Source: Tomitella fengzijianii
GTDB lineage: Bacteria > Actinomycetota > Actinomycetes > Mycobacteriales > Mycobacteriaceae
NCBI RefSeq assembly: GCF_007559025.1
Contig: NZ_CP041765.1
Location: forward strand, 616,679 to 680,678
Length of the DNA stretch: 64,000 nt
Reading direction: 5' to 3'
The position numbers and the translations under genes are program-made. Of this stretch, positions 1-64,000 are shown one piece after another. Position 1 is the first letter of the stretch. The number at the start of each line of letters is the position of its first letter. A model generated the notes under the pieces. That model did not search any database and was not told the DNA's origin. It worked only from the letters and a program-made list of their open reading frames with translations.

Positions 1-695
1 GGCTGTTCGAGCGGCTCCTGGGCGACGGCGGGCAGTTCGGCGTCTCGCTCACCTACCGCGTGCAGGAGCGCCCCGAGGGGCTCGCGCAGGCTTTCGTGCT
101 GGGGGCGGAGCACATCGGTTCCGATCCGGTTGCACTCGTCCTGGGCGACAACATCTTCTACGGCCCCGGACTGGGCACGCAGCTGCGGCGGTTCAACCGC
201 ATCGACGGCGGCGCCGTGTTCGCCTACCGGGTGGCCGACCCGTGCGCCTACGGGGTCGTGGAGTTCTCCGAGGACGGCCGGGCGCTGTCGCTCGAGGAGA
301 AGCCGACGGCGCCGCGTTCGCACTACGCGGTGCCGGGGCTGTACTTCTTCGACAACGACGTGGTGGATATCGCCCGCGAGTTGTCGCCCTCGGCGCGGGG
401 GGAGTACGAGATCACCGACATCAACCGCGCCTATCTCGACGCGGGCCGGCTGCACGTGGAGGTGCTGCCGCGCGGCACCGCGTGGCTGGACACCGGCACG
501 TTCGACTCGCTGCTCGAGGCCGGCAACTTCGTGCGCACCATCGAGCAGCGCCAGGGCCTCAAGATCGGGGCTCCCGAAGAGGTCGCGTGGCGCCAGGGTT
601 ACATCGGCGACGCGGAACTCGAATCGCTGGCCTGCGCCCAGGTCAAATCCGGGTACGGGAAGTACCTGCTGGAGATGCTCGCGCGCGGGAGGTAG
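1..695 (+). CDS. rmlA: Glucose-1-phosphate thymidylyltransferase, 5' end outside the window
   Basis: Makes dTDP-glucose from glucose-1-phosphate and dTTP, the first step to dTDP-rhamnose, which mycolata need for the rhamnose linker between peptidoglycan and arabinogalactan. The reading frame is open from base 3, so the gene begins upstream; about 230 residues are visible of a family that is usually near 290. Visible family marks are GDNIFYG about 47 residues in, [16 protein letters not shown] and the segment [13 protein letters not shown]. The stop is TAG at 693-695. The enzyme is cytoplasmic. Identification is secure. Confidence 0.95.
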
Positions 696-774
696 ACGGA
701 GCGGCCGGGCCCCGTGCACGCGTTCCACGTGCGGGCGCGATGGCCCGATCGCGGCGTCCTCCGACAAGTACCTA

Positions 775-793
775 TAAACCTAGCCTTGCCTTA
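775..793. promoter_or_regulatory. Candidate IdeR/DtxR iron box
   Basis: The 19-mer TAAACCTAGCCTTGCCTTA matches 12 of 19 positions of the DtxR/IdeR consensus TTAGGTTAGCCTAACCTAA, including the centre TAGCCT. It lies about 70 nt before the methyltransferase start. IdeR represses in the presence of iron in this order, so the downstream pair would be induced by iron limitation. This is an eyeball match only. Confidence 0.4.
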
Positions 794-861
794 CTCGTGT
801 GGAGTCCCCCACAATAGGCTGTACAACAGCTTGATTAATTCGCCGAACCCGGAGGCCCGTC

Positions 862-1650
862 ATGACCGTCAGCATCCCGCTCCCACAGCGCCCCATCGAA
901 GATCTGCCGGGGCACTGGCTGCTGGCACGTCTGGGCAAGCGTGTTCTGCGCCCCGGGGGCCGGGGGATGACGGAAACGCTGCTCTCGGCGGCGAAGATCC
1001 CGGGCGCGGACGTCGTGGAGCTGGCACCGGGGCTGGGCAAGACGGCGGCGCTGATCCTCGAGGGCGGACCGCGCAGCTACACGGGCGTCGACGAGGACCC
1101 GGACGCCGTCCTGTCCACGCGTGCGGGCATCGGGGGCCGCGGGACCGTCCACGAGGCGCCGGCGGCGGAGACCGGGCTGGGCGACGCGAGTGCGGACCTG
1201 GTGGTGGGTGAGGCGATGCTGACGATGCAGAGCCCGCGCGGCAAGGATGCGATCGTCGCCGAGGCCCACCGGGTCCTCCGTGCGGGCGGCCGCTACGCGA
1301 TCCACGAGCTGGCCATCGAACCCGACACCCTCGACGACGAGCAGAAGACCGAGATCCGCAAGGCCCTGGCCCGCTCGATCAAGGTCAACGCGCGCCCGCT
1401 GACCGAGCGGGAGTGGACGGAACTGTTCGAGAAGCACGGGTTCCGGGTCGAAACGGTGCGGCACGCGGACATGGCGTTGCTGGAAGCCAGGCGCAATCTT
1501 GAGGACGAGGGCCTGCGCGGTGTCCTGACGATCGTCGTCAACCTGCTGCGCAACCCGGGGGCGCGCAAGCGTGTTCTGGAGATGCGCTCGGTGTTCCGCC
1601 GCCACCGCGACAACATGTCGGCGATCGCGCTCGTCGCCGTCAAGCAGTGA
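862..1650 (+). CDS. Class I SAM-dependent methyltransferase
   Basis: A 262-residue Rossmann-fold methyltransferase. The SAM-binding glycine loop is VELAPGLG at residues 52-59, with an acidic residue after strand 2 (GVDED, 75-79). A hydrophobic LVVGEAML segment and a later HRVLRAGGRYAIHEL segment are typical of the fold. The substrate cannot be told from sequence. The ATG has a good Shine-Dalgarno (GGAGG, 7 nt spacing). Its stop overlaps the GTG of the next gene, so the two are translationally coupled. A possible iron box lies upstream, so a role under iron limitation is an inference worth testing. Confidence 0.85.
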   Translation: MTVSIPLPQRPIEDLPGHWLLARLGKRVLRPGGRGMTETLLSAAKIPGADVVELAPGLGKTAALILEGGPRSYTGVDEDPDAVLSTRAGIGGRGTVHEAPAAETGLGDASADLVVGEAMLTMQSPRGKDAIVAEAHRVLRAGGRYAIHELAIEPDTLDDEQKTEIRKALARSIKVNARPLTEREWTELFEKHGFRVETVRHADMALLEARRNLEDEGLRGVLTIVVNLLRNPGARKRVLEMRSVFRRHRDNMSAIALVAVKQ

Positions 1651-2552
1651 GCGGCCGCGTCGGTGACGGCGACGGATTCGGCGATGAGGGGCATTTCATC
1701 GTCGACGAGGGGGCACAGCGGAATCCGCATGCACTCAACTGGCCGACGGTTCTCGCCTCCGCGGGAGTGGCGGCCGTCGTCGCGTCGCTGATCCTCAGCA
1801 TCGGCATCGTCGGAATGCACCGTGACGATTCCGCGGCCGCCGCGCAACCGGCGGTGGTGCGTGTGGTCGCCGATCCGGGCACCGGAATCCAGGCTGACGG
1901 GGCAGCGGGTGCAGGTGTCGAAGCCGCGGATCCTCCGGCGTCCGGCGCACCGCCCGTGGACGGCGGCCCCGCTCCCATTCCCGGAGCGACGGCCGCTGCA
2001 CCGGCGACCGGAACGGGCGCCGCGGGCGTATCACCGGCCCCGCCGGCCCCGGCGGATGCGCAGGCCCCACCGGCTGCAGCGCCGCAGGAGCAGTCGACCG
2101 AAACGCCGCAGGGGCACGCCGCGGAACCGCAGGACCCGGCCGAGCCGACCGCGTGGGCGCCCTCGTCCCCGCTGCCGCCGGATTTCGCCGTCTCCGCCGC
2201 AGAACCGACGCTCGCCGACCTCAACAACCTGGTCTACTTCATCACCGCCACTGCCGCGTCCGACGAGGCCAAGGCCCGCAACATCGAGGCGGGCATGGGC
2301 GGCGTGATCGTGCCGAAGACCGTCTACAACCTGGGGCTGTTCCGTGCGCCCCGCGGCTGGAGCCGGGTCACCGGCCCGGTGCAACGCCAGGGCGACCGGA
2401 TCACCGTGCAGTTGCACAGCTTGTCCGCGGGGATGCCGGGCGTGGACATGCCGATCGAGTTCGTCCGGCAAGGCGGAGTCTGGAAGCTGGCGTCGTCGTC
2501 GCTGTGCGCGGGCGTGCGGACGGTGGGGCTGCCGGTCTACTGCAATGGCTGA
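1647..2552 (+). CDS. Membrane-anchored protein with Mtb12-like C-terminal domain
   Basis: 301 residues: a short cytoplasmic N terminus, one membrane helix at about 32-57, an Ala/Pro/Gly-rich extracytoplasmic linker at about 85-185, then a folded domain of about 110 residues. That domain (from LADLNNLVYFITATAA to the end) resembles the C-terminal domain of the secreted mycobacterial antigen Mtb12/CFP-2: helix, then an I-GG turn, then strands ending in FVRQGGVWKLA. Two Cys near the C terminus may pair. The GTG start overlaps the preceding stop (GTGA). Function is unknown; it probably works outside the membrane together with the coupled methyltransferase gene product, though no direct link is visible. 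Confidence 0.75.
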   Translation: MSGRVGDGDGFGDEGHFIVDEGAQRNPHALNWPTVLASAGVAAVVASLILSIGIVGMHRDDSAAAAQPAVVRVVADPGTGIQADGAAGAGVEAADPPASGAPPVDGGPAPIPGATAAAPATGTGAAGVSPAPPAPADAQAPPAAAPQEQSTETPQGHAAEPQDPAEPTAWAPSSPLPPDFAVSAAEPTLADLNNLVYFITATAASDEAKARNIEAGMGGVIVPKTVYNLGLFRAPRGWSRVTGPVQRQGDRITVQLHSLSAGMPGVDMPIEFVRQGGVWKLASSSLCAGVRTVGLPVYCNG

Positions 2553-2630
2553 GTCGGCGGGCGCGGCCTCCACTGCGCCGCCCTCGCATGCCGGACCGGC
2601 CCCGACGGACCCGATGACCAGGACCACGCC

Positions 2631-3371
2631 ATGATCGAGGCACACGCACTCACCCGTACTTTCGGAACCAGGCGGCGCGCCGCGACGCCGTTGGCCGGAG
2701 TCTCGCACGTGTTCGCCGACCGGACGCTGACCTACGTTCTCGGCCTCAATGGAACCGGCAAGTCGACGCTGCTGCGCTGTCTGAGCGGGGTGCTCCGCCC
2801 GGATTCGGGGCGGGCGCTGGTGGACGGTCGGGAGCTCGCCCGCGCCCCGGCACCGGCGCGGCTCCTGGGCATGTACCTGGACGCGGACGGCTTCCATCCC
2901 GGGCATTCGGGGCGACGGCACCTGCGCTGGCTCGCGGCGCAGTCGGGGGTTCGCGCAGTCTCCGTGGAGGCCCTGCTGCGGCGGACGGGCCTCGAAGCGG
3001 TGGCGGACCGCCCGGTCCGCGGCTACTCGCTGGGCATGCGGCAACGGCTCGGTATCGCGTCGGCCCTGGTCGGAAACCCGCGCAACGTGATCCTGGACGA
3101 GCCGATGAACGGGCTCGACGTCGCGGGAGTGCTCTGGCTGCGCGGGCTGCTGCGCGAGTGGGCCGACGAGGGGCGGTGCGTGATCGTGGCGTCGCACAAC
3201 CTCGCCGAGATCGAAGCCACGGCGGACGCGGTCCTCATCCTGGAAGGCGGCGGGATCGTCGCGCACGGGACCGTCGACGAGGTGCGCGGGCCGCACGCGG
3301 ACCTGGAGCAGGCGTTCATCGCCCGCGTCCCGCGCGCCGCGGGTGCGCCCCGCGTGCGGGAGGCGGCGTGA
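2631..3371 (+). CDS. ABC transporter ATP-binding protein
   Basis: 246 residues, a complete nucleotide-binding domain: Walker A GLNGTGKST (38-46), signature YSLGMRQRLG (132-141), Walker B VILDEP (153-158) and the switch histidine in ASHNL (H189). The normal Q-loop glutamine is not obvious (RLLGMYLDADG), as in several bacitracin/antibiotic-export type ATPases. The stop overlaps the GTG of the permease gene, so the pair forms one exporter of the ABC-2 type. The substrate is unknown. Confidence 0.9.
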   Translation: MIEAHALTRTFGTRRRAATPLAGVSHVFADRTLTYVLGLNGTGKSTLLRCLSGVLRPDSGRALVDGRELARAPAPARLLGMYLDADGFHPGHSGRRHLRWLAAQSGVRAVSVEALLRRTGLEAVADRPVRGYSLGMRQRLGIASALVGNPRNVILDEPMNGLDVAGVLWLRGLLREWADEGRCVIVASHNLAEIEATADAVLILEGGGIVAHGTVDEVRGPHADLEQAFIARVPRAAGAPRVREAA

Positions 3372-4159
3372 CGGCCGCCGTGGTGCTCGCGCGCAGCGTG
3401 CGCGCCGAGGGCGTGCGGCTCGGCGGGGGCCGGGGGCTCCTGCTTCGCGTCGCCCTGCCGCTGGGGTTGGCGCTGCCGGTGTGCATCACGCTTGCGGTCG
3501 GGGCGGTGTCCGAGAAGCTGCACGGCACCGACAGCCTGCTGCGGGTGCGGCAGGTACCGACGTCGAACTCCGTCTACTGGCTCGTCTACCTGGGAGTGAC
3601 GGTGTTCGCGGTGCTCGCCGCCTACGCGCAGGGCTCGGCCACGCGCGGTCCCGGCGCCGAGGCCGCCCGCCACGCTGCGCCGAGGCCGTTCACCGGGATG
3701 CTCGGCCGGTGGATCCTGGTGGGCGCCGCGTCCGCCTCCGGGATGCTGCTGTGCGGGTTCCTGCTCATGGTCGCGCTTCCCGTGCTGTTTCCGGGGGTGT
3801 ACGGGCAGGTGGACGTGGTGTCGGCCGACGGCGTCCGTCTGCTGTGGGCGCTGCCGGCCTATGCGTTTCTCGCATCGGGGATCGGGGTCGCCGTGGGGGC
3901 GCTCGTCCCGTGGCCGGCGGCGGCGGTCGCGGCGCTGACACTGTGGGCGCTGTTCATCGAGAACGCCTCGGTGATGCTGCCGGGCGGTGGCGACCTGATC
4001 GGGTGGATGCCATTCCTGAACGGCATCTACGCGTCGGGCCAGGACATCGCGCTGAGCCCGTCCTGGGGGAGGGACGGCGCGCTGGCCTACGTGGCCGTGG
4101 TGATGGCCGTGCTGCTGGCGGCCGGCTGGGCCCGGCTGCGCCACGAGCGGTCGCGGTGA
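3368..4159 (+). CDS. ABC transporter permease (ABC-2 type)
   Basis: 263 residues with about six hydrophobic segments and no recognisable catalytic motif, consistent with the membrane half of the exporter whose ATPase is encoded just upstream. I chose the GTG at 3368, which overlaps the ATPase stop by 4 nt; starts further upstream would lie inside the ATPase gene. The large loop with the segment LRVRQVPTSNSVYW lies between the first two helices. The substrate is unknown. Confidence 0.8.
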   Translation: MTAAVVLARSVRAEGVRLGGGRGLLLRVALPLGLALPVCITLAVGAVSEKLHGTDSLLRVRQVPTSNSVYWLVYLGVTVFAVLAAYAQGSATRGPGAEAARHAAPRPFTGMLGRWILVGAASASGMLLCGFLLMVALPVLFPGVYGQVDVVSADGVRLLWALPAYAFLASGIGVAVGALVPWPAAAVAALTLWALFIENASVMLPGGGDLIGWMPFLNGIYASGQDIALSPSWGRDGALAYVAVVMAVLLAAGWARLRHERSR

Positions 4160-4216
4160 GCGGAGGGTTCTACCTGGCGGGCGGCCGGATCGTGGGGCGG
4201 GGCGCTCTCCCGTAGC

Positions 4217-4231
4217 CTGAACCTGTTTCAG
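4217..4231. promoter_or_regulatory. Candidate repressor operator upstream of the thiolase
   Basis: CTGAA-CCTGT-TTCAG is a perfect palindrome with 5-nt arms. It begins within a -10-like TAGCCT (4213-4218) and lies 65 nt before the thiolase start. The position suits a TetR-family repressor site, which often controls beta-oxidation genes in mycolata. No regulator gene is adjacent. Confidence 0.35.
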
Positions 4232-4295
4232 TGCGGGCGCGTGCGCAGGTCATGCGAAGCCGCCGCCGAAGTTCGTCGTCCCAGGAAGGACCCCC

Positions 4296-5426
4296 ATGAC
4301 CTCTGCCGTCATCGTCGATGCCGTCCGGACCCCCATCGGCAAGCGCAAGGGCGCCTACGCCGAGACCCATCCGGTGGACCTGTCCGCCCACGTGCTGGGC
4401 GCGCTCGCCGGGCGCACCGGGATCGACCCGGCCCTCATCGACGACGTGGTGTGGGGGACCGTCATGCAGTACTCGGAGCAGGCGGGGAACGTCGCCCGCA
4501 ACGCCGTGCTGGCCGCGGGCTGGCCGGTGTCGGTGCCGGGCACGACGATCACCCGCGCGTGCGGGTCCAGTCAGCAGGCGCTGAGCTTCGCGGCGGCGAC
4601 GGTGGCCTCCGGTCAGCAGGACTTCGTGGTGGCGGGCGGCGCGGAGTCGATGACCCGGGTGCCGATGGGCTCGAACACCGGCGGCGACCCCAACCCGCCG
4701 AGCATGCTCGAGCGCTTCGGCGTGCAGGGTTTCAACCAGGGTGTGGGCGCCGAGATGGTGGCGGAGAAGTGGGGCTTCAGCAGGGCCGTGCTGGATGAGT
4801 ACTCGGTGCGCTCGCACGAGCTCTCCGCGCAGGCCATCGACGCCGGGGCGTTCGACGCGCAGTTGGCGCCGCTCGCCGGTCTGGAACAGGACGAGGGCGT
4901 GCGCCGCGGCAGCACCGTCGAGGGCCTGGGCAAGCTGAAGACCGTGTTCAAGGAGGACGGGGTCATCCATGCCGGCAACGCCTCCCAGATCTCCGACGGC
5001 GCCGGCGCGCTGCTGGTCGCCACCGAGGAGACGGCGCGCAAGCACGGGATGCGGCCCATCGCGCGCGTACACACGGTGGCGGTGGCCGCCGACGACCCGG
5101 TGATCATGCTCACCGCGCCCATCGCCGCCACGGCGAAGGCGCTGAAGAAGTCGGGCCTGTCCATCGGCGACATCGGCGCCTACGAGGTCAACGAGGCGTT
5201 CGCCCCGGTGCCGCTGGCGTGGCTCGCGGAGTCCGGCGCGGACATGGAGCGGATGAACCCGCTGGGCGGGGCGATCGCCGTGGGGCACCCGCTGGGCGGC
5301 TCCGGCGCGATCCTCATGACCCGCCTGATCAACCACATGCGCGACAACGGCATCCGGTACGGACTGCAGACCATGTGCGAGGCCGGCGGGATGGCCAACG
5401 CCACGATCGTCGAGCTCATGGACTGA
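4296..5426 (+). CDS. Thiolase (acetyl-CoA acyltransferase)
   Basis: 376 residues, full thiolase length. Catalyses thiolytic cleavage of 3-ketoacyl-CoA, or the reverse condensation. The nucleophilic Cys is C89 in TRACGSSQQAL, the second active-site segment contains NEAF, H331 lies in VGHPLGGSG, and the C-terminal catalytic Cys is C361 in MCEAGGMAN. The steroid/fatty-acid FadA type is likely (FadA5/FadA6-like), but the substrate is not readable. The ATG follows a strong AGGAAGGA Shine-Dalgarno. The gene stands alone and ends at a strong hairpin. Confidence 0.92.
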   Translation: MTSAVIVDAVRTPIGKRKGAYAETHPVDLSAHVLGALAGRTGIDPALIDDVVWGTVMQYSEQAGNVARNAVLAAGWPVSVPGTTITRACGSSQQALSFAAATVASGQQDFVVAGGAESMTRVPMGSNTGGDPNPPSMLERFGVQGFNQGVGAEMVAEKWGFSRAVLDEYSVRSHELSAQAIDAGAFDAQLAPLAGLEQDEGVRRGSTVEGLGKLKTVFKEDGVIHAGNASQISDGAGALLVATEETARKHGMRPIARVHTVAVAADDPVIMLTAPIAATAKALKKSGLSIGDIGAYEVNEAFAPVPLAWLAESGADMERMNPLGGAIAVGHPLGGSGAILMTRLINHMRDNGIRYGLQTMCEAGGMANATIVELMD

Positions 5427-5452
5427 GTGCCGGATCGCCGTTGCGGTCACGG

Positions 5453-5494
5453 CACGGGGAGGGGCCGGGTGTCTTCACCCGGCCCCTCCCCGTG
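5453..5494. terminator. Bidirectional terminator hairpin
   Basis: A perfect 19-bp stem (5453-5471 with 5476-5494) closes a TCTT loop, between the convergent thiolase and small-peptide genes. There is no long U-tract on either side. Confidence 0.8.
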
Positions 5495-5508
5495 TGCGTG
5501 AGCGGAGT

Positions 5509-5670
5509 TCAGCTGCCGAGGGCGTCTCTGAGTGAGCCCCACATCTTGGCGCCGGTGTCGTAGAACGAACCCATATCGCCCGAGCCCATGGCGTCGAGGA
5601 CGTTGTCCATCGTGCCCAGCGACCCCTTGCCGATCTCCTTGATGACGTCTGTGATGGAACCGAGGTCCAT
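5509..5670 (-). CDS. 53-residue acidic small protein, possible PorA/PorH-like channel subunit
   Basis: The start is the ATG at 5670 behind AGGAGA (5 nt spacing); a longer in-frame version would begin in the intergenic region and lacks this support. The peptide has 8 acidic and 4 basic residues, is Gly/Ser-rich, contains no Cys, and looks largely helical (MDLGSITDVIKEIGKG at the N terminus). Size, acidity and lack of a signal peptide recall the PorA/PorH mycomembrane channel peptides of corynebacteria, but there is no clear sequence match. It is single, not paired as porA-porH usually are. The function is a guess. Confidence 0.6.
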   Translation of the reverse strand: MDLGSITDVIKEIGKGSLGTMDNVLDAMGSGDMGSFYDTGAKMWGSLRDALGS

Positions 5671-5765
5671 GCGATTCTCCTGTCCGTGCGGTCCAGCGGA
5701 GATGCCGGAACGCTGAAATTCTAACCGCCCCGAACCAAGGAATGTGACCTGCATCAAATATGCAA

Positions 5766-5779
5766 GCGATTAGTATCGC
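5766..5779. promoter_or_regulatory. Short palindrome in the divergent promoter region
   Basis: GCGAT-TAGT-ATCGC lies in an AT-rich patch between the small acidic peptide gene (minus) and the glycosyltransferase (plus). It could be an operator for either gene. Evidence is limited to the symmetry. Confidence 0.25.
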
Positions 5780-5962
5780 ATCCGTGCTGGTCGGCACTCC
5801 GGGTGAGGTATCTCACAGTAAGGTGAGGTGCGTGGCAGCCGCAGCGCGTGCGGACCGATGACCAGCGGTCGTGGCACGCGGTGCACCGTGCCCGTAGGTT
5901 CGTCCCGGTAAGAGCTGCGACCATCCGAGCGTGCGGCAGACGGCACGCGGTGAGGAATTCCT

Positions 5963-6868
5963 GTGCAACCCGAATCCCTGCAGATCGACGTGCTCCTGCC
6001 GTACTACGGCGACGTCGACTACATGAAGGCCGCGGCCTCGAGCGTGCTGAACCAGACGCACTCCGCCTGGCGCCTGATCGTGCTTGACGACGGCTACCCC
6101 AGCGACGAACCCGCCCGCTGGTTCGGGGAGATCTCCGCCCGCGACGACCGCGTCGTCTACGAGCGCAACGCGGAGAACCTGGGCGCCAACGGCAACTACC
6201 GGAAGGCCCTGGCGATGGCCACCGCCCCGGCCGTGGTGGTCATGGGGGCGGACGACATCATGCTGCCCAACTACCTCGCGCACGTCGCCGAGGCCTTCTC
6301 CGCCCACCCCGACGCGGCCGTGTTCGAGTGCGGCGTGCAGGTGGTCGACGAGCACGACCGGGCGATCCGCCCGCTCAGCGACGCGATCAAGGGGCGCGTG
6401 GCCCCGCGCCCGGAATCCCGCACCGTCTACGAGGGCGAAGAGCTCGCGGTAGGCCTGATGCGGGGCAACTGGACCTACTTCCCGTCGCTGGCGTGGAAGT
6501 CGGAGACCGTGCAGCGCATCGGTTTCCGTGAGGGGCTCGACGTCGTCCAGGACCTGGCGCTGCTGTGCGACGTGGTCGCCGCCGGCGGGCGGATGGTCTA
6601 CGACCCGCGGCTGGGGTTCCTGTACCGGAGGCACTCCGCGTCGGACTCCTCGGTGCGCGCGCTGGACGGGCGGCGGTTCGACGAGGAGCGCCGCTTCTAT
6701 CTCGAACAGGCCGAGCGGTTCGAGGCTCTCGGCTGGAAGCGTGCCGCCCGTGAGGCTCGCAACCACCTGACTTCACGCCTGCACGCACTGGCGCTCGTCC
6801 CGAAGGCCGCGCGCACCAAGGAGGCCCGCGGCGGTCTGGTCCCCCTGCTGCGCCACGTGGTGCGCTGA
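5963..6868 (+). CDS. Family 2 glycosyltransferase
   Basis: 301 residues with a GT-A fold. The N terminus IDVLLPYYGDVDYMKAAASSVLNQ binds the nucleotide sugar, LDDG (41-44) and GADD (95-98) are the conserved aspartates, and no membrane helix follows, so it is a soluble or peripheral inverting transferase. It starts at GTG 5963 with GAGGAA 6 nt upstream. Lying among envelope-sugar genes (rmlA, PpgS-type), it probably acts in cell-wall or surface glycan synthesis; donor and acceptor are unknown. Confidence 0.85.
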   Translation: MQPESLQIDVLLPYYGDVDYMKAAASSVLNQTHSAWRLIVLDDGYPSDEPARWFGEISARDDRVVYERNAENLGANGNYRKALAMATAPAVVVMGADDIMLPNYLAHVAEAFSAHPDAAVFECGVQVVDEHDRAIRPLSDAIKGRVAPRPESRTVYEGEELAVGLMRGNWTYFPSLAWKSETVQRIGFREGLDVVQDLALLCDVVAAGGRMVYDPRLGFLYRRHSASDSSVRALDGRRFDEERRFYLEQAERFEALGWKRAAREARNHLTSRLHALALVPKAARTKEARGGLVPLLRHVVR

Positions 6869-7129
6869 ACCCCCGCAGCCCTCGCGCGCGCGTGCGCGAA
6901 TTCAACTTGAAAAAGTGCCAACGCGCACCCCCACCCTTATGACACCGGCATGGCTCGCACGTATGCTTCCCCACGGTGTCGTTCGGCCGGTCGACACCGC
7001 CCCGGATTGGGGACACGGACGGGCACGGCCATTCTTCACTCGGCCCGTCGGCATACGTGACGCTCGGCGCCAGCCGACGCACCCGCGCGGGGGGACCCGT
7101 CGCTTGGGACGAAGGGAGTCGGCTCGGCC

Positions 7130-9280
7130 GTGCAGACAGCCTTGCTCGCGATAGTCGGCGCTCTCCTCCTGCTGGCGCCAGGGTTCCTCGTGGGACTCAC
7201 CGTGCGTCTGCGCTGGACGGTAGCTGCGGCGCTGGCGATTCCGGTCACCTTCGGCATGGTGGTGGTGGGCACCATCGTGACCGGTGCGTCGGACCTGCCC
7301 TGGAATCTGTGGTCGGCGCTCGTGACGCTCCTGGCGTTCCTCGGGCTGGGTTCGGTCTACAGTCTCGTGCTCGCCCGCCGCCGCGGCGGTGCCGAACCTG
7401 CAGCCCAGGGCGAAGCGGACGACGGCTCCGACGCCGATGAGGCCGGCCCCGTCGGCGGCGCCGCCCGTCGTGCGTGGCTCGCCCCGCCCGGCGGCGTCCC
7501 GTGGGCGGGCGTGGCCGCTGCGGGGGTCGGCGTCCTCGTGGGCGCCGGCACCATCTTCGGAATCCTGTTCCGCGGGCTTTCCAAGGTGCCCGACGGCATC
7601 GCGAGCCTGTCGAATGTCTGGGACCAGCAGTGGCACGCCAACGTCATCTCGTTCATCGACAACACAGGGATCGCAGGGGCCACGGACCTGGGCCGGCTGT
7701 TCCAGGTGGAGACGCACGCGGACTTCTACTACCCGGACGCGTGGCACGCGCTCGGGGCACTGCTGAAGAGCATCACCGGCTCGGAGATCCTGCCCGTCAT
7801 CAACATCTGGACGATGACGTGCCTGGCGTTGGTGATTCCGCTGTCCGCGGCCGTCCTGGCCTGGCGGATCGTGCGCGACCGCTTCTCGCCCGGGGCGGCC
7901 GCGCTGGCCGCGGGCTGCGCGGGGGCGGTGAGCGGTGTGCTCCCGTCGCTGCCGTACGTGGAGTTCCTGACCACCGCCAATCCCAATGCCGTGGGCGCGG
8001 CGATGTCGGGCATGGTGGTCGTGCTGGTGATGTCGGTCACCGGAGCCCCGCGCCGGATCCCGCTCGCGGCGCTCGGCCTGATCGGCATCGCGGGCGTGCA
8101 CCCGTCCGGGGCCGTGTTCTCCGCGCTGCTGCTGGGGTTGTGGTGGCTGTTCGAAGCCCTGTGGCGGCCCCGCCGCAGTCGCCTCCGCGACCTTGCCGCC
8201 CTCGTGGGTGTCGCGGTGCTCACCATCGCGGTGATGCTCCCGCAGATCCAGGGAGTGCTGGGCGAGCAGACGTCGATCGAGTCCTACGATTTCAGCCTCG
8301 ACATCTCCAGGCTGACCGCCGTGCACGACGCCTTCACCCTGACCAACCAGTGGACCGATCCGTTCCCCGCCCCGTGGGTGCTGCTGGCGTTCGCCGTACT
8401 GGCGTGCGTGGTGCTGCTGGCCCGCTTCAGCGTGTGGATGACCGTCGTGTGGGCGGTGATGCTTCTCGTGGTGTGCGATGCCATCGAGCCCATCGGGGGC
8501 ATGGCGACGGATCTGCTGAGGGTCTTCTCGAACGCCTTCTACACCGATCCGCGCCGGCTGCAGTACGCGGTGGCGCTGATCGTGGTGGCGCTCGCCGGAG
8601 CGGGGATCGCGCTCGCCGTGTGGGGCGTGTACTCGGCGCTGCGCCGTTGGGCGCCGGCACGCCGTCGACTTGCGGTGACGGTGCTGGTGTTGCTCACCCT
8701 GGCCGTGCCGGTGACTTCGAGCGCGGTCGTGTCCACCTACGCGGACCGGATGGGCGCGATGGCCGTGGGCGACCGCTTCGGCAGGATGATCTCGCCGGAG
8801 GACCGGGCGGCCATGGAGTATCTGGCCACGCTTCCCGACGCGCGCACCACGACGATCTTCGTCGACCCGGACCAGGGAATGGGGTGGATGTACGCACTCG
8901 AGGGGCTGCACCCGCTGTTCACCCACTTCGCCTTCCCCGAACCGATCGGCCCGCGCACGTGGACGCTTTGGGACCGGCTGAACACCGCCGGCATCAACCC
9001 GCGGGTGGACGCCGCACTGCAGCAACTCGACATCAAATACGTGGTGATGAGCCCACCGGTGTACTGGCCGTTCCAGACGGTGCCTCGCGGCCTGCTCGAC
9101 TTGGACCGCACCCCGGGGCTCGAGCGGATCTACTTCAACGGCGAGACGAAGATCTACGAAGTGCGCGGCTGGGAGCCGCCGAAGCCCGGCGAGACGAGGT
9201 ACGGCTGGGATCCGTTCGCCGACCGCTCCAGCGCGGAGAACTGGGTGGCGCCGGCGGAGGTCCTGCCGCCGGGATTCTGA
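7130..9280 (+). CDS. DUF6541 polytopic membrane protein, possible GT-C glycosyltransferase
   Basis: 716 residues with 12 or more hydrophobic segments. A charged cytoplasmic insert sits near residues 85-115, and a long hydrophilic C-terminal domain of about 180 residues ends in the ENWVAPAEVLPPGF segment. A loop after the third or fourth helix carries WDQQWHANVISFI and HADFYYPDAWHAL. Acidic and aromatic loop residues of this kind are common in polyprenyl-phosphate-sugar-dependent GT-C enzymes, and DUF6541 proteins occur in actinobacterial envelope loci. The transferase role is inference. It starts at GTG and converges on the glycosyltransferase at 9325. Confidence 0.7.
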   Translation: MQTALLAIVGALLLLAPGFLVGLTVRLRWTVAAALAIPVTFGMVVVGTIVTGASDLPWNLWSALVTLLAFLGLGSVYSLVLARRRGGAEPAAQGEADDGSDADEAGPVGGAARRAWLAPPGGVPWAGVAAAGVGVLVGAGTIFGILFRGLSKVPDGIASLSNVWDQQWHANVISFIDNTGIAGATDLGRLFQVETHADFYYPDAWHALGALLKSITGSEILPVINIWTMTCLALVIPLSAAVLAWRIVRDRFSPGAAALAAGCAGAVSGVLPSLPYVEFLTTANPNAVGAAMSGMVVVLVMSVTGAPRRIPLAALGLIGIAGVHPSGAVFSALLLGLWWLFEALWRPRRSRLRDLAALVGVAVLTIAVMLPQIQGVLGEQTSIESYDFSLDISRLTAVHDAFTLTNQWTDPFPAPWVLLAFAVLACVVLLARFSVWMTVVWAVMLLVVCDAIEPIGGMATDLLRVFSNAFYTDPRRLQYAVALIVVALAGAGIALAVWGVYSALRRWAPARRRLAVTVLVLLTLAVPVTSSAVVSTYADRMGAMAVGDRFGRMISPEDRAAMEYLATLPDARTTTIFVDPDQGMGWMYALEGLHPLFTHFAFPEPIGPRTWTLWDRLNTAGINPRVDAALQQLDIKYVVMSPPVYWPFQTVPRGLLDLDRTPGLERIYFNGETKIYEVRGWEPPKPGETRYGWDPFADRSSAENWVAPAEVLPPGF

Positions 9281-9324
9281 CCTCCCGATGCGGCGGGGGC
9301 GATTGATTCCGGCGAGACCGGGCC

Positions 9325-10188
9325 TCAGCGCGGGTGCTTGTGGAACAGCCCCCGATAGGCGCGGCGCAGCAGCGGCGCGGGCAGCATGCGGAATGCCGTG
9401 CGCGCGGCGAGGTTGATCCGCGATTCGATCGGCCCCACGAGCCCGTACGCGCGCAGGTTGCGTTGCATCGTCCGTTCCGCCGCGAAGATGCCTGGCGCTC
9501 GCCTGCGGCCCAGCATCGCGTCCCCCGCCCGGAAGAGCACCAGCGGCTCGGGAAGGTTGGCCATGCGGGCACCCGCCGCCAGCATGCGGCCGAACAGGTC
9601 GTAGTCCTCCATGTAGGGGACGTGCCGGTAGCCGCCGACGCTCCGGGCCAGGTCGCGCCGGTAGAGCACCGTCGGATGGTTCAGCGGGCTGTTGCGACGG
9701 GCATAGCGGGAGAGGGCGCGGGGTGCGCAGGGGAGGCTGCGGAGCCCCACCACGTGGTCGGCCTCTTCGCCGGCCGGCCCGCCGTCGAACTCGAACATCG
9801 CCGAGCCCACGCAGTCGAGCGGGCGGCCGTCGCGCTCAGCCTGCTGGATCGCCTCCACCTGCACTGCGAAGCGGGCCGGGAGGTTGACGTCGTCGGAGTC
9901 GGCCTTGGCGATCCATGCGAACCGTGCGGCCTCCAGGCCCGCCTGGTTGCCCGCGGCCGCCCCGCGGTTCTCCGGGAGGACGATCCGGCGCGGCACGGGT
10001 GTGCGGCCGGCGAACTCGTCGAGCACCTCGTGGTGGCCGGGGTGCAGCGGCCCGTCCTCGACGATGATCACCTCGGCCGCCGGGTACGTCTGCGCGTAGA
10101 GGCTCTCCAGTGCGCGCCGGAAGTGCGCCGGGTCGGCGCCGGCGTAGACCGGCAGGACGACGGAGAGCTCGATGGGCGTTTCCGTCAT
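9325..10188 (-). CDS. Family 2 glycosyltransferase (AmsE-like)
   Basis: 287 residues. GT-A features are IELSVVLPVYAGADP at the N terminus, VEDGP, and AKADSDD (DxD-type metal site), followed by YMEDYDLFGRMLAAG near the acceptor region. There is no membrane segment. The ATG overlaps the stop of the upstream DUF2304 gene (ATGA), so it is cotranscribed and coupled with the PpgS-type pair. It probably transfers a sugar in the same envelope pathway; the substrate is not determined. Confidence 0.85.
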   Translation of the reverse strand: MTETPIELSVVLPVYAGADPAHFRRALESLYAQTYPAAEVIIVEDGPLHPGHHEVLDEFAGRTPVPRRIVLPENRGAAAGNQAGLEAARFAWIAKADSDDVNLPARFAVQVEAIQQAERDGRPLDCVGSAMFEFDGGPAGEEADHVVGLRSLPCAPRALSRYARRNSPLNHPTVLYRRDLARSVGGYRHVPYMEDYDLFGRMLAAGARMANLPEPLVLFRAGDAMLGRRRAPGIFAAERTMQRNLRAYGLVGPIESRINLAARTAFRMLPAPLLRRAYRGLFHKHPR

Positions 10189-10697
10189 CGGGTGCGCGTG
10201 GAACCGTTGGACGCGTCCAACGTGGAGGCGTCCTCACCCTCACCGGCCTGCTGATCGCCGGGGGCGTCCCGGCCTTCGGCGGTATCCTCGGGGGAGTCCT
10301 GGCCTGAGGGGGTTTCCTCACCGACGTTCGCAGAGGCGCGCACCGCGGGCTCGATGGCGGCCTCCTGGATCCGGATCTCCGCGCCTTGCAGCGCGATCGC
10401 GCGGACGAGGCGCGTGTAGCGCAATTCCTGCTCACGGAAGCGCAGGTAGGTGCCCACCGTGGTGAATCCGAACGTCACCACCAGGGCGTAGAGCATGAGA
10501 TCGGTGCCGCGGTCCACGCCCACCGCCTGCGCCAACTCGGTGAGGTCGTTGGGGCGGATCACCGTGTAGATGCCGAAGAGGCAGAACGCGAGGAACAGCA
10601 GCTTGAACAGCGCCGAGGAGCGTGAGCTGCCGCGGGAGCGCAGGTAGTAGATGAAGAAGATGAGTACCGCGGCGATGAGGACGATCTGGATGACCAC
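10185..10697 (-). CDS. DUF2304 small membrane protein, PpgS partner
   Basis: 170 residues from a GTG start: three hydrophobic helices within the first 90 residues, a helical stretch (residues 90-115), then a Gly/Glu/Asp-rich tail. DUF2304 proteins are encoded beside polyprenyl-phosphate glycosyltransferases. In M. tuberculosis the equivalent (Rv3632) raises the activity of PpgS. The gene lies 6 nt after the PpgS-type gene here and overlaps the next glycosyltransferase by 4 nt. The long acidic tail is unusual and has no clear role. Confidence 0.8.
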   Translation of the reverse strand: MVIQIVLIAAVLIFFIYYLRSRGSSRSSALFKLLFLAFCLFGIYTVIRPNDLTELAQAVGVDRGTDLMLYALVVTFGFTTVGTYLRFREQELRYTRLVRAIALQGAEIRIQEAAIEPAVRASANVGEETPSGQDSPEDTAEGRDAPGDQQAGEGEDASTLDASNGSTRTR

Positions 10698-10703
10698 TGC
10701 AGT

Positions 10704-11396
10704 TCACCGCCTGATCCTGCTGCGCAGCAGCCCGTCGAAGAGAATGTTGACGCCGTTGAGCAGTGACTGCCCCTTGGCCATGGAGTATTCGGTGTAGAGG
10801 ATCGTCACGGGTTGCTCGGAGACCCGCCAGTCGTTCTCATCGATCAGCTGCACGAACTCGGAGGCGTGGCTCATGCCGTTCATCGTGAGGTCCAGCTGAT
10901 CGGCGACCTTCTTGTCGAACACCCGCAGGCCGTTGTGCGCGTCCGTCAGGCCGAGACGCCGGGTGCGGGGGCTCAGGGCCACCACCGTGCGCAGCACGAC
11001 CCGTTTGATGAGCGGAACCCCGGACGAGTCCTGCCCGCCGAAGCGGGTGCCGACGACGATGTCGAGCGGCTCGGAGCGCAGACGCCCCACCATGGTCTCG
11101 ACGTCCTCGGTGCGGTGCTGCCCGTCCGCGTCGAAGGTGACGAAGTACCGGGCGCCCGGCCTGCTGCGGGCGAACTCGATGCCGGTCTGGATCGCCGCGC
11201 CTTGGCCGAGATTGACGGGGTGGCGGACCAGGTGCACACCGGCGGCGAGGATCTCGTCGGCGGAGCCGTCGCGGCTGCCGTCGTCGACGCACACCACGTT
11301 GGGGAAGGTTCGTTGGGCCGCCTGCGCGACCTCGCGGATCACCGGGGCCTCGTTGTACACGGGGACCACGAGCCAGACATCGGACATGTCCTGCAC
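10704..11396 (-). CDS. ppgS: Polyprenyl-phosphate glycosyltransferase, PpgS-like
   Basis: 230 residues, family 2 glycosyltransferase of the DPM1/PpgS group: VWLVVPVYNE, VDDGS, FDADGQH and a TDAHNGLRVF segment are present. In M. tuberculosis PpgS (Rv3631) makes polyprenyl-phospho-N-acetylgalactosamine, which supplies the galactosamine on arabinogalactan; the same flippase-PpgS-DUF2304 order here supports that assignment. I chose GTG 11396 because AAGAGG lies 6 nt upstream; an ATG at 11387 is the alternative. The sugar specificity is inference from gene order. Confidence 0.75.
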   Translation of the reverse strand: MQDMSDVWLVVPVYNEAPVIREVAQAAQRTFPNVVCVDDGSRDGSADEILAAGVHLVRHPVNLGQGAAIQTGIEFARSRPGARYFVTFDADGQHRTEDVETMVGRLRSEPLDIVVGTRFGGQDSSGVPLIKRVVLRTVVALSPRTRRLGLTDAHNGLRVFDKKVADQLDLTMNGMSHASEFVQLIDENDWRVSEQPVTILYTEYSMAKGQSLLNGVNILFDGLLRSRIRR

Positions 11397-11440
11397 GGGT
11401 GGCCTCTTTCGCGACGATTGCTCGGGTGTCGTGGGGAATC

Positions 11441-12820
11441 CTAGCGGGGGAGTGAGTCCGAAATGTAATCCGGCGCGCGTAAGGGGGTGCGGCGTGCCGC
11501 GGTGAGCGCCGCCGACAAGTGCACGGCGATGCCGACGAGAGGCCCGACCACCAGGGCGGTCACGGTGGCGACGGTGATGTCCCACGGCAGTGCGAGGATG
11601 ACGATGGCGGTACCGGTGGCGACCCACCAGCCGGCGGCGTAGGCGCGGTGCTGGTCGCCGGCGAGCGTGGCGCAGCCGGTGAGCATCAGCGCCGCCGTGG
11701 TGACGGCGCCGCCCACGAGCGCGGCGAGTGGCCCGCCGGACATGTCGAAGCCCTCGCCGACGAGCCGGATCAGCGGCGGGCCGATCCACCATGCGAGTGC
11801 GGCCCCGACGGCCCCGACCGCCACCACCGCGCCCAGCGGCATGGCGAGCGCGCGCAGCATGGTCGCGCGGCGTTCGACGAAGTACACGATGATCGCGCTC
11901 TGGAACGAGGTCAGCGGAACGAGCAGCGGCGCGCGCGTCACGGTGACGGCGAACAGCAGCGAGCCGGCGGTATCGCCCAGTTCGGAGGTCTCCGCGCCGG
12001 CCAGGAGAACCGGGAATCCGACGATCAGCACCGACGTGGCGGCCGAGGCGGCCATGGCCTGCAGGGTGCGCTTCAGAAAGCCCCGGGGCGGCTCGTGCAC
12101 CCGGCGGGCGAGGGTGCTGCGGCCGGACGAGGCGCTCAGCAGCAGCAGCCAGGACACCGCGCCCGCCACCGTCGCGAAGACGAAGGCGACGATCCCGTAG
12201 CCCGCCGCGACCGCCCACACCGCGACGATGAGGCGCAGCGCCGCATCCGCGGCCATTCCGCACGCGTACAGCAGCCAGCGTCCGCGACCCGCCGCGAGTC
12301 CCCAGAGGGTGGCTTGCACCGCGACCGTCCACACCGAGACGGCGAGGACGCCGACGCCCAGCACCTCGTGGCCCTGGAGTACGCGCGACGCCCACAGCGG
12401 GGAGGTGGCCACGATCAGCACCGCCATCACCAGGCCCACGCAGGCGGCGATCAGCGCGGGGCTGGTGGAGCGGCCGGTCGGGTCGCCGCCGACGGTTTCG
12501 GAACGGGCGAGGGATGCCTCCTCTGCGCTCACGGCGCGCGTGGATTCCTGCATGAGGCCGTTGGTGATGCCGACGAAGGTGAAGAACAGTGCCCAGTAGA
12601 CGGTGAAATCGGCGTAACCGGACGCGCCGAGTTGCCGCCCGGCGAGCAGCATGACCACGTATCCGGAGGCCGCGGCGAAGATCGTCGCCGCGAGCACGGC
12701 GCCCATGCCGTTCCGGGACAGGGTGCTGGTGGAGATGGCGGGGGCACCGGGGTCGGCGACGGGGGCATCGCCGTCGGCCGGGTCGCCGTCTATGCCGTCG
12801 GCGGAGTTGCGGGTGGGCAC
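11441..12820 (-). CDS. Polysaccharide/lipid-sugar flippase (MOP superfamily type)
   Basis: 459 residues with about 12-14 predicted membrane helices after a roughly 38-residue hydrophilic Asp/Pro-rich N terminus. It lacks a Walker motif, so it is a secondary transporter of the Wzx/MATE type. The position, immediately before the PpgS-type gene, matches Rv3630, proposed to move a polyprenyl-linked sugar across the membrane. I chose the GTG at 12820; it has no clear Shine-Dalgarno, so the start is uncertain. Confidence 0.78.
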   Translation of the reverse strand: MPTRNSADGIDGDPADGDAPVADPGAPAISTSTLSRNGMGAVLAATIFAAASGYVVMLLAGRQLGASGYADFTVYWALFFTFVGITNGLMQESTRAVSAEEASLARSETVGGDPTGRSTSPALIAACVGLVMAVLIVATSPLWASRVLQGHEVLGVGVLAVSVWTVAVQATLWGLAAGRGRWLLYACGMAADAALRLIVAVWAVAAGYGIVAFVFATVAGAVSWLLLLSASSGRSTLARRVHEPPRGFLKRTLQAMAASAATSVLIVGFPVLLAGAETSELGDTAGSLLFAVTVTRAPLLVPLTSFQSAIIVYFVERRATMLRALAMPLGAVVAVGAVGAALAWWIGPPLIRLVGEGFDMSGGPLAALVGGAVTTAALMLTGCATLAGDQHRAYAAGWWVATGTAIVILALPWDITVATVTALVVGPLVGIAVHLSAALTAARRTPLRAPDYISDSLPR

Positions 12821-12925
12821 CGCCGCATTGTGCCAGGCCGCGCGTCCAGCCGCCCGGTACCGGGCGGGGAGGAGGGTGCGGCGTTGCCTACTGACAAGTA
12901 AGGTGTTGTCGTTGCCGTCCGCGGG

Positions 12926-13819
12926 ATGACGGCTCCGGGCGACGAGGACGGTGCAGAAGCAATGGCAGAGGACACGCAGACTTCCGGCGACGGGCAGTGC
13001 GGCCCGTACGAGTCGATGACCGTGGAGCGCAACGGGCACGTCGCTGAGGTGACGCTGACCGGCCCGGGCCGCGGCAACGCGATGGGCCCGGCCTTCTGGG
13101 CGGAATGCCCACGCGTCTTCGCCGCGCTCGATGCCGACCCGGAGGTCCGCGCGATCGTGCTCACCGGTGCGGGCGGGCACTTCACCTATGGGTTGGATCT
13201 GCCGGCGGTCGCGCCCTCGCTCGGCCCGGTGCTCGCTCCGGGCGCGCAGGCGAAGGAGCGCACGGAGTTCCACGACCTGATCCTGGCGATGCAGGAGGCG
13301 GCGAATGCGGTGGAGCGTTGCCGCAAGCCCGTCGTCGCCGCGGTCGCGGGCTGGTGCATCGGGGGAGGCGTGGACCTGATCACCGCGGCCGACTTCCGGT
13401 ACGCGGCGGCCGACGCCCGATTCTCCATCCGCGAGGTCAAGGTCGGGATGGTCGCGGACATGGGCACTCTCGCCCGCATCGCGGGGATCGTCGGTGAGGG
13501 GCACACCCGTGAGCTGGCATTGACCGGGCGGGACATCGACGCGGCACGCGCAGAGCGGATCGGCCTGGTCAACGACGTCTACGAGAACCGCGAGGCGCTT
13601 CTGGCCGCAGCTCGTGCCGCGGCTCAGGAGATCGCTGCCAACCCGCCGCTGGTCGTGCACGGCATCAAGGCCGTACTGGGCCATACGCGCAGCGCCCAGG
13701 TGGACGCGAGCCTGCGCTACGTCGCGGCCTGGAACGCGGCTTTCCTGCCCTCGAAGGATATCGGTGAAGCCATGTCGGCGGTGTTTGAGAAACGCACGCC
13801 CGAGTTCCGGGGTCACTAG
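12926..13819 (+). CDS. Delta3,5-delta2,4-dienoyl-CoA isomerase (crotonase family)
   Basis: 297 residues, crotonase fold. The oxyanion-hole segments (GGHFTYGLDL; AGWCIGGGVDL) and three acidic residues match those known in mammalian ECH1: Asp in GGGVDLITAADFRY, Glu in SIREVKVG, and Asp in MVADMGT. This favours dienoyl-CoA isomerase over simple hydratase; the enzyme moves double bonds during breakdown of odd-position unsaturated acids. The start could also be the ATG at 12962 (about 12 residues shorter); neither has a strong Shine-Dalgarno. No operon partner. Confidence 0.85.
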   Translation: MTAPGDEDGAEAMAEDTQTSGDGQCGPYESMTVERNGHVAEVTLTGPGRGNAMGPAFWAECPRVFAALDADPEVRAIVLTGAGGHFTYGLDLPAVAPSLGPVLAPGAQAKERTEFHDLILAMQEAANAVERCRKPVVAAVAGWCIGGGVDLITAADFRYAAADARFSIREVKVGMVADMGTLARIAGIVGEGHTRELALTGRDIDAARAERIGLVNDVYENREALLAAARAAAQEIAANPPLVVHGIKAVLGHTRSAQVDASLRYVAAWNAAFLPSKDIGEAMSAVFEKRTPEFRGH

Positions 13820-14159
13820 CCGATTCGCCCTGTTCCGGCACGCTGCCCGCGCTCCGTCGACCCCCTGGCCGCGACTTGCGCGTGGGTGGTGTGCGGATTG
13901 TCGAGTGGATTCGGCGCTTGAATCCGCCCAAACCGATCAATGACATGGATTCCTCGGTTATCCTTTCCCTTGGATAAAGAGTGTCCTGCGAAACCACCCC
14001 TTCTGGACGCTGTTGAACCTCGGCCGATGGTCGACGAGGCGCCCGGTTCGCCTGTACTGCGGGGTCTCGCAGCGCACGCGAAGGTTCCGTGACGAATGCG
14101 GCGGCCCGCGGCCGCGACCCGACTCCGTACTCGTTGCACGAGGGATGGGTGGGATCGCG
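13820..14159. other. 340-nt intergenic region with an inverted repeat
   Basis: No supported gene. An inverted repeat, TTATCC (13958-13963) and GGATAA (13972-13977) with an 8-nt centre, lies about 180 nt before the repeat-protein start and may be an operator or part of a promoter. The rest is ordinary GC-rich sequence. Confidence 0.5.
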
Positions 14160-15515
14160 ATGATGTGTGCCAGGGCTCGTACGTCACGCAGGATGCGCTT
14201 TTTCGTACTCGCTGTGATGACCGCGATGGTGGGCCTGATGACGGTGGTCGTCGGCCCGGTAGGGATCGCCAACGCTGCGGGTCCGTCGCTGAGCTGCATC
14301 GGCGGCGTCTCGGTGGCCGGCAGCATGGACCCGGGCGACGGCTGTGTCTGCGACGCCGGAGCCGACAACATGACACTCGGCTCGCTGGGGAGCCTGTGCG
14401 CGCTTCTCGGTGGAAGTACGGGTGATGCGGGCAGCCAGGCCGCTTTGGGAAGCACCGGTGAGGCAGGTAGCGCGGCGGCGCTGGGCAGTACGGGTGATGG
14501 AGGGAGCTTGGCGGCGCTGGGCAGTACGGGGGATGCGGGGAGTCTGGCGGCGCTGGGCAGTTCCGGTGACGCAGGGAGCACCGGTGATGCGGGGAGCTTG
14601 GCGGCGCTGGGTAGTGCAGGTGACGCGGGGAGCTTGGCGGCACTGGGCAGTACGGGGGATGCGGGCAGTGCCGGTGCGGCGGGGAGCTTGGCGGCGCTGG
14701 GCAGTGCAGGTGACGCGGGGAGCTTGGCGGCACTGGGCAGTACGGGGGATGGAGGGAGCTTGGCGGCACTGGGCAGTACGGGGGATGCGGGCAGTGCCGG
14801 TGCGGCGGGGAGCTTGGCGGCGCTGGGCAGTGCCGGTGCGGCGGGGAGCTTGGCGGCGCTGGGTAGTGCGGGTGCGATCGGAAGTGTGGGGTCACTGGCG
14901 AGCATGGGCTCGTTGGGCAGCGTCGGTGATGGGGGCAGCCTGGAGTGGTTGGGCAGTTCGGGTGAGGCGGGCAGCCTGGGGGCTATTGGAAGTCTGGAGT
15001 CGTTGGGCAGCCTCATTCCGTTGGGCAGTCTGGGCTCGTTGGGCAGCGCCGGTTCGCTGATTTCGCCGCTCATCGCCGGCGGTTCGCTGGCCGGCAGTCT
15101 TGGCCTGGGCAGCCTTGCGCTGACCGGGTCCGGCAACGGCGGATCGACGGGGTCGGGCAATGGCGGCCCCACCGGCAACGGCGGCACGGCTGACAACGGC
15201 GTTCCCACTGACAACGGCGGTCATACAGGCACGGGCGGCACGGGCGGCACTGCCGACAGCAGTGACACGCCCGGCGCGGGCATCACGACCGTGCCTGCTG
15301 TTGCCGATACCCCTGACCGCGGTGGGCATTCGGTGATCAGCACCGGTGGCGGTGCATTCTCATCTTCATCGCCGGGATCGCACCCCTACGCGATCAACGG
15401 GGGCTCCGCGGGCGGCCTTAGCGTCGGTGCCGGGCTCAGCATCGGATTCGGGATGATGTTGCTGCTGGTCGGTGGTGCGGCCTCGGTCGCGGCGATTCGT
15501 CGAGTGAACCGGTGA
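14160..15515 (+). CDS. Secreted hexapeptide-repeat surface protein with C-terminal membrane anchor
   Basis: 451 residues. An N-terminal signal peptide (basic start, hydrophobic core, ANA-AGP cleavage about residue 40) is followed by a short Cys-containing segment (SCIGG, GDGCVCDAG). Then comes a long tract of six-residue units starting Gly-Ser, mostly GSTGDA and GSLAAL alternating; nine exact GSLAAL copies are visible. A Gly/Thr/Asn-rich stalk follows. The end has a hydrophobic helix and a basic RRVNR tail, the layout of a sortase sorting signal, but there is no LPXTG; the segment before the helix reads HPYAINGG. The start chosen has GGTGGG 6 nt upstream. A sortase gene follows at once. No homolog recognised. 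Confidence 0.8.
   Translation: MMCARARTSRRMRFFVLAVMTAMVGLMTVVVGPVGIANAAGPSLSCIGGVSVAGSMDPGDGCVCDAGADNMTLGSLGSLCALLGGSTGDAGSQAALGSTGEAGSAAALGSTGDGGSLAALGSTGDAGSLAALGSSGDAGSTGDAGSLAALGSAGDAGSLAALGSTGDAGSAGAAGSLAALGSAGDAGSLAALGSTGDGGSLAALGSTGDAGSAGAAGSLAALGSAGAAGSLAALGSAGAIGSVGSLASMGSLGSVGDGGSLEWLGSSGEAGSLGAIGSLESLGSLIPLGSLGSLGSAGSLISPLIAGGSLAGSLGLGSLALTGSGNGGSTGSGNGGPTGNGGTADNGVPTDNGGHTGTGGTGGTADSSDTPGAGITTVPAVADTPDRGGHSVISTGGGAFSSSSPGSHPYAINGGSAGGLSVGAGLSIGFGMMLLLVGGAASVAAIRRVNR
14380..15080 (+). repeat. Coding tandem repeat tract, 18/36-bp units
   Basis: The DNA repeats with an 18-nt period, most often as a 36-nt pair encoding GSTGDA then GSLAAL, with variants GSAGDA, GSAGAA, GSTGDG and degenerate units at both ends. 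Identical copies are close together, so slippage or recombination could change the number of units without breaking the frame. This is coding, not CRISPR. Confidence 0.85.
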
Positions 15516-15587
15516 TTTCCGCTATCTGAGCACAGAACCGGCACCGGCGGTCGCCCAATCGAGGTACCGCGACGGCCGGCGACGCGA

Positions 15588-16274
15588 ATGCGAGGCCACA
15601 TGCCGTCCCCCCATCGCCGACGCTCCGGCGGCCTGCGTGCCGCGGCGTGGATCGCGGTCGCGGTCGCGGCGGTACTCGTGTTCATCGCGGGCGCGGTCCT
15701 GATCGTCGCGTCCTACACCGGCGGAAGTGACGCGCGAACAGCTGCCATCTCATTCGCGGCCCCGTCCGCACGACCCGGAGTGCCGATTCCCGCAGTCGCG
15801 TCGGCGGGTGATCCCGACGCGGAATCGGGCGGCACGCTCACGCTCGATCCGCTCGGCATCACCGCCGACATCGTCGACGCTACGGTGCCCGCCGGAGTGC
15901 TCACACCGCCCGAGGACGTTCATGAGGTGGGAATCTGGACCGACGGGGCACCGCTCGACGCGGCCACCGGCACCACCGTCATCGCTGGACACGTCAACAT
16001 GGCCGGCCAGGGGCCGGGCGCGCTCTACGACCTGGTGATGATGCGGCCCGGCCAGCAGATCCACACCGTGGACGCTTTGGGCAGGTCTAAGGCCTGGAAG
16101 GTCACCGGGGTGACGATGCGCGCCAAAGCGGACGGCGTGGACGAAGGCATCTGGTCCGGGCGGATGGGGCCGCGCAGGCTTGTGGTGGTGACCTGCGGCG
16201 GCGAGCTCGACTACACCGGCGAAATCGGCGATTACCGCGACAACGTCTACCTTTACGCGGAGCCGGACGGTTGA
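15588..16274 (+). CDS. Sortase, class E/F type
   Basis: 228 residues from the ATG at 15588 (an ATG at 15600, with GAGG upstream, is an alternative). An N-terminal membrane helix at about 18-42 is followed by the sortase beta-barrel. The catalytic His is H135 (VIAGHVN), the Cys is C203 (VVVTCGG) and the Arg is R217 (YRDNVY), so all three are present. Sortases cut a C-terminal sorting signal and join the protein to the cell wall. The gene follows the repeat protein, a natural candidate substrate. The class (E versus F) cannot be set by eye. Confidence 0.9.
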   Translation: MRGHMPSPHRRRSGGLRAAAWIAVAVAAVLVFIAGAVLIVASYTGGSDARTAAISFAAPSARPGVPIPAVASAGDPDAESGGTLTLDPLGITADIVDATVPAGVLTPPEDVHEVGIWTDGAPLDAATGTTVIAGHVNMAGQGPGALYDLVMMRPGQQIHTVDALGRSKAWKVTGVTMRAKADGVDEGIWSGRMGPRRLVVVTCGGELDYTGEIGDYRDNVYLYAEPDG

Positions 16275-16393
16275 TGATCTCGGGCCGCGGGTTGCGCACC
16301 CGCCGACGCCGGACGGAAACTTGTACTCTGCACATTCAATGCGCGGGGCTGGAAAGTGCGCCCTTGCGCCCGAGCGTCGTCCGGGGAGGGTGC

Positions 16394-16873
16394 GTGTCAC
16401 CAGAGGATCGATCCGGCACGGGTGGCTCGAAGGCGCCGGCGGCGACCCCCACCTTCACCGACGAGCTCGGCAACCAGCTTGCCCGGTTGCACCGGATGCG
16501 GGAGCGGACGATGACGCAGGTGGGCCGTTTCGGGGCCGACGGGATGGAACTTGCGGCGTACCGGTGCGTGTTCGCGCTCCTGCAGAACGGGCCGATGCGG
16601 TCCGGCGAACTCGCGGAGACTTTGCTCTCGGATCCATCGACGGTGAGCAGGCACGTGGCTCAGCTGGTGGACCGTGGGCACCTGGAACGACGGTCGGACC
16701 CCGACGACCGGCGCGCAAGCATGATCGCTGTCACCGAGTCGGGCCGGCAGGCGGCCGAACGGATGCGGCTGCGGCGTAATCAGCGGCTGGGCGCGGTGGT
16801 GGGATCGTGGCCGGAGGGCGAAAGGGCGGAGCTCGCCCGGCTGCTGGGGAAGCTGCTCGACGGCTATGAATGA
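16394..16873 (+). CDS. MarR-family transcriptional regulator
   Basis: 159 residues with a winged helix-turn-helix: SGELAETLLSDPSTVSRHVAQLVDRGHLERRSDPDDRRASMIAVTESG shows the recognition helix (here written as DPSTVSRHVAQL) and the wing with its DDRR turn. I chose GTG 16394 because GGGAG lies 6 nt upstream; an earlier in-frame ATG near 16271 would overlap the sortase stop. The gene is followed by a drug-efflux pump 54 nt downstream, so it probably represses that pump and itself until a ligand binds. The ligand is unknown. Confidence 0.88.
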   Translation: MSPEDRSGTGGSKAPAATPTFTDELGNQLARLHRMRERTMTQVGRFGADGMELAAYRCVFALLQNGPMRSGELAETLLSDPSTVSRHVAQLVDRGHLERRSDPDDRRASMIAVTESGRQAAERMRLRRNQRLGAVVGSWPEGERAELARLLGKLLDGYE

Positions 16874-16927
16874 GATCGTCGCGGGCGATTCTGGAGCCGG
16901 GGGACGGCCGGAGAACGGTCTGCGCGG

Positions 16928-18586
16928 ATGACCGACACCACGCGCGACGCCTCCGAGTCGCCCGCCGGGCTCGACCACAAGGCGATCCTCATCATCCTCA
17001 GCGGGCTCATGCTGGGGATGTTCCTCGCGGCCCTGGACCAGACGATCGTGTCCACCGCGATCCGCACCATCGCCGACGACCTGGACGGCTACGCGCTGCA
17101 GGCCTGGGTGACGACGGCCTACCTCATCACGGCGACGCTGGCGACGCCGCTGTACGGCAAGATTTCCGACATCGTCGGCCGTAAACCGCTGTTCATGAGC
17201 GCCATCATCATCTTCATCGTCGGATCGGCATTGTGCTCGTCCGCGACGTCGATGTACATGCTGGCGGCGTTCCGGGCCCTGCAGGGCGTCGGCGCAGGCG
17301 GACTCATGTCGCTGGCACTGGCGATCCTGGGCGACATCCTCGCCCCGCGCGAGCGCGCCAAGTACCAGGCCTACTTCCTGGCGGTGTTCGGCACGTCGAG
17401 CGTGCTGGGGCCGGTGCTCGGCGGGCTGTTCGCCGATCACTCGAGCATCCTCGGCATCACAGGGTGGCGGTGGGTCTTCCTGGTGAACGTCCCCGTCGGC
17501 GTGATCGCACTCCTCGTGGTGTTCCGCAACCTGAAGCTGCCGCGCGTGCGCCGCGACACCCGCGTCGACTGGTGGGGCGCCGCGGTGCTGGCACTGGGGT
17601 TGGTGCCGCTGCTGATCGTCGCGGAACAGGGGCGCACGTGGGGGTGGGGCAGCGTGGCCGCGTTGGTCTGTTATGCCGTCGGCGCAGTGGGAGTGGTCGC
17701 GTTCGTTTTCGTGGAGGTCGCGATGGGCGACGCGGCCCTGATCCCGATGCGGTTCTTCCGCAACAGCAACTTCGCGCTCGGGGTGGTGATCTCGTTCGTC
17801 GTCGGCATGGCGATGTTCGGCGGGATCATGCTTCTTCCCCAATACCTGCAGGTGGCGAAGGGGTCGACACCGATGGTCGCGGGCCTGCAGATGCTGCCCC
17901 TGGTGCTGGGCATGATGACGGGCTCGGTCATCTCCGGCCAGCTGATCTCCCGGACGGGCCATTACCGCATCTACCCGATCATCGGATCGACCATGCTGAT
18001 GGCGGGCATGTTCCTGCTGCACTTCGTGCACGCCGACACGTCGTTTCCCGTGGTCATGGGGTTCATGGCGATCGTCGGTTTCGGTCTGGGCAACATGATG
18101 CAACCGCTCACACTCGCCATCCAGAATGCGCTGCCCGCACGCGACATGGGTGTGTCCACCGCGGCGGCCACGTTCTTCCGCCAGATCGGCGGCACCCTGG
18201 GTGTGGCGATCTTCCTGTCGATCCTGTTCGCGCAGATGACCCCGAACATCACCGCACGTCTGGAGGCGTCGGCGCACGACCCGCAGTACATCGCCGCGGT
18301 CCAGCAGGCGGTGACCGGCGGCGACCAGCTGGACAAGACCTTCGCCCAGGGTCTGCTGAACCACGACTCGGCCGTGGCCGGAAAGGTGCTCGAGGACAGC
18401 TCGCTCATCCAGCAGCTCGACCCGACTCTCGCCGCACCGCTCACCGAGGGCTTCTCCGACGCGATGGGCCAGGTGTTCCTGGCCACCACCGGCTTCGCGG
18501 CCCTGGCCTGGGTGCTGGTGCTGTTCTGGAAGGAGGTGCCGCTGCGGGCCGCCGGCGGCATCGCGGCGGCCCGCGATGAGCAATAG
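16928..18586 (+). CDS. MFS drug-efflux transporter, DHA2 (EmrB/QacA) type
   Basis: 552 residues with about 14 hydrophobic segments. LDQTIVSTAIRTIADDL is the DHA2 motif D1 (Asp in helix 1), and GKISDIVGRK is motif A. GPVLGGLF is motif C of antiporters. Such pumps exchange protons for drugs or toxic lipids. The MarR gene lies just upstream in the same direction. The specific substrate cannot be read. Confidence 0.93.
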   Translation: MTDTTRDASESPAGLDHKAILIILSGLMLGMFLAALDQTIVSTAIRTIADDLDGYALQAWVTTAYLITATLATPLYGKISDIVGRKPLFMSAIIIFIVGSALCSSATSMYMLAAFRALQGVGAGGLMSLALAILGDILAPRERAKYQAYFLAVFGTSSVLGPVLGGLFADHSSILGITGWRWVFLVNVPVGVIALLVVFRNLKLPRVRRDTRVDWWGAAVLALGLVPLLIVAEQGRTWGWGSVAALVCYAVGAVGVVAFVFVEVAMGDAALIPMRFFRNSNFALGVVISFVVGMAMFGGIMLLPQYLQVAKGSTPMVAGLQMLPLVLGMMTGSVISGQLISRTGHYRIYPIIGSTMLMAGMFLLHFVHADTSFPVVMGFMAIVGFGLGNMMQPLTLAIQNALPARDMGVSTAAATFFRQIGGTLGVAIFLSILFAQMTPNITARLEASAHDPQYIAAVQQAVTGGDQLDKTFAQGLLNHDSAVAGKVLEDSSLIQQLDPTLAAPLTEGFSDAMGQVFLATTGFAALAWVLVLFWKEVPLRAAGGIAAARDEQ

Positions 18587-18594
18587 AGACGCGA

Positions 18595-18641
18595 ACGCCC
18601 GCTCCGTCCGCATCCCGGAAGGGCGCGGACGGAGCGGGCGT
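18595..18641. terminator. Terminator hairpin between the MFS pump and ppa
   Basis: A perfect 17-bp stem (18595-18611 with 18625-18641) surrounds a 13-nt loop. It lies in the gap between two convergent genes and could serve both. Confidence 0.75.
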
Positions 18642-18701
18642 GTCAGCACTTGAAGGTGTGCAGGCCCGGTGCGGGCCGTCGGCCGAGTGCCAACCGACGA
18701 C

Positions 18702-19193
18702 TCAGTGCCCGCCGTTCTCCTGCAGGCGCTTGAACGAGCGCTCGATCTCGGCCTCGGCCTCGGCGCGGCCGACCCAGTCCGCGGTCTCGACGTGCTTGCC
18801 GGGCTCCAGGTCCTTGTAGTGGACGAAGAAGTGCTTGATGGCCTCGAGCTCGTAATCGGGAATGTCGGCCAGATCCTGGATGTGGTCCCAGCGGTGGTCG
18901 CCCGCGGGCACGCACAGCACCTTGGCGTCGCCGCCGGCTTCGTCGACCATGTTGAACATGGCGACGGGCCTGGCCTCGACGATCACGCCGGGGAACACCG
19001 ACTGCGGCAGCAGCACGAACGCGTCCAGCGGGTCGCCGTCCTCACCCAGGGTGTCCTCGATGAAGCCGTAGTCGGCCGGATAGACCATGGACGTGTACAG
19101 GTAGCGATCCAGACGGATGCGGCCGGACTCGTGGTCCACCTCGTACTTGTTGCGCTGCCCCTTGGGGATCTCGATGGTGACGTCGAACTCCAC
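18702..19193 (-). CDS. ppa: Inorganic pyrophosphatase
   Basis: 163 residues, family I pyrophosphatase, hydrolysing pyrophosphate to drive biosynthesis. The sequence has [12 protein letters not shown] at the N terminus, the metal-binding Asp cluster in [26 protein letters not shown], and [14 protein letters not shown] chose GTG 19193, with GAGGA just upstream and a length that fits the family; a GTG at 19226 gives 11 extra residues and has no Shine-Dalgarno. It is divergent from dacB, the arrangement of Rv3628-Rv3627c. Confidence 0.96.
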
Positions 19194-19511
19194 GCGTCCT
19201 CGCTCTGAGTTGATGATGCCGTTCACGAATACGGTTCGCCGCCGACCACCGCGGCCCGTGCACCGGCGATCGGTGTGCGGCGTCGGCGTGACGGTGGGCC
19301 CTGACCGCCGGGCACGACATCAACCTGGCTCGCGGCGGAGGCAACCCGGCAAGGATAGCGTCCCGGCGGTTACTGTAGACGTCGACCTGGGGGCGTCCGG
19401 CGGTGTCAGTGCGCCGCCGCGGGTCTTCGGCACGCCGCCGCTGTGGCCGCGCAGGTGCCGCCGTCGACGCTGAACCACCCGCCGCACCCGAGGAGAACGA
19501 CGATCAGCACG
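19194..19511. other. Divergent promoter region, ppa and dacB
   Basis: 318 nt without a gene. TAGCGT (19356-19361) and TACTGT (19371-19376) are -10-like on the plus strand and may serve dacB. AGGAGA (near 19490) lies too far from the chosen dacB start to be its Shine-Dalgarno. Confidence 0.4.
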
Positions 19512-20924
19512 ATGCTCAAGCGTGTTTTCGGCGGCCGCGGCAAGGGGGCGGCCGGCAATCTGCACAGGAGGCGCCGACGACTGCAGGCGGTTGCCGCCGT
19601 GGCCGCGGTGGTGGTGCTGGCGGGGGTCGGCGTCGTGGTCTGGCGGGTGTCCGAAGGCGGGTCCGCGGCGGCGGCACCACCGGCCCCCGCACTGATCACC
19701 CCGTCGCCGCAGATCGTGCCGGTCCCGCCGGACGCGCCGACGCCCACGCCGCCGGGCCTGGACGCTGCGCTGGCCGGGGCGTTGGCGGACCCCGCGCTCG
19801 GTGATCTCACCGGTCAGATCAGCGATGCGGCGACCGGCCAGGTGCTGTGGTCGAAGGACGCGGAACGCCCGCGGACGCCGGCGTCGGTGACGAAGCTGCT
19901 CACTTCGGCCGCGGCCCTGATCGCGGTGCCGCGGGATCAGCGGATCACGACCAGCGTCGTGCAGGGGGCGGACGGACGGATCGTGCTGGTCGGCGGCGGG
20001 GATCCGACGCTCACGGCCCAGCCCGCGGGATCGAGCGGTTACTACCGCGGGGCCGCGCACATCGACGAGCTCGCCGCGCAGATCCGCGCGACCGGGGTGG
20101 ACGTCACCGGAGTGGACGTGGACGTGGACCTGTACCCGGGGCCCACGCTGGCCCAGGGCTGGTTCGACTCCGACATCGCGGGCGGCAACATCATCCCGAT
20201 GCGGCCGATCGCGCTGGACGGCGGGCGGCTGGACATCCGCGAACCCGACTCGCCGCGCTCGGACACCCCGGCGCTGGACGCCGGCCGGGCGCTGGCCGTC
20301 GCGCTGGGCCTGGGCACGGAAGACGTGCACCTGGCCGCCGCTCCGCCGCAGACGCAGACGCAGACGCTCGCGAGCGTACAGTCGGCGCCGATGGTCGAGC
20401 TGATCCGCCAGCTGCTGGTCCACTCCGACAACGTGCTGGCCGACGCTGTGGGGCGCCAGGTGGCGTTGGCCACCGGACGCCCCGCGGACTTCGACGGCAC
20501 CGCCGCCGCGGTCGAGTCGGTGCTGCGCGGGGCCGGATTCGATCTGACCGGCGTGGAGCTGCACGACTCGTCCGGCATGTCGGTGGACAACAAGATCCCC
20601 GCCCGGCTGCTCGACCAACTGCTCTCGGCCGCCGCCGGGCCCGCGCACCCCGCGCTGCGGCCCCTCCTGGACTCGTTGCCCGTCGCCGCCGGGACCGGCA
20701 CGCTGGCCGACCGCTATGAGACCAACGCGCAGGCCGGCGCGGGCTGGGTGCGGGCGAAGACGGGCACACTGTCGGGTGTGAGCACGCTCGCAGGCGTGGT
20801 CACCGACGTAGACGGCCGCGTGCTGGCGTTCGCGCTGATGTCCGGCGGCACCGCGCCCGCGGACGCGCGTCCCGCGCTCGACGCGATCACGGCACAGCTG
20901 AGGGGGTGCGGATGCCAGGGCTGA
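19512..20924 (+). CDS. dacB: D-alanyl-D-alanine carboxypeptidase/endopeptidase (PBP4 type)
   Basis: 470 residues. A membrane helix near residues 24-46 exports the protein, a Pro-rich linker follows, then a penicillin-binding serine peptidase: Ser-x-x-Lys in PASVTKLL, Ser-x-Asn in VHSDNVL, and Lys-Thr-Gly in RAKTGTLSG. It trims peptidoglycan stem peptides outside the membrane. The start is the ATG at 19512; an upstream in-frame ATG at 19443 is possible, adding 23 residues without known function. The 3' end overlaps the DUF2342 gene by 19 nt, so the two are coupled. Confidence 0.92.
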   Translation: MLKRVFGGRGKGAAGNLHRRRRRLQAVAAVAAVVVLAGVGVVVWRVSEGGSAAAAPPAPALITPSPQIVPVPPDAPTPTPPGLDAALAGALADPALGDLTGQISDAATGQVLWSKDAERPRTPASVTKLLTSAAALIAVPRDQRITTSVVQGADGRIVLVGGGDPTLTAQPAGSSGYYRGAAHIDELAAQIRATGVDVTGVDVDVDLYPGPTLAQGWFDSDIAGGNIIPMRPIALDGGRLDIREPDSPRSDTPALDAGRALAVALGLGTEDVHLAAAPPQTQTQTLASVQSAPMVELIRQLLVHSDNVLADAVGRQVALATGRPADFDGTAAAVESVLRGAGFDLTGVELHDSSGMSVDNKIPARLLDQLLSAAAGPAHPALRPLLDSLPVAAGTGTLADRYETNAQAGAGWVRAKTGTLSGVSTLAGVVTDVDGRVLAFALMSGGTAPADARPALDAITAQLRGCGCQG

Positions 20925-22075
20925 ATCCGGAAGGCCACGACGTCTCCGACCACGACGTCTCCGACCACGACGATGCGGACGCTGTCGGCCGCGTCGATGC
21001 AGGGGACATCCGCCAGGGCTTCCCCGGTGACGACGTCGACTGGGCGCTGGCCGCACGCATCGCCGCGCGTCTGGCACCGCCGGGCCCCACGATGACCGGC
21101 TACACCCGCGACCAGGTGTACGCGGAGCTCTCCCGCGCCTCTGCCGCCGCGGAACCTCATGTGCGGCGGGTGACCGGCCTGGCCGACGGGCTTCCGGTGC
21201 CGCCCGCCCGCGTCGTCGACAGGGCCGGGTGGGCGCGGGCCGCGACGGCGTCGATGGGTGTGCTCACGGGACCGGCCACCGGCGACGCCGGACCAGACGA
21301 CCCCGGTTCCGCCGGTTCCGGTCTCGGTCTGGCGGGCAAGGCGGGCGGCGTGCAGGCGGGCGCGGTGTTCGCATTCCTCTCCACCGCCATCCTCGGCCAG
21401 TACGACCCGTTCACCGACGACGGCACGCTGCTGCTCGTGGCGCCGAACGTCGTCGCCGTGGAGCGTGCGCTCAAGGTGCGGCCCGCCGACTTCCGCATGT
21501 GGGTCTGCCTGCACGAAGTGACGCATCGCGTCCAGTTCTCGTCGTCACCGTGGCTCACCGGCTACATGCGCGAGTCGATCGACCTGTTGAGCACGGAGGC
21601 GGACGAGCCGCTCACGGATGTGCTGGGCCGGGTGGCCGAGCAGCTGCGCAAGCGCCGCCGCGGCGAGGAGTCGCCCGAGGACACGGGCATGATCGGCCTG
21701 GTCTCCGCCGCGGCGTCGGAGCCCCAGCGGCAGGCCATCGACCGCATGCTCATGCTCGGGACCCTCCTCGAGGGCCACGCCGACCACGTCATGGACTCGG
21801 TAGGGCCCGAGGTGGTGCCGACGGTCGCGCGCATCCGTGCGGCGTTTGACCACCGCCGCGAGCACAATCCCAGCGTGATCCAGCGCGTCATGCGGTCGCT
21901 GCTGGGCGTCGACGCCAAGATGGCCCAGTACGTGCGCGGCAAGGCGTTCGTGGACGCGGTCGTGGAGCGCGTGGGCATGGAGCAGTTCAACACCGTGTGG
22001 ACGGGACCGGAGACGCTGCCGCTCAAGGACGAGATCGAGGAGCCGCAGCGGTGGATCGCGCGCGTGCTGGGCTGA
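20906..22075 (+). CDS. DUF2342 zinc-dependent metalloprotease-like protein
   Basis: 389 residues, equivalent by position to Rv3626c, a family annotated as zinc-dependent hydrolase or coenzyme F420-associated protein. The motif LHEVTHRVQF carries HExxH; a Glu-rich helix and EGHADHVMD later could provide a third ligand. An acidic, His-rich repeat (two copies of SDHDVSD-like sequence) lies near the N terminus and is unusual. The first codons overlap dacB; the real start could be a later codon. The substrate is unknown; no transmembrane segment is evident. Confidence 0.82.
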   Translation: MRMPGLNPEGHDVSDHDVSDHDDADAVGRVDAGDIRQGFPGDDVDWALAARIAARLAPPGPTMTGYTRDQVYAELSRASAAAEPHVRRVTGLADGLPVPPARVVDRAGWARAATASMGVLTGPATGDAGPDDPGSAGSGLGLAGKAGGVQAGAVFAFLSTAILGQYDPFTDDGTLLLVAPNVVAVERALKVRPADFRMWVCLHEVTHRVQFSSSPWLTGYMRESIDLLSTEADEPLTDVLGRVAEQLRKRRRGEESPEDTGMIGLVSAAASEPQRQAIDRMLMLGTLLEGHADHVMDSVGPEVVPTVARIRAAFDHRREHNPSVIQRVMRSLLGVDAKMAQYVRGKAFVDAVVERVGMEQFNTVWTGPETLPLKDEIEEPQRWIARVLG

Positions 22076-23094
22076 CCGACGAGCCGGCGCTGCTGCAGAT
22101 CCGTCGAGCGGTCCGCCGATGGCTGCGCGGGCACGCGCCCGGCGGCCGGGTGTGTGTCGCGCTCTCCGGCGGTGCCGACTCACTGGCACTCGCGGCGGCA
22201 GCGGTGCCGGAGTGCACGAGGCGTGGCGGGGGCGTGATCGCGCTGATCGTCGACCACAGGCTGCAGTCCGGCTCCGCCGCAGTGGCGGAACGCGCGGCGG
22301 GGCAGGCACGCGCACTCGGGTGCACGGAGGCGCGGGTCCTCGCGGTGGACGTCGCCGGCAGCGGGGGGATGGAGGCCGCGGCGCGTGCGGCCCGCTACGA
22401 CGCGCTGGGCGCGGCGCGCGGGGAGCGGCCGGTGCTGTTCGCCCACACGCTCGACGACCAGGCGGAGACGGTGCTGCTGGGCCTGGGGCGCGGTTCCGGC
22501 GCCCGCTCGATCCGCGGCATGGACGCGTGGTCGGATCCCTGGGGACGCCCCCTGCTGGGGGTGCGCCGGTCGGCGACGCGGACCGCCTGCATCGAGTCCG
22601 GGCTCGCGCCGCACGAGGACCCGCACAACGCCGATCCGCGCTTCACCCGCGTGCGCCTGCGGAGCGAGGTGCTGCCGCTGCTGGAGGACGTGCTCGGGGG
22701 CGGCGCTGCCGAATCCCTGGCCCGCACCGCCGCGCAACTGCGTGAGGACGACGCCGCGCTCGCCGTGCTCGCCGATGCGCTGCTGGCGCGGGCCGCCGCG
22801 GACGGGGGCGCGGACGTGCGCGGCGTGACGACGCTCGACGCGCGGGTGCTCGAGACCGAGGCGGCCGCGGTCCGCCGCCGCACGCTCCGGCGCTGGCTGC
22901 ACGGGGAAGGGGTCACCGGCCTGACCGACGCCCGGCTCCGCCGGATCGACGCGCTCGTCGGGGACTGGCGCGGCCAGGGCGGCGTGGCGGTCGGCGGCGG
23001 TGGCCCCGGAGTGCGCGTCGTGGCGATGCGGCAACATGACAGGCTGACGGTGATGCGTGAGGCGGGTGCGCCGACAGGTGCGGACCCGAAATGA
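22051..23094 (+). CDS. tilS: tRNA(Ile)-lysidine synthase
   Basis: 347 residues. Modifies the wobble C of the CAU-anticodon isoleucine tRNA to lysidine, an essential step. The PP-loop ATP pyrophosphatase motif is SGGADS (39-44). [15 protein letters not shown] segment, which contacts the tRNA/ATP, is present. I chose GTG 22051, which has GAGGAG 8 nt upstream and overlaps the previous gene by 25 nt. Its stop overlaps hpt (ATGA), so the pair is coupled, as in mycobacteria (Rv3625c-Rv3624c). Confidence 0.93.
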
Positions 23095-23750
23095 AGTGGA
23101 GTGGAATCGTGTCCGAGGGTGACGGGAACAACGGCCTGATGAGCGGGATCGGCGGCGGCGCCCCGGGCGCCCCCGACGTAGCCGGGTTGTACAGCGGCGA
23201 CATCGCCTCGGTGCTGATTACCGAGCAGCAGATTCGCGACAAGACCGTCGAGCTGGCGGGCGCCGTCGCCGCGCGCTACCCGGAGGCGGGCGGCGGGGAC
23301 CCCGACCGCGATCTTCTGCTGATCGGTGTGCTCAAGGGCGCGATGATGTTCCTCACCGACTTCGCGAGAAGCATCCAGGTGCCCACCCAGATGGAGTTCA
23401 TGGCGGTGAGCTCCTACGGTTCGTCCACATCGTCGTCGGGCGTCGTGCGCATACTCAAGGACCTCGACCGCGACATCGCGGGGCGCGACGTGGTCATCGT
23501 CGAGGACATCATCGATTCGGGGCTCACGCTGTCGTGGCTCCTGCGCAACCTCGCCACCCGCAACCCCCGTTCGCTGGAAGTATGCGCGCTGTTGCGCAAA
23601 CCCGACGCGGTCCGCTCCGACCTGGAGGTGCGCGACGTCGGCTTCGACATCCCCGACGAGTTCGTGGTGGGCTACGGGCTCGATTACGCGGAGCGCTACC
23701 GGGACCTTCCGTACGTCGGGCTGCTCGAGCCGAAGGTGTACGCGGGCTGA
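23091..23750 (+). CDS. hpt: Hypoxanthine-guanine phosphoribosyltransferase
   Basis: 219 residues, purine salvage: converts hypoxanthine or guanine plus PRPP to IMP or GMP. The PRPP-binding motif is [14 protein letters not shown], with [13 protein letters not shown] and SSYGSSTSS earlier and [15 protein letters not shown] at the end. The N-terminal extension of about 35 residues is Gly-rich and not needed for the fold, so the true start may be internal (for example, the GTG a few codons downstream). ATG overlaps the tilS stop. Confidence 0.95.
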
Positions 23751-23891
23751 GAGCCGGGTCGCGGGCCGGCACTCGCGCAGATTCGGCCGACCGGCTCGCG
23801 AACCACCACCGGGCCGGCCACCAATGCACCCGCATCCCATCCGTCCACGGACGGCCGTCCGCGATCACGTGCCCGACACCCGCCGAGCCGA

Positions 23892-23897
23892 TAGCCT
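23892..23897 (+). promoter_or_regulatory. -10 element, amidase
   Basis: TAGCCT ends 7 nt before the amidase ATG, suggesting a leaderless transcript. Confidence 0.5.
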
Positions 23898-23904
23898 CCG
23901 AGGC

Positions 23905-25332
23905 ATGAGCGGTGACGGTACAGGCCCAGGCAGCTCCGGCCCGGACGGCATGCACGACCCTGCGGCGGCCGGCGACCCGGGCGAGACCGCGGTGGAGATC
24001 GCGGCGCGTGTGCGCTCGGGCGCCTGCCCGCCGGATGCGGCCGTGGTGCGGACGCTGCGCCGCATCGACGCGCGCGACCACGACCTGGGCGCCTTCCGCC
24101 GGGTCCGCGCGGAAGCTGCGCTCCGGGAGGCGCGCGACCTGGCGGAAGGCGCCGACCTGGCCCGGTTACCGCTCGCCGGAGTCCCCGTCGCGGTCAAGGA
24201 CGTGCTGGAGGTGGCGGGCGAGTCGGTGCGTTTCGGTTCGGCGGCCACGTCCGCGGCGCCGGCGGCCGCGGACCACGAGCTCGTCGCCCGCCTGCGCGCC
24301 GCGGGCGCGGTGATCGTGGGTGTGACCGCGGTGCCGGAGTTGTGCATCTTCCCCACCACGGATTCGTCGTTCGGGATCACCCGCAACCCTTGGGACCGTT
24401 CGCGCACGCCGGGGGGCTCGTCCGGCGGTTCGGGGGCGGCGGTGAGCGCGGGCATGGTGCCGGTGGCGCACGGCACCGACGGCCTGGGCTCGATCCGGAT
24501 CCCGTCGGCCGATTGCGGACTGTTCGGCATCAAACCGGGGCGGCATCTGCTTCCCGGGGGCGACGGCGCGGACTCCTGGTACGGCATGTCGGAGTCGGGG
24601 CCGATGGCGACGACGGTCGCGGATGCGGCACTCGTGCTGTCGGTGCTCGCAGCGGATCCGGCGCTGGCACGTCCGGAGCCCGCGGCGGGACTGCGGATCG
24701 GCGTCTCGGCGGGGACGCCGAGCCCGGTGACGCGCCTGGACCCGTCCCTGGCCGCCGCCCTCGAGCAGGTGGCGGACACGCTGCTGCGCGCCGGGCACCA
24801 GGTGACGCGCGCACGGGTGCCGTACCCGCGCAATCCGCTGGGGCTGCTCGCGCGCTGGACGCGCGGGCCCGCCGGGCAGGCTCGCGCGCTGGACCGGAGC
24901 GTGCTGGCGCCGCGGACCCGCACGCACACGGCGATCGGCGACCTGGTGGACCGGTGGGGCCTTGTCAAGGATTCGTATGAGCAGCGCATCGAGCGGGACA
25001 TGCGCGCGCTGTTCGCCGATATCGACATCGTGGCCACGCCGACCCTCCTCCGCACGGCTCCGCCCGCGGCCCGCTGGTCGGACAGGCGGTGGCTGCCCAA
25101 CGCGGTGTCGAGCATCCGGTACGCCTCGTACCCGGGGATCTGGAACGTGCTCGGGTGGCCGGCCGCGAGTGTGCCGGCGGGGCAGCACCCGGGGGACGGG
25201 ATGCCCATCGGCGTGCAGCTCGCCGGCCCGCCCGGGAGCGAGGCGACGATTCTGGCGCTCGCGGCCGAGATCGAGTCGCTGCGGCCGTGGCAGCGCACCG
25301 CCCCCGACTACACCGGAGGCGTGCGCCACTGA
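23905..25332 (+). CDS. Amidase-signature family hydrolase
   Basis: 475 residues. The amidase-signature Ser-cisSer-Lys triad is present: Lys in VAVKD (K98), cis-Ser in TPGGSSGGSGAA (S173), and nucleophile in DGLGSIRIP (S196). It hydrolyses an amide bond of unknown substrate in the cytoplasm; no signal peptide is seen. The ATG 23905 has TAGCCT 7 nt before it, so the message is probably leaderless. In M. tuberculosis this interval between hpt and ftsH carries other genes, so the amidase is an accessory insertion here. Confidence 0.9.
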   Translation: MSGDGTGPGSSGPDGMHDPAAAGDPGETAVEIAARVRSGACPPDAAVVRTLRRIDARDHDLGAFRRVRAEAALREARDLAEGADLARLPLAGVPVAVKDVLEVAGESVRFGSAATSAAPAAADHELVARLRAAGAVIVGVTAVPELCIFPTTDSSFGITRNPWDRSRTPGGSSGGSGAAVSAGMVPVAHGTDGLGSIRIPSADCGLFGIKPGRHLLPGGDGADSWYGMSESGPMATTVADAALVLSVLAADPALARPEPAAGLRIGVSAGTPSPVTRLDPSLAAALEQVADTLLRAGHQVTRARVPYPRNPLGLLARWTRGPAGQARALDRSVLAPRTRTHTAIGDLVDRWGLVKDSYEQRIERDMRALFADIDIVATPTLLRTAPPAARWSDRRWLPNAVSSIRYASYPGIWNVLGWPAASVPAGQHPGDGMPIGVQLAGPPGSEATILALAAEIESLRPWQRTAPDYTGGVRH

Positions 25333-25569
25333 TTCCGCACGCCGGGAACCGGCGGCACCGCGCGTACGTTGTCATTGCAATGGGACGTCACCGGCGGCCG
25401 GAGGGCTGTGGGCGGCCGGTATGCGTCCGGGTACCCTGGAGGATCCGGCGACCTGGACGATTCCCGTACCGGAGTTCAGGTGAACGGGTGCGCGCCGCGG
25501 CCGCACGACCGGGTATGCCATCGAGATGAATCGTGACCGGAAGGATTTGGCCACCGCGGCCGACGCTGT

Positions 25570-27948
<2,379 letters not shown>

Positions 27949-28004
27949 GGCCACCGGGTTTCCGGCGGGCCGGCGCCTTCCGCGACTACCGGAGGAACGA
28001 TCGA

Positions 28005-28682
28005 GTGCGGACTGACAGTGTTTCGGGCGGCAACGGGCTTGCCGGCGATGCGCGCGACCTGGCCCAGGACAGCCCTGCCCAGGACGGCGCTGCGGTGAAG
28101 TACGGCGCCGTCGGGCCGTTCGACGCCGCTCGAGCGGAGGCGGCCGTGCGGGAGCTGCTGATCGCGGTGGGGGAGGACCCCGACCGCGAGGGGCTGCGCG
28201 AGACCCCCGCCAGAGTGGCCCGGGCGTACCGCGAGGTGTTCGACGGGTTGTTCAGCGAACCGGACTCGGTACTAAACACCGTGTTCGACGAGGGACATCA
28301 GGAGATGATCCTGGTCCGGGACATACCGGTGTACTCCACCTGCGAGCACCATTTGGTGCCGTTCCACGGTGTGGCGCACGTGGGATACATCCCGGGAACC
28401 TCCGGCAAGGTCACGGGGTTGTCCAAGCTGGCGCGCGTGGTGGACCTTTATGCCAAGCGCCCGCAGGTCCAGGAGCGGCTCACCAGCGACATCGCGGACG
28501 CGCTTGTACGCAAGCTGCAGCCGCGCGCAGCGATCGTCGTCATCGAAGCGGAGCACCTGTGCATGTCCATGCGCGGCATCCGCAAGCCGGGCGCCACCAC
28601 CACGACCTCCGCGGTCCGGGGCCTGTTCAAGACGTCCGCGGTGTCGCGCGGCGAGGTCCTCGACCTGATCCTGCGCAAGTGA
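28005..28682 (+). CDS. folE: GTP cyclohydrolase I
   Basis: 225 residues. First step of tetrahydrofolate synthesis: GTP to dihydroneopterin triphosphate. [13 protein letters not shown] holds the first zinc ligands (Cys and His) and [12 protein letters not shown] the last Cys; RARE residues such as [13 protein letters not shown] are also family marks. A GTG start follows a strong GGAGGAA. The 37-residue N-terminal extension is low complexity. Its stop overlaps folP (GTGA). Confidence 0.97.
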
Positions 28683-29641
28683 CCACCGCCGTGGGCAACC
28701 GGAACAGGACGGCGGGCATCGCGCGCGACGGGGAGCAGCCGGGCCGCGGGGCGGAGCCCGGCGCCGCGCCGCGTGCCGGCCTGCCGCGCCCCGGGCGCTG
28801 CGCAGTGATGGGCATACTCAACGTCACCGCCGATTCGTTCTCGGACGGCGGGCGCTACCTGGAGCGCGATCTGGCCGTCGAGCACGGTCTGCAGTTGGCG
28901 GCCGCCGGTGCGGACATCGTGGACGTCGGCGGCGAGTCGACCCGTCCCGGCGCCCACCGCGTCTCCGCGGAGGTGGAGCGGTCCCGCGTCGTCCCCGTGA
29001 TCCGAAGCCTGGTCGGACACGGCATCAGCGTGAGCATCGACACGATGCGCGCGTCGGTGGCGGGTGCGGCTGTCGAGGCGGGCGCATCCGTGATCAACGA
29101 CGTCTCCGGCGGGCGGGCGGACGCCGGCATGGCCCGGGTGGCGGCGGAGGCGGGCGTGCCCTGGATCCTCATGCACTGGCGGGCGGCCGAGGCGTCCGGC
29201 CAGTACGTCAACGCGTCGGGGATCACCGATTACGGCGACCGCGGCGTGGTGCCCACCGTGATCGAGGAGCTGCGCCGTCAGGTGGACCTCGGCGTGGCGG
29301 CGGGGGTCGCGCCCGAGAACATCGTGCTGGACCCGGGGCTGGGTTTCGCCAAGACGGGTGCGGACAACTGGAAGCTGCTCGCTCAGTTGCCGTTGCTGGT
29401 CGCGGAGGGCTTCCCCGTCCTCGTCGGGGCATCGCGCAAGCGGTTTCTCGGCGCGTTGCTGCCGGACGGCTCCGGCGATCCGCGGCCTCCGGCGGGCCGC
29501 GACGGCGCGACTGCCGCGGTGAGTCTGATCGCGGCGCAGGCGGGCGTCTGGGGTGTGCGGGTGCACGACGCGCGCGGTTCCCGCGACGCGTTGGCCGTGC
29601 TCGACGCGTGGCCGGGAGCCGGCGGGCAGGGCGCCGAGTGA
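28679..29641 (+). CDS. folP: Dihydropteroate synthase
   Basis: 320 residues. Joins dihydropterin pyrophosphate to p-aminobenzoate, the sulfonamide target. [15 protein letters not shown] is the N-terminal substrate-binding motif; [19 protein letters not shown], and [11 protein letters not shown] follow. About 45 residues precede the domain, and the chosen GTG overlaps the folE stop by 4 nt. Another GTG 4 codons downstream is a possible start. Its stop overlaps folB (GTGA). Confidence 0.96.
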
Positions 29642-30039
29642 GCGGGCCGCAGCCGTGGCCACCCGCCGGCGACCGGGTTGCATTGACCGGTCTCACCGTC
29701 CGCGGCCACCATGGCGTGTTCGAGCACGAGAAGCGCGACGGCCAGGATTTCGTCGTCGACCTGACGGTGTGGTTCGACCAGGGTCCGGCCGCGGCGTCCG
29801 ACGACCTCGCCGACACCGTCGATTACGGCGCGCTGGCGCAATGCGCCGCGGACATCGTCGCCGGCCCGCCCCGCGACCTGATCGAGGCCGTGGCCGCGCA
29901 GATCGCGGACGCGATCGCGGTGTGGCCTCGCATCGACGCGGTGGAGGTGACGGTGCACAAGCCGTCGGCGCCGATCCCACTCCGGTTCAGTGACGTCGCG
30001 GTGACGGCCCGGCGTCCGGGAATCGGGGCGCGACGATGA
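29638..30039 (+). CDS. folB: Dihydroneopterin aldolase
   Basis: 133 residues. Cleaves 7,8-dihydroneopterin to hydroxymethyl-dihydropterin plus glycolaldehyde. Family motifs: [26 protein letters not shown] and TVDYGALA. The GTG overlaps the folP stop, and the gene's stop overlaps folK (ATGA), so four folate genes form one tightly coupled operon. Confidence 0.95.
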
Positions 30040-30545
30040 GCCGCGTGGTGCTGTCTGCGGGGTCGAACATGGGCGACAGGCTCTCGCACCTGCAGTCGGT
30101 GGCCGACGAGCTGGGCGACCGGATCATCAGCGCATCGCACGTGTACGCGACGGCACCCTGGGGCGGCGTGGAGCAGGACGACTTCTACAACGTCACGCTC
30201 ATCGCCGACGACCCGGGCCGCGACCCGTGGGATTGGCTGCGTTTGTGCCACCTGCTGGAATGGCGGGCCGACCGCGTGCGCGACGTGCGATGGGGGCCGC
30301 GCAGCCTCGATGTCGACGTCATCGCGTGCTACGACCCCGCCGAGGTCCGCTCGCGGCACCACGACCTCGAACTGCCGCATCCGCGCGCCCGAAGCAGGGC
30401 GTTCGTGCTGGTGCCGTGGTTGCAGATCGAGCCGGACGCGACTCTGGGCGGGACCGCGGTGCGGGAACTCGTGGCCGCGCTCGGCCCTGCGGAGATCGGC
30501 GGGGTGGGCAGCACCACGCATTCGCTGACGCTGCCGGCGAGGTGA
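30036..30545 (+). CDS. folK: Hydroxymethyl-dihydropterin pyrophosphokinase
   Basis: 169 residues. Transfers pyrophosphate from ATP to hydroxymethyl-dihydropterin. The N-terminal ASGSN-like segment [22 protein letters not shown] (metal and substrate residues), and [17 protein letters not shown] are seen. ATG overlaps folB. A DUF3180 gene and a DUF6779 gene follow in the order known from mycobacteria. Confidence 0.95.
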
Positions 30546-30594
30546 CCGGAGGCCATGCCGGGATGCGGATTCGTGCGGTGCGCGACGTGGGGCG

Positions 30595-31083
30595 GTGGCT
30601 GACCTGAAGGCGACTCGGATCGTTGACCTTGCGCTGGTGGCGCTCGTGTTCCTCGCGGTCGGATGGGCGGTGGCGTGGGCGGTGTACGGGCGGCTGCCGT
30701 CGGTGCCGACCCTCGTGGGGCTGCCGCTGGTGGTGCTCGCCGTGGCCGAGGCGCTGGCGGGCCTGTTCATCCGCCGCCGCGTGGCGGAGGGCGAGGTGGG
30801 CGCCGGGTTGCACGACCTGAGCCCGTTGACGATCGCGCGCGCGGTGGTGCTGGCGAAGGCCTCCGCGATCGTGGGCGCGGTGTTCGCCGGCGGGTGGGCC
30901 GGATTCCTGATCTACCTGGTGCCCCAGCAGGACAGGCTCGCTGCGGCCCGAAGTGATCTGTCCGGCACCATCTTCGGGCTCGCCGCCGGACTGTTGCTGG
31001 TGGCTGCCGCATTGTGGCTCGAGCACACGTGCACCGTGCCGCCGGAGTCCCGTGCCGACGGTGGCGACCGCCACGATGAGTGA
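30595..31083 (+). CDS. DUF3180 membrane protein
   Basis: 162 residues with four hydrophobic helices (about 9-27, 38-56, 80-101, 119-138) and short charged ends. DUF3180 proteins lie after folK in mycolata (Rv3605c). No enzymatic motif. It probably belongs to the folate operon transcript, 49 nt after folK, but its role is unknown. Confidence 0.85.
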   Translation: MADLKATRIVDLALVALVFLAVGWAVAWAVYGRLPSVPTLVGLPLVVLAVAEALAGLFIRRRVAEGEVGAGLHDLSPLTIARAVVLAKASAIVGAVFAGGWAGFLIYLVPQQDRLAAARSDLSGTIFGLAAGLLLVAAALWLEHTCTVPPESRADGGDRHDE

Positions 31084-31123
31084 CTTGCCGCCGGGCTTCC
31101 CTGAAGCCCGAGGCTGCTGACGG

Positions 31124-31129
31124 TATGTT
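31124..31129 (+). promoter_or_regulatory. -10 element, DUF6779 gene
   Basis: TATGTT ends 6 nt before the ATG at 31136; a leaderless start is likely. Confidence 0.55.
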
Positions 31130-31135
31130 GTCGGC

Positions 31136-32263
31136 ATGACCGTTCCCGGCCGAGAAAGCTCTCCGCGCCCCGATCGCCGCAAGGGGGAGCGGCGTCCGCG
31201 TGCGCGCAGACAGTCCGTCTGGGAAATGGTGTTGGGCGCGCTGATCCTGTTGGCCATCGTCGCCAGCATCATCATGATCTTCACGGACAGCGTGCCGTTG
31301 CTGCGATTCGGCGTGGTCGCCGCATTGTGGGCGGCCGTGGTGGGCGCAATCGCGATGACGAAGTTCCGCAAGGACTCCGAGAACGATGCGGCCCGTGCGC
31401 GCGATCTCAAGCTGGTCTACGAACTGCAGCTCGAGCGGGAGATCGCCGCGCGCCGGGAGTACGAGCTGGTGGTCGAATCGCAGGTGCGCCGCCAGGTGGA
31501 GGAGCGCGTCAAGGGCGAGGCATCCGAGGAACTCGAGTCCCTGAGAGCGGAGATGGCGGCGCTGCGGGCAAGCCTGGAGGCCCTGTTCGACGGCGAACTG
31601 CCGGATGAGCGCCTGGCCGTGCGCGCCGAGTCGCACCGGCTGCACGAGCTGTCCGGCGGCCCCGGCCGGATGGTGGCGGCGCAGGCCGCGGACCTCCCCG
31701 AGATCGACGAGGTCGTGGCCGTCGACGGCGTCGAGGACGCGGGAGCGAGCTTCGAACCGGACTACGAGGCGTACCGCCAGGCCGCACAGGATCTCCCCGT
31801 CGGGGGCGACGAGGCGCCGGTCACCGCGGAGACGCAGGTGATCCCGGACGACGAGTACGCCGGGTACGACCGGGACGACGTCGCGGAGGCGGAAGTCGAC
31901 GAGCCGGAATACGACGAGGCGGAATACGACGAGGCGGATTACGACGAGCCGGATTACGACGAGGCGGAGACCGATTCGGCGCATCGCGCCCCGCCCGGCG
32001 CGGAGTCCGCGGACGATGTCGACGTTGATGCGGTCGCCCCTGAGGGAGGCGAGCCCCAGGAGGACCGCCCGGAGCACGACGACTCAGACGATGTCGACGC
32101 TGATGACGTCGACTCCGATGAGGACGAACAGGACGAGGACGACAGGTCGGAGCACGGCACGCGGCCGGGCGGAAATACCGTGGCCGAGCTGCTGGCGCGG
32201 ATGAGGGAGACGGGCAGCGTCCCCGACAACCTCGGCCGCCGTCGCCGCCGGGCACGCGACTGA
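31136..32263 (+). CDS. DUF6779 membrane protein with acidic repeat tail
   Basis: 375 residues. A basic N terminus, two membrane helices (about 29-49 and 54-73), a coiled-coil-like charged region (about 80-155), then a long acidic tail. In the tail, four 15-nt units (31907-31966) encode EYDEA/DYDEP pentapeptides, followed by further Asp/Glu runs. This is the DUF6779 protein of the mycobacterial order (Rv3604c). The function is unknown; the coiled coil and acidic tail suggest a membrane-bound scaffold. Confidence 0.8.
   Translation: MTVPGRESSPRPDRRKGERRPRARRQSVWEMVLGALILLAIVASIIMIFTDSVPLLRFGVVAALWAAVVGAIAMTKFRKDSENDAARARDLKLVYELQLEREIAARREYELVVESQVRRQVEERVKGEASEELESLRAEMAALRASLEALFDGELPDERLAVRAESHRLHELSGGPGRMVAAQAADLPEIDEVVAVDGVEDAGASFEPDYEAYRQAAQDLPVGGDEAPVTAETQVIPDDEYAGYDRDDVAEAEVDEPEYDEAEYDEADYDEPDYDEAETDSAHRAPPGAESADDVDVDAVAPEGGEPQEDRPEHDDSDDVDADDVDSDEDEQDEDDRSEHGTRPGGNTVAELLARMRETGSVPDNLGRRRRRARD
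31907..31966 (+). repeat. Four 15-bp coding repeats
   Basis: Units GAATACGACGAGGCG and variants occur four times in a row in frame, giving acidic Tyr-Asp-Glu pentapeptides. Confidence 0.8.
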
Positions 32264-32385
32264 CGGACGCCCGCTCGTGAGATAGCTCACCGAGGGCTGT
32301 CGACGCCGCGCTCGACGCGATATTCTCGCCAGGAACGTCCGGTACCTGCACGGCAGGACTGGAACGACTCCGGAAGGACCCACGA

Positions 32386-33405
32386 GTGGCCGCACTCGGT
32401 CAAGATCCCCTGCTGCCCGGCGACGGGCCCCGTACTGCCGCGGAGTGGCCCCGTCCCGCCCGGCTTTCCGTCGGCGTCATCGCCGCTGGCCGGGTCGGCA
32501 CCGCCCTCGGCGCGGCGCTGGAGCGTGCCGGGCACGTCGTCGGCGCATGCGCCGCGGTGTCCGACGCTTCGCGGGAGCGGGCGCGCACGCGCCTGCCGGA
32601 GTCCCGCATCCTCCCCGCCGACGAGGTGGCCGCCTCATCCGAACTGGTGGTCCTCGCCGTGCCGGACACGGAACTGGGTTCCCTGGCCGCGGGTCTCGCT
32701 CAGGCGGTGACCGATTGGTCCGGCCGGATCGTTCTGCACACCTCGGGGGCGAACGGCGTCGCGATCCTCGGCCCGCTCGCCGCGCGCGGCGCGATCTGCC
32801 TGGCGGTCCATCCCGCCATGACGTTCACCGGCGATCCGGCCGACGTGGACCGGCTGGGCTCGGCATGCTTCGGCATCACCGCGCCGGACGAGATCGCCAT
32901 GGCCATCGCCCAGTCCCTCGTTCTGGAGATCGGCGGCGAGCCCGTCGTCGTCCCCGAACAGTCCCGCACGCTGTACCACGCCGCCCTCGCGCACGGCAGT
33001 AACCACCTGGTCACGCTGGTTCGGGATGCCGCGGCCGCGCTCGCGGCGGCGTTGCGGCCGCGCGACGCCGGAGCTGCGGACCCTGCGGGGTACGGCACGA
33101 TCACCTCCGAGCCGGGGGCGCCCGAGCGCATCCTCGCGCCGCTGCTGACCGCCGCTCTCGACAACGCCCTGCGTCACGGCGACCGCGCGCTGACCGGCCC
33201 GGTGGCCCGCGGGGACACGGACGCGGTTGCGGCGCACTTGCGGGAGCTCGACACCGTCGATGCGGAGATCGCCCGGTCCTATCGCGCGCTCGCACTGCGG
33301 ACGGCACAGCGCTCGGGCACGGCGCCCGCGCTGATCGACATGCTTCGCCCGGCGGAAACGGGCAACGCCGAAACCAACCCAGAACGGCAGGAGCACCACC
33401 TGTGA
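32386..33405 (+). CDS. DUF2520 Rossmann-fold protein, possible ketopantoate reductase
   Basis: 339 residues. N-terminal dinucleotide-binding segment [29 protein letters not shown] and LHTSGANG, then a helical domain with HPAMTF and [15 protein letters not shown], as in 6-phosphogluconate-dehydrogenase-like reductases. It starts at GTG after GGAAGGA and overlaps panC (GTGA), directly before panC and panD. Pantothenate synthesis requires a ketopantoate reductase and no panE is in the window, so a PanE-like role is plausible. The role is inferred from position and fold. Confidence 0.8.
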
Positions 33406-34331
33406 CGCTGCAAGCACGCGACTACACGCCCGGCGGACTGACCGTCCACCACGATCCGCAGCGGATCACCGCCGTGGCACGCGCCCTGCGCGGCGTCGGC
33501 CGGCAGGTGGTGCTGGTGCCCACGATGGGCGCGCTGCACGAGGGGCACCTGGAGCTGGTGCGGCAGGCCAAGCGCGTCCCCGGGTCGGTGGTGGTCGTGT
33601 CCGTCTTCGTCAATCCGCTGCAGTTCGGCGAGGGGGAGGACCTCGACGCGTATCCGCGCACGCTCGACACGGACGTCGAGCTGCTGCGCGGCGAGGGCGC
33701 CGAGCTGGTGTTCGCCCCGTCGGCCGCGGCGATGTACCCGAACGGGCCGCGCACGATGATCCACCCCGGCCCGATGGGGGCGGAACTCGAAGGCGGCGCA
33801 CGGCCCACGCATTTCGCGGGCATGCTGACCGTGGTCTGCAAGCTCTTCCAGATCGTCGCCCCGCACGCGGCGTTCTTCGGCGAGAAGGACTACCAGCAGC
33901 TCGCGCTCATCCGGCAGATGGTGACCGACCTCGATCTCGACGTGAAGGTCGTCGGCGTGCCCACTGTGCGCGAATCCGACGGCCTGGCGCTCTCGTCGCG
34001 CAACGGCTATCTGACCCCCGGGCAGCGCGCGCTCGCCACCACGCTCTCCGCAGCGCTGGTGGCGGGGGCCCATGCTGCGGCGGGCGGCGCCGATGCCGTG
34101 TTGACGACCGCGCGCGGCGTTCTGGACACGGTGCCGGAGCTGGACGTCGACTACCTCGAACTGCGCGGACTCGACCTCGGACCCGCGCCCGAGGTCGGCG
34201 ACGGACGACTGCTCGTCGCGGCCAGGCTGGGGGCGACCCGGCTCATCGACAACGTGGGCGTGCCCATCGGAACGGGATTCACCGGTTCCGACACGCCGGG
34301 GGTGCCGGCGGATGCGGGGGCCGTTCCCTGA
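33402..34331 (+). CDS. panC: Pantoate-beta-alanine ligase
   Basis: 309 residues. Forms pantothenate from pantoate and beta-alanine using ATP. HIGH-like motif [39 protein letters not shown] and SSRNGYL (ATP site) are present. GTG overlaps the preceding stop. It belongs to one transcript with the DUF2520 gene and probably panD and coaX. Confidence 0.96.
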
Positions 34332-34398
34332 CCGCATCCCGCCGACGCACGATCACCCGAGAACCGGCTGCCCGGTAGCACCACCAGGAAGGACCCTC

Positions 34399-34854
34399 AT
34401 GTTCCGCACGATGCTCAAGTCGAAGATCCACCGCGCCACCGTCACACACGCCGACCTGCACTACGTCGGCTCGGTGACGGTGGACGCCGACCTGATGAAG
34501 GCCGCCGACCTCTACGAGGGCGAGCAGGTGGCCATCGTCGACGTCACCAACGGGGCCCGCCTCGAGACCTACGTGATCACCGGGGAGCCGGGGTCCGGTG
34601 TCATCGGCATCAACGGCGCGGCCGCGCATCTGATCGATCCGGGCGATCTGGTCATCCTCATCTCCTACGCGATGATGGACGAGAAGGAATCGCGTGAATT
34701 CCAGCCGTCGATCGTGTTCGTCGACGAGAACAACGCGCCCGCCGACGTGGGCGGAAACCCGGGGCACGCCCCCGCGGACTCGGGCCTGACCAGCCTCCAG
34801 CACCGCGAAGCGTCGTCCGCGCAGGCCGCGGACCTCGTCGGCAGTCCGGCCTGA
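34399..34854 (+). CDS. panD: Aspartate 1-decarboxylase precursor
   Basis: 151 residues, of which the last about 30 are a low-complexity extension. Makes beta-alanine; the proenzyme self-cleaves between Gly24 and Ser25 (YVGSVTVD), giving a pyruvoyl group. [18 protein letters not shown] is also typical. The ATG follows AGGAAGGA. The stop is 2 nt before coaX. The C-terminal tail of actinobacterial PanD is the region where pyrazinamide-resistance changes occur in M. tuberculosis, a point of comparison only. Confidence 0.96.
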
Positions 34855-34856
34855 CG

Positions 34857-35672
34857 ATGCTCCTGGCCGTCGATGTGGGCAACACGAACACCTCGCTGGC
34901 GGTCTTCGACGCGGAGGCGCCGGGCGGGGAGCCGGTCCTGCGCAGGCGCATGCGCACCGACGCGCGGCAGACGGCCGACGAGATCGCGCTGATCGTCCGC
35001 GGGCTGCTGGGCGAGCGCGCCGATGCGATCACGGGCGTCGGGGCGCTGGCCACGGTGCCGTCCGTATTGCGTGAACTGCGGCTGATGCTGGAGCGCTACT
35101 GGCCGCACATCCCGCACGTCGTGGTTGCGCCGGGAGTGCGTACCGGCGTCCCTCTGCTGGTGGACAACCCGAAGGAGGTCGGCGCGGACCGCGTGATGAA
35201 CGCGCTCGCCGCGCACCACCTGTTCGGATGCCCTGTCATCGTCGTCGATTTCGGCACCTCCACCCGCGTCGACGTGGTCAGCGGTGCCGGCGAGTTCCTC
35301 GGCGGGGCGATCGCCCCGGGGATCGACATCTCGGTGGACGCGCTGGCCGCCCGCGGGGCCGCGCTGCGCAAGGTGGAGCTGGCCCGGCCGCGTTCCGTGG
35401 TGGGCAAGAGCACCGTGGAAGCCCTGCAGTCCGGCATCGTCTTCGGATTCGCCTGCCAGGTGGACGGCATGGTGGAGAGGGTGCGCAAGGAGCTGCCTGA
35501 GTTCGCGGCCGACGACGTGGCCGTGGTGGCCACCGGCGGCCTCGCCGAGGTGGTCCTGGGGGAATGCCAGTCAATCACCGATCACGAGCCGGACCTCACC
35601 GCCATCGGCCTGCACCTGGTCTTCGAGCGCAACCGCGCGGGTTCGCGGGCCGGCCGCCGCCAGGTCCGGTGA
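34857..35672 (+). CDS. coaX: Type III pantothenate kinase
   Basis: 271 residues. Phosphorylates pantothenate in coenzyme A synthesis. ASKHA-fold motifs: LAVDVGNTNTSLAVFD (phosphate 1), DNPKEVGADR, VDFGTSTRVDVV (phosphate 2), and ATGGLAEV (adenosine). It follows panD by 2 nt; DUF2520-panC-panD-coaX therefore form a pantothenate to CoA unit. Confidence 0.95.
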   Translation: MLLAVDVGNTNTSLAVFDAEAPGGEPVLRRRMRTDARQTADEIALIVRGLLGERADAITGVGALATVPSVLRELRLMLERYWPHIPHVVVAPGVRTGVPLLVDNPKEVGADRVMNALAAHHLFGCPVIVVDFGTSTRVDVVSGAGEFLGGAIAPGIDISVDALAARGAALRKVELARPRSVVGKSTVEALQSGIVFGFACQVDGMVERVRKELPEFAADDVAVVATGGLAEVVLGECQSITDHEPDLTAIGLHLVFERNRAGSRAGRRQVR

Positions 35673-35700
35673 CGGTCTGTGCGTCCGCGGCCGGATGTGG

Positions 35701-35706
35701 CATAAT
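35701..35706 (+). promoter_or_regulatory. -10 element of the cysteine-rich leader ORF
   Basis: CATAAT ends 7 nt before the GTG at 35714, so transcription should begin at or one base before that codon. Confidence 0.65.
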
Positions 35707-35713
35707 CGCCGAC

Positions 35714-35836
35714 GTGAGTATCGGTACAGACTCGCGGCATGATCGTGTTCAGGCCGTGAGCACGCGCAGCGCGCGCCCGGGTTTCGCCCGGTCCGGTGCT
35801 GCCTGCGTGTGCCGTCCGGAGTGTTGTCGAGGCTGA
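35714..35836 (+). CDS. Leaderless cysteine-rich leader peptide (putative attenuator uORF)
   Basis: 40 codons from GTG to TGA. The -10 CATAAT puts the transcript start at the GTG. Residues 31, 33, 37 and 38 are Cys: 4 of the last 10 residues, in an otherwise Arg/Ser/Ala-rich peptide. The stop is 58 nt before the first ATG of the rhodanese-like gene. This layout matches the cysteine-responsive attenuators described in mycobacteria, where ribosomes slow at Cys codons when cysteine is scarce and downstream expression rises. A very short gene is annotated at the same place (Rv3599c) in M. tuberculosis, as I recall. Confidence 0.7.
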   Translation: MSIGTDSRHDRVQAVSTRSARPGFARSGAACVCRPECCRG

Positions 35837-35887
35837 TTCCCGCCTCCACCTCCGCGTAGCCACGGCTGCGCTTCTCACACTTCGGAG
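35816..35887 (+). promoter_or_regulatory. Possible attenuation/anti-Shine-Dalgarno switch
   Basis: CTCCG at 35850-35854 can pair with CGGAG in the leader ORF (35817-35821) or with CGGAG of the Shine-Dalgarno (35883-35887). A ribosome stalled at the Cys codons, or covering the first partner, would alter which pairing forms. This is structure-by-eye, with short stems. Confidence 0.35.
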
Positions 35888-35888
35888 T

Positions 35889-35924
35889 ACTTTCATGACC
35901 ACTTTCATGGCCACTTTCATGTCC
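35889..35924 (+). repeat. Three 12-bp units, each with an in-frame ATG
   Basis: ACTTTCATGNCC occurs three times in tandem (35889, 35901, 35913), giving ATGs at 35895, 35907 and 35919 in one frame. Confidence 0.85.
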
Positions 35925-36326
35925 AACGGTGTCGCAGCACCGGCCTCATCGATCCCCGCGTCCGCCTACACGGCCGTTATCGCGGGCGGCGCCGTCGTCG
36001 TCGACATCCGCACTCACGCTCAGCGTGCCGCAGAGGGGGCCCTCCCGGGTGCGCTCGCGATCGCCGCGGACCTTCTCGAAGCGCGCCTGGACCCTTCGTC
36101 GTCCGCGCGTCTGGGGGTCGCCTCGGACCCGCGGGTGCGGTGGGTGCTGATCAGTGACGACGGCACGCTGGCATCGATGGCGGTGCAGGCGCTGCACCTG
36201 CTCGGCGTCCGCAACGCGTCGCACGTCGACGGCGGTTTCCTGGCTCTCGAGCGGCGGGGACTCGTCGCCGCGGGCGACTCGGCGGCGCATGTCCGCCGCG
36301 AGGCCGCGGCGATCACCGCGCACTGA
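35895..36326 (+). CDS. Rhodanese-like domain protein with Ser in place of the active-site Cys
   Basis: 143 residues. [21 protein letters not shown] is the first rhodanese segment; [17 protein letters not shown] is the active-site loop. In the related actinobacterial rhodaneses that I recall, this loop starts with Cys (C-x-E-G-Y-x-S pattern); here S87 stands at that position, so sulfur transfer is unlikely. [13 protein letters not shown] is the last segment. In many actinobacteria a cysteine dioxygenase gene precedes such a rhodanese; none is here. The start is ATG 35895, with GGAG 7 nt upstream. Two further in-frame ATGs are possible starts. Confidence 0.75.
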
Positions 36327-36388
36327 GGGGTTCCGCGCACTGCGCCACGGCCCGCGCGGCCGGGGGCGGAGTGATGAAGCACACCGAT

Positions 36389-36394
36389 TACGCT
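36389..36394 (+). promoter_or_regulatory. -10 element, lysS
   Basis: TACGCT ends 8 nt before the GTG at 36403, in keeping with a leaderless or nearly leaderless start. Confidence 0.45.
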
Positions 36395-36402
36395 GGTTGG
36401 CT

Positions 36403-37983
36403 GTGAGTGACAATGCGCCTGATTCCCGCAGTCCCCAAGACCCCGGCCGGAATGCGGTGCCTGCGGGCAAGCCCGGAAAGGGGCGATCCCACGGCGCCGA
36501 CGAATCGGCGCCGGAGCAGCACAGGATCCGCGCCGCCAAGCGGGAGCAGATGCTGGCAGAGGGGATCGAACCGTATCCGGTGGCGATCGACTGCACGCAT
36601 TCACTCGCTGAGATCCGCGCGCAGTATCCCGATCTGGAGCCGGACACGCAGACCGGCGCGACAGTCGGAGTCGCGGGACGGGTCATATTCGTCAGGAACA
36701 CCGGCAAGCTGTGCTTCGCCACGTTGCAGGAGGGCGACGGCACGCAATTGCAGGCGATGATCAGCCTCGCGGCCGTCGGCGAAGAGCCGTTGGCGCGGTG
36801 GAAAGCGCTGGTGGACATGGGCGACATCGTCTACGTCCACGGTGAGGTGATCAGTTCACGGCGCGGCGAACTGTCGGTGATGGCCGATTCCTGGGCGATG
36901 GCGTCGAAGTCGCTGCGTCCGCTCCCGGTGGCGCACAAAGAGATGAACGAGGAATCGCGCGTACGTCAGCGCTATGTCGATCTGATCGTGCGCCCGGATG
37001 CGCGGCGGATCGCGCGTGAACGCATCGCCGTGATGCGCGCGCTCCGCGACTCCATGGACTCGCGGGGGTTCCTCGAGGTCGAGACCCCCATGTTGCAGAC
37101 CATCCACGGCGGTGCGGCGGCGCGTCCGTTCGTCACCCGTTCGAATGCCATGGACATGGACCTGTACCTGCGGATCGCGCCGGAACTGTTCCTCAAGCGT
37201 TGCGTGGTCGGAGGAATCGACCGGGTCTACGAGATCAACAGGAACTTCCGCAATGAAGGCGTGGATTCCACCCACTCGCCGGAATTCGCGATGCTCGAGA
37301 CCTACGCCGCGTACGGGACGTACGACGACTCCGCCCGCATGACGCGTGAGCTCGTCCAGGAGGTGGCGGACGCCGCCTTCGGAACCCGTCGGCTGACCCT
37401 GGCGGACGGCACCGTCTACGACGTCGACGGCGAGTGGACGGAACTGGAGATGTATCCGTCACTCTCGGAGGCGCTCGGCTGCGAGATCACCCCGGACACC
37501 ACGATCGCCGAGCTCACCGTGCACGCTGACCGACTGGGTGTCGACGTGCCGGCCAAGGCCGTGACGCACGGAAAGCTCGTCGAGGAGCTGTGGGAATTCC
37601 TTGTGGGCGATCACCTGCATGCGCCCACCTTCGTGCGCGACTTCCCGGTGGAGACGTCCCCGCTGACCCGCCAGCACCGCAGCAAGCCCGGGGTCACCGA
37701 GAAATGGGACCTGTACGTGCGGGGGTTCGAGCTGGCGACCGGCTATTCGGAGCTGGTCGATCCGGTGGTCCAGCGTGAGCGCTTCGAACTCCAGGCGCGG
37801 CTCGCCGCGTCCGGGGACGACGAGGCGATGGTGCTCGATGAGGACTTCCTCGCGGCCATGGAGCACGGAATGCCGCCCACCACCGGAACCGGAATGGGCA
37901 TCGACCGGTTGTTGATGGCGCTCACCGGCCTGGGAATCCGCGAAACAATTCTCTTCCCGCTGGTCAAGCCGCTGCAGGATTGA
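36403..37983 (+). CDS. lysS: Lysine-tRNA ligase, class II
   Basis: 526 residues. An OB-fold tRNA-binding domain (about 60-190, [21 protein letters not shown]) is followed by the class II catalytic core: motif 1 [14 protein letters not shown], motif 2 NRNFRNEG[13 protein letters not shown], and motif 3 [13 protein letters not shown]. The first 40 residues are a low-complexity extension. Start GTG 36403 follows a TACGCT -10. It lies 76 nt after the rhodanese-like gene and before lsr2, as lysS does in M. tuberculosis. Confidence 0.96.
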
Positions 37984-38344
37984 TCCGCGTTTACTTGCCA
38001 CCCGATGCGGGGCGCCGCCCGATGGCGGTGTCCCGCATCGTCGGGCTTCGATGGAATCGCAATTGTGCATCGGGTCGCCATCGTCGGCATGCGGTCGTGG
38101 TCGCAGCATCCCGTCCATGACAGACGGGTTCAGTACCGTATAGCCGACGGAGGCCGGCCGCTATAGGCGAATCACCGATAAACGTTCCGCGATTTGCGTT
38201 GTGGATGCGATAGTCGGCGAATAGGTCTACGATCGCAAATGGAAGGCGCACAAGGCTCGGGATATCCCGATTCGCGTGTTCCGGCACACGTGGATCGGCC
38301 GCAGCACGGCCGGCTCACGCGGACGAAACCGAAGTGAGGGTTTG
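37984..38344. other. 361-nt region between lysS and lsr2, rich in inverted repeats
   Basis: No gene recognised. Besides the hairpin at 38001-38045 it holds CCCGTC/GACGGG (38110-38115, 38123-38128), TATAGC/GCTATA (38139-38144, 38160-38165), ATTTGCG/CGCAAAT (38192-38198, 38234-38240) and TGCGAT/ATCGCA (38206-38211, 38232-38237). It is visibly more AT-rich than its surroundings and must contain the lsr2 promoter. Confidence 0.55.
38001..38045. terminator. Hairpin after lysS
   Basis: CCCGATGCGGG (38001-38011) pairs with CCCGCATCGTCGGG (38032-38045, one bulge), with an inner CCGCC/GGCGG stem. There is no U-tract. Confidence 0.6.
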
Positions 38345-38683
38345 ATGGCAAAGAAGGTCACGGTCACGCTCATCGACGACCTGGATCGGGAATCGGAGGC
38401 CGTTGAGACGGTTGAATTCGGTCTCGACGGCGTCGGATATGAGATCGACCTCTCAGAGGACAACGCGGAGAACCTGCGCGAACTGATGCGGGATTGGATC
38501 ATCCATTCGCGCAAGGTGAGCGGCCGCCGCCGCGGTCAGCGTGCGTCCACCGCCCCCCGTTCCACCAACAGCCGCGAGGAGACGGCGGCGATCCGCCGTT
38601 GGGCGCGGGACAACGGATTCAAGGTCTCGTCGCGCGGGCGCATCCCCAGCGAGGTCCTGGAGGCCTACGGCAGGGCGCACTGA
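38345..38683 (+). CDS. lsr2: Lsr2 nucleoid-associated silencer
   Basis: 112 residues. Binds AT-rich DNA and silences horizontally acquired genes. N-terminal dimerisation domain ([27 protein letters not shown]) and a C-terminal DNA-binding domain with the RGR AT-hook-like motif at 97-99 ([14 protein letters not shown]). The start is ATG 38345 after GAGGG. The AT-richer sequence upstream would be a natural target for self-control by Lsr2. Confidence 0.96.
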
Positions 38684-38804
38684 GGACGATCGCGCGCAGC
38701 GCGAGGCGGGCATCTCGGGCGGGAGGTCCGCAACCGTGCAGCGGCATCCGGCGCTGAACCGACGCTGAGTCGGCACGCTTGGTACCGCACCTTTGCGTTC
38801 GACG

Positions 38805-38851
38805 CACGTGCGCGGTCCCCGTGATTCACCATCACGGGGACCGCGCACGTG
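38805..38851. terminator. Strong intrinsic terminator
   Basis: A perfect 21-bp stem (38805-38825 with 38831-38851) with a 5-nt loop, followed by TTAGTTTCT. It ends the lsr2 transcript and separates it from the lipases. Confidence 0.85.
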
Positions 38852-38894
38852 TTAGTTTCTGGCGGTCGGGCGAATTCTATGGGGAGATGTGCGG

Positions 38895-39911
38895 ATGCGG
38901 ATATCGTGGGCAGGCACGTTTCGGTGTTCAGGCGGACACGAAGGCCGGAGGCGCCTGCGACGCGTACTTTCGCAGGCGGCGATCGTGGTGTCGGCCGGGT
39001 TGCTGGCATTCGGCACTGCCGCGCCGACGGCCGCCGATCCGCTGCCGGTGCCGCCGACATTCTTCGCCGGCATTCCGTATGAGCTGCTGAATCCGGGCGG
39101 CTCGTTGCCCGGGGTCAACGATTGGGGTTGCAAGCCCAGCGCCGAGCACCCGAATCCGGTGATTCTCGTGCATGGCACAGGCGGGGGCGCGCAGACCAAC
39201 TGGGGTGCGATGGCGCCGCGCACCAAGAACGCGGGCTATTGCGTGTATGCGCTGACCTACGGGGTGAATCCGGGGACTCCCTGGCCGCTGAGTGCGATGG
39301 GCGGGCTGACGCGGATGCAGGATTCCGCGCAGGAATTGTCGGTGTTCGTCGACAGGGTGCTGGCGGCGTCCGGGGCGCAGAAGGTCGACTTCGTCGGGCA
39401 TTCGCAGGGCACGCTGATGCCGAACTACTACGTGAAGTTCCTCGGCGGCGCGCCGAAGGTGGACAAGTACATCTCGCTGGCGCCGCTGTGGAAGGGCACG
39501 ACCGCCGGCGGCGCGAGCGAGTTCACGGCCAAGCTGGACGCGGCCGCGAAGACGAATCCGGCGGCCCGCCAGTACGCGGACCTGATGAACGAGTACTGCG
39601 GCGCGTGCTCGCAGATGTCGGCCGGGTCGCCCTTCATCGAGAAGATGAACGCGGGCGGCACCTACGCGCCCGGGGTCCAATACACGAACATCATGACGAG
39701 GTACGACGAACTGGTGGTCCCGTGGACCGCCGGGTACGTCGAAGCGCCGAACGCGACGAACATCGTCATGCAGGACACCTGCGCGCAGGACTATTCCGAC
39801 CACCTCGCCATCGCCGCCTCGGTGCGCTCGCAGGCGATGGTGCTGAACGCGCTCGACCCGGCCCATCCCATCCCGGTTCCGTGCGTGTTCGTGCCGCCGT
39901 TCCTCGGGTGA
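38895..39911 (+). CDS. Secreted lipase/esterase (class 2 lipase family), copy 1
   Basis: 338 residues. A signal peptide (basic start, AAIVVSAGLLAFGTAAPTAA core) exports an alpha/beta hydrolase. Nucleophile motif GHSQG with Ser at residue 170; the oxyanion region is LVHGTGG; NPVILVHG and the lid region follow. Several paired Cys (WGCKP, YCVYA, YCGAC, TCAQD, PCVFV) suggest disulfides. The start is ATG 38895, 8 nt after GGGGAG; GTG 38889 is too close to that site. A second copy lies 56 nt downstream. Confidence 0.9.
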   Translation: MRISWAGTFRCSGGHEGRRRLRRVLSQAAIVVSAGLLAFGTAAPTAADPLPVPPTFFAGIPYELLNPGGSLPGVNDWGCKPSAEHPNPVILVHGTGGGAQTNWGAMAPRTKNAGYCVYALTYGVNPGTPWPLSAMGGLTRMQDSAQELSVFVDRVLAASGAQKVDFVGHSQGTLMPNYYVKFLGGAPKVDKYISLAPLWKGTTAGGASEFTAKLDAAAKTNPAARQYADLMNEYCGACSQMSAGSPFIEKMNAGGTYAPGVQYTNIMTRYDELVVPWTAGYVEAPNATNIVMQDTCAQDYSDHLAIAASVRSQAMVLNALDPAHPIPVPCVFVPPFLG

Positions 39912-39967
39912 CGGGCAGCCGATCCTCCCGCTCATCACACGCGGGACAGAACACACCAGGAGTGCCG

Positions 39968-40978
39968 ATGCACAATGGGAATGGAATCCGGAAGGCACGG
40001 CGTGCCGGTGCGCATCGCGGTCGCCCCGCAGGACTGCGCCGGCTCGCACGCGCGGCGGTCGTCGTGACGGCCGCCCTCGCGGCATTCGGAACGGCGGCGC
40101 CGGCGGCGGCCGAGTCGCCGACCGACCGGATCACGACGCTGGTCGACACGTACAAGCCCGAGGTGATGAATCCGGGCGGTTCGTTGCCCGGGGTCAACGA
40201 TTGGGGTTGCAAGCCGAGCGCCGAGCATCCGAATCCAGTGGTCCTGGTGCACGGCACCTTCGGCAACCAGCAGATCAACTGGGGTGCGATGGCGCCGCGC
40301 ATCAAGGATGCGGGCTACTGCGTGTACGCGCTCAACTACGGGGTGAATCCGGGCACGCCGTGGCCCCTCAGCGCATTCGGCGGGCTGACGCGGATGCAGG
40401 ATTCCGCGCAGGAGCTGTCGGTGTTCGTCGACAGGGTGCTGGCGGCGTCCGGGGCGCAGAAGGTCGACTTCGTCGGGCATTCGCAGGGCACGCTGATGCC
40501 AAACTACTACGTGAAGTTCCTCGACGGCGCGCCGAAGGTGGACAAGTACATATCGCTGGCGCCGCTGTGGGAAGGCACGGACGCCGTCGGCCCGTTGGCG
40601 GCGGGCACGGATGCGGCAGCGGACCCGGTCACGCAGGCGGCCGGGGAGCTGATGGACCGGTACTGCGGCGCGTGCTCGCAGATGACGGCCGGGTCGCCCT
40701 TCATCGAGAAGATGAACGCGGGCGGCACCTACGCGCCCGGGGTGGAGTACACGAACATCATGACGGAGTACGACGGGACGGTGGTCCCGTGGACGGCCGG
40801 ATACGTCGAGGGCCCGGACACGACGAACATCGTCGTGCAGGACGGCTGCCCGCAGGACCATTCGGATCACTCGTCGTTGGTGTCGTCGGTGCGTGCGCAG
40901 GCCCTCGTCCTGAACGCGCTCGACCCCGCCCACCCCGTGGCAGTGCCGTGCGTGGCCGTGCAGCCGTTCGCGGGATGA
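39968..40978 (+). CDS. Secreted lipase/esterase (class 2 lipase family), copy 2
   Basis: 336 residues, very close to the upstream lipase, with signal peptide ARAAVVVTAALAAFGTAAPAAA, nucleophile GHSQG (Ser 172), and the same Cys pattern. The N-terminal 45 residues and a middle stretch (GTDAVGPLAAGTDAAADP) differ from copy 1. ATG follows AGGAG. The two copies probably form one transcript. They hydrolyse acylglycerol-type esters outside the cell; specificity is not known. Confidence 0.9.
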   Translation: MHNGNGIRKARRAGAHRGRPAGLRRLARAAVVVTAALAAFGTAAPAAAESPTDRITTLVDTYKPEVMNPGGSLPGVNDWGCKPSAEHPNPVVLVHGTFGNQQINWGAMAPRIKDAGYCVYALNYGVNPGTPWPLSAFGGLTRMQDSAQELSVFVDRVLAASGAQKVDFVGHSQGTLMPNYYVKFLDGAPKVDKYISLAPLWEGTDAVGPLAAGTDAAADPVTQAAGELMDRYCGACSQMTAGSPFIEKMNAGGTYAPGVEYTNIMTEYDGTVVPWTAGYVEGPDTTNIVVQDGCPQDHSDHSSLVSSVRAQALVLNALDPAHPVAVPCVAVQPFAG

Positions 40979-41338
40979 CCACCGCGTCGCCGACTGTTCG
41001 CTGTCGGCGTAGCAGACCAGGAAGTATTCGCTGACGTGCGGTGTTGACTCGAACGATGCGGTTACTGGGGCCGGTGCACAGACCGGGCGCGGGTGACCGG
41101 CTACGGCCGGTGGACGGGGCCACTAGAGTAGCGGGTAGGTGCCGGGGCGGTGCGTGCATCACGGTGGATGCATGGCCCCGGTACGGGTGTTCCCGCAATC
41201 AGGAACGCCGGCGTCGCCCTTCACCGGGTGGGTCAGACCGCAGGACAGCGTGACTGCATGACAAGCGGCTGCGTATCCGCGCTGTGCGACGGGTACGCCG
41301 CAGTGACGGCCCTGCTGCCGAAAATGTGAGGGAGAGCA
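40979..41338. other. 360-nt upstream region of clpC
   Basis: No gene recognised. A hairpin CGCCGAC (40988-40994) with GTCGGCG (41003-41009) may end the lipase transcript. TTGACT (41044-41049) and TAGAGT (41123-41128) look like promoter elements but are not correctly spaced to each other. I found no ClgR-type CGC-N5-GCG box fitting the consensus. Confidence 0.45.
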
Positions 41339-43915
<2,577 letters not shown>

Positions 43916-43942
43916 GCGACCGGCGCGGACGCAGGCGTCGAC

Positions 43943-43981
43943 GGCGGCGGGCAGCACCCACAACGGGTGCCGCCCGCCGCC
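43943..43981. terminator. Terminator hairpin after clpC
   Basis: GC-rich arms on both sides of GCACCC-ACAAC-GGGTGC, one internal mismatch. No U-tract. Confidence 0.7.
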
Positions 43982-44018
43982 GCAGTCGGTTTGAGTCTCG
44001 GCACGCGGACGGCGATTT

Positions 44019-44033
44019 ACTACGAGAGGTAGT
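44019..44033. promoter_or_regulatory. Candidate operator upstream of osmC
   Basis: ACTAC-GAGAG-GTAGT is a perfect palindrome in a short AT-rich patch about 125 nt before osmC, next to TTTATT. It might bind an OhrR-like or other peroxide regulator. Confidence 0.3.
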
Positions 44034-44156
44034 GACTTTATTCGCGCGGGCGGCGATGATGGACGGGCAGGTATCCGCAAACACATCACGCGGCCGGCCG
44101 CGGTGGACACTCCGCACGGCCCGGGCGGGGTGCAACTTCGATCGAGAGGACGTCAG

Positions 44157-44591
44157 ATGCCCAAGCGCAGCGCACGCACCGAGTGGACCGGCTCATTCCA
44201 GGAGGGGTCCGGCAAGGTCGAGTTCACCAGTTCGGGCCTCGGCACTTTCACGACCTCCTTTCCGACGCGCTCGGCGGATGCCGCCAACGGCACCACCAGC
44301 CCGGAGGAGATGATCGCGGCCGCACACTCCGCCTGCTTCGCGATGCAGCTCTCCGCGGTGATCGGCGAGGCGGGGGGAACGGTGAAGAAGCTCGACGTGT
44401 CCGCGGAGGTGGGCCTGGGTCCGGACGACCCGGGCTTCAAGCTCACCGGCATCGCGCTGACGCTTCGCGGCGAGGTGGACGGCCTGGACGCGGACGCCTT
44501 CGCGGAGGCCGCACGGACCGCCAAGGAGATGTGCCCCGTCAGCAAGGCGCTCGCAGGAGTCGAGATCACGTTGGACGCGCAGCTCGCTTGA
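44157..44591 (+). CDS. osmC: OsmC/Ohr-family peroxiredoxin
   Basis: 144 residues. Reduces organic or hydrogen peroxides. The two active-site Cys are C60 (AHSACFAMQL) and C126 (EMCPVSKAL), typical of OsmC/Ohr. The ATG is at 44157; the upstream sequence has GAGAGGAC. It is monocistronic and ends at a strong terminator shared with mhuD. OsmC versus Ohr cannot be separated safely by eye. Confidence 0.92.
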   Translation: MPKRSARTEWTGSFQEGSGKVEFTSSGLGTFTTSFPTRSADAANGTTSPEEMIAAAHSACFAMQLSAVIGEAGGTVKKLDVSAEVGLGPDDPGFKLTGIALTLRGEVDGLDADAFAEAARTAKEMCPVSKALAGVEITLDAQLA

Positions 44592-44631
44592 GCAGGAACG
44601 CACGCCGTACGTTCCGGTAGACCGGACGGAC

Positions 44632-44672
44632 GGGGCCGCCGGCGGGAGGTCAGCCCTCCCGCCGGCGGCCCC
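44632..44672. terminator. Bidirectional terminator, osmC and mhuD
   Basis: A perfect 18-bp stem (44632-44649 with 44655-44672), 5-nt loop, followed on the plus strand by GTCCTTTT. Confidence 0.85.
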
Positions 44673-44692
44673 GTCCTTTTGGCCCGGTACGC

Positions 44693-45001
44693 CTACCGCC
44701 GGACGTCCTGGACCACCTCGAACTCGAGAAGCGCGGCCCCCGTGGCGACGGGCTTCGGCTTATCGCCCGAGCCCGCGTGGGCGGCCTTGCCGCGGCCGTC
44801 CGCCCACGCCTGGAACGCCTCCTCCGTCTCCCATTCGGTGACGACGAAGTAGCGGTCCTCGCCCTTCGTGGGGCGGAGCAACTGGAAGCTGACGAATCCG
44901 GGGGAACCCTCCACGGCGCCCGCGCGGGCGGCGAAACGCTTCTCCAGTTCCGGCCCCGCACCCTCGGGGATTTCGATGGCATTGATCTTGACGACGCTCA
45001 T
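44693..45001 (-). CDS. mhuD: Heme-degrading monooxygenase
   Basis: 102 residues, ferredoxin-like fold of the antibiotic-biosynthesis-monooxygenase family. It aligns closely with M. tuberculosis MhuD (Rv3592), which releases iron from heme as mycobilin. Key residues of MhuD are kept: N7, W66 and H75 in KINAIE, FQAWAD and AAHAG. A TACTGT lies 6 nt before the ATG on the minus strand, so the transcript may be leaderless. No iron box was seen next to it. Confidence 0.95.
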   Translation of the reverse strand: MSVVKINAIEIPEGAGPELEKRFAARAGAVEGSPGFVSFQLLRPTKGEDRYFVVTEWETEEAFQAWADGRGKAAHAGSGDKPKPVATGAALLEFEVVQDVRR

Positions 45002-45007
45002 GACACG

Positions 45008-45013
45008 ACAGTA
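45008..45013 (-). promoter_or_regulatory. -10 element, mhuD
   Basis: TACTGT on the minus strand ends 6 nt before the mhuD ATG (45001). Confidence 0.55.
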
Positions 45014-45052
45014 CCGGGCGGGCCGCGGCCGGTGGTCCGCACCGAATGGCGG

Positions 45053-45058
45053 TAGCGT
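45053..45058 (+). promoter_or_regulatory. -10 element, alpha/beta hydrolase
   Basis: TAGCGT ends 8 nt before the GTG at 45067; probably leaderless. Confidence 0.55.
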
Positions 45059-45066
45059 GCTGGGCC

Positions 45067-45993
45067 GTGGGTATCAGTGGGCAGGAGCTCGAGCGACTCG
45101 GCATCACCGATCACGGGGGGCCGGCCGGGCGGCGCGGGGACCGGGGAGTACAGGAACCGGGCGCAGGCCGCACCATCCTGCTTCTGCACGGGCTGATGGG
45201 CCGGGGGAGCACTTGGGCGCCGCACGTCGGCTGGCTGCGGCAGTACGGCCACGTGTACACGCTCGATGCGGCGTGGCATCGGGGGAGGGACTGGGCGGAC
45301 CCCCAGGCGGGGCCCGCCCCGGCGGACACGATGGAAGCCGGCGGCGATGCGGAACCCGAAGGCGATGTGGAACCCGAAGGCGATGCGCTGCACACGGAGC
45401 GGTTCGTAGCGGACGCCGCCGCGGCGCTTGAAGCGGTGGGCGGCGGGCCGGCGGTCGTGATCGGGCACTCGATGGGCGGACTCCACGCGTGGTGCCTGGC
45501 CGCTGCGCGGCCGGACCTGGTCGAGGCGGTCGTCGTCGAGGACATGGCGCCGGACTTCTACGGGTGGACGACGGGCCCGTGGGACGCGTGGTTCCAAAGC
45601 TGGCCCGAGGAGTTCACGCGGGAGCAGGCGACCGGGATGTTCGGCGAGGTGGCGGGCCGGTACTTCCTGGACTCGTTCGACCGCACGGCGGACGGCTGGC
45701 GATTGCACGGCCGGATACACGTGTGGCAGAGCATTGCTCAACACTGGGGCACGCGCACCTACTGGCGGCAATGGTCGCAGGTCCGGTGCCCGGCCCTGTT
45801 GATCGAGGCCGGTTTCACGATGACTCCGGAAGGGCAGATGCGGCGGATGGCGGACGAGGACCGGGGGCCCGGCGCCGTGACCCGGTATGTGCGCGTCGCG
45901 GATGCGGGACATCTGGTCCAGGCCGACGCGCCCGACGAGTACCGCGGCGCAGTGGAGGCGTTCTTGTCCGAACCGGCGCCCGGCCCGGCCTGA
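45067..45993 (+). CDS. Alpha/beta hydrolase
   Basis: 308 residues, equivalent in position to Rv3591c. Oxyanion and nucleophile motifs are LLLHGLMG and GHSMGG; the catalytic His is probably in ADAGHLVQAD. The GTG 45067 start fits a TAGCGT -10; an ATG at 45046 would add 7 residues. A short insertion near residue 95-110 holds two 18-bp repeats (45343-45378) encoding GDAEPE/GDVEPE. The substrate is unknown. Confidence 0.88.
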   Translation: MGISGQELERLGITDHGGPAGRRGDRGVQEPGAGRTILLLHGLMGRGSTWAPHVGWLRQYGHVYTLDAAWHRGRDWADPQAGPAPADTMEAGGDAEPEGDVEPEGDALHTERFVADAAAALEAVGGGPAVVIGHSMGGLHAWCLAAARPDLVEAVVVEDMAPDFYGWTTGPWDAWFQSWPEEFTREQATGMFGEVAGRYFLDSFDRTADGWRLHGRIHVWQSIAQHWGTRTYWRQWSQVRCPALLIEAGFTMTPEGQMRRMADEDRGPGAVTRYVRVADAGHLVQADAPDEYRGAVEAFLSEPAPGPA

Positions 45994-46012
45994 GGCCCGG
46001 GCCAGGCCGGCG

Positions 46013-46906
46013 TCAGTGTTCCCCGGGCAGTGCGAACTCCCCCGACGGGGTCTGCTCGATGAGCCCGTCGGTGAGAAGCGTGCCCAGTGCGCGGTCGCGC
46101 TGGGCGGGATCGCGGGTCCACGCCACGTCCAGTCGTTCGCGGGCGACCGGCCCCTGCGCCGCGCGCAGCACCGCCATCAGCCGGCCGCGGGCCTGGCGGT
46201 CTGTGCCCTCGAACTTCTGAGTGGTGCGCTTCGGACCCTCGTATGCAGGGAAGCCCAGTGCGCGCCAGCGGCATTCGGTCAGCGGGCAGGTTCCGCACGC
46301 GGGCGCCCGCGCAGTGCAGGTCAGGGCGCCGAACTCCATGAGTGCAGCGGAGAAGCGCGATGCGTCCGCGTCGCCGGCGGGCAGCAGCTCGGCGACGTCC
46401 TCCAGGTCGCGACGGGTGGACGGCGGTCCGGGGTCGCCGCGGCCGTGGACCGTCCTCGCAACGACCCGCCGCACGTTGATGTCGACCACGGGCACGCGCT
46501 GCCCGTAGGCGAAACAGGCGATCGCGCGGGCGGTGTAGGCGCCGATCCCGGGAAGGCGCAGCAGCGTTTCGACGTCGCCGGGGACCGTGTCGTCGTGCTC
46601 ACGCGCCAGGATCCCGGCGCACTCGTGCAGGCGCAGCGCCCGGCGCGGATATCCGAGGCTCCCCCATTCGCGCAGCACCTCGCCCGCAGTGGCGGACGCC
46701 ATATCCGACGGGGCGGGCCAGCGCCGCGCCCACCGTTCCCACACGGGGAGCACGCGGGCGACCGGAGTCTGCTGCAGCATGACCTCGGAGAGCAGGATCC
46801 GCCACGCGTCGGTGCCCGCGCGGCGCCAGGGGAGATCACGGCCGTGCGCGGCGTACCAGTCCGACAGCTCGCCGGCCGGCCCGTGCCCGCCCGTCGACGC
46901 GTTCAT
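46013..46906 (-). CDS. mutY: A/G-specific adenine glycosylase
   Basis: 297 residues. Removes A opposite 8-oxoG. Helix-hairpin-helix LPGIG (118-122), catalytic E41 (LLSEVMLQQTPV) and D142 (VVDINVRR), and the [4Fe-4S] ligands C197, C204, C207 and C212 (C-x6-C-x2-C-x4-C) are all present. The C-terminal domain after 220 is short. It has an AGGAG Shine-Dalgarno and converges on the hydrolase; divergent from the carbonic anhydrase. Confidence 0.95.
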   Translation of the reverse strand: MNASTGGHGPAGELSDWYAAHGRDLPWRRAGTDAWRILLSEVMLQQTPVARVLPVWERWARRWPAPSDMASATAGEVLREWGSLGYPRRALRLHECAGILAREHDDTVPGDVETLLRLPGIGAYTARAIACFAYGQRVPVVDINVRRVVARTVHGRGDPGPPSTRRDLEDVAELLPAGDADASRFSAALMEFGALTCTARAPACGTCPLTECRWRALGFPAYEGPKRTTQKFEGTDRQARGRLMAVLRAAQGPVARERLDVAWTRDPAQRDRALGTLLTDGLIEQTPSGEFALPGEH

Positions 46907-47021
46907 CAGCGGTCAACTCCTTTCGCCGGGCGACGACCGTACTGGTCAGTAGGGGTTCCGCCGGGAACCGTCGAAACCTCGAAAGTCGGGGGGCCGACGA
47001 TTCTGGGATGTTTCGCGGGTC

Positions 47022-47027
47022 CATAAT
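47022..47027 (+). promoter_or_regulatory. -10 element, carbonic anhydrase
   Basis: CATAAT ends 6 nt before the ATG at 47034; probable leaderless start. Confidence 0.6.
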
Positions 47028-47033
47028 TGGCCC

Positions 47034-47660
47034 ATGCCGAACTCGAATCCCGCATCTGCCTGGAACGCCCTCAAGGAGGGTAACCGTCGTTTCGTCGAGG
47101 GGACTCCCTTGCACCCGTCGCAGGGGGTGGAGCGGCGCGAGGAACTGGTGGCGGCGCAGCACCCCACCGCGGTGATCTTCGGCTGCGGCGACTCGCGCGT
47201 GGCCGCCGAGATCACCTTCGACCAGGGGCTCGGCGACGTCTTCGTGGTCCGCACGGCCGGCCACGTTCTGGACGATTCAGTGCTGGGCTCGATCGAGTTC
47301 GCCACCGAGCTGCTCGAGGTCCCCCTGGTCGTGGTGCTCGGACACGACAACTGCGGCGGGCTCGGCGCGACGCTCGACGCGCTCGACAACGGGAACATCC
47401 CCTCCGGCTTCATCCGCAGCATCGTGGAGCGGGTCGCGCCGTCGGTGCTCCAGGGGCGGCGCGAGGGGCTCTCCACGTTCGACGAGCTGCTCGGCAAGCA
47501 CGTCATGGAGACGGCCAAGCTGCTCACCGAGCGCTCGCAGCTGATCGCCAAGCGGGTCGAGGAGGGCAAGTGCGCCATCGTCGGCCTCACCTACACGCTG
47601 TCCGACGGGCACATGGAACTCCGGGGCGCCATCGGAGACGTGGGCGAGAAGGTGGCCTGA
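47034..47660 (+). CDS. can: Beta-class carbonic anhydrase
   Basis: 208 residues. Interconverts CO2 and bicarbonate. Zinc ligands are C51, H104 and C107 (FGCGDSR, LGHDNCGG), with the catalytic Asp/Arg pair D53 and R55. In M. tuberculosis the equivalent is Rv3588c (canB). The CATAAT -10 lies 6 nt before the ATG. No signal peptide, so it is cytoplasmic. Confidence 0.96.
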   Translation: MPNSNPASAWNALKEGNRRFVEGTPLHPSQGVERREELVAAQHPTAVIFGCGDSRVAAEITFDQGLGDVFVVRTAGHVLDDSVLGSIEFATELLEVPLVVVLGHDNCGGLGATLDALDNGNIPSGFIRSIVERVAPSVLQGRREGLSTFDELLGKHVMETAKLLTERSQLIAKRVEEGKCAIVGLTYTLSDGHMELRGAIGDVGEKVA

Positions 47661-47710
47661 CAGACACCGACACGCCGAACGAGGTGCACGTCCGCGCCGG
47701 TGAACTCGCC

Positions 47711-47716
47711 TACCGT
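47711..47716 (+). promoter_or_regulatory. -10 element, 47724 gene
   Basis: TACCGT ends 7 nt before the GTG at 47724; supports this start over the upstream GTG at 47700. Confidence 0.5.
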
Positions 47717-47723
47717 TGATGGC

Positions 47724-48428
47724 GTGTGGGAACCGGAGGGGCCACTGCCTCAGCAGATCTACCGGCGGCGACGCTTCGCCGCGGTGGGCGTCGCACTGGT
47801 CGTGCTCATCGTGGTCGTCGTCCTCATCGCGGTCTCCTGCGGCGGCAATTCGGACGAGCCGACCGCGGCCGCGGCGGTGAGCTCCTCACCGGAGCCCGCC
47901 GCGCCGGCCGCATCGAGCACCGCGGCCCCGACAGGCACGGCCACGCCGTCCGGCACCGCCGGACCGTCGGGTGAGGCGCCGCAGCCGGCAGGGGCCGCTG
48001 ATCCCGATGGCCCGCAGCAGGAGACAGTGCCCGGCGGGCAATGCGCGGACTCGTCCATCGGTTTGACCGTGGCTCCCGAGAAGCCCAATTACGCGGTCGG
48101 CGAATCGGTCACGTTCATCTCCACCATCACGAACATCGGATCCGTGCCGTGTGTGCGCGACCTGAGCGGGCCGATGATCGTCAACACGGTGGAATCCGTC
48201 GACGGCGGCGAGGTCTGGTCCAACGCGGACTGCTTCCCCGGCACCGGCAGCGACATCCGCACGCTCGAGCCGGGGCAGCAGGCGCAGTTCAAGATGGTCT
48301 GGGCGGGGACCACATCGAGCCAGGGTTGCACCCCCGCCGACCGCAAGCAGGTGCCGCCCGGCGTCTACGCGGTGACCACCCACCTGGGGTCGATGTCCGG
48401 CAAGCCGGTGCCGTTCAACATCCATTGA
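47724..48428 (+). CDS. Membrane-anchored extracytoplasmic protein (Rv3587c-like)
   Basis: 234 residues from GTG 47724 (242 from GTG 47700). A basic segment YRRRRF precedes a membrane helix at about 17-38, then a Ser/Ala/Pro/Thr-rich linker, then a domain of about 120 residues with Cys in GQCADS, PCVRD, ADCFPG and QGCTP, probably two disulfides. It resembles, in layout and in place, the conserved Rv3587c. The fold is a beta-sandwich type guess. Function unknown. A 20-bp tandem duplication follows the stop. Confidence 0.78.
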   Translation: MWEPEGPLPQQIYRRRRFAAVGVALVVLIVVVVLIAVSCGGNSDEPTAAAAVSSSPEPAAPAASSTAAPTGTATPSGTAGPSGEAPQPAGAADPDGPQQETVPGGQCADSSIGLTVAPEKPNYAVGESVTFISTITNIGSVPCVRDLSGPMIVNTVESVDGGEVWSNADCFPGTGSDIRTLEPGQQAQFKMVWAGTTSSQGCTPADRKQVPPGVYAVTTHLGSMSGKPVPFNIH

Positions 48429-48460
48429 CGACGAGAAGCATCCGTTGACGACGAGAAGCA
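48421..48460 (+). repeat. 20-bp tandem duplication at the 3' end of the 47724 gene
   Basis: TCCATTGACGACGAGAAGCA (48421-48440) is followed by the same 20-mer with one change (48441-48460). The first unit contains the stop codon of the gene. Confidence 0.9.
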
Positions 48461-48474
48461 TCCATCAGCGGACG

Positions 48475-49566
48475 TCATCCCAGTCGATCGGCGATGCCGG
48501 CCTCCGCGAGACGTGACAGGCCCTCGCGGATGTGGCGCGACCACATCGGCGTGATCCCGTCGACCGACTGCAGGTCGGCGGCTGTCGCGGCGAGAAGCTC
48601 ATGCAGCGTGCCGAACGAATCGACCAGCTTGTCCACCTGGGTGAACTGCAGGCGGGGGATCCGCGTGAGCAACCGGTAGCCGCGCGGCATGATCGGAGAG
48701 TCGAGCGACTCGATCGTGGGGGTGTAGCCGAACGCCCGCGCCAGGGTGGTCAGGTCCAGCAGGTCGGCCCCGGTGAGCTGGTCGATCGCGTCGAGCGCGG
48801 TGCGGACCCGGCTGCTGTCCGGGAGGGTGCCGCCGGGAAGATAGTCGCGCACCAGTAGCTCGCGTCCCGCGTCCCTGTTGCCCACCAGCTCCTCGAGCTG
48901 CAGCGCCAGCTGGCGGCCATCGGTGCCCAGTTCGACGACGTGCTTCTCCAGCTCCGTGGACTGGCGCCGGACCAACTCCAGTCGCTGGACCACCGTCATC
49001 GCGTCGCGCAGCGTGACGAAGTCCTCGATCTCGATGACCGACAGCTGGCGGTCCACCTCGTCGAGCCGGATGCGGTAGCGCTCCAGTGTGGCCACGGCCT
49101 GGTTGGCGCGCGAAAGGATGGTGCTCGAGTCCTCGATGAGGTGGCGATGCCCGCCCACATACACGCTGACGATGCTCATGGACTGGCTGACGGACACCAC
49201 GGGATGGCCGGTCTGGATGGCGGTGCGCTCGGCGGCGCGGTGGCGGGTGCCAGACTCCTCCGTGGGCAGATTGGCGTCCGGCATCAGCTGCACGTTGGCG
49301 CGCAGGATGCGGGTGCAGTCGGTGGACAGGACGACGGCGCCGTCCATCTTCGACAGCTCGCGCATGCGGGTCGGGGCGAAAGCGACGTCGAGCTCGAAAC
49401 CGCCGTCGCAGATGCTCTCCACGAGGGGGTCGTAGCCGAGGAGGATCAGCGCTCCCGTGCGCCCGCGCAGAATCCGTTCGAGCCCGTCGCGCAGCGCGGT
49501 GCCGGGGGCGAGGCGGGCGATGGTGTCGCGGAGGTTCGCCGTGGGACGCCGCTGTTCGATGGACAC
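48475..49566 (-). CDS. disA: Diadenylate cyclase / DNA-integrity scanning protein
   Basis: 363 residues. Makes cyclic di-AMP from two ATP and slows at branched DNA. DGA (75-77) and RHR (108-110) are the catalytic motifs; a helical spine and a C-terminal helix-hairpin-helix DNA-binding region ([17 protein letters not shown]) follow. It is on the minus strand with radA, but the thioesterase gene lies between them. The ATG follows GGCGGGAA. Confidence 0.96.
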
Positions 49567-49673
49567 GTTCCCGCCTTTCTCCCGGCTGCGATGGAGCCCC
49601 GTCCGCCGCCGGAGAGGATGTGTGCCGGCGCACGATCCGCTGAGGCGCCCGGCGGGTCGCGTTGAGCCGCAAT

Positions 49674-49679
49674 TAGATT
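49674..49679 (+). promoter_or_regulatory. -10 element, thioesterase
   Basis: TAGATT ends 8 nt before the ATG at 49688; probable leaderless start. Confidence 0.5.
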
Positions 49680-49687
49680 ACCTGGCC

Positions 49688-50206
49688 ATGACTAGCAACT
49701 GGACGGTACCCGGAGAGGCCGTGTCTCCAGTGAGGCATCCGGAGGCGCCGGCGCCGGGTGAGTCGATCCCCGCGCACTGGCACGGGTGCTTCGGCTGCCG
49801 CGGCACCGGAGACGGAGGTCTGGGCCTCGACGTGCGCGCGGGCGAAGGCGCCGAAGTGACCGGGGAGATCGTCGTCGACCCGGCATTCGAGGGCGGGCCG
49901 GGCGTGATCCACGGCGGCGTGCTGTCCTCGGTGTTCGACGAGGTGATGGGCTTCTCGGCGAAGCTGCTCGCGCTCGAAGTGGTCACCGCGCACCTCGAGG
50001 TCGATTTCCGGAGCCCGGTGCCCGTGCGGTCGGCTTTGACCGTCCGGGCGCGCGTCGACGGAGTGCTGGGCCGCAAGCTGTACGCGTCCGCGGAGGTGTA
50101 CGTGAACGGAGCCGCGGCGCCTGCCGGTTCGGCACGCGCGCTGTTCATCACGATCGATCAGGCGGTGCACTTTCGTGACCTGGTCGGGAACTCCACCCGC
50201 ATCTGA
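49688..50206 (+). CDS. Hotdog-fold thioesterase (PaaI type)
   Basis: 172 residues, single hotdog domain. The HGGVLSSVFDEVMG segment holds the catalytic-loop residues (Asp in FDEVMG) of the PaaI/HGG group. An unusual Cys pair (CFGCRG) near residue 37 precedes it. The substrate is some acyl-CoA. It runs opposite to disA and radA and separates them. The ATG has TAGATT 8 nt upstream. Confidence 0.85.
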   Translation: MTSNWTVPGEAVSPVRHPEAPAPGESIPAHWHGCFGCRGTGDGGLGLDVRAGEGAEVTGEIVVDPAFEGGPGVIHGGVLSSVFDEVMGFSAKLLALEVVTAHLEVDFRSPVPVRSALTVRARVDGVLGRKLYASAEVYVNGAAAPAGSARALFITIDQAVHFRDLVGNSTRI

Positions 50207-50215
50207 GGCGCGGCA

Positions 50216-51598
50216 TCACGGGCGCAGCCCCGCGGCCAGTGCCTCGGCCAGATTCGACACCGGGACGGCCCGCGTCCCGGAGGGCATCCGCCCGCTGTCC
50301 GGCGGGACGAGCGCGGTGTGGAAACCCAGGCGCGCCGATTCCGCGATTCGCCGCCCGGCCCCCGTCACCCGGCGCACTTCGCCGGCCAGGCCCACCTCGC
50401 CGATCGCGACAGTGCCGTCCCGGAGCGGGCGGCCGGAAATCGCCGACGCGACGGCCAGGGCCAGCGCGAGATCCGATGCCGGCTCGATGACCCGCATGCC
50501 GCCCACGGTGGCCACGTAGACGTCGTTCTTGCCGATCTTCAGCCCGGCGTGCCGTTCGAGTACCGCGAGGATCATCGCGACCCGCGAGGAATCGAGGCCG
50601 CTGACCGCCCGCCGCGGCGAGGGCAGTGCGGACTCGACGACCAGCGCCTGCAACTCGCCGAGAAGCGGGCGCTTGCCGTCCATCGTCACCGTGACCGCGG
50701 TCCCGGGGACTGCGCCGTCGCGGTGGTGCAGGAAGAGCCCCGAGGGATCGGGGATGCCGGCGATGCCGTCGTCGCGCAGCTCGAAACAGCCGACCTCGTC
50801 CGCCGCGCCGAAGCGGTTCTTCACACCGCGCACCATGCGCAGCGTGGAATTCTTGTCGCCCTCGAAGTGCAGGACCACGTCCACCAGATGCTCGAGCGTG
50901 CGCGGGCCGGCGACAGCGCCGTCCTTGGTGACGTGCCCCACCAGCAGCACGGCGATCCCGCGGGTCTTCGCCAGCGCGGTGAGCGCGGCGGTCACGGCAC
51001 GCACCTGCGTGGTGCCGCCGGTGACGCCGTCGACGTCCTGCGCGAGCATCGTCTGCACCGAATCCACCACCAGCAGCGTGGGCGCGGTGTGATCGACGTG
51101 CCCGACGACCGTGGCGAGGTCGGCCTCCGCGGCCAGCAGGACGTCCTCGTGGACGGTGCCGGTGCGCTCTGCGCGGAGCCGCACCTGCCCCGTGGATTCC
51201 TCGCCGGTGACGTACAGGGCGCGGCCACGGCCGCCGAGCGCCCACCGGTGCACCACTTCGAGCAGCAGCGTGGATTTGCCCGCTCCCGGCTCGCCGGCGA
51301 GCAGGACCACCGCCCCCGGCACGATGCCGCCGCCGAGGACCCTGTCGAGTTCCCCGACCCCGGTGGGCACCGCCCGCGTCGTCGTGGCGTCGATGGTGGT
51401 CAGCGGCGCAGCCGGCGTAGACGGGAGCAGTGCGGCGGGCACGCGGGCGGACCCGCGGTCCGCCCCGCCCCCCACGGTGGCGAGCTCCGCCCTCTCCTGC
51501 AGGGTGCCCCAACTGCCGCAGCCGGGGCAGCGGCCGGCCCATTTGGGGGTGGAGTGGCTGCATTCGTTGCAGCGGAAGGAGACTCTGGTCTTGGCCAC
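50216..51598 (-). CDS. radA: DNA repair protein RadA
   Basis: 460 residues. An N-terminal zinc finger with Cys at residues 10, 13, 24 and 27, Walker [10 protein letters not shown], Walker [15 protein letters not shown] motif, and a C-terminal Lon-protease-like domain. It helps process recombination branches. I chose GTG 51598, since TATGCT lies 7 nt upstream; an in-frame ATG 4 codons earlier is possible. It follows lpqE on the same strand. Confidence 0.94.
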
Positions 51599-51605
51599 GC
51601 CCCGA

Positions 51606-51611
51606 AGCATA
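51606..51611 (-). promoter_or_regulatory. -10 element, radA
   Basis: TATGCT on the minus strand ends 7 nt before the radA GTG; leaderless start likely. Confidence 0.55.
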
Positions 51612-51658
51612 GGGCGCGGGCCCGACAGCCGCGTGCGGCCGGTGCTGTGGCGCGGAAT

Positions 51659-51700
51659 GCATGGGCCCCTCGGCCGCGTGCGGCGCGAGGGGCCCGATGC
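51659..51700 (-). terminator. Terminator hairpin between lpqE and radA
   Basis: GGGCCCCTCG (51663-51672) pairs with CGAGGGGCCC (51686-51695), extended by GCAT/ATGC on the outside. Confidence 0.7.
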
Positions 51701-51731
51701 ATGTGCGCAGCGGCCGGTCTCCGGCGTGTGC

Positions 51732-52484
51732 TCAGTGGCCTTCGGAGCGTTCGCCTTCCCAGTGCTGGGGGACGGTGATCGGGACCTGCGCGGTGAGCGG
51801 CTCCGTGCCGCGGAAGGTGAACGTGACGTCGACGTTCGTGCCCGGGCGGTGCGTTCCCTCGAGGGTGATCGGCTGCAGCTTGATCGACGTGAGGTCCTCG
51901 AGCGGGTCGGAAGCGGCGTCGACCGCGGTGCCGGACTTGCCGCCGACGGGCACGCAGAGGTGGTCGACGGCCGTGTTCGCGGCCTTCTCGCCGGCCGCCT
52001 TGTCGCCGGCCGGTGTCGCCGCGGGGGTGGTCGCCGTGGGGCCCTCGGCCGCGACCGCGTCGGACTCGCCCAGCTGCTGGGAGGTGGCGGTGGTGAGCGC
52101 GCTGTTGCTGCAGAGCGTCACGGGCTGCTGCTCGATCTGCACGGGCGTGCCGTTGACGGTGATCCGCTCCAGCGGGTAATCGACGGTGGCGCTGGCGTTG
52201 GACGCGGTGAAGGTCAGGTGGAACGGGTTGTAGTCCTTCAGCGACTGCTCGGTGGCGAGCACCAGCTGGATGTCGTTGAGGCTGATCGAGCCGTCGGCCG
52301 AGTGCACCACGGAACCGGTGACGGCGGGCACCTGCGAGGAGGTCTGCGCGATCTGCCCGGCGCTGCATGCGGACAGGCCCAGGGTCGCGGCCGCGGCGAT
52401 GGCGACCACGGTGGCCCCGCGGCGGCCGAGCGGTCGGCGGATCCCCGCCCGGTTGCGGGAAGTCGACGCATTTGAGGCTGTCAC
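51732..52484 (-). CDS. lpqE: Lipoprotein, LpqE-like
   Basis: 250 residues from GTG 52484, which has GGAGG 7 nt upstream. A signal sequence ends in the lipobox LSAC, Cys 40. The mature part is a beta-rich domain with two Cys, then an Ala/Thr/Pro-rich insert and a C-terminal segment with [22 protein letters not shown]. Position between carD and radA is that of LpqE (Rv3584). The function is unknown; it is bound to the outer face of the membrane. Confidence 0.85.
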
Positions 52485-54603
<2,119 letters not shown>

Positions 54604-54639
54604 CGGCGGGGCGACTGCACGAAAACCAACCACCACCAG

Positions 54640-54645
54640 TAGGAT
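54640..54645 (+). promoter_or_regulatory. -10 element, cysS
   Basis: TAGGAT ends 8 nt before the GTG at 54654; probable leaderless start. Confidence 0.55.
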
Positions 54646-54653
54646 CGACGCCT

Positions 54654-56075
54654 GTGACGCTGCACCTTTACGACACCGAGACACGGGAACCGCGCCCGTT
54701 CACCCCGCTCGTGCCCGGGGTGGCCTCGATCTACCTGTGCGGCGCCACCGTTCAGGGGGAGCCGCACATCGGGCATGTGCGCAGCGGCGTGGCATTCGAC
54801 GTCCTGCGCCGCTGGCTCCTGGCGCAGGGACTGGACGTGCGTTTCATCCGCAACGTCACCGACATCGACGACAAGATCCTGCGCAAGGCCGAGGAGGCCG
54901 GCCGCCCGTGGTGGGAGTGGGCCGCCACCTACGAGCGTGCGTTCACGGACGCCTATCGCCACCTCAACGTGCTGCCGCCGTCCGCGGAGCCGCGGGCGAC
55001 GGGCCACATCACCCAGATGGTCGAGCTCATGCAGCGGCTACTCGACGCCGGTTGCGCGTACGCCGAGGGCGGGGACGTGTACTTCGACGTGCGCGGCTTC
55101 CCCGACTACGGCCGGCTGTCCGGGCACAGGCTCGAGGACGTGCATCAGGGCGAGAGCGCGGGCGAGTTCAAGCGCGATCCCCGGGACTTCACGTTATGGA
55201 AGGCGGAGAAGCAGGGGGAGCCGTCCTGGCCCACGCCGTGGGGGCGCGGGCGGCCGGGCTGGCATCTGGAATGCTCGGCGATGGCCACCGCCTACCTGGG
55301 GGAGTCGTTCGACATCCACTGCGGCGGAATGGATCTGGTGTTCCCGCACCACGAGAACGAGCGCGCGCAGAGTCGGGGAGCCGGAGACGGTTTCGCCCGC
55401 ACGTGGCTGCACAACGGCTGGGTGACCATGGGCGGCGAGAAGATGAGCAAGTCGCTGGGCAACGTCCTGTCGATCCCGAACGTGCTCACCCAGGTGCGCC
55501 CGCAGGAGCTGCGCTACTACCTGGGGAGCGCCCACTACCGGTCGATACTCGAATACTCCGAGTCCGCGCTGCAGGACGCGGCCGCCGCGTTCCGGAAGAT
55601 CGAGGCGTTCGTGCGGCGAGTCGACGACAGGGTGGGCCCAGTGGGCGTGGGGGTGTGGCCGGAGCAGTTCGCCGCGGCCCTCGACGACGACCTCGGCGTA
55701 CCCGCGGCGCTGGCAGTCCTGCATGGCACGGTCACCGAAGGTAATCGCGCGCTGGAGTCGGGAGACCATGCGGCGGCGGCCGCGTGCGCGTCCTCTGTGC
55801 GCGCCATGACCGGCATCCTCGGAGTCGATCCGCTGGACGAACGCTGGTCGGCGGACGGTGCCGGTGCCGACGCGGGGCCCGCCACCGCCGCACTGGATTC
55901 GCTCATCGTCGAGCAGCTGGAGATGCGCACACGCGCACGCGCCGAGAAGGACTGGGCGGTGGCGGACGAGGTGCGCGACCGTCTCGCGGCCGCCGGCATC
56001 GAAGTCACGGACACCCCGGAGGGGCCGGAATGGGCATTGCGCGCAGACGGCACCGACTCGCGGGGCGCGTCATGA
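54654..56075 (+). CDS. cysS: Cysteine-tRNA ligase
   Basis: 473 residues, class I. Zinc and active-site Cys C29 (YLCGATVQG), HIGH motif as PHIGH (37-41), [10 protein letters not shown], and KMSKS in [10 protein letters not shown]. The full anticodon-binding region rules out the smaller MshC of mycothiol synthesis. GTG 54654 with a TAGGAT -10 8 nt upstream. rlmB follows 33 nt later. Confidence 0.96.
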
Positions 56076-56108
56076 CGAGGCACCTCACCCCATCGGAAGG
56101 CTTGATCA

Positions 56109-57098
56109 GTGGCTGGTAACTCTTCCCGTCGCGGCGCGATCCGCAAGTCGGGCACCAAGAAGGGGCAGGTGTCGGGTTCCGGCGGCAAGGGCCGCCGGAA
56201 CCTGCGCGGGCGCGGCGCCACCCCGCCCAAGGAGATGCGGCCCTACCACCCGGCCGCCAAGAAGGCCGCGAAGAGCGCGAAGACCGCGGGTCCGGCGTCC
56301 GGCGGCGCCTCCCCCGCGCGCCGCCCGGCCGGCGGCGCGCGCAGGGGTGAGGCAACGCACGAGAACGTGCTGGGCCGGAACCCGGTGCTCGAGTGCCTGC
56401 GGCAGCGGGTACCCGCGACCATGCTGTTCGTCGCCGTGGGGACCGAGAACGACGAGCGACTCACTGAAGCGGTGCAGCTGGCGGCGGAGGCCGGGATCTC
56501 CATCCAGGAGGTTCCGCGCACCGACCTCGACCGGATGTCGACCGGCGGCGTGCATCAGGGCGTGGCACTGCAGATCCCGCCGTTCGGCTACTCGCACCCC
56601 GACGACCTGCTCGCGCGTGCGCAGGGGAGTGGGCGACCGCCGCTCATCGTCGCGCTCGACAACATCACCGATCCGCGCAACCTCGGAGCGGTGATCCGTT
56701 CGGTCGCGGCGTTCGGGGGCGACGGAGTCCTGATCCCCGAACGGCGCAGCGCGTCCGTCACCGCGGTCGCCTGGCGCACCAGCGCCGGTGCGGCAGCGCG
56801 GGTCCCGGTCGCCAAGGCCACCAACATGACCCGCACGCTCAAGTCGTGGCAGAAGGCGGGCTTCCAGGTCGCCGGGCTCGACGCCGGCGGCGACACCGGG
56901 ATCGACGACCTCGACGTGGCGACCGACCCGTTGGTGCTCGTGGTCGGGTCCGAAGGCAAGGGCCTCTCGCGGCTGGTGCGGGAGACCTGCGACCGCGTCG
57001 TCAGCGTCCCCATGGCCGGCGAGATGGAGTCGCTCAACGCCTCCGTCGCGGCAGGCGTCGTGCTGGCGGAGGTCGCGCGGCAGCGCCGCATGCAGTGA
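56109..57098 (+). CDS. rlmB: 23S rRNA 2'-O-methyltransferase (TrmH/RlmB family)
   Basis: 329 residues. The basic, Gly/Lys-rich N terminus (about 1-80) is likely RNA-binding or disordered. An L30e-like substrate domain and the SPOUT core with [22 protein letters not shown] and [12 protein letters not shown] follow. GTG start, in the transcript of cysS. It modifies 23S rRNA (or tRNA; not readable here). Confidence 0.9.
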
Positions 57099-57127
57099 CC
57101 CGACGCCGGCGCCGAACCGGCCACGGG

Positions 57128-59224
57128 TCAGCGCTGGCGCACCGGATCGGTGCCCGGGCCGTCGAGCATCGCGGAGTTCAGCAGGATCCGCGGAATGCCG
57201 AACGCCTCGACCAGGGTGAGCGCGTGCGGCCGGAGCCGGGTGCACAGCTCGTTGACATGCCGGGTCACCGCCTTGGAGCGTTCGGTGGACAGTCGGCCGT
57301 GCTCCATGAACCAGGCCTTGTCCGCCTCGATGGAGTGCAGTGCGTAGAGCGTGCACACGTCTTCGAGCAGATCGCGCGCCGGCCCCTCGGGGCACTCGTC
57401 GATGCCGGCGAGGAACGCCTCGAGCACGACACGTTCGATGTGCACGTGCCCCGCGCGCAGCACGTGATCCTGGACGGAGTTGAACGCCTCGAACTCGGCG
57501 AGCGGATCGTCGTCGTCCGAGCCGGGCGCGCCGCCGCGCAGGCGCCGCGCCGCGGTCTCCAGCACGTGCTCCTCGCGGTCCTCGAACATGCGCAGCTGGA
57601 CCGACCGGTCAGCGAGGTCGCCCTCCTCGAGGCTCTCGTCCGACCGGTCCAGGATCCTCTGGATGATCTGGCGCGCAGCCGTCCGCTCGCGCACCGTGTC
57701 CGCCACGGTCTCGGCCACGAACCGCATCCAGCCGACGGCGCCGAACTCGGACACCTCGTCGGCGTAGCTGGTGAGCAGCTCCTTGGCCACCAGCTGGGTG
57801 AGGACGGTGTTGTCGCCCTCGAAGGTGGTGAACACGTCGGAGTCGGCCTTGAGTCCGGTCAGGTGGTTCTCCGCCATGTAGCCGGCGCCCCCGCACGCCT
57901 CGCGGCACTCCTGGATGGTGCGGGTGGCATGCCAGGTCTGCGCCGCCTTGAGCCCCGCTGCACGGCTCTCCAGCTCGCGCTGCTCGTGGCGGTCCGGCTC
58001 CTGCGCCACCTGCAGGTCGTGCATCTTCGACACCAGCTCGTTCTGCGCGAACCCCAGCGCGTAGCTGCGCGCGAGCAGCGGCAACAGGCGGCGTTGATGC
58101 TGCAGGTAGTCCATGAGGAGGACCTCGCCGGTGGCGCGCGGCCCGCCGCCGTCGGGGGCGGTGCCGGGTGCGGAGTCGCCCGCGGGCACGCTGAACTGGC
58201 GGCGCTGTTCGGCATAGCGCACCGCGATCTCGAGGGCGACCCGCGCCGCCGAGCCCGCAGATCCGCCGACGCTGACCCTGCCCCGGATCAAGGTGCCCAG
58301 CATGGTGAAGAACCGCCGGCTGCGGCTGTCTATCGGTGACGAGTAGCGCCCGTCGGCGTCGATGTCGCCGTACCGGTTCAGCAGGTTCGTCCGCGGGACA
58401 CGCACCTGGTCGAACGTGATGCGGCCGTTGTCGACGCCGCGCAGCCCGCCCTTGAGCCCGTCGTCGGCGGTCGTCACGCCCGGCAACGGTCCGCCGTCGT
58501 CGTCGCGGATGGGGACCAGCACGCAGTGCACGCCGTGGTCGTTCTGCGCACCGTCCGCGTCGTGGGTGATCAGCTGCGCGAACACCGCGGCCATCCTGGC
58601 GTGCAGGGCGGCCCCGCCGATGTACTCTTTGACGGCCGACGGCGTCGGCGTGTGCACGATGATCTCGTCGGTGTCCGGGTCGAAGGTGGCCGTCGTCTCG
58701 AGGTTCTGCACATCGGATCCGTGGCCGATCTCCGTCATGGCGAAGCAGCCCAGCAGGTCCAGGCGGATCAGCGGCGCGATGTACTCGCGGTGGTGGCGCT
58801 CCGTGCCCAGGTTCTCGACGGCGCCGCCGAACAGCCCCCACTGCACGCCGGCCTTCACCATCAGCGACAGGTTGGCGTAGGCGAGCATCTCGATGCCCGT
58901 CACCGCCCCGCCCGGGTCGCCGGTGCCGCCCGCGTCCGCACCGAAGCCGCTGGCCGGCCAGTCCGTCCGGGCGAGCCGGCGCATCTGGTCGAGCGCGACC
59001 CGGCGCGACTCGTCCAGGTCCAGCGACGGGTCGTCGAGGAACGCGGCGTCGTCGAGCATCGAGCGCGAGGCCTCGCGTACGTGCGCCCAGCGGCCGTCGA
59101 GCACGGCACGAATCCGTGCTGCGACGAGGCCATCCGGCGCGGCTGCGGCCCCGTCTGCATCGTCGGACGAGTGCGGGGCCGTCGCGCTGTGCGGGGCACG
59201 GGTGCCCACCGGGATGTCTGCCAT
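57128..59224 (-). CDS. Acyl-CoA dehydrogenase/oxidase family protein (ACOX type)
   Basis: 698 residues, much longer than ordinary acyl-CoA dehydrogenases (about 380), with the extra C-terminal domain of peroxisomal acyl-CoA oxidases. FAMTEIGHGSDVQNLET binds the flavin and substrate, EACGGAGYMAENH and TTFEGDNTVL (probable catalytic Glu) follow. It oxidises acyl-CoA, passing electrons to oxygen or an acceptor. It converges on rlmB, and its start is next to the secreted gene. Subfamily assignment is by length and motifs. Confidence 0.9.
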   Translation of the reverse strand: MADIPVGTRAPHSATAPHSSDDADGAAAAPDGLVAARIRAVLDGRWAHVREASRSMLDDAAFLDDPSLDLDESRRVALDQMRRLARTDWPASGFGADAGGTGDPGGAVTGIEMLAYANLSLMVKAGVQWGLFGGAVENLGTERHHREYIAPLIRLDLLGCFAMTEIGHGSDVQNLETTATFDPDTDEIIVHTPTPSAVKEYIGGAALHARMAAVFAQLITHDADGAQNDHGVHCVLVPIRDDDGGPLPGVTTADDGLKGGLRGVDNGRITFDQVRVPRTNLLNRYGDIDADGRYSSPIDSRSRRFFTMLGTLIRGRVSVGGSAGSAARVALEIAVRYAEQRRQFSVPAGDSAPGTAPDGGGPRATGEVLLMDYLQHQRRLLPLLARSYALGFAQNELVSKMHDLQVAQEPDRHEQRELESRAAGLKAAQTWHATRTIQECREACGGAGYMAENHLTGLKADSDVFTTFEGDNTVLTQLVAKELLTSYADEVSEFGAVGWMRFVAETVADTVRERTAARQIIQRILDRSDESLEEGDLADRSVQLRMFEDREEHVLETAARRLRGGAPGSDDDDPLAEFEAFNSVQDHVLRAGHVHIERVVLEAFLAGIDECPEGPARDLLEDVCTLYALHSIEADKAWFMEHGRLSTERSKAVTRHVNELCTRLRPHALTLVEAFGIPRILLNSAMLDGPGTDPVRQR

Positions 59225-59340
59225 GCCCCGACGCTAACCGGCCGCCCGGGTTCGTGCAGGCACACCGGAGTCGGAGCCGTGCGGGAGAGGCGAACCGGAA
59301 ACGGTGGCGGGCGACGCGGTGATGGTGTTGCATTGGTGGC

Positions 59341-59727
59341 ATGGGCGAGAAGCGGTGGCATCGCGTCGGAGGATTCGGACCGGCGGCAGTGGCGGCGGCG
59401 CTCGCCGTGGTGGGCGGAGCGATGGCTGCGATGACTCTGGGCGCCGGCACCGCCGCGGCGGATCCTCCCGCGATGACGCCGCTCCCCGGCTCCGGCCACG
59501 AGATGCGGCTGCACGGCATCCAGAACATCGACGACGTGCTGCACACGGACAAGGACCTGATCCTCGGCGGCGGCGATGTGCGCGCGACGACCATCGACGG
59601 CGTCACCTTCCACTACTACCGGATGGTCGACGGGGCCCGGCAGTCCATGACGCGGAGCCCGGAGATCTGCCTGCCGCAGATCCCGTGCCACGCAGTCATC
59701 TACGACGACCTCAGCCCGGTGTACTGA
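59341..59727 (+). CDS. Small secreted protein of unknown function
   Basis: 128 residues: a signal peptide (about 1-40, core AAVAAALAVVGGAMAAMT, cleavage after AAA near residue 40) and a mature domain of about 85 residues with two Cys close together (CLPQIPC) that could form a disulfide. No known domain recognised. The start is an ATG without a strong Shine-Dalgarno. It precedes hemL by 78 nt. Confidence 0.7.
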   Translation: MGEKRWHRVGGFGPAAVAAALAVVGGAMAAMTLGAGTAAADPPAMTPLPGSGHEMRLHGIQNIDDVLHTDKDLILGGGDVRATTIDGVTFHYYRMVDGARQSMTRSPEICLPQIPCHAVIYDDLSPVY

Positions 59728-59770
59728 TCCCGTCCGGCGGTGACGCCGGACACTCCACTACACCCTGTCG

Positions 59771-59798
59771 TTGACGGCGCCGCGCAGGCTGGGACACT
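59771..59798 (+). promoter_or_regulatory. Promoter of hemL
   Basis: TTGACG (59771-59776) and GACACT (59793-59798) are 16 nt apart; the GTG of hemL lies 7 nt after the -10. Confidence 0.5.
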
Positions 59799-59805
59799 TG
59801 GGGTC

Positions 59806-61188
59806 GTGAGTGAATCGAAATCCCCGGTCGGCGGAGCCGAAGGCGACCCGTCGGGACCGCGTTCCACCGCAAACCTCCCCGCTGCGGCGCGCCCGCACTC
59901 CGAAGCGCTGTTCGCCCGCGCCTCGGCGGTGACCCCGGGCGGGGTCAACTCGCCCGTCCGCGCATTCGGCTCTGTCGGCGGCACTCCGCCGTTCATCCGG
60001 TCGGCCCGCGGCTGCAGGCTGACGGACGAGGACGGCAACAGCTATGTCGACCTCGTCGGCTCGTGGGGCCCGATGATCCTCGGCCACGCGCACCCGCAGG
60101 TGGTCGAGGCCGTGCAGGAGGCCGCGGCGTCCGGGCTGTCGTTCGGCGCGCCCACCGTGCGCGAGGTGGAACTGGCCGAGGAGATCGCCGCGCGCATCGA
60201 CCCGGTGGAGTCGGTGCGGCTCGTCAACTCCGGCACCGAGGCGACGATGTCGGCGGTCCGCTTGGCGCGCGGTTTCACCGGCCGGGCCAAGATCGTGAAG
60301 TTCTCCGGCTGCTATCACGGCCACGTCGATGCGCTGCTGGCGGACGCCGGATCGGGCGTCGCCACCTTCGGCCTGCCGACCTCGCCCGGCGTCACGGGGG
60401 CGCAGGCGGAGGACACGATCGTGGTCCCCTACAACGACCTCGCGGCGGCCGAGCGCGTCTTCGCCGAGCACCCGGGGCAGATCGCCTGCGTGATCACCGA
60501 GGCGGCGGCGGGCAACATGGGCACCGTGCCGCCCGTCCCCGGGTTCAACGAGGGGCTGCGGCGCCTGTGCACCGCGGACGGCGCGCTGCTGATCATGGAC
60601 GAGGTGATGACCGGCTTCCGCGCCTCGGCGACGGGCTGGTACGGAATCGACGGCGTGCAGGGCGACCTGATGACCTTCGGCAAGGTCATCAGCGGCGGGC
60701 TCCCGGCGGCGGCGTTCGGGGGGCGTGCCGACGTGATGTCACGCCTGGCGCCGCAGGGACCCGTGTACCAGGCGGGCACGCTGTCCGGCAATCCGGTGGC
60801 CACGGCGGCCGGCCTGGCCACGCTCCGTGCCGCTGACGATGCCGTCTACCAGGCCCTGGAGCGCAACGCCCGCACACTGCGTACGATCTTGAGCGACGCT
60901 CTCACCGCAGCAGGCGTGCCGCATCAGGTGCAGCACGCCGGAACAATGGTGGGGCTGTTCTTCGCGACTGAGCGGGTGGACGACTTCGCTGCCGCGAAGA
61001 ACTCCCAGACGTGGCGGTACCCCGCATTCTTCCACGCGCTGCTCGACCACGGCGTGTACGCGCCGGCCAGTGCCTTCGAGACCTGGTTCGTGTCTGCCGC
61101 GCTGGACGGCGACGCATTCGAGACCATCTCCGTGGCGGCGACGGCCGCGGCCCGCGCGGCCGCGCAGGTACAGGAAGGCGACCAGTGA
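59806..61188 (+). CDS. hemL: Glutamate-1-semialdehyde 2,1-aminomutase
   Basis: 460 residues. PLP-dependent; makes 5-aminolevulinate for heme. PLP Lys is K293 (TFGKVISGG), with [19 protein letters not shown] and [13 protein letters not shown] 59806 follows the promoter at 59771-59798. The stop overlaps the phosphoglycerate-mutase gene (GTGA). The hemL-mutase-thioredoxin-ccdA-resB series matches Rv0524-Rv0528. Confidence 0.96.
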
Positions 61189-61877
61189 CCGACGAACGTG
61201 GAGAACCGACATACGCGGCGCCCGGCGGCGCCGCAGGCGCTCCGGACGCGACGCGCACCGTCGTGCACTTCCTCCGCCACGGCGAGGTGCACAACCCCAC
61301 CGGGATCCTGTACGGCCGGCTGCCCGAGTTCCGCCTCTCGCTGAACGGCCAGGCGCAGGCGCGCGCGGTGGCGGAAGCGCTGAGCGACCACGACATCACG
61401 CACGTGGTCGCGTCGCCGCTGCAGCGGGCCCAGGAGACCGCCGCCCCCATCGCCGCCGCGCACGGCCTCACCGTGGCCACCGACGACCATCTCATCGAAG
61501 CCGACAACGCCTTCGAGGGACTGCGCGTGGCGGTGGGCGACGGCGCGCTGCGCCGGCCCCGCCACTGGCCGAAGTTGCGCGACCCGTTCACCCCGTCGTG
61601 GGGCGAGCCGTACCTGCAGATCGCGCACCGGATGCTGGCCGCGGCCAACTCCGCCCGCGCGGAGGCCCGCGGGCACGAGGCGGTGTGCGTGAGCCACCAG
61701 CTGCCGGTGTGGACGCTGCGGCGTTTCCTGCAGGGCGAACGGCTCTGGCACGATCCGCGTCGCCGCCAGTGCGGACTCGCCTCGCTGACCAGCCTCGTAT
61801 TCGAGGGCGACCACCTGGTGGACATCGTCTATTCCGAACCCGCGGGCGCCTCCGATCCTCGGGTGACGGGGGCATGA
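61185..61877 (+). CDS. Histidine phosphatase (phosphoglycerate mutase-like)
   Basis: 230 residues. The RHGE motif (31-34) holds the phospho-accepting His; the second catalytic His lies in SHQLPVWTL. Not a glycolytic mutase by length and context; a small-molecule phosphatase is likely. GTG overlaps the hemL stop, ATG of the next gene overlaps its own stop, so it is an integral part of the operon. In mycobacteria it is Rv0525. Confidence 0.88.
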
Positions 61878-62512
61878 CGCGCCGGGCGGCCGGGCGTTCG
61901 CGGCGGGCACGGTTCCGGCCGAGCGCTGCCGCGGCCATCCTCGCCGCCGGGGTTCTTCTGCTCTCCGGCTGCTCCACGGGATCGGATGCGGTGGCCCAGG
62001 GCGGGTCGTTCGAGTTCGTCTCGCCGGGCGGCCAGACGGAGATCTTCTACGACCCGCCCTCCTCGCGCGGCACGATCGGCGACATCTCCGGGGCGTCGCT
62101 CATGGAAGACGGGGCCACCGTCGGCGTGGACGACTACGCGGGCGAGGTGGTCGTGCTCAACGTGTGGGGCCAGTGGTGCGGTCCGTGCCGCGCGGAGGTC
62201 CCCGCGCTGGAGTCCGTCTTCGAGGCGACGCGCGACCAGGGCGTGCAGTTCCTGGGCATCGACGTGCGCGACTACAACAAAGGCAAGGCCCAGCACTTCT
62301 TCCGCACTTATGACGTGAGCTACCCGTCGATCTACGATCCGCCCATGCGCACGCTGGGCGCGCTCGGGAACTTCCCCGCCAATGTCGTGCCCTCCACGCT
62401 GGTCCTCGACCGCGAGCACCGGGTGGCGGCGGTGTTCCTGAAGGCGCTCACAGAGGAGGAGTTGCAGCCGGTGGTCGAGCGGATCGCCGCAGAACCGCAG
62501 GAGGCGCCATGA
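61874..62512 (+). CDS. Thioredoxin-like lipoprotein (ResA/TlpA type)
   Basis: 212 residues. A signal sequence ends in lipobox LSGC, C33. The thioredoxin fold carries WCGPC (C102, C105), a reduced dithiol site used to keep apocytochrome heme-binding Cys reduced outside the membrane. It overlaps the mutase and ccdA (ATGA both ends). It is Rv0526-like. Confidence 0.93.
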   Translation: MTRRAAGRSRRARFRPSAAAAILAAGVLLLSGCSTGSDAVAQGGSFEFVSPGGQTEIFYDPPSSRGTIGDISGASLMEDGATVGVDDYAGEVVVLNVWGQWCGPCRAEVPALESVFEATRDQGVQFLGIDVRDYNKGKAQHFFRTYDVSYPSIYDPPMRTLGALGNFPANVVPSTLVLDREHRVAAVFLKALTEEELQPVVERIAAEPQEAP

Positions 62513-63333
62513 CCGGTCAAATGCTCATCGCGGCCGGCGTGGAGGACAACGCCTTCTACGCCGCGGCGACCAGTGGTCCGCTCCTGTTGGCCCTGGCCGC
62601 CTGCGTCCTGGCGGGGCTGGTGTCGTTCGCGTCGCCGTGCGTGGTGCCGCTGGTGCCCGGATACCTGTCCTACCTGGCGGGCGTGGCAGGGGCGGAGGCG
62701 CCGGTGGTGTCGGTGTCCGAGGCCCGTTCGGGTGCGCGCAGGTCCGGCCGGTTGCGCGTCGCGGGCGCTGCGGCCATGTTCGTCACGGGGTTCACCGTGG
62801 TGTTCGTGCTGCTCACCGCCACCGTCTTCGGCGCGATCACCGTCCTCGGCGAGAATCGGCAGCTGATCGAGCGCATCGGTGGCGTCGTCACCATCGCGAT
62901 GGGGCTGGTGTTCATCGGGTTCTTCCCGCTGCTGCAGCGGGATACGCGGCGCGTGCCGACGCGGCTGACGTCGCTCGTGGGCGCCCCTCTGCTGGGCGCG
63001 GTCTTCGCGCTCGGCTGGACGCCGTGCCTGGGTCCCACGCTCACCGGGGTGATCTCGGTGGCGGCCGGCACGGAGGGCACCACCGCGGCACGCGGCGTCG
63101 TGCTCATCGTCGCCTACTGCATCGGTTTGGGGTTGCCGTTCATCGTGTTGGCGTTCGGTTCCGAGGCGGCATTGCGGGGAGTGGGTTTCCTGCGCCGCCA
63201 CGCCCGTGCCATCCAGGTCTTCGGCGGCATCATGATGATCGCCGTCGGCGTCGCGCTGGTGACGGGCCTGTGGGGCGAGTTCGTCGGGTGGATCCAGGCG
63301 GCCTTCATCACCGACACGGTACTGCCGATCTGA
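62509..63333 (+). CDS. ccdA: Cytochrome c biogenesis protein CcdA
   Basis: 274 residues with about six membrane helices. Carries reducing power across the membrane through two Cys, C44 (FASPCVVPLVPG) and C173 (LGWTPCLGPT), to the thioredoxin-like lipoprotein. ATG overlaps that gene's stop. Next is resB, with 80 nt between. Confidence 0.95.
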   Translation: MTGQMLIAAGVEDNAFYAAATSGPLLLALAACVLAGLVSFASPCVVPLVPGYLSYLAGVAGAEAPVVSVSEARSGARRSGRLRVAGAAAMFVTGFTVVFVLLTATVFGAITVLGENRQLIERIGGVVTIAMGLVFIGFFPLLQRDTRRVPTRLTSLVGAPLLGAVFALGWTPCLGPTLTGVISVAAGTEGTTAARGVVLIVAYCIGLGLPFIVLAFGSEAALRGVGFLRRHARAIQVFGGIMMIAVGVALVTGLWGEFVGWIQAAFITDTVLPI

Positions 63334-63413
63334 GGGGTGCGGGTGCAACGGAAACGGACGGGCCCGGGCGGGACGCACAGGTGTGAAGGAGTATCAGCGG
63401 TGAGGGAGTCGCA

Positions 63414-64000
63414 GTGAGCACGTCGGCACGGCCGCAGCCGCCGAGCCCGCCGCCCGCGCAGGAGCAGCGCCCCGGTGGTCCGCGGCGGAGGACGCCGCTG
63501 CGGCGGGCGTTCGCGACCGTGCGCAATCTGTGGCGGTCGCTGACCAGCATGCGCACCGCGCTGGTGCTGCTGTTCCTGCTTGCCCTGGCCGCGATTCCCG
63601 GGGCGCTGGTTCCGCAGCGCAGCCTGAACGCGCAGAAGGTCGACGAGTACATCGCCGACCACGAGTTCATCGGGCCGCTGTTCGACAAACTCGAGGTCTA
63701 CAACGTCTTCGGCAGCTTCTGGTTCACCGCCATCTACGTGCTGCTGTTCATCTCGCTGGTCGGCTGCATCACCCCCCGCGTCGGCGTCCATGCGAAGGCG
63801 CTGCGCACGCCCCCCGTCCGCGCCCCGCGCCGGTTGTCCCGTCTGCCGCATCACGCGTCCGGCACGTTGGCGGGCGATGTGGACGAGGCCACGGCCTCGG
63901 TCCGCGGGATGCTGCGCGGCTGGCGCACTGAGACCCGCGAGGAGACACGGGGCGGCGTCCGTTCCGTGACGGTGTCCGCGGAGCGCGGCTACCTCCGCGA
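63414..64000 (+). CDS. resB: Cytochrome c biogenesis protein ResB, 3' end outside the window
   Basis: The first 195 or so residues of a protein that is usually about 520. A Pro/Arg-rich cytoplasmic N terminus is followed by a membrane helix (SMRTALVLLFLLALAAIPGALVPQ) and a second one (FWFTAIYVLLFISLVGCI). ResB works with CcsA to attach heme to apocytochromes. GTG start after GAGGGAG. The gene is open at the window end. Confidence 0.93.
   Translation, partial: MSTSARPQPPSPPPAQEQRPGGPRRRTPLRRAFATVRNLWRSLTSMRTALVLLFLLALAAIPGALVPQRSLNAQKVDEYIADHEFIGPLFDKLEVYNVFGSFWFTAIYVLLFISLVGCITPRVGVHAKALRTPPVRAPRRLSRLPHHASGTLAGDVDEATASVRGMLRGWRTETREETRGGVRSVTVSAERGYLR

Follow-up and report, generated by a model that had tools for sequence, protein, structure and literature searches.

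A cysteine-rich, putatively leaderless reading frame upstream of a rhodanese-like gene in Tomitella fengzijianii belongs to a conserved leader family and is a probable cysteine-sensing translational attenuator

The short cysteine-rich open reading frame that precedes a rhodanese-like gene in T. fengzijianii is not a chance ORF but a member of a widely conserved leader family, in which the leader and the downstream ribosome-binding site co-vary. The leader probably senses cysteine and attenuates translation of the following gene, so that expression would be turned on when cysteine is short. The ancestral target would have been a cysteine dioxygenase (CDO) together with a rhodanese, with subsequent loss of the CDO in the genus studied here. 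The window referred to below is the whole stretch of 64,000 nucleotides that was analyzed, and the leader, its RNA elements, the rhodanese-like gene, coaX and lysS are on its forward (+) strand.

Results

The leader ORF. The sequence gave a reading frame of 40 codons (35714..35836), with a GTG start at 35714, a TGA stop at 35834-35836 and the C-terminal sequence CVCRPECCRG. A -10-like box, CATAAT (35701..35706), is located 7 nt 5' of the GTG, so a leaderless start is expected. The four cysteine codons, TGC at 35804-35806 and 35810-35812 and TGT at 35822-35824 and 35825-35827, are codons 31, 33, 37 and 38, all among the last ten. The sequence-only reading had described an ORF of this length, spacing and cysteine content, and the sequence confirms it. 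In a census of the window that included ORFs of 8-60 codons on both strands, with every ATG and GTG start counted (n = 1305), five had at least four cysteines in the last ten codons. Three of the five were the leader ORF read from different starts, and only one, the leader ORF at 35714, had a -10-like box 7 nt upstream.

The upstream neighbor is coaX, encoding type III pantothenate kinase (34857..35672; NF009845, 388 bits), and lysS, encoding lysine--tRNA ligase (36403..37983; NF001756, 629 bits), lies downstream. The leader ORF had no match in the NCBIfam search, and an Rfam search of 35600-36000 gave no match up to E 1. Farther downstream, inspection of 38889-40978 revealed two neighboring, closely similar ORFs for putative secreted lipase-like proteins.

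Conservation across genomes. Homologous short ORFs ending in ECCR[GD] were found at the same place in all five genomes of the window's genus, and the ECCR end was common to all five even though the ORFs diverge ahead of it. When the last seven codons were turned into a degenerate pattern (ECCRG-like, synonyms allowed), it matched 184 of 401 family genomes, representing 17 of 31 genera, while the reversed control pattern had no match among the genomes listed. Only one (L038) of the 30 loci fetched from this pattern was without a CDO or a rhodanese.

The end of the leader, CCGGAGTGTTGTCGAGGCTGA (35816..35836), is nearly fixed throughout the family at the nucleotide level. Across 66 distinct leaders, the two terminal cysteines were encoded by TGT in 131 instances and by TGC in one, compared to 434 TGC and 95 TGT in the long ORFs of the same loci. 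The leader ended in GAGTGTTGTCGAGGCTGA in 42 of the 66 and in GAGTGTTGTCAGGGCTGA in 14. A scan of genome contigs with a fixed 18-base core identified at least 120 contigs, 80 of them listed with titles. Among the matches listed, 110 of 120 contigs had a CDO (76) or a rhodanese (34) within 400 nt downstream of the core, and the titles were mostly those of Nocardia, Rhodococcus, Gordonia and Williamsia. The other ten of the 120 listed had neither gene nearby, and on this basis core matches outside the order (Ruegeria, Anaerolineae and others) were taken for chance.

A Cys-Cys leader was found upstream of CDO at 16 of 18 family loci (13 of 13 in a class-wide draw and 3 of 5 in an earlier draw), the exceptions being L018 and L027. 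At 19 CDO loci of other families, a Cys-Cys ORF was present once with a -10 box (L026) and once without (L242). Loci of genus g29, which we tentatively take to be Mycobacterium, carried leader variants such as ...GECCRF and ...CECCRP. A box of the form NA...T was located exactly 7 nt upstream of the start in 63 of the 66 distinct leaders, a count that is partly selected because the box score had decided which start codon was used. Where a box supported the start, the leaders were 11 to 45 codons long.

Several individual loci had unusual arrangements. In L030 (about 940-1866), a CDO-like stretch and the rhodanese share a single open frame, preceded by a leader-like ORF ending in AQKCCLR. In L231 and L024, CDO and rhodanese are located away from coaX, behind another kind of Cys-Cys leader, the RNA of which likewise folds onto the ribosome-binding site. 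A record titled Kitasatospora arboriphila (L144) carries a Williamsia-like leader and is perhaps mislabeled or derived from a mixed assembly.

The genes behind the leader. The rhodanese-like gene of the window (35895..36326) encodes 143 amino acids with no cysteine at all. The match to Pfam PF00581 (26.7 bits, cut-off 22.2) bears out the name it had been given. The active site loop is ISDDGT, compared to VCSEGY in CDO-linked relatives and YCAGG in 2hhg; the catalytic cysteine is thus replaced by serine, and by its sequence the protein would not be classed as an active rhodanese. The gene had also been described as one not expected to make cysteine, which is correct but incomplete, since in many relatives the leader is followed by cysteine dioxygenase type I (CDO, PF05995) and then the rhodanese. 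CDO was detected in 136 of 201 family genomes at E 1e-15 and, at the same threshold, in none of the five genomes of the window's genus, one of which is 81% complete.

The cysteine content of the rhodanese differed with its position. At loci with CDO, the rhodanese had at least one cysteine in 72 of 72 cases, which are not independent because some loci repeat the same genome. Where the rhodanese directly follows the leader, the loop residue in the 34 contigs among the matches listed was Ser (27), Gly (5) or Cys (2), and 23 of 26 such proteins had no cysteine; the exceptions that keep cysteine were L013/L058 and L022. A rhodanese tree grouped most of the proteins that have lost the catalytic cysteine, although it has long branches and few columns and the label of L023 is doubtful, its loop not having been read and the protein having two cysteines. 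Absence of cysteine from CDO was considered as a sign of expression during starvation and rejected, since CDOs of other families that have no such leader upstream are also cysteine-free (15 of 17). A search of viral contigs gave no relative of the window's rhodanese.

The window's own genome has a second short cysteine-rich ORF, VQTSHERMMLTRRRAVDLCRLGGCCCSCC, ending in ...DLCRLGGCCCSCC, on the reverse complement of L219 (461-550; G000:C1). It is separated by about 0.9 kb, which include one longer ORF, from a tandem (two-domain) rhodanese gene downstream, and could be another cysteine leader.

RNA structure in the window. In the folding ensemble, the end of the leader ORF forms a helix with the ribosome-binding site of the next gene. 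The 5' arm, UCCGGAGUGU (35815..35824), pairs with the 3' arm, ACACUUCGGA / ACACTTCGGA (35877..35886), with a probability of 0.85-1.0, and the 3' arm overlaps the Shine-Dalgarno sequence GGAG (35884..35887) of the rhodanese-like gene. A homologue of this helix is present in the alignment of family leaders. A second stem is located at the stop codon, in which 35829..35833 pairs with GCCTC (35842..35846) with a probability of 0.99-1.0.

The sequence-only reading had proposed two alternative CTCCG/CGGAG pairings, one of them hiding the Shine-Dalgarno. The motifs exist, CTCCG at 35850..35854 and two copies of CGGAG, but both pairings had a probability of 0.0 in the free leader and were rejected. 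The Shine-Dalgarno is instead predicted to be hidden by the helix between 35815-35824 and 35877-35886.

Co-variation of leader and ribosome-binding site. The leader and the downstream ribosome-binding site co-vary across the family. Single-sequence folds of most of the CDO-type leaders shown consisted of one extended stem-loop that joins the last codons of the leader to the CDO Shine-Dalgarno and, in many, to the CDO start codon; L025 had no such stem-loop. Alignment A1 was restricted to 30 of the 66 leaders, with spacers of at most 45 bases and seven odd leaders left out. Its helices were paired in 92.6% of cells, compared to 41.8-48.7% in slid versions, an excess that is partly by construction because the outer helices were named from single-sequence folds before being counted on A1. 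Changes on both sides of a pair occurred in 13 cells, compared to 3.0 in shuffled alignments, none of 500 shuffles being as high, and in the start-codon helix they occurred in 4 of 7 pairs. The homologue of the stop-codon stem was paired in 95.8% of A1 cells and was the only structure found by RNAalifold on A1 alone.

In a swap test of 38 of the 40 CDO-type loci, the native combination of leader and spacer was better by a mean of 3.6 kcal/mol, and better in 36 of the 38, with none of 10000 permutations as low as the native. The advantage was 3.9 kcal/mol (30 of 32) with one row per distinct 5' arm. For the 26 leaders that precede a rhodanese alone, it was 3.2 kcal/mol (23 of 26; 0 of 10000 permutations), and for the eight of these that are not of the Gordonia type, including the window, 3.9 kcal/mol (6 of 8; 37 of 10000).

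The pairing probability between leader and ribosome-binding site was not above that of shuffled spacers (0.45 and 0.46). Energy z-scores from the same comparison ranged from -2.0 to -7.2 for 37 of the 40 CDO-type leaders, the other three (L016, L019 and L025) lying between -0.5 and -0.9; the values for L002, L003 and L004 were -2.4, -1.9 and +0.5. The stop-codon stem surpassed 95% of shuffles in only 28 of the 66 leaders, the window not among them.

The Gordonia-type leaders, so called because ten Gordonia contigs carry the same VI[KM]SC.ECCQG leader, were aligned separately (A2; 18 leaders, L029 and 17 others). In these, GUGAUC at the leader start codon can pair with a GAUCAC close to the Shine-Dalgarno; 96.3% of cells were paired, compared to 15.7-59.3% when slid, with two cells changed on both sides. 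The complementarity, between columns 1-6 and 93-98 of A2 (L029, L039-L056 in part), thereby links the start of the leaderless ORF to the bases immediately preceding the Shine-Dalgarno of the next gene.

Taken as sequence evidence, conservation over many genera and co-variation with the ribosome-binding site support the earlier identification of the ORF as a probable leader, with a leaderless start and a likeness to the mycobacterial attenuators.

The calculated effect of a stalled ribosome. The cost of opening the region from the Shine-Dalgarno to the start codon was calculated for the free leader and with a ribosome-sized mask placed on the first terminal cysteine codon. The median for CDO-type leaders fell from 14.6 to 6.4 kcal/mol (n = 40), and 34 of 40 fell by at least 3 kcal/mol. 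The cost in the window fell from 6.7 to 3.1 kcal/mol, the predicted unpaired probability of the Shine-Dalgarno rising only from 0.04 to 0.18-0.26. In the four congeners, the cost went from 4.7 to 4.1 (L003), 2.9 to 1.9 (L004), 3.5 to 4.0 (L008) and 7.3 to 7.9 kcal/mol (L028), a change of at most 1.0 kcal/mol either way, so that within its genus the switch is clear only in the window. The median of the 26 leaders directly before a rhodanese rose from 4.3 to 5.9 kcal/mol, only 3 of 26 falling by at least 3 kcal/mol, and 4 of 12 further leaders (9 of them from genus g29) fell by that amount. Judged by these masked opening costs, the predicted RNA switch is firm for the operons with CDO and is seen in the window too; elsewhere it is weak or of opposite sign.

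Discussion

The mechanism that we favor, and consider probable, is translational attenuation. The mRNA would start at or near the leader GTG and be translated without a Shine-Dalgarno sequence. With ample Cys-tRNA, the ribosome would finish the leader and leave, and the end of the ORF would then pair with the ribosome-binding site downstream, as indicated by the co-variation in the family and the folding of the window's leader. With too little Cys-tRNA, the ribosome would stall on the terminal cysteine codons and cover the 5' arm, allowing the next gene to start. The ancestral target was likely CDO plus rhodanese; in the window's genus the CDO would have disappeared, leaving the leader in front of a rhodanese-fold protein that lacks its catalytic cysteine.

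The expected sign, on at low cysteine, follows from the CDO-type hairpin. It would agree with a transcriptome of Gordonia in which organosulfur sources gave higher levels of a cysteine dioxygenase than did MgSO4 (PMC7661421), on the assumption that this gene carries the leader. Against the favored mechanism stand the weak or reversed switch in the congeners and in leaders before a rhodanese alone, the small rise in Shine-Dalgarno accessibility in the window and the pairing measures that shuffled sequences equaled, together with two further considerations. 1) Induction at low cysteine of an enzyme that oxidizes cysteine is odd physiology; the PF05995 protein may act on another thiol or have a role in sulfur scavenging. 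2) A study of Rhodococcus IGTS8 describes a rhodanese-related protein, not necessarily the leader-linked gene, that fell in dibenzothiophene culture (PMC8557817), which may speak against the mechanism if it is the same gene.

In the lineages without CDO at this locus (the window's genus, Gordonia, Williamsia and some Rhodococcus), the sensor could have been handed to a cysteine-free, dead rhodanese serving as a starvation effector or carrier, perhaps with the sign reversed in Gordonia, a suggestion that we regard as tentative and rather doubtful. If it were true, the rhodanese-fold protein could be made without cysteine.

It is about equally doubtful that the leader, though working in the CDO operons, is in the window's genus no more than an inherited relic undergoing decay, its downstream gene having ceased to need it. 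The switch is weak or absent in four of the five genomes of the genus, none of the five has a detectable CDO, and the catalytic cysteine has been lost, all as expected of a relic. Nevertheless, the ECCR end is kept in five of five despite the divergence of the upstream part of the ORF and of the rhodanese, whose identity is down to 50% and 41% in two of the four congeners, and the rhodanese ORF is open and conserved.

Somewhat less likely still is a sensor of the opposite sign, in which the stalled ribosome would free the spacer to close the ribosome-binding site, so that abundant cysteine would turn the gene on. Such a sign would suit a cysteine-consuming enzyme, and it recasts the alternative pairing idea of the sequence-only reading in another form. 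The predicted opening cost of Gordonia-type leaders does rise with the stalled ribosome (for example, from 3.8 to 7.1 kcal/mol in L040 and from 4.1 to 8.2 in L046). However, the window and 34 of 40 CDO-type leaders go the other way by at least 3 kcal/mol, the CTCCG pairs have zero probability, and the Gordonia dioxygenase transcripts rise on organosulfur sources (PMC7661421).

Classical transcription attenuation with an intrinsic terminator would account for a stem placed directly after the cysteine codons, but in the window that stem is followed by CACCTCCGCG, which on direct reading has no T run, and the absence of an Rfam match also argues against an intrinsic terminator, making this explanation improbable. 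A functional small protein acting in trans rather than a leader acting in cis is hardly credible, for although the end of the peptide is conserved, only the last few residues are, the length varies from 11 to 45 codons, and it is the nucleotides that are conserved, together with complementary substitutions in the spacer.

The favored mechanism has close parallels. The set of loci described by Canestrari and coworkers reportedly comprises six that are cysteine-metabolic. The polycysteine leaderless short ORFs of mycobacteria in that work (Canestrari et al. 2020), as described in other papers, reportedly share with the proposed leader the leaderless start, the cysteine codons and the attenuation of translation of the next gene. 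The present family differs in having a conserved core of its own, and the window's member also in its position ahead of a rhodanese-like protein from which the catalytic cysteine is missing. Conserved cysteine-rich leaderless ORFs, in these respects like that of the window, are also located upstream of the sulfur or hypothetical genes cysA2, nirA and Rv0485 (Shell et al. 2015, PMC4633059); their target genes are different, and the accessible text names neither CDO nor such a rhodanese. Candidate cysteine leader peptides, with runs of cysteine codons near the stop as in the window, have been listed for cys operons of Mycobacterium and Propionibacterium acnes and for cbs of Bifidobacterium, which are other operons and for which no conserved terminator hairpin was found (PMC1262725). 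The mechanism here is most likely one in which the ribosome senses cysteine and so controls translation, a kind of regulation known from mycobacteria. Titles and abstract openings from a full-text literature search, the scope of which did not extend to Canestrari et al. 2020, did not name a link between the leader and CDO, and novelty is not claimed.

Ribosome-sensed cysteine control would be extended from genes that make cysteine to an operon of Nocardia, Rhodococcus, Gordonia and their relatives that encodes a dioxygenase and a rhodanese. This raises two puzzles: what purpose the induction of a thiol-oxidizing enzyme at low cysteine would serve, and what lies behind the frequent loss of cysteine from rhodaneses that directly follow the leader.
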